DNA from: Lachnospiraceae bacterium
GTDB lineage: Bacteria > Bacillota > Clostridia > Lachnospirales > Lachnospiraceae
Assembly (NCBI GenBank): GCA_024694055.1
Contig: JAILKC010000162.1
Coordinates: forward strand, 1-41,088
Reading direction: 5' to 3'
DNA: 41,088 bases
Shown here: positions 1 to 41,088 of the stretch, in pieces
Layout of the letters: each line of letters starts with the position of its first letter
How positions within the stretch are numbered: the stretch's first letter is position 1
Translations under genes and position numbers: made by a program
The notes under the pieces: model-generated
The model's database searches: none
What the model was told of the DNA's origin: nothing
Seen by the model: the letters and a program-made list of their open reading frames with translations, nothing else

Positions 1-256
1 CATCATTCCCATTATCAGACTTAATGAGATACTTGGTTGCAATTCCACCAAGAATGCGGATGATGATCTGGTAGTAGTTATTGTCAGAAAGGGCGACAAG
101 CAGGCAGGTCTTGTTATCGATGAACTTACAGGTCAGCAGGAGATAGTTATCAAGTCACTTGGTAAGTATATCCAGAAAAGCAAGATTATCAGCGGTGCTA
201 CAATCCTCGGTAATGGTGAGGTGGCTCTTATCGTTGATCCTAATGCGCTTATATAA
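1..256 (+). CDS. cheA: Chemotaxis histidine kinase CheA, C-terminal end (partial)
   Basis: The reading frame is open from base 2 to the TAA at 254-256, about 84 residues. It ends with the C-terminal part of a CheW-like P5 domain (start IIPIIRLNEIL, then VVIVRKGDKQAGLVIDEL, and the typical ending GNGEVALIVDP). P5 couples CheA to CheW and the receptors. The kinase core lies upstream of the window. The next gene is cheW, 15 bases downstream, as in Firmicute fla/che operons. Only the end is visible, but domain plus context make CheA much more likely than a CheV. Confidence 0.9.
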   Translation, partial: IIPIIRLNEILGCNSTKNADDDLVVVIVRKGDKQAGLVIDELTGQQEIVIKSLGKYIQKSKIISGATILGNGEVALIVDPNALI

Positions 257-271
257 TGGAGGGATGATAAC

Positions 272-736
272 ATGGAAGAACTTAAGGTGTTTTCAGAGGC
301 AGTTCAATACATAAAGATAGAGATGGGTACCGAACTGTTTGGTATAGACATTAGCTATGTCGACAATATAGTCAGACCTCAGCATGTCACCAGAGTACCT
401 AATGTCGCTTCATACATCAAGGGTGTCATCAATATCCGAGGCGAGATCATCCCTATCATGAGTCTCAGACTCAAGATGAACCTTGAAGAGGTTGAAGAGG
501 ATAAGAATACCCGATTCATCATCGTCAAGATGGAGAAGTACGGCAAGATCGGTCTTATAGTAGATGCGGTCAAGGAAGTTGTTACTCTCGAAGAGAATCA
601 GATAGAAAGAGTAAAGGTTGATACTTCCGATGAAGTTTCGCACTTTGTATCGGGCGTGGGTAAAGTGGACGGAGTGCTTGTATCGTTGCTTGACCTTGAT
701 ATGGTTGTTATGGAGAAGACGGCAAAGGAGGAGTAG
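272..736 (+). CDS. cheW: Chemotaxis adaptor protein CheW
   Basis: This 154-residue protein is a single CheW domain, the scaffold that links chemoreceptors to CheA. Family-typical stretches are visible: FGIDISYVDNIVRP near residue 23, VPNVASYIKGVINIRGEIIPI near 42-62, and the ending VSGVGKVDGVLVSLLDLD. Length fits the family. The ATG follows a GGAGGG site 7 bases upstream. It lies between cheA and cheC, and cheC starts 4 bases after its stop, with the cheC ribosome site inside the end of cheW, so the two are probably translationally coupled. Confidence 0.95.
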   Translation: MEELKVFSEAVQYIKIEMGTELFGIDISYVDNIVRPQHVTRVPNVASYIKGVINIRGEIIPIMSLRLKMNLEEVEEDKNTRFIIVKMEKYGKIGLIVDAVKEVVTLEENQIERVKVDTSDEVSHFVSGVGKVDGVLVSLLDLDMVVMEKTAKEE

Positions 737-739
737 CGT

Positions 740-1354
740 ATGAGTGATTTGACACTTGACAGCATTTCAACGCAATACTTCGATGTTCTTAAAGAATTAG
801 GCAATATTGGGGCGGGTAATGCTACAACCGCCCTTGCTGCACTGTTACAGTGCAAGGTGGATATGAAGGTTCCTCAGGTTTTGACATTGGATTTTAAAGA
901 TGTCGGAGCCCTGTTAGGCGGAGAGGAACAGATCATGGCAGGTGCATATCTGGGTGTGGAAGGTGATGTCACCGGAAGCATACTGTTCCTTGTTAAAAAA
1001 GAGATTGCGATGCATTTGGTCAAGAAGCTTATGGGTGACATGGCTTCTGATGATTTTGGTGAGATGGAGAGATCTGCATTCAAGGAGATATCGAACATCA
1101 TCACAGGATCTTACCTCAATGCACTGGCCACTATGACCAATCTCACCATATATCCGTCTATTCCGGATCTTGCCATTGACATGGCCGGCGCTATCCTAAG
1201 CGTTCCCGCCATCGAATTTGGTATCATGGGTGATAAGATACTGCTCATTCAGTCACAGATCACGGATGATATTGATATAGACGGCTTCTTTATCATGATC
1301 CCTGATATGGAATCATATGAGAAGATTTTGTCGGCACTTGGAATATTAAGCTAG
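740..1354 (+). CDS. cheC: CheY-P phosphatase CheC
   Basis: CheC dephosphorylates CheY-P, and in B. subtilis and Thermotoga it works with CheD. The 204-residue protein has both copies of the phosphatase signature [D/S]-x3-E-x2-N-x22-P: D15, E19, N22, P45, and S112, E116, N119, P142. All key residues are intact, so both sites should be competent. The ATG is preceded by AAGGAGG that overlaps the end of cheW. cheD follows 22 bases downstream. The length matches B. subtilis CheC. Confidence 0.95.
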   Translation: MSDLTLDSISTQYFDVLKELGNIGAGNATTALAALLQCKVDMKVPQVLTLDFKDVGALLGGEEQIMAGAYLGVEGDVTGSILFLVKKEIAMHLVKKLMGDMASDDFGEMERSAFKEISNIITGSYLNALATMTNLTIYPSIPDLAIDMAGAILSVPAIEFGIMGDKILLIQSQITDDIDIDGFFIMIPDMESYEKILSALGILS

Positions 1355-1376
1355 ATTACATGGACGAGGAATAATA

Positions 1377-1856
1377 ATGGAAGTTAAGGTAGGCATGGCA
1401 GATTTAAACGTCTGCGCTAGCCCGGATAGTATCATCACATTGGGACTCGGTTCCTGCGTAGGTGCGGTACTTTATGACCCCACCACCAAGATCTGTGGAA
1501 TGGTTCATGTCATGTTGCCTGACAGCACTACCATAGGTGCGGGCAATAATCGGGCCAAATTTGCCGATACAGGATTAGATGAACTTCTCAAGGAAGTGAT
1601 CAAAAAAGGGGCAAAAAAAGAGAGACTTGTCGCCAAGATCGCAGGCGGCGCGCAGATGTTCTCGGTTAATAAATCATCTCCGATGCTCCGTGTCGGAGAG
1701 CGTAATGTAGAAGCTGTCAAGAAGAAGCTTAAGGAACTTGGCATCAGACTGATAGCAGAGGATACGGGTGATAGCTATGGACGTACGGTCATATTCTATC
1801 CCGAGACGGGTGAATATCTGATCAGAGCCATAGGCAAGGATCCCAAAACCATATGA
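1377..1856 (+). CDS. cheD: Chemoreceptor glutamine deamidase CheD
   Basis: CheD deamidates receptor glutamines and binds CheC. The 159-residue protein keeps the papain-like catalytic set at the positions I recall for Thermotoga CheD: T21, C27 (in GLGSCVGAVLYD) and H44 (in GMVHVMLPDS). The stop codon overlaps the next ATG in an ATGA arrangement (1853-1856). Pairing with cheC directly upstream supports the CheC-CheD adaptation module of Firmicutes. Confidence 0.95.
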   Translation: MEVKVGMADLNVCASPDSIITLGLGSCVGAVLYDPTTKICGMVHVMLPDSTTIGAGNNRAKFADTGLDELLKEVIKKGAKKERLVAKIAGGAQMFSVNKSSPMLRVGERNVEAVKKKLKELGIRLIAEDTGDSYGRTVIFYPETGEYLIRAIGKDPKTI

Positions 1857-2227
1857 GTACCAAGATGAAGCTTCTTCCGGCTCTTATCACACTGATTGCC
1901 GGAGCCTTTACAAGTGTGGTCACCTATATACTTCATTATGATACGGGCAAATCTCTGTGGATATTGCTCATAGTACTGCTTGTGTTCTATATCCTGGGCA
2001 CGGTACTTCAGAAGGTGGTATATAAGTTCGAACTGCAGAATGAGATGGAAGAGGCTAAGAGGCTAGAGGAAGAAGGCAAGGTAGTGGAAAAAGACGCCGT
2101 CGCGGGAGAAGGCGAGCAGACAGGCGATGCTACGGAAGAAGCAGACGGAGAGGTCTATCCCGAAGAGCAGCCCTATGAAGAACAGGAGTCCATGGAAGAA
2201 GAAGGATCTGACGACGGGGCTTATTAA
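1853..2227 (+). CDS. Small two-helix membrane protein of the fla/che operon
   Basis: A 124-residue protein of unknown function. It has two predicted membrane helices near residues 8-27 and 34-53, a short basic/aromatic turn (QKVVYKFE), and a long acidic tail rich in Glu from about residue 62 to the end. It overlaps cheD by four bases (ATGA), so it is almost certainly co-translated with it, and fliA follows 34 bases downstream. A small hydrophobic protein between cheD and the sigma factor gene fits a flagellar or receptor accessory role, but no family was recognised. Confidence 0.75.
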   Translation: MSTKMKLLPALITLIAGAFTSVVTYILHYDTGKSLWILLIVLLVFYILGTVLQKVVYKFELQNEMEEAKRLEEEGKVVEKDAVAGEGEQTGDATEEADGEVYPEEQPYEEQESMEEEGSDDGAY

Positions 2228-2261
2228 GTACGGAATACATACACTTTTGTGGGGTTAGGGT

Positions 2262-3032
2262 ATGGATGAAGTTGCAAGAGCTAATCTGTGGAAGGATTAT
2301 GCCAGATTAGGAACAGCGGATCTGAGAGAAAAACTCATATTGGAATATGCACCGCTTGTCAAGGTGGTTGCAGGACGCTTAAGCATGTATCTCGGATACA
2401 ATGTTGAGTATGACGATCTTGTAGGATATGGTATATTCGGCCTTATAGATGCCATAGACAAGTATGACCATACCAAGCAGAATAAGTTTGAGACTTATGC
2501 ATCTTTACGTATCAGAGGAGAGATCCTTGATCAGATACGTAAGATGGACTGGATCCCCCGCACAGTCAGGCAGAAACAGAAGCAGATAGATGCCGCTATG
2601 AAGGAATTTGAGGCCGAACACGGGAGACAGGCTACGGATGAAGAACTTGCGACGGCACTCGGAATATCATCGGATGAATTCATTGATTGGCAGACACAGC
2701 TCAATGTCACCAATGTGATATCTCTCAATGAGTTTATGGAATCGGGCAGTGACGTTCCCAACGGAAGGGGAGGGTCGTCTCATTATATGCAGCCCGACGA
2801 GGCATATGAAGAAGAAGAACTTAAACAGGTACTCGCACAATCTCTTGAGATATTGACGGAAAAAGAGAGACGCGTGATCGAATTATACTACTACGAAGAG
2901 CTTACACTTAAAGAGATAGCGCTTGTACTTGAAGTGTCTGAGTCGAGGGTATCGCAGCTGCACACCAAAGCGTTGTCACGCATGAAGACCAAGATGGGCA
3001 AATATATGGGTATTTTGGCGGACAATGTCTGA
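2262..3032 (+). CDS. fliA: Flagellar RNA polymerase sigma-28 factor FliA/SigD
   Basis: This 256-residue sigma factor directs transcription of late flagellar and chemotaxis genes. Region 2 is clear (DDLVGYGIFGLIDAIDKYD, then FETYASLRIRGEILDQIRKMDW near 75-95), with region 3 (DEELATALGIS) and region 4 (LTEKERRVIELYYYEELTLKEIA, then VSESRVSQLHTKAL). Length and order match B. subtilis SigD, which also follows cheD. The ribosome site before the ATG is weak (GGGGTTAGGG). No anti-sigma FlgM gene is in the window. Confidence 0.95.
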   Translation: MDEVARANLWKDYARLGTADLREKLILEYAPLVKVVAGRLSMYLGYNVEYDDLVGYGIFGLIDAIDKYDHTKQNKFETYASLRIRGEILDQIRKMDWIPRTVRQKQKQIDAAMKEFEAEHGRQATDEELATALGISSDEFIDWQTQLNVTNVISLNEFMESGSDVPNGRGGSSHYMQPDEAYEEEELKQVLAQSLEILTEKERRVIELYYYEELTLKEIALVLEVSESRVSQLHTKALSRMKTKMGKYMGILADNV

Positions 3033-3063
3033 TACTTATAAGCATTATGGGGAGTAAGCGGAT

Positions 3064-4653
3064 ATGGATGCAAGTTTTCAGTTGATATGTGGCGACAAAG
3101 AGACCAAGTTGAAGCTCATACCGGCTACGGATGGGGGCGCACCCATTGATGTAGGCGTTTTAGTAGATTATCTTAATGTTTCAAAAGTCGAATTCTTAGT
3201 GCCTGAAGTAAGTAAAGCGGTAGCGGAACTTGCTGAGGAGACCACCATCACACTCAATAAGAATAAGACGCCGGCGGTCAGTGAACATCTGGTTCTGAAC
3301 CTGGAAGAAGACAATATGGTCTGCACGGGTCATTTTTTGCCGCCGTCAGATAAGGGCGCACTTGTCAACAGATCCGACATATTGGCGGCTCTTAAGAATG
3401 CCGGAGTGGTATACGGCATCCTTGATGATGCCATTGACGCATATTTAAGAAACAGAGAATACTTTAAGGAAATAGAGTTTGCCAGGGGCAAGGAACCGGT
3501 CCAGGGAAAAGATGCCGAGGTTGAGTATTTTTTCAATACCGATCTTAAGGCAAGGCCGACTCTTAAAGAGGATGGAAGCGTAGACTTCTTTAATCTCAAT
3601 ATCATTAATCACTGTACGGACGGAGAACTGCTTGCGAGACTTCACAGGGAAGTTCCGGGAGTGTACGGAAGTGATGTATTGGGCGGACGTATCAAACCCA
3701 TGGATGTACACCGCAAGGTATTAAGGTTTGGGCGTAATATTCGTTTGTCCGAAGATAAGAATGAGATATTTGCTACATGTGACGGACATGTAAGCCTTGT
3801 GGAAGGCAGAGTGTTCGTGAGCAATGTCATGCAGGTGGAGAATGTGGACACGGCCACCGGCAATATCGAATACGAGGGTAATGTCCAGGTCAACGGCAAT
3901 GTGGCCACCAATTTTTCGGTCAAGGCAAGAGGTAATGTCGAGGTCAGAGGCGTGGTCGAAGGTGCCGAGATAGAAGCGGGAGGCAATATCACCATAGCCA
4001 GAGGCATGAACGGCATGAGCAGGGGCGTGCTCAAGGCGGGCGGTAATGTTATCGCACAGTTTATAGAGAATTCATCGGTGGAGGCCGGAGGTTATGTGGA
4101 AGCCGGTTCCATCATGCACAGCCAGGTGCTTGCCGGAACGGAGGTTCACGTAGGCGGTAAGAGAGGCTTTATATCAGGCGGAAAAGTAGCAGCGACTACA
4201 CTTGTGGAAGCCAAGATACTCGGATCCGATATGGGTACGGATACAGTGGTCGAGATAGGTATCAGCCCTACGACCAAGCGACGTCACAAAGAACTTGAAG
4301 AACTGATCGATAACAATAATAAGACTCTTGCAAGGGCGATCCCGATACTTGAGGCTGCAAGAGATAAGTACCAGACCGGCAAGGAATTATCTCCCGAACA
4401 GATAGACAATATCAAGGGTCTTGCTGCGGTAGTAAGAGAAAAGAAGAAAGAACAGCACGACTGTTATGAAGAACTAGAGACGATCACCGCTTTGCTTGCG
4501 GATGAAAAGAAGTCATCCGTGGTAGTACGTGATACGGTATATCCCGGTGTCAAAGTTGCGATCTCGGACGTATCCAAGATCATCAAGGAACCGGTGCAGT
4601 ATTGCAGATTTGTCAAGGAAAGAGGAGATGTCAAGATCGTCGGAATGAATTGA
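3064..4653 (+). CDS. FapA family protein (DUF342)
   Basis: A 529-residue cytoplasmic protein of the FapA/DUF342 family, found in flagellar operons of clostridia and vibrios; FapA has been linked to flagellar assembly and polar targeting. The N-terminal domain is followed from about residue 250 by a right-handed beta-helix-like array of short Gly-Asn/Gly-Gly repeats (GNVQVNGNV, GNVEVRGVVEG, AGGNITIARG, AGGNVIAQF, AGGYVEAGS). A charged coiled coil follows (about 415-485), then a short C-terminal domain ending VKIVGMN. The start has GGGGAG upstream. It sits between fliA and a small unknown gene. Confidence 0.85.
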   Translation: MDASFQLICGDKETKLKLIPATDGGAPIDVGVLVDYLNVSKVEFLVPEVSKAVAELAEETTITLNKNKTPAVSEHLVLNLEEDNMVCTGHFLPPSDKGALVNRSDILAALKNAGVVYGILDDAIDAYLRNREYFKEIEFARGKEPVQGKDAEVEYFFNTDLKARPTLKEDGSVDFFNLNIINHCTDGELLARLHREVPGVYGSDVLGGRIKPMDVHRKVLRFGRNIRLSEDKNEIFATCDGHVSLVEGRVFVSNVMQVENVDTATGNIEYEGNVQVNGNVATNFSVKARGNVEVRGVVEGAEIEAGGNITIARGMNGMSRGVLKAGGNVIAQFIENSSVEAGGYVEAGSIMHSQVLAGTEVHVGGKRGFISGGKVAATTLVEAKILGSDMGTDTVVEIGISPTTKRRHKELEELIDNNNKTLARAIPILEAARDKYQTGKELSPEQIDNIKGLAAVVREKKKEQHDCYEELETITALLADEKKSSVVVRDTVYPGVKVAISDVSKIIKEPVQYCRFVKERGDVKIVGMN

Positions 4654-4669
4654 CGGATCTTGGATTTTA

Positions 4670-4685
4670 AAGGCGCATGCGCCTT
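4670..4685. repeat. 16-bp perfect palindrome between fapA-like gene and next gene
   Basis: The bases AAGGCGCATGCGCCTT read the same on both strands and lie 17 bases after the stop of the FapA-type gene and 16 bases before the next true start. In RNA they would form a short GC-rich stem with a tight loop. No T-run follows, so this is not a standard terminator; it could be an mRNA processing or stabilising element. Confidence 0.6.
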
Positions 4686-4700
4686 AAGCGGAGGCAGGAT

Positions 4701-5015
4701 ATGGCTATAGGTATTGTAGAACTTAACAGTGCCATGACCGGCATCAATGATTTCAATAATTTCAGACATAATGAAGTGGCTAAGGCAGGTGTGGATCAGG
4801 TCAATTTTCAGCAGCAGTTCGATCAGGAACTGGATATGCAACTTCATGATGTCAATGAAGCGGAAGATACCAACAACCGTCAGAAGAGATTCGACAGCAG
4901 GGATAAGGGAAGCAACGAATATTCCGGTGACGGCGGTAAAAAACGCAAGGATAAAAGAGACAATCCCGATGGAAGGGTGATACCCAAGTATACGGGATTC
5001 GATCTAAAGATATAA
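4701..5015 (+). CDS. Conserved-looking unknown protein in flagellar operon
   Basis: A 104-residue hydrophilic protein without recognised family. ATG 4701 is preferred to the in-frame ATG at 4677, which lies in the palindrome and has no ribosome site; 4701 has CGGAGG eight bases upstream. The N-terminal third (MAIGIVELNSAMTGINDFNN) looks folded. The middle is Gln/Asn/Asp-rich, and residues about 60-90 are Lys/Arg/Gly/Asp-rich and probably disordered. The end IPKYTGFDLKI is short and hydrophobic. No signal peptide or membrane helix. Its operon position implies a link to motility. Confidence 0.7.
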   Translation: MAIGIVELNSAMTGINDFNNFRHNEVAKAGVDQVNFQQQFDQELDMQLHDVNEAEDTNNRQKRFDSRDKGSNEYSGDGGKKRKDKRDNPDGRVIPKYTGFDLKI

Positions 5016-5039
5016 AGAAAACGAGGATCAGAACACAAC

Positions 5040-5894
5040 ATGATTACGGTAGCTGAGATAATAATCCTAATAGTCGGAGCGATACTTTTTACGGTGAGCT
5101 TCATTATACCCGATAAGAGATCGGGACTGTCGGTGGATGCTGACGGATATGTGGACGAAGATGCCATAAGAGAGGTAGTGGACGACGAGCTTAAGAAGGC
5201 CAAAGAGAGTATCGAAGAAGCGACCAAACTCAGTATAAGCGACAGCAAGGATAAGCTTGAGCGATATATGGACAGGCTTACCAATGAGAAGATGATGGCG
5301 GTGGGAGAGTATTCGGATACCGTCATGGAGCAGATACATAAGGATCATGAGGAGGCGGTATTCCTCTATGACATGATAGACAATAAGCACAGCCAGGTGA
5401 AGAATACGGCTGCAGAGTTGGGACAGCTTGAAAAAGACGTAAGAAGACTGTCTGAGAGTGTCAAGACCAAGGGCGATGCTTCGGATAACAAGCAGGCCGA
5501 AGCTGTGGCAGCACCGAAGGCGCATGCATCCGGCAAACGTAACGAGAGTAAGCCTGTCGAAGAGAAGAAGGACAAAAAAACAGAGGTATTTGACGCTGAC
5601 TTTTCAGCTCTTTCACCGGATAAGGTAAGTGTATCCGAGCCGGATATACCTGAGGTTAAGACTGTGGCACCTGCAGATGAACTGGGGGCTGAGGTCTTGG
5701 ATGCCAAGGATGCACCGGGGCCCATGGCCGGAGACAGCGTAGAGCTTTTGTTTGATTCGGACAGCAACAGCATGAATAATAACGGCAGAATTCTGTCACT
5801 CCATAAGGCGGGTAAATCCAATATGGCCATAGCCAAGGAGCTCGGCCTCGGAGTAGGAGAGGTCAAATTGGTGATAGACCTCTTTAAGAATTAG
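5040..5894 (+). CDS. SwrB/DUF6115-like membrane-anchored protein with C-terminal HTH-like segment
   Basis: A 284-residue protein with one N-terminal membrane helix (about residues 3-22), a charged, probably coiled-coil region (about 40-140), a variable acidic linker (about 145-240) and a compact C-terminal segment that looks like a helix-turn-helix (ILSLHKAGKSNMAIAKELGL, then GVGEVKLVIDLFKN). This layout and the position after fliA and before rpsB resemble B. subtilis SwrB, which follows sigD and promotes flagellar export-apparatus activation. The SwrB/DUF6115 link is inference from architecture and synteny; sequence identity could not be measured. Confidence 0.65.
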   Translation: MITVAEIIILIVGAILFTVSFIIPDKRSGLSVDADGYVDEDAIREVVDDELKKAKESIEEATKLSISDSKDKLERYMDRLTNEKMMAVGEYSDTVMEQIHKDHEEAVFLYDMIDNKHSQVKNTAAELGQLEKDVRRLSESVKTKGDASDNKQAEAVAAPKAHASGKRNESKPVEEKKDKKTEVFDADFSALSPDKVSVSEPDIPEVKTVAPADELGAEVLDAKDAPGPMAGDSVELLFDSDSNSMNNNGRILSLHKAGKSNMAIAKELGLGVGEVKLVIDLFKN

Positions 5895-5914
5895 GAAGTG
5901 GCAGGAGGAAGATC

Positions 5915-6556
5915 GTGAAGCTTAAGTTTTACCTGCGAGGAATAGGAATAGGAATAATAGTGGCGGTAGCCATATGTATATGTGCGGGTCTAAGGACATC
6001 GGAAAAGACCATGAGCGATGATGAGGTCATAAAAAGAGCCAAAGAACTCGGAATGACTCAGTCATCGGTGCTTACGGAGACAGAACCCGCGGATGAAGTC
6101 GCTGAGATCATAAATGATGAGACTGAACCGGCACCTGCACAGGATATAGTTAATGCACAGGATGAGGCAACTTTGGATGAGACACCGGCTACAGATGAAC
6201 AGGTCGCAGAGGAGTCCGAAGAAGTGACACCTGAGGCCACACCGGAACCGACGGAGGAACCTACACCGGAACCGACAGAAGAACCCATTGCGGAGCCCAC
6301 AGCCGAAGCTGTGACTGAACCGGAAGAGACCACTGAAGAGAGCGGTGACTATGTGATCATCTCGGTGGAGAAGGGCAACGGTTCGGATACGGTAGCAAGA
6401 AAACTTGAATCCGCCGGACTTATAGACAATGCATCGGAGTATGATAAGTGGCTGATGCAGAATGGATACGACAGGATCATATCAGCGGGGGCACATAAGA
6501 TCCCCAAGGGAGCGGGCAAGGAAGAAATAGCCAAGATCATTTGCAACAGGAAATAA
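5915..6556 (+). CDS. Membrane-anchored protein with MltG/YceG-type LysM-like domain, no catalytic domain
   Basis: 213 residues starting at GTG 5915, supported by AGGAGG eight bases upstream. There is a membrane anchor at about residues 8-27, then a Glu/Pro/Thr-rich spacer (about 45-145, with EPTEEPTPEPTEEP repeats) likely crossing the cell wall. The C-terminal domain of about 68 residues resembles the LysM-like N-terminal part of MltG (VEKGNGSDTVARKLESAGLI, ending IPKGAGKEEIAKII). The transglycosylase domain with its catalytic Glu is absent, so it may bind peptidoglycan or a partner rather than cut glycan. Its position in a flagellar operon suggests a wall-related role at the flagellum. Confidence 0.65.
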   Translation: MKLKFYLRGIGIGIIVAVAICICAGLRTSEKTMSDDEVIKRAKELGMTQSSVLTETEPADEVAEIINDETEPAPAQDIVNAQDEATLDETPATDEQVAEESEEVTPEATPEPTEEPTPEPTEEPIAEPTAEAVTEPEETTEESGDYVIISVEKGNGSDTVARKLESAGLIDNASEYDKWLMQNGYDRIISAGAHKIPKGAGKEEIAKIICNRK

Positions 6557-6593
6557 GTTATGGCACCTACAAATTGTGACAGGGAGGTATAAG

Positions 6594-7490
6594 ATGTTTG
6601 ATCGATTGTTTGCGGATTATCTCGTGAAGACAGGCAGGTTGAATTGCGATCAGTTGGATCGGATATATCAGGATCAGCAGAAAAAGTATGTCAGACTCGG
6701 CGTTATAGCCGTATCGGAAAAGCTTATGACCGTGGAAGAAGTAGAGGAGGTCAATCAGCTTCAGGCTCTGTATGATAAGAGATTCGGTGATATAGCCGTA
6801 TCCGAGGGTTATCTTAATGAAGAACAGGTGAGCAGACTGCTTGCACTTCAGGGCAATCCGTTCCTTACATTCATGCAGGCTGCGATCGATTCCGACATAA
6901 TTGGAGCGGGAGAATTCGATGATCTGCTGAAGGAGTTCCAGAAAGAGAACAACTTCACTCTGATGAATATTGAAGAGATGAAGAGTTGCCAGGTAGACCG
7001 GATAGTTCCGATATTTGTATACAAGGAGCCCGAACTTGTAAAAAAACTGTGTGGCGTAATGATCCGTACAGTTTCAAGACTTATAGACAACCATGTGTTT
7101 ATCAGAAAACCCTATGTGGAGAAGAGCGTGGACTTTGAGGCTCTTGCCAGACAGGAGCTTAACGGTGATCACCACATTTTGACAGCCATAGCAGGTGATG
7201 CGGATGATGGCATGATGAAAGTGGCGGTCGCCTTTGCGGGAGCTGAGAATGTATCTGACAGAGATGACAGTCTTGATGCTCTTTGCGAACTCATCAACTG
7301 CGTCAACGGACTTTTGGCTACCGAGGCCAGCAACGATGACGTGGATGTGGATATGGATGCACCGATGGCAGAAGGCAATAAGGGTAAGGTACGGGGAGAA
7401 AATGTGTTGGTGCTTCCTTTTGTGGCATGTGGCAGAGAATTCAAGATGCTCATCACTTATGATGAGGATTACGAAGTCGTAGTGGGATAA
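6594..7490 (+). CDS. CheX-like protein with N-terminal MshEN-like (c-di-GMP-binding type) repeats
   Basis: 298 residues from ATG 6594; GGGAGG at 6582-6587 decides this start over GTG 6576. The N-terminus has tandem 24-residue units: degenerate 5-28, good 34-57 (R34 L35 G36 ... Q57) and good 63-86 (R63 F64 G65 ... G72 ... Q86), each separated by 5 residues, with a weak fourth at about 92-116. This matches the MshEN pattern RLG-x-hydrophobic-G-x6-L-x-Q, whose two copies bind c-di-GMP. The C-terminal half is CheC/CheX-like with D-x3-E-x2-N (in DALCELINCVNG) and a Pro 22 residues after the Asn. cheY follows 14 bases downstream, so CheY-P is the likely substrate. The fusion is inferred by eye. Confidence 0.7.
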   Translation: MFDRLFADYLVKTGRLNCDQLDRIYQDQQKKYVRLGVIAVSEKLMTVEEVEEVNQLQALYDKRFGDIAVSEGYLNEEQVSRLLALQGNPFLTFMQAAIDSDIIGAGEFDDLLKEFQKENNFTLMNIEEMKSCQVDRIVPIFVYKEPELVKKLCGVMIRTVSRLIDNHVFIRKPYVEKSVDFEALARQELNGDHHILTAIAGDADDGMMKVAVAFAGAENVSDRDDSLDALCELINCVNGLLATEASNDDVDVDMDAPMAEGNKGKVRGENVLVLPFVACGREFKMLITYDEDYEVVVG

Positions 7491-7504
7491 TTCGGGAGGT
7501 TTGT

Positions 7505-7876
7505 ATGGCAAAGATAATGGTGGTAGATGATTCAAAGATCATGCGTAAGATCCTTACGGGAACACTTACGGACGCGGGGCATGAGGTGATAAAGGATGCA
7601 GCCAACGGCAAAGATGCTTTGGATGCTTTGGAGACTATGGAGATCAAGCCTGATCTGATCACGTTGGATATAACGATGCCTGTTATGGACGGCATAGAGG
7701 CGCTTAAGAACATTCGCGAGAAGTATCCCGATGTAAAAGTAGTGATGGTGAGTGCCGCAGGACAGAAGAGCAAGGTGCTTGAAGCGCTTAAGGCAGGGGC
7801 ACTTGACTTCTTACAGAAGCCTTTTGAAAAGGAAGACGTGGTTGCTGTCATAGGCAAATTCGTAAATAACGCATAA
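7505..7876 (+). CDS. cheY: CheY-type response regulator
   Basis: A 123-residue stand-alone receiver domain. Visible are the acidic pair D8/D9 (MVVDDSK), the phospho-acceptor D55 (LITLDITMPVMDG), the switch residue S83 (VMVSAAGQ) and K105 (FLQKPF). No output domain, so it most likely acts as the CheY that binds the flagellar switch. It has GGGAGG upstream, lies at the end of the fla/che operon, and directly follows a CheX-like gene, so their products are likely partners. A different phospho-relay role cannot be excluded. Confidence 0.9.
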   Translation: MAKIMVVDDSKIMRKILTGTLTDAGHEVIKDAANGKDALDALETMEIKPDLITLDITMPVMDGIEALKNIREKYPDVKVVMVSAAGQKSKVLEALKAGALDFLQKPFEKEDVVAVIGKFVNNA

Positions 7877-7902
7877 ATATCGATATTTTTGATATATTTT
7901 AC

Positions 7903-7931
7903 TTGTTAAGTCGCATTCTCCGTGCTATAAT
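7903..7931 (+). promoter_or_regulatory. Sigma-A promoter upstream of rpsB
   Basis: TTGTTA (7903-7908), a 17-base spacer and consensus TATAAT (7926-7931). Transcription would start near 7938, only about 10 bases before a terminator-like hairpin, which suggests attenuation of rpsB-tsf. Confidence 0.75.
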
Positions 7932-7948
7932 GTGTGAGTTGCGGCGAT

Positions 7949-7980
7949 AAAAAGCGCATCGCAGGATGCGCTTTTTAATT
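7949..7980 (+). terminator. Intrinsic terminator after cheY / possible rpsB attenuator
   Basis: A 12-bp stem pairs 7949-7960 with 7965-7976 around loop GCAG; its 3' arm ends in TTTTT. The A-run of the 5' arm makes it usable on both strands. It ends the chemotaxis operon but lies just downstream of the strong rpsB promoter. An alternative pairing of GCGAT (7944-7948) with ATCGC (7958-7962) would break the left arm, giving a possible antiterminator. Confidence 0.75.
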
Positions 7981-8004
7981 TAAGCAGCGGGTACTTAATA
8001 GACA

Positions 8005-8068
8005 CGTATCGGGAAGTCCATTGGTGATATGATCTTTTGCCGATACGGAAGCTTAACCAATCGGAGGT
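8005..8068 (+). promoter_or_regulatory. Candidate pseudoknot leader of rpsB (S2 autoregulation)
   Basis: CGTATCGG (8005-8012) pairs perfectly with CCGATACG (8040-8047). Inside the loop, ATTGGT (8020-8025) is complementary to ACCAAT (8056-8061), which lies directly before the ribosome site CGGAGGT (8062-8068). Together they make an H-type pseudoknot abutting the rpsB start region. E. coli rpsB is known to be repressed by its product S2 through its leader; that the same applies here is inference. Confidence 0.5.
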
Positions 8069-8074
8069 AGAAAA

Positions 8075-8836
8075 ATGAGCGTTATTTCAATGAAGCAGCT
8101 CCTCGAAGCAGGAGTACACTTTGGTCATCAGACCAGAAGATGGAACCCTAAGATGGCTCCTTACATCTTTACAGAGCGTAATGGCATCCACATCATCGAC
8201 TTACAGCAGACAGTAGGTCTCGTGGATGAGGCATATAAGGCTGTATTTGATATAGCCAATGCCGGCGGCACGATCCTCTTTGTAGGTACCAAGAAGCAGG
8301 CTCAGGATGCAGTTAAGTCTGAGGCAGAGCGTTGCGGAATGTACTATGTTAATGAGAGATGGCTCGGCGGCATGCTGACCAACTTCAAGACCATCCAGTC
8401 TCGTATCGACAGACTTAAGGCTATCGAGCGTATGTCAGAGGATGGCACATTTGATGTTCTTCCCAAGAAGGAAGTTATCGGCATCAAGAAGGAGTGGGAG
8501 AAGCTTGAGAAGAATATCGGCGGTATCAAGGATATGACCAGAATCCCCGATGCTATCTTCGTAGTAGATCCCAAGAAGGAAGCAATCTGCGTTAAGGAGG
8601 CTAAGAGCCTCGGCGTAACACTTATAGGTATCGGTGATACCAACTGTGATCCTGAAGACCTTGATTTCATCATTCCCGGTAATGACGATGCGATCAGAGC
8701 AGTCAAGCTCATCGTAGGCAAGATGGCTGATGCGGTTATCGAGGCTAACCAGGGCGAATCTGTATATATCGAGGAAGCCAAGGCAGACGGTGCGGCAGCT
8801 GAAGATATCGAAGAAGTAGCAGCAGAAGAAGCATAA
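8075..8836 (+). CDS. rpsB: 30S ribosomal protein S2
   Basis: S2 binds the 30S subunit late in assembly and helps recruit S1-type contacts. The 253-residue protein shows the family's near-invariant start ([22 protein letters not shown]), the [11 protein letters not shown] motif near residue 95, and [16 protein letters not shown] with GIGDTNCDP further on. The C-terminal tail is acidic and Ala-rich. The ATG is preceded by CGGAGGT. tsf follows 22 bases downstream, the usual bacterial pairing. Confidence 0.98.
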
Positions 8837-8858
8837 GTATTACGGGAGGTATGATCAT

Positions 8859-9938
8859 ATGGCTATAACAGCAGGAATGGTAAAAGAGCTGCGTGAGATC
8901 TCAGGCGCAGGTATGATGGATTGTAAGAAAGCACTCACAGAGTGCGATGGTAATATGGAGGAAGCTATTGAGTTCCTTCGTAAGAGCGGTGCTATGAAGG
9001 CCGAGAAGAAGGCAAGCCGTATCGCAGCAGAGGGTATCTGCCGTACAGCTATAGATGGCGGCAAGGCAGCAGTTGTTGAGGTTAACTCAGAGACAGACTT
9101 CGTTGCCAAGAACGAGACTTTCCAGGCATTCGTTGAGAATGTAGCGAAGCAGGCACTTGCTTCATCTGCAGCAGATGTAGAAGGCCTCCTTACAGAGAAC
9201 TGGATCGAGGATGGTTCCAAGACAGTTAAGGATGCGCTTGTAGAGAAGGTAGCTACTATTGGTGAGAACCTTAACATCAGAAGATTTGAAAAGGTTGAGG
9301 CTCCTGTTGTGGTTGATTACATCCACGGCGGCGGACGTATCGGTGTTATCATAGGCGCTGAGGGTGCTAATGGAGATGCCGTTACAGAGGCACTTAAGAA
9401 CATCGCTATGCAGGTAGCAGCCATGAATCCTCAGTACATCAGCAGAGATGACATCTCTGAGGCTGAGCTTGATAAGCTTAGAGAGATCACCATAGACAGT
9501 GCACTTAACGATGCACCTTCACTTCCCAAGCCTATTTTGCAGAAGCTTATAGACAGAGCAGTATGCGAGAAGCTTTGGGGTGATCCGGATATCAAGGCTT
9601 ACGAGAAAGAGAAGAACAACAAGTTCTTATTCAACTTCCTTTCAGATGAAGCCAAGGCTAAGCTTGGTGCGCTTGCTATGGAAGGCAGAGGCGCATACAT
9701 CGCAGACAAGATCTTCTCAGGTCTTGTAGACGGTCGTATCTCAAAGCAGCTTAAGGAGATCTGCCTTATGGATCAGGTATACGTTAAGGCAGAGGACGGC
9801 AAGCAGACAGTTGGTGCTTACCTTAAGAGCGTAGATGCCAACCTTAAGATCACCAAGTTCGTTCGTTTCGAGACAGGTGAAGGCCTTGAGAAGAAGAACG
9901 AGGACTTCGCAGCAGAGGTTGCGGCACAGCTCGGCTGA
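8859..9938 (+). CDS. tsf: Translation elongation factor EF-Ts, with an enlarged C-terminal region
   Basis: EF-Ts exchanges GDP on EF-Tu. The N-terminal UBA-like domain (VKELREISGAGMMDCKKAL) and the TDFVAKN signature (residues 79-85) are intact. The C-terminal coiled-coil and end (KITKFVRFETGEGLEKK, FAAEVAAQLG) are also typical. At 359 residues it is well above the usual 280-310; about 65 extra residues lie near 216-280 (from NDAPSLPKPIL to MEGRGAYIADK), inside the dimerisation/C-terminal core. The frame is open throughout, so this is an insertion, not an error. AGGAGG-like GGGAGG precedes the ATG. Confidence 0.95.
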   Translation: MAITAGMVKELREISGAGMMDCKKALTECDGNMEEAIEFLRKSGAMKAEKKASRIAAEGICRTAIDGGKAAVVEVNSETDFVAKNETFQAFVENVAKQALASSAADVEGLLTENWIEDGSKTVKDALVEKVATIGENLNIRRFEKVEAPVVVDYIHGGGRIGVIIGAEGANGDAVTEALKNIAMQVAAMNPQYISRDDISEAELDKLREITIDSALNDAPSLPKPILQKLIDRAVCEKLWGDPDIKAYEKEKNNKFLFNFLSDEAKAKLGALAMEGRGAYIADKIFSGLVDGRISKQLKEICLMDQVYVKAEDGKQTVGAYLKSVDANLKITKFVRFETGEGLEKKNEDFAAEVAAQLG

Positions 9939-9966
9939 TCATTGTTTTGACATTGAGATTTATGTG

Positions 9967-9996
9967 GCCCCGATCATCAGATCGGGGCTATTTTTT
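9967..9996 (+). terminator. Intrinsic terminator after tsf
   Basis: A perfect 9-bp GC-rich stem (9967-9975 with 9980-9988), loop ATCA, then TATTTTTT. It ends the rpsB-tsf unit. Confidence 0.9.
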
Positions 9997-10021
9997 ATGC
10001 CCTTTTATGTCCATAAAACTA

Positions 10022-10050
10022 AAGACAAAAAAGTGTATATCTGCTATACT
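10022..10050 (+). promoter_or_regulatory. Sigma-A promoter of the 10083 gene
   Basis: AAGACA (10022-10027), 17-base spacer, TATACT (10045-10050). The start point near 10057 supports ATG 10083 as start of the next gene, rather than GTG 10059. Confidence 0.55.
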
Positions 10051-10082
10051 GATTTTATGTGAGTTTTGGCGTGAGGAATACT

Positions 10083-10535
10083 ATGAACTGTGATATTGAG
10101 GCTGTGCTTGAACTGTTTGAGGACAGAGAAGCCTACTTAAGAAAACTAAAAAAACAGACATATGAGAGCAATACCGAAGCCTGTGAGGGCAAGTACGGCA
10201 CTTATATGGATAATCTCATTGAAAGTGTTGATAAGAGTGATGACAGGACGGCCACAGCCGACAGTCTTGCTTTGGAACTTGCGAGCGCGGTTAAGGATAA
10301 GTACTCAAAAAGAGGCAGGATAAAGAGTGCACTTTTGATGGATTTAAACTTTATGATGATATATTATTTCTTTCCCTATCTTCTTAAGATTGCCGGGGAG
10401 CATGCGGATACGGCTTCTTTGATCGCCGAGACCGTTAAGAAGAGATGGAATGAGATATTGGGGTGCAATATATCCTACGCACCTTATGAGGAAATAGCGG
10501 CAGGATTTAAGAAGAAGCTTTTCGGCTATTTCTGA
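10083..10535 (+). CDS. Unknown cytoplasmic protein
   Basis: About 150 residues from ATG 10083 (GAGG seven bases upstream; the in-frame GTG at 10059 would coincide with the predicted transcription start). It looks mostly helical: a charged N-terminal half (ELFEDREAYLRKLKKQTYE) and a hydrophobic aromatic segment at about 91-106 (LLMDLNFMMIYYFFPYLL), probably buried rather than a membrane helix. The end KRWNEILGCNISYAPYEEIA is characteristic but not assigned. It lies between a terminator and the diguanylate cyclase gene, 28 bases upstream of that start, so the two are likely co-transcribed. Confidence 0.7.
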   Translation: MNCDIEAVLELFEDREAYLRKLKKQTYESNTEACEGKYGTYMDNLIESVDKSDDRTATADSLALELASAVKDKYSKRGRIKSALLMDLNFMMIYYFFPYLLKIAGEHADTASLIAETVKKRWNEILGCNISYAPYEEIAAGFKKKLFGYF

Positions 10536-10563
10536 TATACATTATGTGTTTTGGGAGAGGAGT

Positions 10564-12948
10564 ATGAAAGACGGGATCATTCAAATTGGCGTCTTGATGG
10601 GCAACATATTCACCAAGCATCCGATGGAGGTGCTTAGAGGACTTACGGTCGGTGCGACAGAGAGGGGTATCAATCTCACCGTTTTCCCGGGGGCCCAGGG
10701 CTCTATATATGATTACTGGAATACGGATGATGAGAGTGCTTCTGACAGCATGTCCTTCTCGGAATATAATTTCCAGTACAATGCCATGTACGATTATGCC
10801 AATGTTGGCGGATTCGATGCGATCATCGTTACATACGGCACTTTGTCCATGTTCTTAAATGATGAGACAAAGGTACAGTTTTTCAAAAAATTCGGTAACA
10901 TTCCACTTGTAATTGCACAGGAATATGATGCTAACAGCCCACACTGCTACCTTATAGTAGAGAACTATGAAGGTATTCACAGAGTGGTATCGCATCTTAT
11001 AGAGCAGCACAGCTATCGCAGGATAGTATACCTGTCGGGGCCGAAGATGAACACCGAAGCTATGGAGAGACTGCGCGGATACCGTAATGCAATGGCCAGC
11101 CATGGTCTGCATGTATCCGACAGTATGATAGAATACGGTGATTTTTCGCAGGATGTTGAGGGACAGGTAATAAGGCTTCTTGAGAACAATCCCGATGCGG
11201 AAGCCATAGCATGTGCCAATGATGAGATGGCCATGGCGGCATACAGGGTATGCAGGGCCAGAGGCAAGGTGATAGGCAGAGATATCGCCATCACCGGTTT
11301 CGATGATATAGAGCAGGCGGCGACGTTCAATCCGCCTCTTACCACAGCCAGACAGGACGGATATATGCTTGGCCGTATGGCTATTGAACTGGCTATTGCC
11401 CGCATACAGGGAGAGGACAATAAAGGAATACATACTTTCCCTGCCCAGCTCATAGTCAGAGGTTCATGCGGATGCGATTTTTCTGCGATCGATACGTCTG
11501 AGGGAGTACTTACTCTCATAGACGAGTTCCCGAGCAATTACAGCAGCGGGGATTATATCAGCAGGATGGCTGAGACTCTGGCCAAAGAGTCGATGATGTA
11601 TATGTATTCTCCGGCAGTCATAAAAGCCTGCGAAGAATTCTTACAGCAATTATCATATATCCTTATAGGCATTATGGAGACTGAATCCATAGTGAGCCTT
11701 GGCTCGGAGCTTCGTAACAGTTACATGCAGCTTGTCAGAGTCAAACTTGATTTCTCTACTCGTAACTTTATCAACTGGAGTATACTGACCAAATATGTGC
11801 ACAGGCTGTTTGATGCTCTGATATCGGCTCCCTCTGCCACATATGAGAAGTCTACATTGATACACAGCTTCATGGAGAAGTTTGACGAGCATATCAGTTC
11901 TATGCTCATTCAGACGGGCCTTGAACAGAAGGAGATCATGGAGCAGAGTTATATTGAGTCTGCTCAGGTGATTGCAAGGTTAAAAGAGAGAGTGTCTGAT
12001 CCTACTGCGTTCTTCAAGACCTGTATGTTACAGGTGGTGGCTCAGGGAGCCAAGAATGCATATCTTTTCTTAAATGAACTGCCTATCATACATGAAAAGG
12101 GAACGGATTTCACTTGCCCTGAGCGGATGAATCTCATAGCTTCGAGTCACGGCAGTGAGATCACCATATATCAGCATGACAGTGGTGAAGTCATCACAAA
12201 GAAGCGCGGATTTACCGGATATTATCCGGGTGACAAGGATCACATGTACATATCATTCCTTCTGTTTTCCGAGAATGAAGTGTACGGATTGCTACTTGCG
12301 GATATCACGCCCGAGCAGTTATCTGCCATGCACGGAGTCAGCATGCAGATCGGCAACGGACTTTCATTCATGAGTCTGTCCATCAAGGAAGAAGAAGCCA
12401 AGAAGGCACTTAATGAGACACTTAGAGAACTTCGTGAGAGAAATAAGATTCTGGCATCGGTATCAAGCAACGATCCGATGACGGGAGTATTTAACAGACG
12501 CGGTTTCATGGAAAAGGCGCTTGAGATAAACAGACTGCATGACGGTGAACAGGCGTGTCTTTTCTTCTGTGACCTTGATCATCTTAAGGAGATCAACGAT
12601 GTGTTCGGTCATGCGGACGGTGACTACGCCATCACGACACTGTCACAGGTACTTTCCGATGCGATGGGGGATAAAGGATGCTGCGGACGTATAGGCGGTG
12701 ATGAGTTTATCGCGGTACTGCCTTGTGATGAGGACGGAGCAAAGAACGTTGTGGCAACCATCAAGAGTGCGCTTGCCAAGGTCAACGAGACTTCATGCAA
12801 GCCATACTTTATCGAGAGTTCCGTTGGATATGCTTCGTTTATCTGCGACGAAGATGTAGTATTTGAAGATGTGATCAAGTCAGCCGACGGTGAGCTGTAT
12901 AAGGATAAGCAAAGGCGAAGAGCATCCATCAGCAGAGGTGGTATGTAG
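10564..12948 (+). CDS. Diguanylate cyclase with LacI-type periplasmic-binding-like sensor domain
   Basis: 794 residues; ATG 10564 is chosen for its GGGAGAGGAG site over GTG 10546. Residues about 4-310 form a LacI/PBP-type ligand domain (IIQIGVLMGNIFTKHPMEVL, then AIACANDEMAMAAYRVCRA, ITGFDDIEQA, and TTARQDGYMLGRMA), but without the DNA-binding headpiece or a signal peptide, so it is a cytosolic sensor. A helical and GAF-like middle (about 320-610) leads through a coiled coil to a GGDEF domain (DPMTGVFNRRGF; GGDEF at 711-715), predicted active in making c-di-GMP. The RxxD inhibitory site upstream of GGDEF is missing. The ligand is probably a sugar or nucleoside (family inference). Confidence 0.85.
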   Translation: MKDGIIQIGVLMGNIFTKHPMEVLRGLTVGATERGINLTVFPGAQGSIYDYWNTDDESASDSMSFSEYNFQYNAMYDYANVGGFDAIIVTYGTLSMFLNDETKVQFFKKFGNIPLVIAQEYDANSPHCYLIVENYEGIHRVVSHLIEQHSYRRIVYLSGPKMNTEAMERLRGYRNAMASHGLHVSDSMIEYGDFSQDVEGQVIRLLENNPDAEAIACANDEMAMAAYRVCRARGKVIGRDIAITGFDDIEQAATFNPPLTTARQDGYMLGRMAIELAIARIQGEDNKGIHTFPAQLIVRGSCGCDFSAIDTSEGVLTLIDEFPSNYSSGDYISRMAETLAKESMMYMYSPAVIKACEEFLQQLSYILIGIMETESIVSLGSELRNSYMQLVRVKLDFSTRNFINWSILTKYVHRLFDALISAPSATYEKSTLIHSFMEKFDEHISSMLIQTGLEQKEIMEQSYIESAQVIARLKERVSDPTAFFKTCMLQVVAQGAKNAYLFLNELPIIHEKGTDFTCPERMNLIASSHGSEITIYQHDSGEVITKKRGFTGYYPGDKDHMYISFLLFSENEVYGLLLADITPEQLSAMHGVSMQIGNGLSFMSLSIKEEEAKKALNETLRELRERNKILASVSSNDPMTGVFNRRGFMEKALEINRLHDGEQACLFFCDLDHLKEINDVFGHADGDYAITTLSQVLSDAMGDKGCCGRIGGDEFIAVLPCDEDGAKNVVATIKSALAKVNETSCKPYFIESSVGYASFICDEDVVFEDVIKSADGELYKDKQRRRASISRGGM

Positions 12949-12997
12949 GCCGCAACAGGTGATGTGCTTTGTGTTTTGCACCCGGTAAGGAGGTTAT

Positions 12998-14620
12998 ATG
13001 TATAAGGACGGTCAGATATATTTTGGCAACGCAGGCGATAAGAGCGTATGTATCATTCCGAAGATGGCCAATCGCCATGGATTGATCGCCGGGGCTACGG
13101 GAACAGGTAAGACTACAACCGTTAAGACAGTTGCGGAATCTTTTTCGGAAGCAGGCGTACCCGTATTCATAGCTGACGTCAAAGGCGATCTCTCAGGCAT
13201 AGCTGTGGCGGGAGACAGAGAAGGTGCAAGTGCTCACCCGGTCAATTTTTGGGATGTATACGGGGAAAAGGGAATGCCGCTTCGGACTACGATATCCGAG
13301 ATGGGTCCCATGCTCCTTGCAAGGATACTTGGCCTTAATCAGACTCAGTCCGACATACTTACGATCATATTCAAGATTGCCGATGATGAAGGGCTTCTGC
13401 TCATAGATACCAAGGATTTAAGATCCATGCTTTCATATGTGAGTGAGAATGCGGCCAAGTATTCACCGGTATACGGCAATATCGCCAAGGCATCCATCAC
13501 TACCATCATAAGAAGCGTGATCACTTTGGAGAGTGAAGGTGGTGAACTGTTTTTCGGTGAGCCGGCCATAGATATCAGAGAGTGGTTTACCATCGATCCT
13601 TCGGGCAAGGGTATGATACAGCTGCTTGACTGTCAGAGGCTCATACAGAATCCTACCATGTATTCCACATTGCTTTTGTGGATGTTGTCAGAGATATATG
13701 AGACTCTTCCGGAAGTCGGAGACATGCCAAAGCCCAAGATGGTATTCTTCTTCGACGAAGCGCATATGCTCTTTGACAATGCCAATAAGGCGCTGCTTGA
13801 TAAGATAGAACAGATAGTAAAACTTATAAGATCCAAGGGTGTGGGAATATTCTTCATCACTCAGTCGCCTAAGGACATACCAAACGGTGTGTTGGCGCAG
13901 CTTGGCAACAAGATACAGCATGCGCTTCATGCCTATACACCTGCTGAGCAGAAGAATATCAAGGCTGCGGCAGATTCATTCAGAGAAAATCCTGATTTTA
14001 AGACCGTAGATGTGCTGCAGGAACTTAAGATCGGTGAGGCATTGGTATCCGTACTTGATGAAGAGGGTATTCCTTCCATGGTTGAACGGACGCAGGTAAT
14101 GCTTCCGATAAGTTCCATGAAGCCGATAGATGATGCCGGCAGAGACATGATGATCAAGAGCTCTGTATTATATGTGAAGTATTATGAGTCGGTCGACAGA
14201 GATTCTGCCTATGAGTTCTTACTAAGACTTGGAATGGAGCAGGAAGAAGCGGCCAGGGCGGCTGCAGAAGAAGCGGCAGCAGCCAAGGAAGCAGCCAAGG
14301 CTGAGGCTGAGGCAGCCAAGGCGGCAGAAAAGGCCAAAGCGGCGGCCGAGAAGGAAGCAGCAGCTGCAAAAGCAGCGGCAGAAAAGGCAGCGGCCAAAGA
14401 AGCTGAGGCAAAGGCAAAGGCCAAGGCGAAGGAAGAGGCTGCCAAGACGGCGGCAAAGAAGCGCGCAGTCAAGAGTGTGGGTAATTCCGTAGCCGGTACT
14501 GTGGGACGTGAGGTCGGCAAGACCGTGGGCAGTTCCATGGGCGGCAAATTCGGCAAGACGCTCGGGGGTAATCTCGGCGCGGCGCTCGGACGCGGTATCA
14601 TCGGAACATTCTTAAAATAA
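12998..14620 (+). CDS. HerA-like/DUF853 ATPase with Ala-rich C-terminal tail
   Basis: A 540-residue P-loop ATPase of the HerA/FtsK-type helicase family DUF853 (E. coli YjgR-like). Walker A is GATGTGKT (residues 32-39), Walker B is MVFFFDEAHMLF (about 247-258), and FITQSPKDIPNGVLAQLGNKIQHAL is a strong family signature. Residues about 411-488 are almost only Ala, Lys and Glu and should form a long helix; the last 50 residues are Gly-rich with GKTVGSSMGGKFGKTLGG-type repeats. The start has AAGGAGG. Function in the family is uncertain; DNA translocation is a guess. Confidence 0.9.
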   Translation: MYKDGQIYFGNAGDKSVCIIPKMANRHGLIAGATGTGKTTTVKTVAESFSEAGVPVFIADVKGDLSGIAVAGDREGASAHPVNFWDVYGEKGMPLRTTISEMGPMLLARILGLNQTQSDILTIIFKIADDEGLLLIDTKDLRSMLSYVSENAAKYSPVYGNIAKASITTIIRSVITLESEGGELFFGEPAIDIREWFTIDPSGKGMIQLLDCQRLIQNPTMYSTLLLWMLSEIYETLPEVGDMPKPKMVFFFDEAHMLFDNANKALLDKIEQIVKLIRSKGVGIFFITQSPKDIPNGVLAQLGNKIQHALHAYTPAEQKNIKAAADSFRENPDFKTVDVLQELKIGEALVSVLDEEGIPSMVERTQVMLPISSMKPIDDAGRDMMIKSSVLYVKYYESVDRDSAYEFLLRLGMEQEEAARAAAEEAAAAKEAAKAEAEAAKAAEKAKAAAEKEAAAAKAAAEKAAAKEAEAKAKAKAKEEAAKTAAKKRAVKSVGNSVAGTVGREVGKTVGSSMGGKFGKTLGGNLGAALGRGIIGTFLK

Positions 14621-14632
14621 CAGAGGATATTT

Positions 14633-15814
14633 ATGCAATACAGGACCAATGAAAAAAACGGCGACAGTCTGTCGGTACTCGGCTTTGGCTGTATGCGTTT
14701 TACGAAAAAAGGCAATTCCATAGATCAGGAAAAGGCCGAATCCGAGATGAAGCGCGCCATGGACCTGGGTGTCAATTATTTTGATACGGCATACACTTAT
14801 GCCGGGTCTGAAGAGTGCCTCGGTAAGTTCATAGAGAGATATGACTGCAGGGATAAGATCAAGATCGCCACGAAGCTTCCTCAGTATTATGTGAAAAGAT
14901 CAGAGGATTTTGACACATATTTTAACGAAGAACTTAAGCGCCTTAAAACGGACTATGTAGATTACTATCTGCTTCATATGCTCAATGACGCGAGCTCATT
15001 TGAACGTCTGTGTGAACTTGGACTTAAGGAATGGATAAAGAGCAAAAAGGATGCGGGACAGATCCGCAATATAGGTTTTTCTTTTCATGGCGGTACAGCC
15101 AAGTTTATCGAACTTATAGATGCTTATGACTGGGAATTTGCCCAGGTGCAGTTCAACTATGTTGATGAGCACTCGCAGGCCGGTATAGAAGGCATCAGAT
15201 ATGCAAACAAAAAGGGCATACCGATCATCATAATGGAACCTTTAAGAGGCGGAAGACTGGCCAATAATCTTCCGGCAGAAGCTTTAAAACAGTTTGATTC
15301 GGGAGGACCGCGAAGGACTCCGGCTGACTGGGGACTTAGATGGATATGGAATCATCCTGAGATCAACGTGGTTCTGTCCGGTATGAACGATGTCAGTCAG
15401 ATAGAAGAGAATGTAAGGATCGCATCAGAGGCCACACCGGGTTCATTGAGTGCCGGAGAACTTGCCGTATATGCGAGGGTGCTTGAAGTCCTAAATAAGA
15501 GCATAAGAGTAGGATGTACGGGTTGTGGCTATTGCCAACCGTGCCCTCAGGGAGTGGATATCCCGGGATGCTTCTCGGCATACAATCACACATATACTGA
15601 CAGATACAGCGTCGGATTCAGAGAGTACTTCATGTGCACGACGCTTCGACGCAACAGGACCAATGCCGGCAGATGTATAGAGTGCGGTAAATGTGAAAAT
15701 GTCTGCCCTCAGAGTATACCTATCCGTGCGGAACTTAAGAATGTAAAGAAACGTTTGGAGAATCCCGTATTCAAGGTGGTAGCGTGGTTTGCGGGAAAGA
15801 GTATGAAGTATTAA
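14633..15814 (+). CDS. Aldo/keto reductase with C-terminal 4Fe-4S domain
   Basis: 393 residues. The N-terminal TIM barrel shows LGFGCMRF, the catalytic Asp in NYFDTAYTYAGSEE (D51, Y56), K81 and H115 (YLLHML), and FSFHGG and MEPLRGG further on. The C-terminus (about 285-370) has two cysteine clusters, CTGCGYCQPCP and CIECGKCENVCP, for iron-sulfur binding. This form is common in anaerobes and probably reduces an unknown carbonyl with ferredoxin-like electrons. It starts 12 bases after the HerA-like gene. Confidence 0.93.
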   Translation: MQYRTNEKNGDSLSVLGFGCMRFTKKGNSIDQEKAESEMKRAMDLGVNYFDTAYTYAGSEECLGKFIERYDCRDKIKIATKLPQYYVKRSEDFDTYFNEELKRLKTDYVDYYLLHMLNDASSFERLCELGLKEWIKSKKDAGQIRNIGFSFHGGTAKFIELIDAYDWEFAQVQFNYVDEHSQAGIEGIRYANKKGIPIIIMEPLRGGRLANNLPAEALKQFDSGGPRRTPADWGLRWIWNHPEINVVLSGMNDVSQIEENVRIASEATPGSLSAGELAVYARVLEVLNKSIRVGCTGCGYCQPCPQGVDIPGCFSAYNHTYTDRYSVGFREYFMCTTLRRNRTNAGRCIECGKCENVCPQSIPIRAELKNVKKRLENPVFKVVAWFAGKSMKY

Positions 15815-15840
15815 AAGCGTATAACTGATCGGAACAGATA

Positions 15841-15882
15841 CAGACAGATAAGGAGCAGCTTAAGCTGCTCCTTATCTGTCTG
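15841..15882. repeat. Perfect 42-bp palindrome between convergent genes
   Basis: Arms 15841-15861 and 15862-15882 are exact reverse complements, 21 bases each, with no spacer. In RNA they would give a very stable hairpin on either strand. There is no T-run on either side. It lies between the ends of the aldo/keto reductase gene (+) and malQ (-) and may stop transcription from both sides, or be a REP-like element. Confidence 0.8.
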
Positions 15883-15883
15883 C

Positions 15884-15955
15884 GAAGATGGCTTTTGGAT
15901 TTTATATCCTTCTGTTTGTGAAGATGGCTCTGATGGCCTATATCCTTCTGTATGT
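15884..15955. repeat. Two-copy imperfect direct repeat duplicating the malQ 3' end
   Basis: Two adjacent 36-base units (15884-15919 and 15920-15955) share about 27 of 36 positions, including GAAGATGGCT and ATATCCTTCTGT. The second unit spans the last codons and stop of malQ on the minus strand; the first repeats the same AGA-AGG-ATA-stop ending just beyond the stop. Confidence 0.6.
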
Positions 15956-17413
15956 GTCGGCCATACCTCTAAGTCTTTCGGCAAGTGCAGGGGTCAGTGC
16001 ATCCTTTCGCATTCTCCATTTCCAGTTGGTACCGAGAGTGGAAGGCATGTTCATTCTGGCCTCGCCGCCAAGTCCAAGATAATCCTGCATCGGAATGATC
16101 GCGGTATCTGCTACCGATGCCAGTGCTGCACGGATCATACGGTCACATACATCTCCTCCTCGCTTAACATCCAGATACTTGCGTACGTATGCCTTTTCTT
16201 TGCGCTTAAGTGTCTGATACCAGTGAGTGATCGTGTCATTGTCATGGGTGCCGGTATATACCACACAGTTGCTCACATGATTGTGAGGCGCATGTTCGCT
16301 GTCGCTTTCAGAGTCAAAGCCGAATTCCAAAACTTTCATATTGGGATAGCCGGTCTTTTTGACAAGTTTTCTGACACTGTCTGTCATGAAGCCCAGATCT
16401 TCCGCAATGACCTGCTTATTGCCAAGCTTGCTTTTCATCTCTTTGAAGAAGTTATATGCCGGCCCGGGAAGCCACTGCCCGATCTTGGCATTTTTCATGC
16501 CGTACTTAATGGAATAATACTCATCAAAACCTCTGAAGTGATCGATACGTACTATATCATAGAACTTGTAACAATGGGCCATACGCTCAAACCACCATTT
16601 ATAGCCTGTTTTTTTATGATAATCCCACTTGTACAGAGGATTGCCCCAGAGCTGACCGTCAGCCGTAAATGCATCGGGGGGACATCCTGCTACATGGGTG
16701 GGATTGCAGTCTGCATCAAGTTCAAACAACTCGGGGTTACTCCATGTGTCAGCACTGTCCATGGCTACATATATCGGAAGATCACCTATGATCTCTATGC
16801 CCTTATCGTTGGCATAAGCTTTGAGTTTATACCACTGGGTGCTAAAGAAGTACTGCTGGAAACAATAGAAAGTATAATCGTCATTTAATTTCTCTCTATA
16901 CTTCTTAACTGCTGCGCTCTTACGGGTCTTGATATCGTCTTCCCACTGTGTCCAGGCAAGTCCTTTTTTGGAATCTTTTATGGCCATGTACAGGGCGTAG
17001 CCGTCAAGCCAGTATTCGTTCTCTTTTACAAATCTCTTAAAATCGGGATCGTTTTCTATGTTGCTTGCCTTATATGCCTTACGAAGCAGGGCGTATCTTG
17101 AATTGAATATGGCTTCATAGTCCACATATTCGGGATGGGATACCTTGTATTTCTTACAGTCTGCTTTCGTAAGCCAGCCCTTTTCTATGAACTGCTCAAG
17201 ATCAATATAGTAGGGATTGCCCGCAAAAGTAGAGAATGACTGATATGGACTGTCACCGTATCCTGTGGGACCGAGTGGCAGTATCTGCCATAGGCTCTGC
17301 CCTGCATCGGACAAAAAGTCTACGAACTCATAAGCTTCCTTGGAAAATCCGCCTATCCCGTACTCTGACGGTATACTGGATATGGCAAGCAATATTCCTG
17401 TGCGTCTTTTCAT
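15938..17413 (-). CDS. malQ: 4-alpha-glucanotransferase (amylomaltase, GH77)
   Basis: MalQ moves glucan chains between maltodextrins in glycogen/maltodextrin use. ATG at 17413 (protein MKRRTGILL) is chosen because GGAGGAG lies just upstream; the upstream TTG at 17425 would sit on it. About 491 residues. GH77 motifs are clear: LWQILPLGPTGYGDSPYQS near 50, VRIDHFRGFDEYY (nucleophile Asp), VIAEDLGFM (acid/base Glu), YTGTHDNDT (third acid). The gene stands alone on the minus strand, facing the aldo/keto reductase. Its 3' end is tandemly duplicated. Confidence 0.96.
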   Translation of the reverse strand: MKRRTGILLAISSIPSEYGIGGFSKEAYEFVDFLSDAGQSLWQILPLGPTGYGDSPYQSFSTFAGNPYYIDLEQFIEKGWLTKADCKKYKVSHPEYVDYEAIFNSRYALLRKAYKASNIENDPDFKRFVKENEYWLDGYALYMAIKDSKKGLAWTQWEDDIKTRKSAAVKKYREKLNDDYTFYCFQQYFFSTQWYKLKAYANDKGIEIIGDLPIYVAMDSADTWSNPELFELDADCNPTHVAGCPPDAFTADGQLWGNPLYKWDYHKKTGYKWWFERMAHCYKFYDIVRIDHFRGFDEYYSIKYGMKNAKIGQWLPGPAYNFFKEMKSKLGNKQVIAEDLGFMTDSVRKLVKKTGYPNMKVLEFGFDSESDSEHAPHNHVSNCVVYTGTHDNDTITHWYQTLKRKEKAYVRKYLDVKRGGDVCDRMIRAALASVADTAIIPMQDYLGLGGEARMNMPSTLGTNWKWRMRKDALTPALAERLRGMADTYRRI

Positions 17414-17578
17414 ATGCTCCTCCAACTATCGCAATGAACTGTTGATCGCTTTTTTTATATTCTATCACATTTTACTAAAAATTACTAAACTTTTTAATTT
17501 TTTTGTAAAACACCGTATACGAATAATAAAGGCAAAAAAATCCATGCCGAAACAACGCGATTTACTGTGGATTATGTG

Positions 17579-17607
17579 TTGTCTACAGGCGGATTCTATG
17601 CTATAAT
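17579..17607 (+). promoter_or_regulatory. Sigma-A promoter of tig-clpP-clpX
   Basis: TTGTCT (17579-17584), 17-base spacer, consensus TATAAT (17602-17607). It lies about 70 bases before the tig start. I see no CtsR-type or CIRCE operator here. Confidence 0.8.
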
Positions 17608-17676
17608 ACAGTCTTGACTGCGAACTTAGCAAAGATAGGATCAACACAGTAAGAATATATATAAGGAGTGAATTTG

Positions 17677-18966
17677 ATGAGTGTTAAGGTAGAGAAACTG
17701 GATAATAACATGGCCAAGCTGATCATTGAGGTTGCTTGGGCAGATTTCAACGGAGCCATTGAGAAGGTATACCAGAAGCAGAGGAAGAATATCACTATCC
17801 CCGGCTTCCGTAAGGGCAAGGCTCCCAGGATGATGATAGAGAAGATGTACGGAAAAGAAGTGTTCTTCGAGGATGCAGCCAATGAGATCATTCCCGATGC
17901 ATATGAGAAGGCTTATGATGAGTGCGGTGAGAACATCGTATCCACACCCAAGGTTGAAGTTGTTCAGCTTGAGTATGACAAGCCCTTCATATTCAGCGCG
18001 GAAGTAGCGCTTAAGCCTGAAGTTACACTCGGCAAGTACAAGGGTGTCAAGATCGACAAGGTAGATGCCACAGTATCAGATGAGGATGTTGACAAGGCTG
18101 TTGAGGCAGAGCGTGAGCGCAATGCCAGAAGCATTTCGGTTACTGACAGAGCAGTTAAGGACGGAGATGACATCATACTTGACTTTGAGGGCTTTGTAGA
18201 CGGTGTTGCATTCAACGGCGGTAAGGGTGAGAACTATCCTCTTACTATCGGTTCCGGCCAGTTCATTCCCGGCTTTGAGGATCAGCTCATCGGCAAGGAG
18301 ATCGGTACCGAAGTTGAAGTTAATGTGACATTCCCTGAAGATTATCAGTCAGAAGAGTTAAAGGGCAAGGCTGCTACATTCAAGTGCACTGTCAAGGAGA
18401 TCAAGGAGAAGGAACTTCCCGAGCTTGATGATGAGTTCGCTTCTGAAGTATCTGAGTTTGATACACTTGATGAGTACAAGGCAGACGTCAGAAAGAAACT
18501 CGAGGAGAAGAAGGCTGCAGATGCCAAGAATGCCAAGGAAGATGCAGTTATTCAGGCTATCATAGATGATGCGAAGATGGATATTCCCGAGGCTATGCTT
18601 GAGACTCAGAAGCGTCAGCTTGCAGAAGAGTTCGCACAGAGGATCCAGGCACAGGGACTTTCATTCGAGCAGTACATGCAGTTTACCGGCATGACTGCAG
18701 AGGCATTCCTTGAGCAGGTTGCACCTCAGGCCAAGCAGCGTATCGAGAGCAGACTTGTACTTGAGGCAGTTGCAGCAGCAGAAGGTCTTGAGGCTACAGA
18801 GGAAGATTTCGACAAGGAAGTTGACAAGCTTGTAGAGAGCTACAAGATGGAGAAGGATAAAGTACTTGAGATGATCGGCGAGGAAGCCAAGAAGCAGATG
18901 ATGGAAGATATCGTCGTATCCAAGGCAGTTGATTTTGTAGTAGAGAATGCGAAGGAGAGCAAATGA
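17677..18966 (+). CDS. tig: Trigger factor, ribosome-bound chaperone
   Basis: Trigger factor folds nascent chains at the ribosome exit. ATG 17677 is chosen with AAGGAG at 17663-17668; the in-frame GTG at 17668 overlaps that site. 429 residues. The ribosome-binding loop [17 protein letters not shown] lies at about 42-58. The FKBP-type prolyl isomerase domain is at about 150-240 ([38 protein letters not shown]), and the C-terminal arms follow. The stop overlaps the clpP start (ATGA), so clpP is translationally coupled. Confidence 0.97.
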
Positions 18967-19568
18967 GTTTAATTCCTTATGTCATAGAGCAGACCAGTCG
19001 CGGCGAGCGTTCATATGATATTTATTCAAGATTACTTAAGGATCGTATAGTTTTCCTCGGTGAGGATGTGCGTGAAGACAATGCGGCTACGATAGTCGCA
19101 CAGCTTCTTTTTCTTGAGGCTGAGGATCCTGAGAAGGATATATGCTTATACATCAACAGCCCGGGCGGTTCAGTGACTGCAGGTATGGCCATATACGATA
19201 CTATGCAGTATATCAAGTGTGATGTATCTACCATATGTATAGGTATGGCAGCCAGCATGGGAGCTTTCCTTTTGGCAGGCGGTGCCAAGGGCAAGAGATA
19301 TGCGCTTCCCAATGCTGAGATCATGATACATCAGCCCAGCGGCGGTGCTCAGGGTCAGGCTACCGAGATACAGATCACGGCCGAGCACATCTTAAAGACC
19401 AAGGAAAGACTTAACCGTATACTGGCGGCCAATACAGGCCAGGATTATGAGACAGTTGCTGCGGATACTGAGCGTGACAACTGGAAGAGCGCCGAAGAAG
19501 CCAAGGAATACGGCCTTATAGATTCGGTAATAGCTAACAGAGCCGAGGTTGCGACAGATGAGAAATAA
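18963..19568 (+). CDS. clpP: ATP-dependent Clp protease proteolytic subunit
   Basis: ClpP is the serine protease chamber used with ClpX and other Clp ATPases. The 201-residue protein has the catalytic triad S98 ([11 protein letters not shown]), H123 (IMIHQPSGG) and D172 (DTERDNW). Start [22 protein letters not shown] is typical. It overlaps tig by four bases, and clpX begins inside its last codons. No paralogue is in the window. Confidence 0.98.
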
Positions 19569-20808
19569 TTCCGGTCCAGAGATATGCTGCTCTTTCTGCG
19601 GTAAGAAGCAGAGTGAGGTCATGAAGCTCATAGCAGGCCCCAACAATATATATATATGTGATGAATGCATCAGTATATGCAGCGATATACTCGAAGAGGA
19701 ATTCGGTGATCTGGATGATACCGAGGATGAAGAGGCGGTATCCGGTGATATCAATCTTCTTAAGCCTGTTCAGATCAAGCAGTTTCTGGATGAATTCGTT
19801 ATAGGCCAGGAAGAGGCCAAGAAGGTTCTGGCTGTAGCGGTGTACAATCACTATAAGAGAGTGATGAGTGAAAAAAAGGGTGACGATGATGTGGAGCTTC
19901 AAAAGAGCAATATCATCATGATGGGTCCCACCGGAAGCGGCAAGACATATCTTGCGCAGACTCTGGCCAAGATCATCAATGTTCCTTTCGCCATAGCAGA
20001 TGCCACTACCCTTACGGAAGCCGGGTATGTGGGCGAGGATGTGGAGAATATCCTGCTTAAACTCATACAGGCAGCGGATTATGATGTCAAGAGAGCACAG
20101 TACGGCATCATATACATAGATGAGATAGACAAGATCACTAAAAAGAGCGAGAATGTATCGATCACCAGAGATGTATCCGGTGAGGGTGTACAGCAGGCAC
20201 TTCTTAAGATAGTCGAGGGAACGATAGCTTCCGTACCTCCTCAGGGCGGACGCAAGCATCCACACCAGGAACTTATACAGATAGATACATCCAATATACT
20301 GTTTATATGCGGCGGAGCATTTGACGGTTTGGACAAGATCATAGAAGAGAGACTTAACCGCAAGTCCATCGGATTCAATGCCGAACTTGGAGAGAGATCG
20401 GGACATGAGATCGGTGAGGTACTGCGACATGTTTCCACTCAGGATCTTATCAAGTTCGGACTCATACCTGAATTTGTGGGTCGTGTACCGATCAGGGTAT
20501 CCCTTGACGGACTTGACAGGGATTCACTTGTAAAGATACTGTCAGAACCCAAGAATGCGCTTATCAAGCAATACCGTAAGCTCTTTAGTTATGATGATGT
20601 TGAGCTTACATTTGAGCCGGATGCCACACAGGCTATAGCGGATGAGGCATTTGAGCAGAAGACGGGAGCGCGAGGATTGCGTACCATCATGGAGAAGATC
20701 ATGATGAATGTGATGTATGAGATCCCGTCCGATGAGAGCATCAAGCGATGCGTGATCACCAAGGCCTGCGTCACTGACGGGAAGCAGCCGGAAGTATACA
20801 GAGACTGA
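19558..20808 (+). CDS. clpX: ATP-dependent Clp protease ATP-binding subunit ClpX
   Basis: ClpX unfolds substrates and feeds them to ClpP. ATG 19558 lies inside the clpP end (11-base overlap) with GAGGT upstream; 417 residues. The N-terminal zinc domain has C11-x2-C14 and C34-x2-C37. Walker A is GPTGSGKT from residue 123, followed by [14 protein letters not shown], Walker B YIDEIDKI, the pore-2/RKH region ([10 protein letters not shown]) and the IGF loop (NRKSIGFNA) that docks on ClpP. Confidence 0.98.
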
Positions 20809-20814
20809 TCATTT

Positions 20815-20847
20815 ACCGCCTGCACGGTTACGTTCAGGCGGTTTTTT
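20815..20847 (+). terminator. Intrinsic terminator after clpX
   Basis: Stem ACCGCCTG (20815-20822) with CAGGCGGT (20835-20842), 12-base loop, then a T-run. It separates tig-clpP-clpX from lon-engB. Confidence 0.9.
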
Positions 20848-20874
20848 GCATAATTTAAGACTCTGTTTTGTTAT
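20846..20874 (+). promoter_or_regulatory. Possible lon promoter
   Basis: TTGCAT (20846-20851), 17-base spacer, TGTTAT (20869-20874), overlapping the T-run of the clpX terminator. It would give a very short leader. A weak match, but lon needs a promoter after that terminator. Confidence 0.35.
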
Positions 20875-20889
20875 TGATATAGGAGCAAT

Positions 20890-23265
20890 ATGAGAATACC
20901 TTTAGTAGCCCTTAAGGGACTTAATATCTTTCCCGGAATGGTCATACACTTTGATCTTAACCGTAAGCCTTCCATGGCTGCGGTGAGAGCTGCCATGAAA
21001 GCGGACGGCAGACTCTTTACCGTGACCCAAAGATCGATGACTGAGGAGATACCGGGAGCTGACGGATTATACAATGTGGGTACGGTGGTACAGGTAAGAC
21101 AGATCACCAAACTGCCCAACAATACCATGCGTGTCCTTACCGAGGGGCTTTTCCGTGCTGATCTTAACAGTGTAAGCAATAATGAAAACGGCAAATACCT
21201 TGAAGGGGATATCACACAGATCATAGAAGATGACGGGCATATAAGTGAAGACAAGGAATATGAGGAAGCGGCTTTTCGCACCATGGTGGATATGCTTGGC
21301 GGCTATATGGAGTTCCATCCAAAGGTAAGCCAAAGCCTGAATTCTCAGATAGATCCTTCCATGAGTTTGGGAGAGATCGTCAACAGGATCGCCATGAACA
21401 TTCCGCTTTCATTTGATAAAAAGCAGTCGCTTTTGGAAGCGGTCTCTACTGCGGACAGATACGAGATCCTGTCGACCATCCTTTTCCAGGAGACGAATAT
21501 ATCAAGGATCCACAGCAAGTTGGCATCTGATATACAGAAGAGAGTCGATAAGAATCAAAAGGAATATATACTGCGCGAGCAGATGGCTTATATTCGTAAG
21601 GAATTGGCCAAGGAAGAGGAATTCACGGACAGTGAGATCTTCCTTAAGAAGGTAGATGAACTTGAGGCTGCCGGTGATATCAAGGAAAAGATCCGCAAGG
21701 AGATAAGGAGGTTTGACAATATCTCAGAGTCATCGCCTGAGGGTTATGTTCAGAGAGCATATATCGAAACGCTCCTTGAACTGCCATGGGATCATGCATC
21801 CGTGGATGATCAGGATATAGAGCGTGCTGAGAAGATACTTGATGAGGATCACTATGGCCTTGATAAGGTAAAAGAGAGAGTGACTGAGTTTTTGGCTGTC
21901 AGAGCCATGACAAACAAGGGCAGGAGTCCCATCATCTGTTTAGTGGGACCTCCCGGAACGGGTAAGACATCCATAGCCAAGAGTATAGCCAGAGCGCTTG
22001 ATAAGGAATATGTCAGAGTAAGTCTCGGCGGAGTGAGGGATGAAGCTGAGATAAGAGGACACAGACGCACCTATGTGGGAGCAATGCCCGGACGTATTGC
22101 TACGGGGCTTCGGCATGCCGGAGTCAAGAATCCGCTCATGCTCCTTGATGAGATAGACAAGGTGAGCAATGACTATAAGGGTGATACATTCTCGGCGCTT
22201 TTGGAGGTCTTGGATCCCGATCAGAACAGACAGTTCAGGGATCATTATGTGGAACTGCCGATAGATTTGTCCGAGGTGCTCTTTATAGCAACGGCCAATG
22301 ATACTTCGACGATACCGCGTCCGTTGCTTGATCGTATGGAGCTTATCGAGGTGTCGGGCTATACACAGAACGAGAAGTTCCATATAGCCAAGGAACATCT
22401 TTTGAAAAAGCAATACGAGACTAACGGAATGACAGGCGCGATGCTGTCTATAAGCGATGGCGCGATTAAAGATATCATACGTTATTATACAAGAGAAGCG
22501 GGTGTCAGGGAACTTGAGAGAAAACTTGGAGAGATATGCCGCAAGGCTGCCAAGAATAAGCTTAAGTCTTTACAGCTGCAACAAAAGCAGGCAAAGACTG
22601 TAGGAAGCAGACGTAAAAATGCAGTTGCAGATACAGATGGTAAGATCGTAGTAAATAACCGCAATCTTGAAGAATATCTGGGTAAGAGAAAGTACAGCCA
22701 GCTTTCAGCCAATAAAAAGGATGAGGTTGGTATTGTAAGAGGACTTGCGTGGACTGCGGTGGGAGGTGAGACTCTCCAGATAGAAGTAAATATGATGCCC
22801 GGTAAGGGTGAGGTCGTATTGACAGGTCGCATGGGCGATGTGATGAAGGAATCCGCAGAGATCGCCTTAAGCTATGTCAGATCCGCAGGCAAAAAGTATG
22901 GTATAGATCCGGCTATATTTAAGGATAATGACTTCCATCTGCACATACCCGAAGGTGCAGTGCCCAAGGATGGACCGAGTGCCGGTATCACCATGGCTAC
23001 GGCGATATTGTCGGCTGTGACCGGTAAAAAGGTGCACTGTAAAGTGGCAATGACCGGAGAGATCACTCTTCGCGGTAAGGTACTGCCCATAGGCGGACTT
23101 AAGGAAAAACTGCTTGCTGCCAAGACAGCCGGGATCAAGAAGGTTTTGGTTCCCAATGAGAATGAAAAAGACGTTGAAGAGATAAGTGAAGAGATACTGG
23201 GCGGAATGGACATCATATTCGTAAGTGATATGGACGAAGTGGTGTATCAGGCGATAGAGATGTAG
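20890..23265 (+). CDS. lon: ATP-dependent protease La (Lon)
   Basis: Lon degrades misfolded and short-lived regulatory proteins. 791 residues, AGGAG before the ATG. Order: N-terminal substrate domain (MRIPLVALKGLNIFPGMVIH), coiled coil, AAA+ module with Walker A GPPGTGKT from residue 353 and Walker B LMLLDEIDKV, then the protease domain with the Ser-Lys dyad S697 (DGPSAGITMA) and K740 (GGLKEKLLAA), 43 apart as in E. coli. A Lys/Gln-rich insert lies between the two domains (about 555-590). engB follows 35 bases downstream, as in many Firmicutes. Confidence 0.98.
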   Translation: MRIPLVALKGLNIFPGMVIHFDLNRKPSMAAVRAAMKADGRLFTVTQRSMTEEIPGADGLYNVGTVVQVRQITKLPNNTMRVLTEGLFRADLNSVSNNENGKYLEGDITQIIEDDGHISEDKEYEEAAFRTMVDMLGGYMEFHPKVSQSLNSQIDPSMSLGEIVNRIAMNIPLSFDKKQSLLEAVSTADRYEILSTILFQETNISRIHSKLASDIQKRVDKNQKEYILREQMAYIRKELAKEEEFTDSEIFLKKVDELEAAGDIKEKIRKEIRRFDNISESSPEGYVQRAYIETLLELPWDHASVDDQDIERAEKILDEDHYGLDKVKERVTEFLAVRAMTNKGRSPIICLVGPPGTGKTSIAKSIARALDKEYVRVSLGGVRDEAEIRGHRRTYVGAMPGRIATGLRHAGVKNPLMLLDEIDKVSNDYKGDTFSALLEVLDPDQNRQFRDHYVELPIDLSEVLFIATANDTSTIPRPLLDRMELIEVSGYTQNEKFHIAKEHLLKKQYETNGMTGAMLSISDGAIKDIIRYYTREAGVRELERKLGEICRKAAKNKLKSLQLQQKQAKTVGSRRKNAVADTDGKIVVNNRNLEEYLGKRKYSQLSANKKDEVGIVRGLAWTAVGGETLQIEVNMMPGKGEVVLTGRMGDVMKESAEIALSYVRSAGKKYGIDPAIFKDNDFHLHIPEGAVPKDGPSAGITMATAILSAVTGKKVHCKVAMTGEITLRGKVLPIGGLKEKLLAAKTAGIKKVLVPNENEKDVEEISEEILGGMDIIFVSDMDEVVYQAIEM

Positions 23266-23300
23266 AGATACTCATCGGGCGGCCGGGATTTGGAGATACA

Positions 23301-23888
23301 ATGGTCATTAAGAATGTCAATCTTGAAACTGTATGCGGTATTACGAGCAAACTTCCGGACAATGTACATCCGGAGGTCGCTTTTGCCGGTAAAAGTAATG
23401 TGGGTAAGTCTTCTTTGATCAATGCCTTAATGAACCGTAAGTCTTATGCCAGGACATCTTCGCAGCCTGGTAAGACTCAGACAATCAATTTTTACAATAT
23501 CAATGACAGCATTTATTTCGTTGATCTGCCGGGCTACGGTTATGCCAATGCCAACATAAAGGTCAAGGAAAAATGGGGGAAGATGATAGAGAGATATCTC
23601 AACAAATCGGGTCAGTTAAAACAGGTATTTCTGTTGATTGATATCAGACATGCTCCCGGTAAAAATGATATTCAGATGTATGACTGGATAGTATCTAACG
23701 GTTTCAGGCCCATCATAATAGCCACCAAGCTTGATAAGCTTAAACGAAGCGAGGTGCAGAAGGCCGTAAAACTTATAAAAGAAACACTTAAGCTTACACC
23801 CGAAGATGTGCTCATTCCTTTTTCGGCCGAGACCAAGGCGGGGCGTGATGAGATATATGAGATACTTGATGGGATAATAGAGGATTAG
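23301..23888 (+). CDS. engB: Ribosome-biogenesis GTPase EngB/YsxC
   Basis: EngB/YsxC is an essential GTPase of 50S assembly. 195 residues with G1 AGKSNVGKSS, the G2 region (SQPGKTQTINFY), G3 DLPGYGYAN, G4 TKLDKL and a G5-like FSAETKAG. The order lon-engB matches B. subtilis. A weak GGAG lies eight bases before the ATG. It ends at a strong terminator shared with the convergent P-type ATPase gene. Confidence 0.97.
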   Translation: MVIKNVNLETVCGITSKLPDNVHPEVAFAGKSNVGKSSLINALMNRKSYARTSSQPGKTQTINFYNINDSIYFVDLPGYGYANANIKVKEKWGKMIERYLNKSGQLKQVFLLIDIRHAPGKNDIQMYDWIVSNGFRPIIIATKLDKLKRSEVQKAVKLIKETLKLTPEDVLIPFSAETKAGRDEIYEILDGIIED

Positions 23889-23894
23889 AAAGAT

Positions 23895-23930
23895 AAAAGG
23901 CTGTGATCACTGATGATCACAGCCTTTTTT
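23895..23930. terminator. Bidirectional terminator between engB and the metal ATPase gene
   Basis: A 15-bp perfect stem (23895-23909 with 23914-23928), loop CTGA, flanked by A-run and T-run. It serves both convergent genes. Confidence 0.93.
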
Positions 23931-23963
23931 ATAGGGGATTTCCGGTCTGAAATTGATGCCTGT

Positions 23964-25907
23964 CTACAGATTAGAGGTCTTGAGAGCTCTCATGGCATTT
24001 AAGATGGCTATGAAAGCGACTCCGACATCCGCAAATACGGCTGCCCACATGGAGGCGATACCGAAGGCGGCAAGGGCCAATACCAAAAGCTTTACGCCTA
24101 TGGCAAAGGTTATATTTTCTTTGACTATACGAAGAGTCTTGCGTGATATGGCGATGGCCTTGGCTATCTTACAGGGCTCATCCGTCATGATGACAATATC
24201 TGCGGCTTCTATGGCAGCGTCACTGCCAAGGCCTCCCATGGCTATGCCGATATCCGCTCTTGCGAGTACCGGTGCATCATTGATACCGTCGCCTACGAAT
24301 ATCAGCCTGCCCTTATCGGATTTGGATGCTATAAGGCTTTCTACGATATCAACCTTGTCTCCCGGTAAAAGATCCGAGTGATATTCTTTTATTCCAAGCT
24401 TTGCTGCGACTGCGTCGGCAGTGGCCTTTCTGTCACCCGTAAGCATGACGATCCGCTTGATACCTGCTTTTGTCATGCCCAAAATAGCGGCAGGTGCATC
24501 CTCTTTTACAATGTCAGACAGATATATCAGGCCAAGGAGCTTATGCTCATTGGCAATGTAGACTACCGTGCCGGCTTCTTCATCTGCTGTGGCTTTGGAA
24601 GTATCGGCGGATCTGTCGTCAGTATCCACCCTTACGGCTGTTTTGGTATCGATATTGTTATCTCTCATGAGTTTTGCATTGCCGACAAAGTATCTGTTAC
24701 CTTCTATGACGGCCTCTATACCGTGTCCTGCATGTTCTTTGATGTCACTTACATCTGACTTGAGCTCATCCGGAGTAAGGGAGTGGTTCTTCATATACTG
24801 TGCCACAAGCGATACGGCTATGGGATGAGATGAATAGCTTTCCGCAGTGGCTGCGATCTTAAGGATAAAATCCTCGGATGCGTCGTTGGAAGCGGATAAG
24901 ACCTTATCGACGCCGAATACCCCTTTTGTAAGAGTGCCTGTCTTATCGAGTGCTACGATCTCAGCTCTGTTAAGCTGCTCCAAGTAACTGCTTCCTTTGA
25001 CAAGAATACCTTCTCTGCTTGCGCCGCCTATACCGCCGAAAAAGCTTAATGGTATGCTGATGACCAGTGCGCAGGGGCAGGAGATTACGAGGAATGAAAG
25101 TGCTCTGTATATCCATGTGAGCCACTGACCCGTTATAACTGACGGTATGATCGCAAGTAAAAGTGCTGCGCCTACGACAGCGGGTGTATAGTATCTGGCA
25201 AATACCGATATGAAATTCTCCGATTCGGCCTTTTTATCCGTAGCTGATTCAACAAGCTCAAGTATCCTTGATACAGTAGACTGGCCGAACTCCTTGGTGA
25301 CTTCTATCTTTAGCAGACCGCTTAGGTTCACGCAACCTGATATCACATCTTCTCCGGTGACAACATCACGGGGAAGGCTTTCGCCGGTAAGTGCCATCGT
25401 ATCAAGAGAGGATATTCCTTCTATGACCACACCATCCAGAGGTATGCGCTCACCGGGCCTTACTACTATGATCTCACCTACGGATACTTCATCAGGATCG
25501 ACCTCTTCCTCAGCACCGTCGCGAAGTACGATGGCATAGTCAGGACGGATGCTCATAAGTTCCTTGATGGAGCCACGGCTTTTGCCTACAGCATAGGATT
25601 GGAACCATTCTCCGACCTGGTAGAAGAGTATAACGGCTACACCTTCTGAGAAACTGCCTATGAAAAATGCTCCGATCGATGCTATGGTCATAAGGAAGTT
25701 CTCATCCAACATATTGCCGTGTATTATGCCGGAAAATGCCTTTCTAAGTATATCGTGGGCTATTGCTATATATACGGCAAGAAAGCATGCGGCTTCTATA
25801 TATATATTCTCAAAGAGCGGAGTGACCTTCTCTATAATAAGAAGTGCTATGAAGATCACGGCGCATATGATTATTCTTGTGAGATTCTTTTTGAGCTTCT
25901 TTGTCAT
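23964..25907 (-). CDS. Heavy-metal P1B-type ATPase (Zn/Cd exporter), without HMA domain
   Basis: 647 residues on the minus strand. P-type motifs: TGES (174-177), the membrane metal site CPC (277-279), phosphorylated D321 in DKTGTLTKG, the HP pair (361-362), and GDGINDAP near 575. Six to eight membrane helices as for P1B pumps. CPC with neighbouring ArsR and HMA genes suggests export of Zn, Cd or Pb rather than Cu. The cytoplasmic N-terminal metal-binding domain usual in CadA/ZntA is missing here; the next upstream gene supplies it. Confidence 0.95.
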   Translation of the reverse strand: MTKKLKKNLTRIIICAVIFIALLIIEKVTPLFENIYIEAACFLAVYIAIAHDILRKAFSGIIHGNMLDENFLMTIASIGAFFIGSFSEGVAVILFYQVGEWFQSYAVGKSRGSIKELMSIRPDYAIVLRDGAEEEVDPDEVSVGEIIVVRPGERIPLDGVVIEGISSLDTMALTGESLPRDVVTGEDVISGCVNLSGLLKIEVTKEFGQSTVSRILELVESATDKKAESENFISVFARYYTPAVVGAALLLAIIPSVITGQWLTWIYRALSFLVISCPCALVISIPLSFFGGIGGASREGILVKGSSYLEQLNRAEIVALDKTGTLTKGVFGVDKVLSASNDASEDFILKIAATAESYSSHPIAVSLVAQYMKNHSLTPDELKSDVSDIKEHAGHGIEAVIEGNRYFVGNAKLMRDNNIDTKTAVRVDTDDRSADTSKATADEEAGTVVYIANEHKLLGLIYLSDIVKEDAPAAILGMTKAGIKRIVMLTGDRKATADAVAAKLGIKEYHSDLLPGDKVDIVESLIASKSDKGRLIFVGDGINDAPVLARADIGIAMGGLGSDAAIEAADIVIMTDEPCKIAKAIAISRKTLRIVKENITFAIGVKLLVLALAAFGIASMWAAVFADVGVAFIAILNAMRALKTSNL

Positions 25908-25956
25908 GTTGGTTCCTGTTCTTTCTATTGGTTATCATGAAGCGACGAAAGTGTTA

Positions 25957-25978
25957 CGGCAGACTGTTAAGTCTGCCG
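25957..25978 (-). other. Hairpin inside the metal-efflux operon
   Basis: A perfect 9-bp stem (25957-25965 with 25970-25978) around a 4-base loop, between the HMA gene and the ATPase gene. In the minus direction it is not followed by a clear T-run, so it looks like an mRNA processing or stability element, which could set unequal levels of the two proteins. Confidence 0.6.
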
Positions 25979-25986
25979 CTTGGTTA

Positions 25987-26211
25987 CTATTTTTCGATTA
26001 CTGTTACATCGGGCTCAAATTTGGCTACGATGGACTTTACTTCTTTTACTATAGCCAACTCGTCAGCGCCTTCTTCAAGATCAAGCTTAAGCTTCTGTGT
26101 AAGAAGAGTGCATTTGCTCTTAAGAACGCCTGTTATCTTAGCTGTCTCCTGCTCGATCTTCTCGGCGCAATGTGCACAATCAAGGTCTTCAAGGATAAAT
26201 AGTTTACTCAT
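25987..26211 (-). CDS. Small HMA-domain metallochaperone
   Basis: 74 residues starting at ATG 26211 (protein MSKLFILEDLDCAHC), with TTGGAG six bases upstream; the longer frame from 26241 has no ribosome site. A single heavy-metal-associated domain with metal site C12-x2-C15 (DCAHC), which probably delivers Zn/Cd to the adjacent ATPase, replacing that pump's missing N-terminal domain. The protein is acidic/lysine-rich and ends VTVIEK. Confidence 0.88.
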   Translation of the reverse strand: MSKLFILEDLDCAHCAEKIEQETAKITGVLKSKCTLLTQKLKLDLEEGADELAIVKEVKSIVAKFEPDVTVIEK

Positions 26212-26261
26212 GTTTTCTCCAATCCGGGCCACGCCCTGCAAATAATTAAATCTACATTATA

Positions 26262-26549
26262 CTATTCGTTGATATGTTCAAGTCCCATATCCAATATGCC
26301 TGATATATGGTCATCAGCCAGAGAATAAAGGATTGCTTTGCCGTCTCTGATCCCGGATACCAATCCCATGGTCTTAAGGACTCTTAACTGATGGGAGATG
26401 GCTGACTGCGTCATATTAAGAGCCGATGCTATGTCCTGGACACACATCTGACCGCCACGCAGTTCACACAGTATCTTAACTCTGGTATAGTCGCCGAATA
26501 TCTTATAGAATTCAGCCAGATTGTACAAGGTATCATCATTTGGGATCAT
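26262..26549 (-). CDS. ArsR/SmtB-family zinc-type repressor
   Basis: 95-residue winged-helix repressor. The recognition region is VQDIASALNMTQSAISHQLRVL. The C-terminal helix shows D79-x-H81-x10-H92-x2-E95, exactly the alpha-5 site of Zn/Co sensors such as SmtB and CzrA. The alpha-3 CVCD-type cysteine pair of CadC is not complete (QMCVQD has one Cys). So it most likely senses Zn. It is first in the operon with the HMA protein and the ATPase and should repress its own promoter. Confidence 0.92.
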   Translation of the reverse strand: MIPNDDTLYNLAEFYKIFGDYTRVKILCELRGGQMCVQDIASALNMTQSAISHQLRVLKTMGLVSGIRDGKAILYSLADDHISGILDMGLEHINE

Positions 26550-26595
26550 CAGGTTTTCCTTTCATACTCTTGCCGGTTGTTAAACATATGAACGC

Positions 26596-26613
26596 ATGAA
26601 TAACTGTTCATAT
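26596..26613 (-). promoter_or_regulatory. SmtB/CzrA-like operator
   Basis: The minus strand reads ATATGAACAGTTATTCAT, which matches the form of the known SmtB operator (TGAACA then TATTCA around a 2-base centre). It lies just downstream of the -10 box of the repressor gene, over the start point, with further TGAAC/GTTCAT half-sites beside it. Confidence 0.8.
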
Positions 26614-26617
26614 ATTC

Positions 26618-26645
26618 ATATTACCATATTTTTTTTCCGTGTCAA
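26618..26645 (-). promoter_or_regulatory. Promoter of the ArsR-HMA-ATPase operon
   Basis: On the minus strand: TTGACA (26645-26640), 16-base spacer, TAATAT (26623-26618). The operator directly follows, as expected for zinc-relieved repression. Confidence 0.75.
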
Positions 26646-26745
26646 CACATTTTTCATATTTTTTTCATCCGGCGCGATATATCAAGGGTGGCAAAACAAT
26701 CAGCCGATATGTAGTTCTTTTCAGGTATTCATTATTTTGTTAGAA

Positions 26746-26774
26746 TTGACATAGGTTTAAATATATTTATTTAT
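26746..26774 (+). promoter_or_regulatory. Possible glpK promoter
   Basis: TTGACA (26746-26751) followed by an A/T-rich stretch; the best -10 is unclear (ATTTAT at 26769-26774). The ribosome site AAGGAG lies just beyond, so the leader would be short. Confidence 0.4.
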
Positions 26775-26776
26775 AA

Positions 26777-28276
<1,500 letters not shown>

Positions 28277-28303
28277 AACTTGTTTAAAATTTTTAAAAAA
28301 AGT

Positions 28304-28331
28304 TTGTAACGAATTGAGGATTAATCCGTCT
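28304..28331 (+). promoter_or_regulatory. ECF-type promoter, likely autoregulatory
   Basis: TGTAAC (28304-28309), 16-base spacer, CGTCTA (28326-28331). This -35 AAC and -10 CGTC form is typical of ECF sigma factors, with the sigma gene starting about 36 bases downstream; it supports self-activation. Confidence 0.7.
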
Positions 28332-28367
28332 AACCGATGAGAACAAACAAAAGGGACCTGAAGATAC

Positions 28368-28856
28368 ATGGATAAGAACACAGCTGAAAAACTGTATGAG
28401 GCGTTCTACATGAAGGTTTATTCGTACGTGATGACACTTGCAAAAGATCACGACGATGCCATGGAGATCACTCAGGAGACATTCTTCAAGGCGATATCCA
28501 CGGAGAAAGGATTCAGAGGCGAAAGTGACAGCTACACATGGTTATGTGCCATAGCCAAGAATCTTTTTATCGACGAATGCAGGCGAAAAGGCCGGTTCGA
28601 GGATGCGGCGCTTGAGGAGTATGAGGATACAGGCAAGAGCTTTGAAGCAAGCCTTATGGACTCAGAGACATCTATGAGAGTACATCGCATACTTCATTCG
28701 CTTGATGAGCCTTATAAGGAAGTATTCCAACTCAGAGTGTTCGGTGAGCTGTCTTTTAAAGAGATAGGTTCCATATTCGGCAAGACCGAGACATGGGCCC
28801 GGGTCACGTATCACAGGGGAAGGATCATGATACAGGAAAGGATGGATCAGTCATGA
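28368..28856 (+). CDS. ECF-type RNA polymerase sigma factor
   Basis: 162 residues. Region 2 has the usual AKDHDDAMEITQETFFKAI and DSYTWLCAIAKNLFIDECR, and region 4 has DEPYKEVFQLRVFGELSFKEIGSIFGKTETWARVTYHRGR. The ATG has only a weak upstream site. The last codons overlap the next gene in ATGA, the next gene encoding a zinc-finger membrane protein: a sigma/anti-sigma pair. Target genes may include the lipoprotein downstream. Confidence 0.93.
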   Translation: MDKNTAEKLYEAFYMKVYSYVMTLAKDHDDAMEITQETFFKAISTEKGFRGESDSYTWLCAIAKNLFIDECRRKGRFEDAALEEYEDTGKSFEASLMDSETSMRVHRILHSLDEPYKEVFQLRVFGELSFKEIGSIFGKTETWARVTYHRGRIMIQERMDQS

Positions 28857-29812
28857 AATATGAATGTAATGTAGTACAGGATCTGCTTCCGTTATATAAA
28901 GACGATGTATGCAGTGACGAGACAAAAAAGATAGTTAAAGAGCATTTGGAAGAGTGTGAGAGCTGCCGCACGATCCTTGATAAGCTTAGTGATACTCACA
29001 TAGATGAGCTTATAGTAAGGGAAAAGGATGAGGTCATCACATCTCAGTCCAAGTATTTTAAGAGGAAAAGCGCGCTTGCAGGCAGCATAATCGCAGGAGT
29101 ATTTGCAATACCGATACTAGTATGCCTTATAGTCAATCTTGCAAGCGGTCATGCACTGACATGGTTTTTTATAGTGCTTGCTGCGATGCTTATACCGTCA
29201 TCGCTTTTCGTGGTACCTCTCATGGCCACCAAGAACAGGATGTTCCTTACGATGACATCATTTACCGCAAGTGTCATTCTTTTACTTGGAGTAGTAAGCA
29301 TATACACCCATGGCAGATGGTTTATTACTGCGGCTCCGGCTGTGCTGTTTGGACTGACTATGGTATTCGGACCGTTCATAGCATGCAGGAGACCCGTTAA
29401 TGAATATCTTGGCAATAAGAAGGGGTTGGCTGCGATGGCCGCCGATACGATCACATTTTTCCTTATGATGTTCTGTATAGGTATAAATGTAAGTTCACCC
29501 AACTATTATCCGATGGCATTTGCAATTTCGGTTCCGCTTGTGATCATGGCTTGGCTTATGTTCCTTATCATAAGATATCTTCCCGGCCATGGACTGACAA
29601 AAGCCGGTGTGTGCGTAGCAGCGCTTTCTATATTCGGATATGCAGTAAACCGTGTAATTGAATATTTCATATTGCATTTCACAGAGGATACGGTTGTTTC
29701 ATATACTTCATATTCGGTAACAGACCTTATTATAGGTCTGCTTGTGGGAGCAGTATTTGCAGGCATAGGAATGGTCATATATAAGGGAAAGAATAAGACA
29801 GAAGCAGAATAA
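28853..29812 (+). CDS. Zinc-finger membrane anti-sigma factor
   Basis: 319 residues, start ATG 28853 inside the sigma gene stop. The N-terminal cytoplasmic part has a ZAS-type motif H31-x3-C35-x2-C38 (KEHLEECESCR), which binds the ECF sigma. About seven membrane helices follow (from SALAGSIIAGVFAIPILVC near residue 73 onward). So it is probably an envelope-stress sensor holding the sigma factor at the membrane. The large membrane part is unlike the single-helix RsiW type and might sense a small molecule or envelope damage (inference). Confidence 0.85.
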   Translation: MKYECNVVQDLLPLYKDDVCSDETKKIVKEHLEECESCRTILDKLSDTHIDELIVREKDEVITSQSKYFKRKSALAGSIIAGVFAIPILVCLIVNLASGHALTWFFIVLAAMLIPSSLFVVPLMATKNRMFLTMTSFTASVILLLGVVSIYTHGRWFITAAPAVLFGLTMVFGPFIACRRPVNEYLGNKKGLAAMAADTITFFLMMFCIGINVSSPNYYPMAFAISVPLVIMAWLMFLIIRYLPGHGLTKAGVCVAALSIFGYAVNRVIEYFILHFTEDTVVSYTSYSVTDLIIGLLVGAVFAGIGMVIYKGKNKTEAE

Positions 29813-29837
29813 GCAGGGAATACTAAGGAGAATAGAT

Positions 29838-30668
29838 ATGAAATCAATAAACGCGATAAAAGGAACTATCATTACTTTGGTGCTAACTGCCGCGATGAGC
29901 GGACTTACAGGATGCACTCAGAAGATGAGTTACGTATATAAGGATTCTGAAAATTATGAAGCAGGCGAACGTGAGATCACGGATAAGATCGAGAACCTGG
30001 ATATTGATTATATCTCGGGAGATGTGACTATAGTGTCTTCCAAGTCTGATGTTGCCACGATAGTTGAGACGGCCAATAAGGATTTAAGCGATGAGATGCA
30101 GGTACATACATGGCTTGACGGGACCACACTTCGTGTAAGATATTGTGCATCAGGCAAAGGGATTGAACGTGAGATTAATCTCAATAAGAAACTTACGATC
30201 ACGCTTCCTTACGATGTTCTGCAGAAGGAAGTTAAGCTTAATCTGACGTCCGGGGATGTGACTTTTTCAGGTATCGATGTGGAAAATGCCACATTCGACA
30301 TGACATCCGGAGGACTTAAGATCGAGACCGACAGAATTGACAATCTTGTATGCGATTCCACATCAGGCAACAGGGATATCAAGGTATCCAAGATTGACAC
30401 ACTTAAGATTCGCGCCACCAGTGGAAATATAAGGATGGATTTTGACACTGTTCCGACTAATACAAGCATTGATGTGACCTCAGGTGATATCACACTCTTT
30501 ACGACGAAGGATCTTGACCTTTCGTTGGATTATGATGCGACTTCCGGAAAAATGAGCAGCGACATACCTTATACCGACAACGGAGACAGCTATAAGTTCG
30601 GTGACGGAACATCGCAGATGACGATCGATGCCACATCCGGAGACTTAACAATAGCAGCCAAGGACTGA
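29838..30668 (+). CDS. DUF4097-type lipoprotein
   Basis: 276 residues with AAGGAG upstream. A signal peptide ends in a lipobox SGLTGC (Cys about residue 26), so it is anchored outside the cell. The rest is repeated beta strands with the motif TSGD/TSGN (TSGDVTFSG, TSGGLKIE, TSGNRDIKV, TSGNIRMDF, TSGDITLF), characteristic of DUF4097 beta-helix-like proteins. It is last in the ECF operon and probably the sigma factor's target or sensor arm. A terminator follows. Confidence 0.87.
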   Translation: MKSINAIKGTIITLVLTAAMSGLTGCTQKMSYVYKDSENYEAGEREITDKIENLDIDYISGDVTIVSSKSDVATIVETANKDLSDEMQVHTWLDGTTLRVRYCASGKGIEREINLNKKLTITLPYDVLQKEVKLNLTSGDVTFSGIDVENATFDMTSGGLKIETDRIDNLVCDSTSGNRDIKVSKIDTLKIRATSGNIRMDFDTVPTNTSIDVTSGDITLFTTKDLDLSLDYDATSGKMSSDIPYTDNGDSYKFGDGTSQMTIDATSGDLTIAAKD

Positions 30669-30705
30669 TACTTCGGGATACCTGCAATATAATATTGATA
30701 TAAGG

Positions 30706-30738
30706 AGCTTTCGCAGTATATGTGAAAGCTCTTTTTTT
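30706..30738 (+). terminator. Intrinsic terminator after the ECF operon
   Basis: Stem GAGCTTTC (30706-30713) with GAAAGCTC (30724-30731), 10-base loop, then seven T. It separates the ECF unit from the VTC cassette. Confidence 0.85.
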
Positions 30739-30753
30739 GTCTATTTTTTTCCA

Positions 30754-30786
30754 GTTCAGGTTCATTTCAGGTTGACGGGATAAGAT
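30754..30786 (+). promoter_or_regulatory. 11-bp direct repeats at the promoter of the VTC-DUF4956-CotH operon
   Basis: Two adjacent 11-base units GTTCAGGTTCA and TTTCAGGTTGA (30754-30764, 30765-30775; 9 of 11 match) lie where a -35 box would be, five bases before TAAGAT (30781-30786). An 11-base pitch is usual for OmpR/PhoB-family binding. A response regulator of that family is encoded about 4.3 kb downstream. Binding is inference. Confidence 0.55.
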
Positions 30787-30808
30787 GTAACAAATAAGGA
30801 GGAATGTG

Positions 30809-31501
30809 ATGGAACAGGAAAAGCATTATCGGCATGAACTTAAATATGCCGTTTCCCGTGGTGAATACGAAGCCATGAAAAAAAGACTGCGGCTTATCAT
30901 GAGGTCCGATCCGCATACAGGGCCTGACGGGACTTATCTTATCAGAAGCATATATTTTGATAATGCGGATGACAAGGCCTTAAGGGAAAAAGAGGACGGA
31001 GTTAGCAGGCGTGAGAAATTCAGAATACGGTATTACAATGATGATCTGTCATTTATAACGCTTGAAAAAAAGATGAAGATCGACAGTCTCTGTCTTAAGT
31101 ACGATGCCCCGATCACGGAAGCGGAGTGCAGGAAGATAATAAGCGGGGATACGGACTTTATGAAAGATCATCCGGATGAAGTTGTAAAGGAACTGTACGC
31201 CAAGATGAGGTATCAGGGGCTACGCCCCAAGGTATTGGTCTCTTACTTAAGGGAGCCATACATCTATGCGGCCGGCAATGTAAGGGTAACTTTTGATTCA
31301 CAGATAAGGACCAGCCTTTTTGACAGTGATTACCTTGATGTGAAGACGAATATAAGTGCCACTGAAAAGCCGACGCATATGTTGCTTGAGGTGAAATACG
31401 ACGCATTCCTGCCGGAGATCATACAGAAACTCATCCGGGCAGGCAATATAAGGCAGCAGGCGTTTTCCAAATACGGAGCCTGCAGGAGACTGACAGTATA
31501 A
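30809..31501 (+). CDS. VTC-domain protein (putative polyphosphate polymerase)
   Basis: 230 residues from ATG 30809 with AAGGAGG upstream. The fold is that of tunnel metalloenzymes/VTC4: RHELKYAV (start), YLIRSIYFDN, KFRIRYYN, FITLEKKMKI, VLVSYLREPY, VRVTFDSQIRT, LLEVKYDAF, and QQAFSKYGAC near the end. These supply the Arg/Lys/Glu lining of the tunnel. No signal or membrane helix; it probably acts at the inner membrane face, perhaps docked to the DUF4956 protein. VTC4 makes polyphosphate from ATP in yeast; activity here is family inference. Confidence 0.88.
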   Translation: MEQEKHYRHELKYAVSRGEYEAMKKRLRLIMRSDPHTGPDGTYLIRSIYFDNADDKALREKEDGVSRREKFRIRYYNDDLSFITLEKKMKIDSLCLKYDAPITEAECRKIISGDTDFMKDHPDEVVKELYAKMRYQGLRPKVLVSYLREPYIYAAGNVRVTFDSQIRTSLFDSDYLDVKTNISATEKPTHMLLEVKYDAFLPEIIQKLIRAGNIRQQAFSKYGACRRLTV

Positions 31502-31534
31502 ATTTATAGGAACAGATTACAGGAGGAAAAAGTA

Positions 31535-32206
31535 ATGACATTCAGTGATATTTTCAAATCTAGTTTTTTGGAGAGCGTGACCGAGTTTTCGGCACTTGAT
31601 ACCCTTGTCGGTATGCTTGCTGCCCTGGTGATAGGGTTGTTCATATTCATGATATATAAAAAGACATTCAGTGGGATCATGTATTCGACGGGCTTTGCAA
31701 TGTCGCTTATAGGACTTTCACTTGTGACGACACTTGTGATCATGGCGGTTACTTCCAACGTAGTGCTCTCACTTGGTATGGTCGGTGCTCTTTCGATCGT
31801 GAGATTCCGTGCAGCCATCAAGGAACCCATGGAGATAGTGTTCTTATTCTGGTCATTGGCGGTCGGCATAGTGATCGGTGCGGGTATGATCCCTTTGGCA
31901 GTCATAGGTTCGGTGATCATAGGTGTCATCCTTGTGCTTTTTGCAGACAGAAAGCATAACAATACCCCTTATATCCTGATAGTTAACTGTGACGGAGAAA
32001 AATCTGAGGAAAGTGCTCTTAACCTGATAGAGAAATCTGTTGACAAGTACATGATCAAGTCCAAGACAGTAAGCACTTCCGGTATTGAGCTTACAGCAGA
32101 GATCAGGGTAAAAGATGCGGCTACCGGTTTTGTCAACAGGATAAGTGAGATATCGGGAGTATCGGGAGCAACACTTGTAACTTTCAACGGTGAATATATG
32201 GGATAA
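31535..32206 (+). CDS. DUF4956 membrane protein
   Basis: 223 residues with AGGAGG upstream. Four or five membrane helices lie in residues about 22-145. The family signature LSLGMVGALSIVRFRAAIKEP (80-100) is strong, and a soluble C-terminal ACT-like domain follows (from about 148). The family is regularly beside VTC and CotH genes. Transport of polyphosphate or another anion is a guess. Confidence 0.88.
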   Translation: MTFSDIFKSSFLESVTEFSALDTLVGMLAALVIGLFIFMIYKKTFSGIMYSTGFAMSLIGLSLVTTLVIMAVTSNVVLSLGMVGALSIVRFRAAIKEPMEIVFLFWSLAVGIVIGAGMIPLAVIGSVIIGVILVLFADRKHNNTPYILIVNCDGEKSEESALNLIEKSVDKYMIKSKTVSTSGIELTAEIRVKDAATGFVNRISEISGVSGATLVTFNGEYMG

Positions 32207-32236
32207 CTTAAGATGTTTATCTGATGAAGGAGAACT

Positions 32237-33913
32237 ATGATCAACAATAAGCATACACCCAAGATAATAATCGCTTTGGTGTCCGTTGCAGTGTTATTTT
32301 GTCTGCTGGATCAGGTCTACAGTGAAAAGCTTACGAAGATATTAGGCGGCACGGGAGTGACCATGGAATATGAAACCAAGCTTTTTAACACGGATGAATT
32401 GATAAGCGTTGATATACAGATGGATGAGGATGAATGGAACAAGATGCTAGCAAACGCCATATCTGAAGAGTACTATACCTGTGATGTAGTCATCAACGGA
32501 CAGACTCTTAAAAGTGTGGCGATCAGACCCAAGGGCAATACGAGTCTGTCTTCCATAGCCAACAATCCGGATACGGACCGATACAGTCTTAAGCTTGAGT
32601 TTGACCATTTTGTGGACGGACAGACATGCTTCGGACTGGATAAACTTATACTGAATAATAATTTTGCGGACGCTACCAATATGAAGGAAGCGATCATATA
32701 TGATATGTTTAACTATCTCGACGCGGACGCATCCCTGTATAATTACGCAAAAGTATCGCTAAACGGAGAGTACTGGGGCGTATATCTGGCTTTGGAGGGA
32801 GTGGAAGACAGCTTTATGCTGCGCAATTTCGGTACACAGGACGGCGAACTCTATAAGCCTGACAGCATGGAATTCGGAGGTGGAGGAGACAGACCTTCAG
32901 GTGACTTTAAGCCGGGTGATGGTGATATGCCCGACATGGGCGATTTTGATCCGGAAAACATGCCGGAGAGGGGTGACTTTGATTCGGATAATAAGCCGGA
33001 GAGGTCTGATTCTGACAGCGATGAGAACTCGGATGATAGGAAAGGTCCGAGCGGCGATTTCCCGGGCGACTTTTCGATGGGCAGTAAGGGCGGCGCCAAT
33101 CTTAATTACATAGATGATGATCTGGACAGTTACTCAACCATATGGAACGGTTCTGTGAGCGATACGAGCAAGGGCGACCGGAGGAGAGTCGTGACGGCTC
33201 TTAAAAACATAAGTGAAGGAACTGATCTGGAAAAGTACCTTGATGTGGACAATATCCTTAAATATATGGCGGTTCACACATTCTCCGTCAATATGGACAG
33301 CTTATCCGGCAATATGGCTCATAACTATTATCTGTATGAGTATGACGGGCAACTTAATATCTTTCCATGGGATTACAATCTCTCTTTGGGAGGGATGAAC
33401 ATGGGAGGCGGAAGTGCGACCGATACTGTCAATGATGCAATCGACACGCCTTTTGATGGAACGGAATTCTTCGATGCTCTGCTTGAAAATGAGGAATATC
33501 GTAAGAAGTATCATGAATACCTGCGGATACTTGTCGAAGAATATGTGGAAGGCGGAAGATTTGACGAAGTTTATGATCGTATCCGTTTACAGATAGATGA
33601 ACTGGTTGAAACTGATCCTACGGCGTTCTTTGAATATGATGAATATCTTAAAGGAGCCGAGACACTGTATAAGACAGTGAAACTTCGCGCCGAGAGCATA
33701 AAAGGGCAGCTTGACGGTACCATACCTTCTACGGATGAAGGGCAGCGGGCCGATGATTCAGCGCTTGTGGATGCATCAGACATAGATCTGTCGGTGATGG
33801 GAACATTTAATAACGGAGGAAACGGTGACGATGCGGGCCCTGACAATCTGGGACGGGGTCGTAACCGATTCGGGATGCCGGATTTTGACGGCAGATCTAA
33901 AAAACAACCTTAA
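32237..33913 (+). CDS. CotH-family extracytoplasmic protein kinase
   Basis: 558 residues with GAAGGAG upstream. An N-terminal signal anchor is at about 9-25 (IIIALVSVAVLFCLL), so the domain is outside the membrane. The CotH fold shows IRPKGNTSLSS (97-107), FGLDKLILNNNFAD, GEYWGVYLALEGVEDSF, the metal/catalytic D354 (NMDSLSGN), N363 and D379 (FPWDYN). An acidic Gly/Asp/Ser/Pro-rich insert lies at about 212-282. CotH kinases phosphorylate spore-coat and other secreted proteins; substrate here unknown. Its end overlaps the convergent kinase gene by 17 bases. Confidence 0.9.
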   Translation: MINNKHTPKIIIALVSVAVLFCLLDQVYSEKLTKILGGTGVTMEYETKLFNTDELISVDIQMDEDEWNKMLANAISEEYYTCDVVINGQTLKSVAIRPKGNTSLSSIANNPDTDRYSLKLEFDHFVDGQTCFGLDKLILNNNFADATNMKEAIIYDMFNYLDADASLYNYAKVSLNGEYWGVYLALEGVEDSFMLRNFGTQDGELYKPDSMEFGGGGDRPSGDFKPGDGDMPDMGDFDPENMPERGDFDSDNKPERSDSDSDENSDDRKGPSGDFPGDFSMGSKGGANLNYIDDDLDSYSTIWNGSVSDTSKGDRRRVVTALKNISEGTDLEKYLDVDNILKYMAVHTFSVNMDSLSGNMAHNYYLYEYDGQLNIFPWDYNLSLGGMNMGGGSATDTVNDAIDTPFDGTEFFDALLENEEYRKKYHEYLRILVEEYVEGGRFDEVYDRIRLQIDELVETDPTAFFEYDEYLKGAETLYKTVKLRAESIKGQLDGTIPSTDEGQRADDSALVDASDIDLSVMGTFNNGGNGDDAGPDNLGRGRNRFGMPDFDGRSKKQP

Positions 33914-35123
33914 TAGTCATAGTCTTACCGCTGGGGCAGTTAGCAGAGATCTTACCTCCATGAGTCTGTGCAACTGCCTTGGCTATTGCCAGACCTACGC
34001 CGGTTCCGCCTGTGGATTTATTCCTTGAGGTATCGGGACGGTAGAAACGGTCAAAGAGACGATCCGTATCAGGTGGGGTATCGTAGTTGCAGGTATTAAA
34101 TACCTCGATCGATATCCTGCTTCTTTTTTTGCTTATGCAAAATCTGATCTCGCCTTCGGGATCACTGTAGCGGATGGCATTATCAAGCAGTACTGAGAGC
34201 ATCTGCCTTATGGCATCCCTGTCGCCTAAGAGTGTCAGATCATCCTGTATATCGATGTCGAAACGCTTGTTTTGGACCTTAGCCTGCGATCTGAATGCTT
34301 CTGCGATCTCCCAGGCGGTGTCGCTTAGTGAAAAACTCTCCCTCACAGGGATGGGCTTTTCCTCGTCAAGCCTTGAAAGTATCACGAGCTCATTAACAAG
34401 TTTGCCCATTCGCTCAGTCTGCGAACGGATATTTTCGGTCCATTCATCTTCTCCCTTTTCCATGGCGATCACATCGGTGCTCGTGGCGATGGAAGTAAGA
34501 GGAGTCTTGAGTTCGTGACTGGCATCCGTGATGAACTGTTTCTGACTCTCTATATTGTGGATGATGGGCCTTAAGGCTCTTCTGGAGAGGAAGAATACAA
34601 AGATGAATACAAGGATAAGGCTTATACCCACAACGGCAAGTGTAAGGTCAAGAAGCGTTCTTACTGATAAGAGTTCTCTCGATACATTTAGGAAGATAAA
34701 GACGGTACTGTCATCCAGTGCTTTTCTACAGTACCTGTAGTCGCCGATATAACCCCGATCTTTGCCTTTTTTTGCCGCACGTGCAGCATAGTCGAGAGCA
34801 TCTTCTTCGTCTATGGAAGCAATATAGTCAATATGAGTAGATGTAAGATTGTTGTCCGGATCGAGACGCACCACGAAGAATCTCGTCATATAATTGGCCT
34901 CGATATCGGGTAATTCCATGAAAGGTCTCGGAGGTGGAGCATCCGGACCGGGCTTTGAGGGAGTGTTGGACTCATACCTTAATATATATGACAGGGTCTG
35001 ATCGGCACGGCCTGTCACGGCTGCGTAGTTAACCCAATTGACCAAAAGTGCGATAAGGAACATAACTGCCGCAAATGCAAGCATGGCTGCGGTTATCACA
35101 CGTATTCTCATCTTCTTTAACAT
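33897..35123 (-). CDS. Membrane sensor histidine kinase
   Basis: About 408 residues; ATG 35123 is preferred, with GGAGG eight bases upstream, over TTG 35126. Membrane helices at about 10-31 and 157-179 flank an extracytoplasmic domain of about 125 residues. The H-box is DASHELKTPLT (H203), N-box LLDNAIRYSDPEG, and G-box GTGVGLAIAKAVAQTHGG. No clear HAMP domain. It follows the response regulator gene by 26 bases and converges with the VTC-CotH operon. The stimulus is unknown. Confidence 0.93.
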   Translation of the reverse strand: MLKKMRIRVITAAMLAFAAVMFLIALLVNWVNYAAVTGRADQTLSYILRYESNTPSKPGPDAPPPRPFMELPDIEANYMTRFFVVRLDPDNNLTSTHIDYIASIDEEDALDYAARAAKKGKDRGYIGDYRYCRKALDDSTVFIFLNVSRELLSVRTLLDLTLAVVGISLILVFIFVFFLSRRALRPIIHNIESQKQFITDASHELKTPLTSIATSTDVIAMEKGEDEWTENIRSQTERMGKLVNELVILSRLDEEKPIPVRESFSLSDTAWEIAEAFRSQAKVQNKRFDIDIQDDLTLLGDRDAIRQMLSVLLDNAIRYSDPEGEIRFCISKKRSRISIEVFNTCNYDTPPDTDRLFDRFYRPDTSRNKSTGGTGVGLAIAKAVAQTHGGKISANCPSGKTMTIKVVF

Positions 35124-35149
35124 CAATAACCTCCGATGGACTTTAACTG

Positions 35150-35818
35150 CTATACTTCCAAAGAGTAACCCGAACCACGTATGGTCTTGATCTGCACATT
35201 GCTGCCTATAAGGCGCAGCTTCTTACGGACGAATCCGATGTGGGTCCATACGACATCTATGTCTGATTCGGTATCAAGCCCCCAAATTTTATCCATAAGA
35301 TGCTCTGTGGAAAAGACATATCCGGGATGCAGCACGAAAAGTTCCATGAGCTGGTATTCTTTATTGGTAAGGCTCACGGATTCGCCGCCCGAACGCATCT
35401 CGTAGCGATTGGAATCAAGTGTAAGATCACCTGCATGCATGACGGAATCGGAATAATTCTCGGATCTGCGACCAAGTGCCTTAATACGCGCAATAAGCTC
35501 ACCCGTGGCAAATGGCTTGGGCAGATAGTCATCGGCGCCGGCATCCAATCCGGCGATACGATCTTCGATCTCAGCCTTGGCCGTAAGCAACAATACAGGA
35601 GTAAAGATATGATCTCTTCTTAAAAGAGAGAGGACTTCAAGTCCGCTTTTGCCGGGCATCATGATATCGAGTACTATCACTTCGTATGAACCTTCTTTGA
35701 TATAGTCCCAGGCATCGTCGCCGTTATGTACGATGTCTACGGAGAATTTGGACTTCTCAAGCAGAACTTTTATTGCTTTTGCAGTTGATATCTCATCTTC
35801 CGCGACCAGTACCCGCAT
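35150..35818 (-). CDS. OmpR-family response regulator
   Basis: 222 residues with AAGGAGG before the ATG. Receiver domain: acidic pair in VAEDEIS, phospho-acceptor D51 (VIVLDIMMPG), Thr in LLLTAKAE and Lys in YLPKPF. The C-terminal winged helix is LTNKEYQLMELFVLHPGYVFS, then DVVWTHIGFVRKKL and IKTIRGSGYSL. It is the partner of the kinase gene downstream. Its own promoter lies at 35854-35882. Confidence 0.96.
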   Translation of the reverse strand: MRVLVAEDEISTAKAIKVLLEKSKFSVDIVHNGDDAWDYIKEGSYEVIVLDIMMPGKSGLEVLSLLRRDHIFTPVLLLTAKAEIEDRIAGLDAGADDYLPKPFATGELIARIKALGRRSENYSDSVMHAGDLTLDSNRYEMRSGGESVSLTNKEYQLMELFVLHPGYVFSTEHLMDKIWGLDTESDIDVVWTHIGFVRKKLRLIGSNVQIKTIRGSGYSLEV

Positions 35819-35853
35819 CGGTTCCTCCTTTACTTGGCTCTTTTATACTTTTG

Positions 35854-35882
35854 ATTATAATATGACCGTATATTGGTGTAAA
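35854..35882 (-). promoter_or_regulatory. Promoter of the response regulator-kinase operon
   Basis: On the minus strand: TTTACA (35882-35877), 17-base spacer, TATAAT (35859-35854). The start point is near 35847, with a short leader to the ATG at 35818. Confidence 0.8.
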
Positions 35883-35888
35883 GAAAGC

Positions 35889-35904
35889 ACATTTTATAAA
35901 ATGT
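35889..35904. repeat. 16-bp palindrome between divergent promoters
   Basis: ACATTTTATAAAATGT is a perfect palindrome seven bases upstream of the regulator operon's -35 box and about 36 bases upstream of the clpB -35 box. It could be a protein-binding site, but AT-rich palindromes also arise by chance. Confidence 0.4.
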
Positions 35905-35926
35905 TTATTCTTTTAACAGATTTTTG

Positions 35927-35953
35927 TTAGCACTCTCTCTTGACGAGTGCTAA
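35927..35953. promoter_or_regulatory. CIRCE operator (HrcA site)
   Basis: TTAGCACTC (35927-35935), nine bases, GAGTGCTAA (35945-35953): a perfect CIRCE. It overlaps the -35 box of clpB, so HrcA should repress clpB until heat or protein damage. Confidence 0.96.
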
Positions 35954-35967
35954 TTTCGTATTATAAT
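35940..35967 (+). promoter_or_regulatory. Sigma-A promoter of clpB
   Basis: TTGACG (35940-35945), 16-base spacer, consensus TATAAT (35962-35967), overlapped by the CIRCE. The leader is about 100 bases. Confidence 0.85.
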
Positions 35968-36014
35968 GTGAGTTGTAAGGGATGAAAAAGAACAAACATA
36001 CCATTATGGCAGAA

Positions 36015-36063
36015 GAGAAATCGCCTGCGCGAGTTTCTCATTGCCAATCCGCACTTCATGCGG
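36015..36063 (+). other. Two hairpins in the clpB leader
   Basis: First hairpin: GAGAAATCGC (36015-36024) with GCGA-bulge-TTTCTC (36029-36039), loop CTGC. Second: CCGCA (36049-36053) with TGCGG (36059-36063), five-base loop, ending two bases before the AAGGAGGG ribosome site. They may tune translation or mRNA life of clpB. Confidence 0.55.
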
Positions 36064-36075
36064 AAAGGAGGGAAT

Positions 36076-38655
36076 ATGAATATAAGTAAGTTTACGCAGA
36101 AATCGATAGAAGCAGTACAGAATATGGAAAAGGTTGCCATGGAGTACGGCAATCAGGAGATCGATCAAGAGCATCTGCTTTATGCGTTGATCACGATAGA
36201 GGACAGTCTGATCGCAAAACTCATAGAGAAGATGGAGATCAGGTTCTCGGAGTTTAAGAAGCGCATCGAGCAGGCGCTTGATAAAAGAGTCAAGGTGCAG
36301 GGTGGACAGCCATATGTGAGCCAGTCACTTAATAAGGTACTTGTGACCGCCGAGGATGAGGCAAAGCACATGGGGGATGAGTATGTCTCGGTTGAGCATC
36401 TTTTCCTGTGCATGCTTAAGAATCCCAACGCAGAAATTAAATCTGTATTTAAGGAATATGGTATTACGAGAGACCGTTTCCTTCAGGCGCTTGCAGCAGT
36501 AAGAGGCAATCATACAGTGACAAGCGACAATCCCGAAGCTACCTACGATACTCTTGAAAAATACGGACAGGAGCTCGTTGCCAAGGCCAAGGATCAGAAA
36601 CTTGATCCCGTTATCGGTCGTGATGAAGAGATAAGAAACGTGATCCGTATCCTCTCAAGAAAGACCAAGAACAATCCGGTGCTCATCGGTGAACCCGGTG
36701 TCGGCAAGACGGCAGTCGCTGAAGGTCTGGCTCAGCGTATAGCAAGAGGAGATGTTCCGCAGGCCCTTATGGACAAGAAGATATTTGCTCTGGATATGGG
36801 AGCGCTGGTGGCAGGTGCCAAATACAGAGGTGAGTTCGAAGAAAGGCTCAAGGCGGTGCTTGAGGATGTCAAGGGCTCAGATGGTGAGATCATTCTCTTT
36901 ATTGATGAACTGCATACGATAGTAGGCGCCGGCAAGACCGACGGAGCCTTGGATGCCGGCAATATGCTAAAGCCCATGCTTGCCAGGGGCGAACTCCATT
37001 GCATAGGTGCGACGACTCTTGATGAATACAGGCAGTATATCGAAAAAGACGCCGCGCTTGAGCGTAGATTCCAGCCTGTAATGGTGGATGAGCCCACGGT
37101 GGAGGACACCATATCCATCTTAAGAGGCCTTAAGGAGAGATACGAGAACTACCATCATGTCAAGATATATGATAATGCGCTGGTTTCGGCGGCAACACTG
37201 TCGCACAGATATATAAGCGACAGATTTTTACCTGATAAGGCCATAGACCTTGTGGATGAAGCCTGTGCTCTCATAAAGACCGAGATGGATTCCATGCCTG
37301 CCGAGATGGATGAGATGAGTCGTAAGATCACCCAGATGCAGATAGAGGAGGCGGCGCTTAAGAAAGAGGAAGACAAGCTCTCGAAAGAAAGACTTGAGGC
37401 ACTGCAGAAGGAACTTGCAGAACTTCAGGATGAATATAATGTCAAAAAGGCCGAGCTTGATAATGAAAAGTCAGCCGTAGAGAAACTCTCAGTCTTAAGA
37501 GAACAGAGGGAACAGCTTAAGAATGATATCGAGATCGCCAAGCGCGAAGGCAATTATGAAAAAGCAGGTGAACTTGAGTACGGCAGGCTTCCTGAAGTGA
37601 TCAAGCAGCTCGAATGTGAGGAAGCGGCAGTCGGTGGCAAGATGAAACTTGTGCATGAGGCTGTTACGGAAGAAGAGATAGCGCGTATCGTATCTCGCTG
37701 GACGGGAATACCCGTAAGTAAGCTTGGAGAATCCGAGCGTAACAAGACCCTTCATCTTGATGAGGAACTCCATAAGAGAGTCATAGGTCAGGATGAGGGT
37801 GTTACCAAGGTGACGGAGGCTATCATCAGATCCAAGGCCGGTATTAAAGATCCCGGTAAACCCATAGGTTCATTCCTGTTCTTAGGACCTACCGGTGTAG
37901 GTAAGACTGAGCTTGCCAAGAGTCTGGCTGAGGCACTTTTTGATGATGAGAACAATATGGTGCGTATCGATATGTCCGAGTACATGGAGAAGTTCTCCGT
38001 GTCAAGGCTTATAGGAGCGCCTCCCGGATATGTAGGATATGATGAAGGCGGACAGCTTACGGAAGCGGTAAGACGTAAGCCATATTCGGTAGTGCTCTTT
38101 GATGAGATAGAGAAGGCACATCCGGATGTATTCAATGTCTTGCTTCAGGTTCTTGATGACGGTCGTATCACTGACAGTCAGGGAAGAACGGTAGATTTTA
38201 AGAATACGATACTTATCATGACATCCAATATAGGAGCACAGTATCTTATAGACGGTATCGATCCGGATGGTAATATAAGACCCGAAGCGGAAAGTGAGGT
38301 CATGGATGAGCTTCGTGCGCACTTCAGACCCGAGTTCCTAAACAGGCTCGATGAGACCATACTCTTTAAGCCGCTTACCAAGGACAATATCGGCGGAATA
38401 GTTGATCTCATACTTGCGGATCTTAATAAGCGCTTGGCAGACAGGGATATAAGGATCGAATTAAGCGATGCTGCCAAGGCTTACATAGCGGACAATGCCT
38501 ACGATCCGGTATATGGTGCAAGACCGCTTAAGCGATATATGCAGAAGTACGTGGAGACACTCTCTGCAAGGCTTATCCTCAAAGGCGACATAAGCGAAGG
38601 ACAGAGTATATATATCGATGTTACGGACGGTGAACTGACTGGCGGCATCAGGTGA
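36076..38655 (+). CDS. clpB: ClpB disaggregase (Hsp104 family)
   Basis: ClpB pulls proteins out of aggregates together with DnaK. ATG 36076 follows AAGGAGGG; the in-frame ATG at 36058 lies upstream of that site. 859 residues: N domain ([20 protein letters not shown]), first AAA+ with GEPGVGKT near 200, the coiled-coil middle domain (about 400-530), and second AAA+ with GPTGVGKT near 600. The IGF/IGL loop for ClpP docking is not seen, as expected. CIRCE control marks it as a class I heat-shock gene. Confidence 0.97.
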
Positions 38656-38677
38656 TATCACTTACATTTTTTTAGAT

Positions 38678-38717
38678 AAGGGGCTGCGGCACTTAGTGTG
38701 CGGTGGCCCTTATAATA
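38678..38717 (+). terminator. Weak hairpin after clpB
   Basis: An imperfect stem of AAGGGGCTGCGGCAC and GTGCGGTGGCCCTT around TTAGT, followed by an AT-rich run with few consecutive T. A probable but not strong terminator. Confidence 0.45.
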
Positions 38718-38722
38718 TTTTC

Positions 38723-38751
38723 TTTATTATTGGGTGATGATAGGTTATAAT
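38723..38751 (+). promoter_or_regulatory. Promoter of the DUF4250-rarA unit
   Basis: TTTATT (38723-38728), 17-base spacer, consensus TATAAT (38746-38751), about 33 bases before the DUF4250 start. Confidence 0.6.
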
Positions 38752-38783
38752 GCAGTGAGACAAATATGGAATCAGGAGTGAAT

Positions 38784-38960
38784 ATGAATATACCCGGCGA
38801 TCCTGTGATGCTACTTAGTTTTATCAATATGAAGCTTCGGGATGAATATGAAGATCTCGATAAGCTCTGTGAGGGCTTAGATGCAGACAAAGATGAGATA
38901 ATAAAGAAACTTGGCACAATGGGATACAGATACAATAAGGAAAATAACCAGTTTAAATAA
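38784..38960 (+). CDS. DUF4250 protein
   Basis: A 58-residue protein starting MNIPGDPVMLLSFINMKLRD, the mark of the DUF4250 family of clostridia. ATG 38784 has CAGGAG nine bases upstream; the earlier ATG at 38766 lies before that site. Two to three short helices (DLDKLCEGLDADKDEIIKKL), a DNA- or protein-binding fold possibly; no known function. It stands 53 bases before rarA, with the same direction. Confidence 0.85.
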   Translation: MNIPGDPVMLLSFINMKLRDEYEDLDKLCEGLDADKDEIIKKLGTMGYRYNKENNQFK

Positions 38961-39013
38961 GTGATCCGGACCGGACCTGTGACCATGGGACGAAACGGAC
39001 GAACGGACAGTGT

Positions 39014-40339
39014 ATGGATCTTTTTGAATATGCAAGGGAAAAGGATAAAGAGAAAGAGTCACCGCTTGCGGCAAGACTCCGCCCGCGAACCCTTGATGAG
39101 ATTGTAGGACAACAGCATATAGTAGGTAAGGATAAGCTGTTATATCGTGCGATCAAGGCAGATAAGCTTAGCAGTCTCATATTCTATGGCCCTCCCGGTA
39201 CGGGTAAGACCACACTTGCCAAGGTCATAGCAGGGACAACCAGCAGTGATTTTAAGCAGATCAATGCTACGACTTCCGGAAAAAAAGATATGGAGGAAGT
39301 TACTGAAGCTGCCGCCAAGACCGCGGGAATGTACGGTAAGAAGACCATACTTTTCATAGACGAGATACACAGGTTCAATAAAGGCCAACAGGATTATTTG
39401 CTTCCTTTTGTAGAAGACGGGACGCTTATACTGATAGGAGCGACTACGGAGAATCCTTTCTTTGAGGTCAACGGAGCTTTGATATCGAGATCCATGATAT
39501 TTGAGCTTAAGCCTTTGTCTGCAGAGGATATCAAGACTCTCATAGACAGAGCGCTTACCGATAAAGAGAGGGGACTTGGTGCATATGGAGCAGATATCAC
39601 CGATGAAGCGTTAGAGGCATTGGCTGACATAGCCGGCGGGGATGCCAGACATGCGCTCAATGCGATAGAACTTGCGGTGCTTACGACGGATAAGTCGGAA
39701 GACGGCGGCATACATATCACGCTTCCTGTCATCGAAGAATGCATACAAAAAAAGGTTGTGCGTTTTGATAAAACAGGTGATAATCACTATGATACCATTT
39801 CGGCATTTATAAAGAGCATGAGAGGCTCGGATCCCGATGCGGCGCTTTACTATCTTGCCAAGATGCTGTATGCGGGCGAGGATGTTAAGTTTATTGCCAG
39901 ACGTATCATGATATGCGCTTCGGAGGATGTAGGCAATGCTGATCCTCAGGCTCTGCAGGTGGCTGTGGCTGCTGCGCAGGCAGTAGAACGCATAGGAATG
40001 CCAGAGAGTCAGCTCATATTGTCACAGGCAGTCACATACGTGGCTACGGCGCCGAAGTCCAATGCATCATGCGGTATATATGAAGCGTTTGATGCGGTTA
40101 AGGAGACGGGGACGCTCCCTGTACCGCCGCACCTGCAGGATGCACACTATAAGGGAGCGGCCAAACTCGGTCACGGGGTGGGATATAAATATGCCCATGA
40201 TTATAAGGATCATTACGTGAAGCAGCAATATCTTCCGTATGAACTGTCGGGACGTGAGTTCTACAGGCCTTCGGACAATGGTTACGAGGCTAAGATAAAA
40301 GAGCACATGAAGCGGATCAAGGCTGATCCGGATGAATAA
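39014..40339 (+). CDS. rarA: Replication-associated recombination ATPase RarA (MgsA/WRNIP1)
   Basis: RarA acts at stalled replication forks. 441 residues: the RFC-like start (LAARLRPRTLDEIVGQQHIVGKD), Walker A GPPGTGKTTLAKV (about 57-69), Walker B ILFIDEIHRFNKGQQD, sensor-1 LIGATTENP, and the C-terminal tetramerisation part (GSDPDAALYYLAKMLYAGED, ASEDVGNADPQ). I see no good Shine-Dalgarno site before the ATG; the preceding bases are a GGAC/CGGAC repeat. The malic enzyme gene starts 26 bases downstream. Confidence 0.96.
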   Translation: MDLFEYAREKDKEKESPLAARLRPRTLDEIVGQQHIVGKDKLLYRAIKADKLSSLIFYGPPGTGKTTLAKVIAGTTSSDFKQINATTSGKKDMEEVTEAAAKTAGMYGKKTILFIDEIHRFNKGQQDYLLPFVEDGTLILIGATTENPFFEVNGALISRSMIFELKPLSAEDIKTLIDRALTDKERGLGAYGADITDEALEALADIAGGDARHALNAIELAVLTTDKSEDGGIHITLPVIEECIQKKVVRFDKTGDNHYDTISAFIKSMRGSDPDAALYYLAKMLYAGEDVKFIARRIMICASEDVGNADPQALQVAVAAAQAVERIGMPESQLILSQAVTYVATAPKSNASCGIYEAFDAVKETGTLPVPPHLQDAHYKGAAKLGHGVGYKYAHDYKDHYVKQQYLPYELSGREFYRPSDNGYEAKIKEHMKRIKADPDE

Positions 40340-40365
40340 TATATTAAGAAAGAGTGGGAAAAGAG

Positions 40366-41088
40366 ATGACAACAGCAGAAAAAGCAATGCAGATGCATGA
40401 AGAGTGGAACGGCAAGATCGAGACCGTTGCAAAGTCCAAGGTTAAGACAAGGGAAGATCTTGCGATAGCCTATACTCCCGGGGTAGCTGAACCATGTAAG
40501 GCTATAGCAAAGGATGAGGAACTCGTATATAAGTATACGATGAAGGCCAATACCATTGCAGTCGTATCGGACGGAAGTGCGGTGCTCGGACTTGGCAATA
40601 TCGGAGCCAAGGCAGCTATGCCTGTTATGGAAGGAAAGGCAGTGCTCTTTAAGGAGTTCGGCGGTGTCAATGCGGTTCCTATCTGCCTGGATACACAGGA
40701 TACCGAAGAGATCATCAAGGCCGTCACATATCTGGCACCGGGCTTTGGCGGTATCAATCTTGAGGACATATCAGCTCCGAGATGTTTTGAGATAGAGGAG
40801 AGACTTAAAGCCACTTTGGACATCCCCGTATTCCATGATGACCAGCATGGAACGGCCATCGTAGTGCTTGCTGCTACCATCAATGCTCTTAAGATAGTGA
40901 AAAAGCCAAAGGAAAGCTGCAAGATAGTAGTCAACGGTGCAGGAAGTGCCGGTGTGGCGATCACAAAACTGTTACTTAAATATGGATTTAATAAAATCGG
41001 AATGGTCGACAGAAACGGTGCTATAGCATCTGACAGAACCGACCTCCATTCATCAAAGCAGGAGATGCTAAGCCTCACCAATCCTGAT
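40366..41088 (+). CDS. NAD(P)-dependent malic enzyme (partial, 5' part)
   Basis: The frame is open from ATG 40366 to the window edge, 241 codons. Malic enzyme decarboxylates malate to pyruvate. Motifs: AYTPGVAEPCKAI (catalytic Tyr), SDGSAVLGLGNIGAKAAMPVMEGK (Lys in the MEGKAVLFK area), VPICLDTQDTEEI, FHDDQHGTAIVVLAA (metal-binding DD), and the Rossmann motif VNGAGSAGVAITKLLL. It is of the short bacterial type (about 390 residues). Weak ribosome site (GTGGGAAAAGAG). The C-terminal part is outside the window. Confidence 0.95.
   Translation, partial: MTTAEKAMQMHEEWNGKIETVAKSKVKTREDLAIAYTPGVAEPCKAIAKDEELVYKYTMKANTIAVVSDGSAVLGLGNIGAKAAMPVMEGKAVLFKEFGGVNAVPICLDTQDTEEIIKAVTYLAPGFGGINLEDISAPRCFEIEERLKATLDIPVFHDDQHGTAIVVLAATINALKIVKKPKESCKIVVNGAGSAGVAITKLLLKYGFNKIGMVDRNGAIASDRTDLHSSKQEMLSLTNPD

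Follow-up and report, generated by a model that had tools for sequence, protein, structure and literature searches.

The protein encoded at 6594–7490 on the plus strand of the window (the whole stretch of 41,088 nucleotides of Lachnospiraceae DNA that was analysed) joins MshEN-type repeats, known for binding c-di-GMP, to a CheX-fold domain, and its gene is followed by one for a CheY-type receiver. We read it as a c-di-GMP-responsive CheY-P phosphatase, giving this whole chain, with either CheY as the target, a probability of about 60%. Domain identity, fold, conserved ligand-contact and catalytic residues, and linkage or fusion to CheY come directly from the computation. The gene lies among the following features:

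272–736, plus strand: cheW (Pfam CheW over cut-off)
740–1354, plus strand: cheC (Pfam CheC over cut-off, in two stretches)
1377–1856, plus strand: cheD (Pfam CheD over cut-off)
2262–3032, plus strand: sigma-70-family factor
3064–4653, plus strand: FapA
up to 6556, plus strand: a small ORF, then genes for a DUF6115 protein and for one that matches YceG weakly and under the cut-off
6594–7490, plus strand: mshEN-cheX gene, 298 aa, ATG start; relatives align from the same Met
7505–7876, plus strand: CheY-type single receiver domain, likely partner; D8, D9, D55, S83 and K105 present
10546–12948, plus strand: GGDEF protein with a LacI-type binding domain (Pfam), 3 kb beyond mshEN-cheX

The genes between cheD and mshEN-cheX thus span 2262–6556 on the same strand; we take the sigma factor to be of the sigma-D type and the genes downstream of mshEN-cheX and cheY to be rpsB and tsf. 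The translation of the 298-residue product agrees with the one stated in the sequence-only reading. An in-frame GTG lies ahead of the start at 6576; the ATG at 6594 has GGGAGG, a good ribosome site, just 5' of it, and Met is the aligned first residue in 97% of the group A relatives defined below.

Of 397 sampled genomes from the same family, 122 gave a match to the window protein, four of them (G162, G115, G305 and G332) only by an ATPase or by the CheX part. A wider draw on the phylum gave 15 of 398 genomes, our own included, with matches over at least profile positions 1–264 of 295; by our count these come from the same family and eight others. The best relatives with names, three from a scan of genome contigs, are Lachnospiraceae with 65%, 63% and 41% identity, one of which comes from sheep rumen. 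From 133 loci we removed three repeats (L131–L133), four without a tblastn hit (L111, L123, L126 and L129) and eight that were short, cut or broken (L016, L101, L118, L120, L122, L124, L128 and L130). The remaining 118 aligned sequences were divided, by our own division, into group A (61, including the window), group B (12) and group C (45, with 19–26% identity over the alignment).

A single search with a profile built from 80 relatives returned Thermotoga CheX 1xko (8e-6), the MshE structure 5htl (1.4e-5) and 3hzh, the Borrelia CheX from a CheX-CheY complex (1.7e-4), and the structure of the 298-residue protein was predicted with a mean pLDDT of 96.8 and a pTM of 0.89. By sequence profile and predicted fold, the MshEN-type and CheX domain assignments both hold.

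The CheX domain and its CheY partner

The C-terminal half contains two features:

7032–7484, plus strand: CheX-fold domain, residues 147–297 (Pfam CheX, profile to 1xko, Foldseek 3hm4)
7275–7364, plus strand: D-x3-E-x2-N with Pro 22 residues on, residues 228–257 (sequence; alignment)

Pfam CheX scores 24.6 bits here (E 2.7e-5), under its cut-off of 27, and reaches E ≤ 0.001 in 61 of 80 aligned members and 35.6 bits, above the cut-off, in the fused relative L038. The predicted structure of this part fits CheX, the type of domain proposed for it from the letters: Foldseek places 3hm4 at E 3.1e-8 (TM 0.78 by target) and Borrelia CheX 3hzh_B at 1.3e-5, and the top 13 rows are all CheX or CheC-like proteins. 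The motif described earlier is in place, with D228, E232 and N235 inside a long predicted helix (H223–247) and P257 lying 22 residues beyond N235; we take this arrangement to be the CheX motif for CheY-P dephosphorylation. Known CheX proteins work as dimers.

D, E and N are kept in 58 of 61 group A sequences (window included) and in all 12 of the CheY-fused group B, and together with the Pro in 57 of 61 and 9 of 12, respectively. A decayed CheX remnant in groups A and B is ruled out by the D-E-N counts. The catalytic Glu is replaced by Asp in 45 of 45 group C members, with the Asn kept in all; the Asp form may catalyse more slowly or may do no more than bind CheY. The sequence-only reading of a c-di-GMP-controlled CheY-P phosphatase is partly supported: both domain assignments hold, the key residues are conserved in the 73 sequences of groups A and B, and group C retains the larger part of its ligand residues with Asp in the place of the Glu.

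The adjoining cheY at 7505, also pointed out from the sequence, begins 14 bases after the end of the mshEN-cheX stop codon. Among the 125 other loci (all with a tblastn hit except the window and the repeats), a CheY-type receiver is adjacent or fused in 115: downstream in 57, with the receiver start within 300 bases, fused in 12 and upstream in 46, CheX-only or cut genes making up 4 of the 57 and 2 of the 46. All 115 linked receivers carry the phosphorylation residues D8, D9, D55, S/T83 and K105. An accidental CheY neighbour is ruled out by the linkage in 115 of 125 loci.

The arrangement follows the groups. Group A has cheY directly downstream in 53 of the 60 others; none was found at that place for L030, L057, L066, L071, L073, L077 and L087. 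In group B, a CheY receiver is fused at the C-terminus in 12 of 12, with 43–53% identity to the window CheY, and the receiver part of the modelled relative L038 resembles CheY structures. In group C (L072–L127), cheY lies directly upstream, not downstream, in 44 of 45 loci; L113 is the one for which no upstream cheY was found. We regard the link of the MshEN-CheX protein to CheY as strong.

Two side observations concern the genomic setting of the relatives. A threonine-synthase-like gene, presumably threonine synthase by our reading, follows about 965 bases after the gene start in 39 group C loci, on the opposite strand in 37 of the 39, indicating that the chromosomal place is conserved. The phage collection gave a single partial match: positions 5616–6044 of the unannotated record MT836856.1 (Bacteriophage sp.), 30.8% identical to residues 1–143 and possibly a bacterial fragment.

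Which CheY is acted on is less evident from the genome. Among 37 receiver matches in the window's own genome, the two closest after the window CheY are single-domain CheY proteins (41% over the matched stretch), one of which, presumably a Bacillus-like CheY, is encoded on contig C125 together with FlhA and the one CheA match of the genome; further single-domain receivers may be present. The window CheY is thus probably a second CheY and maybe not the main motor CheY. Because another CheY is encoded on the FlhA contig, we infer both which CheY is the target and what would follow for swimming bias. The earlier proposal that the protein acts on the adjacent CheY is accordingly upheld in the linkage and qualified in the partner's role.

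It is quite possible, if short of probable, that the system forms a side branch, in which the second CheY is a phosphate sink for CheA or drives something other than the motor and the main motor CheY is not acted on. This explanation overlaps with our best one and differs from it in the target. Besides the separate CheY beside FlhA and CheA, it draws on the 12 CheX-fused receivers, which show that the enzyme can have a receiver of its own and favour a dedicated one. Furthermore, ten other window genes match the flanks of relatives (1.5–6 kb) only in the nearest kin, L001, L002, L005 and L006, apart from a weak cheW match in L061 (21%) and a weak FapA match in L128 (31%). The neighbouring CheY is nearer to the window CheY than to the FlhA-contig CheY in 46 of 57 downstream, 6 of 12 fused and 24 of 46 upstream cases, a comparison that did not separate the two types. 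Against a side branch stand the place of the window pair, which comes after cheW, cheC, cheD and the sigma factor in one orientation, and the strong enrichment of carriers among FlhA-bearing genomes: FlhA was matched in 113 of 122 matching genomes versus 97 of 275 others (Fisher P 3.5e-29, kinship ignored), and in 110 of 118 when the four partial-match genomes are dropped (a manual count from those lists).

FlhA went unmatched in nine carriers. We looked for CheA in these nine and in the window's own genome; five of the nine have it, so that some carriers have CheA and no FlhA match, as a side branch would have it. Two of the FlhA-less carriers, G070 and G120, are 99–100% complete; both contain the MshEN-CheX gene, G120 with CheA and G070 without, which suggests that the device may work without flagella.

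The MshEN-type repeats and the supply of c-di-GMP

Four units lie in the N-terminal region:

6606–6677, plus strand: degenerate MshEN unit, residues 5–28; 8 of 11 relaxed positions; model hairpin H2-12/H18-30
6693–6764, plus strand: MshEN motif I, residues 34–57; 9 of 11 relaxed positions; best stretch of NF053729 at 40–86
6780–6851, plus strand: MshEN motif II, residues 63–86; 11 of 11 relaxed positions; Phe64 at position 2
6858–6947, plus strand: fourth helical hairpin, residues 89–118; model H89-99/H105-118; without ligand residues

The 24-residue units 34–57 (RLGVIAVSEKLMTVEEVEEVNQLQ) and 63–86 (RFGDIAVSEGYLNEEQVSRLLALQ) are present as first described, joined by a linker of 5 residues (58–62), and the degenerate unit 5–28, likewise foreseen, keeps the same 29-residue pitch. 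Scoring used the relaxed 24-residue pattern with 11 defined positions in the accessible text of Wang et al. 2016 (PMC5013675). Unit 63–86 carries the full relaxed consensus and unit 34–57 does not: it keeps R34, L35, G36 and Q57 and departs at position 10, where K43 replaces the consensus Gly, and at position 21, where N54 replaces a hydrophobic residue. The first description was right about the units and silent on these two departures. The best pair spaced by 29 residues scores 20 of 22 relaxed positions, a score that none of 20,000 shuffled versions of the protein attains; under the strict consensus it scores 13 of 22, which 1 of 20,000 shuffles reaches. Repeats by chance are ruled out by the relaxed score. 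At residues 92–115, 7 of 11 relaxed positions match. The model has hairpins H2-12/H18-30, H35-41/H47-60, H64-70/H76-84 and H89-99/H105-118, one at each place, and the fourth copy suggested at about 92–116 therefore exists as a fold unit.

The NCBIfam model NF053729 (c-di-GMP_motif, MshE-related) matches with 41.8 bits against a cut-off of 38 and recognises all 80 aligned relatives at E ≤ 1e-5; Pfam MshEN (PF05157) had no match anywhere in the window's own genome. With phmmer, MshE 5htl was reached at E 0.0035 for the whole protein and 0.00057 for residues 1–120. Weak matches to other families among the 80 relatives were EpsG (27), FumaraseC_C (23) and DUF4388 (19).

Structure comparison of the N-terminus fits the N-terminal half of MshE, again in line with the proposal made from the sequence. 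Foldseek superposes c-di-GMP-bound MshE 5htl_B at 0.7 Å over 53 columns with 34% identity and probability 1.00, at an E value of only 0.4; the 53 columns, for which the query range is not given, equal the length of motif I, linker and motif II. PilF GSPII-B 8pfa follows at 0.9 Å over 53 columns, and MshE and PilF chains overall give 0.7–1.1 Å over 53–56 columns with probabilities of 0.99–1.00 and poor E values of 0.4–1.4. The four-helix fold of the N-terminal MshEN half is thus present in the model, as seen from the 5htl_B match and the hairpins at both motifs. The C-terminal MshEN half, described with a small beta sheet in the accessible part of PMC12002112, is absent from the model, residues 89–141 being predicted as helices only.

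Ligand-contact residues stand in both motifs (R34, G36 and Q57; R63, G65 and Q86). Arg or Lys at position 1, Gly at 3 and Gln at 24 are found in both units together in 55 of 61 group A, 12 of 12 group B and 33 of 45 group C sequences. Four positions that contact the ligand in MshE, those of Gln57, Gln86, Gly36 and Gly65, rank with the best-conserved ones of the whole protein: Q57 occurs in 58 and Q86 in all of the 61 group A members. What the accessible portions of the PilF studies report bears on these positions: measurable binding needs Gln24 of both motifs and a suitable position 1 (PMC12002112, PMC11731258), a double Gln change abolished c-di-GMP binding (PMC11731258), Gly at position 3 gives high affinity (PMC12002112), and Lys or Leu may stand for Arg1, Lys at position 1 binding tightly in PilF (PMC11731258, PMC12002112).

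The first half-site has its own character. At position 21 of unit 1, 55 of 61 group A and 11 of 12 group B sequences have Asn, position 17 is mostly Ala or Val, and the whole relaxed pattern in unit 1 occurs in 0 of 61 and 0 of 12. Unit-2 position 2, which according to the accessible text on MshE faces the same base (PMC5013675), carries Phe in every group A and group B sequence (61 and 12); in PilF, as far as the available text goes, the hydrophobic cluster accepts other large hydrophobics (PMC12002112, PMC11731258). From these residue patterns we read the first c-di-GMP half-site as remodelled, with Asn54 and the facing Phe64, and not decayed.

c-di-GMP slows flagellar motors and acts on receptors and receptor methylation; a PilZ chemoreceptor is among the literature matches listed. 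GGDEF domains matched above cut-off 25 times in the window's own genome, and PilZ matched twice. A host without c-di-GMP is ruled out by these counts. GGDEF was found in 46 of 46 matching genomes, our own pick from the 122 carriers and so a sample of carriers only, with the partial G332 included; most of the family may have GGDEF as well. In six group A relatives (L035, L037, L041, L053, L070 and L071), a GGDEF/EAL-type gene lies head-to-head with the MshEN-CheX gene, 148–231 bases off. The six products have 570–816 residues, with a GGDEF motif and an EAL-like part; Pfam, run on L041 alone, gave EAL 240 bits and GGDEF 145 bits. Over the 91 loci compared for neighbours, which include three of L001–L033 (flanks mostly 1.5 kb), a GGDEF-motif gene lies within 6 kb at 8 of the 44 loci of groups A and B and at 2 of the 47 of group C, so the c-di-GMP neighbour link holds for a minority. 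No Rfam family, and thus no c-di-GMP riboswitch, reached gathering score in the window. We consider the link of the protein to c-di-GMP good but indirect.

The product of 10546–12948 combines GGDEF with a sugar-binding domain of the LacI type, and its Pfam matches include nothing that binds DNA; it is possibly a sugar-sensing c-di-GMP synthase, and its gene a possible source of c-di-GMP nearby.

We think it unlikely that the protein is a phosphatase free of ligand control, in which a retired MshEN-like stack serves dimerisation or CheY docking and CheX drains CheY-P constantly. Unit 1 does depart at positions 10 and 21, CheX-only genes also occur beside cheY (L120, L122 and L124), and the accessible text of PMC5013675 and PMC12002112 describes XpsE and PilF GSPII-A as MshEN-type domains that no longer bind after changes at key positions. 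A retired pocket is disfavoured by the retention of both Gln and by the conservation of the two Gly positions, and the GGDEF/EAL-type gene adjoining in six relatives likewise argues for a ligand. It is very improbable that the pocket binds something else, such as an unsymmetrical cyclic dinucleotide, an idea prompted by one canonical half-site opposite one with Asn54 and Phe64, by the steadiness of both residues in groups A and B and by the weak cGAMP binding of MshE itself (in the accessible text of PMC5013675), given that neither half has lost Gly3 or Gln24 and that GGDEF domains occur in every one of the carriers tested.

Known systems and the proposed mechanism

The closest known pockets are those of V. 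cholerae MshE (5htl) and T. thermophilus PilF GSPII-B (8pdk, 8pfa). The window protein shares with them the two 24-residue units and the 5-residue linker, Arg or Lys at position 1, Gly at 3 and Gln at 24 in both units and, in the model, the four-helix fold (0.7–0.9 Å over 53 columns). In contrast to both, it is fused to CheX and not to an ATPase, its model has no C-terminal MshEN half, unit 1 has Lys43 and Asn54 and unit 2 Phe at position 2, and extra hairpins stand before and after the motifs. Its C-terminal part is like Thermotoga CheX (1xko, 1squ) and the Borrelia CheX-CheY complex (3hzh) in fold and in its CheY partner, and like 1xko in the helix with E-x2-N by alignment; unlike them, it carries an N-terminal c-di-GMP-type module, and cheY is adjacent or fused throughout most of the other loci. 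CheC, which works with CheD, has a related CheY-P phosphatase fold, and CheC structures appear as lower Foldseek matches; the CheC encoded at 740–1354 differs in belonging to its own Pfam family, matched in two stretches, and in having no MshEN part.

The sequence-only reading knew of no described case. The architecture itself has been described: Wang et al. 2016 (PMC5013675), in the text accessible, name CheX among the domains found with MshEN, the same pairing as in the window protein, which is thus already known as a list entry. Nothing in that text concerns its function, the genes around it, a fusion to CheY or an altered active site. In the library of papers searched, we found no functional study of an MshEN-CheX protein. 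As far as the searches reach, the spread among FlhA-bearing relatives, the steady CheY link and the fused forms are new, as are the c-di-GMP-type enzyme gene adjoining in six relatives, the remodelled half-site and the sister group with Asp.

For the c-di-GMP-responsive phosphatase that we favour, we infer ligand binding, catalysis, the coupling with its sign, and the target as follows. Motifs I and II (residues 34–86) would form one MshEN-type pocket with c-di-GMP bound between them, and the degenerate hairpins on both sides would brace this pocket and link it with CheX. That domain would dock on CheY in its phosphorylated form, the most likely partner being the receiver encoded alongside at 7505, and would use Glu232 and Asn235 to speed dephosphorylation. 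Binding or loss of c-di-GMP may tilt the hairpin stack and thereby change access to, or activity of, the CheX site, so that the c-di-GMP level would set the rate of phosphate loss from the CheY pool and, with it, how much of the phosphate from CheA gets through to the motor. Our guess, with a slight lean, is that c-di-GMP raises the phosphatase activity.

A fuller version, tentative and on balance doubtful, would apply widely in flagellated Lachnospiraceae-type bacteria. There, c-di-GMP would gate a private phosphate drain on CheY, the co-encoded or fused CheY would act as a self-draining sink, the pocket would be half canonical and half remodelled, with Asn and Phe for the leucine cluster, and the Asp sister group might be a c-di-GMP-controlled CheY binder.

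If the favoured reading is true, a c-di-GMP pocket inside the enzyme responsible for CheY-P removal would connect the messenger to swimming bias directly and quickly, and one protein may, as predicted, join the settle-or-swim messenger to swimming direction. In the CheY-fused forms, the system would come as a single protein ready for assay. Guts and rumens are the main habitat of the members of this family, and among such gut and rumen relatives motility shapes the contact with the host.
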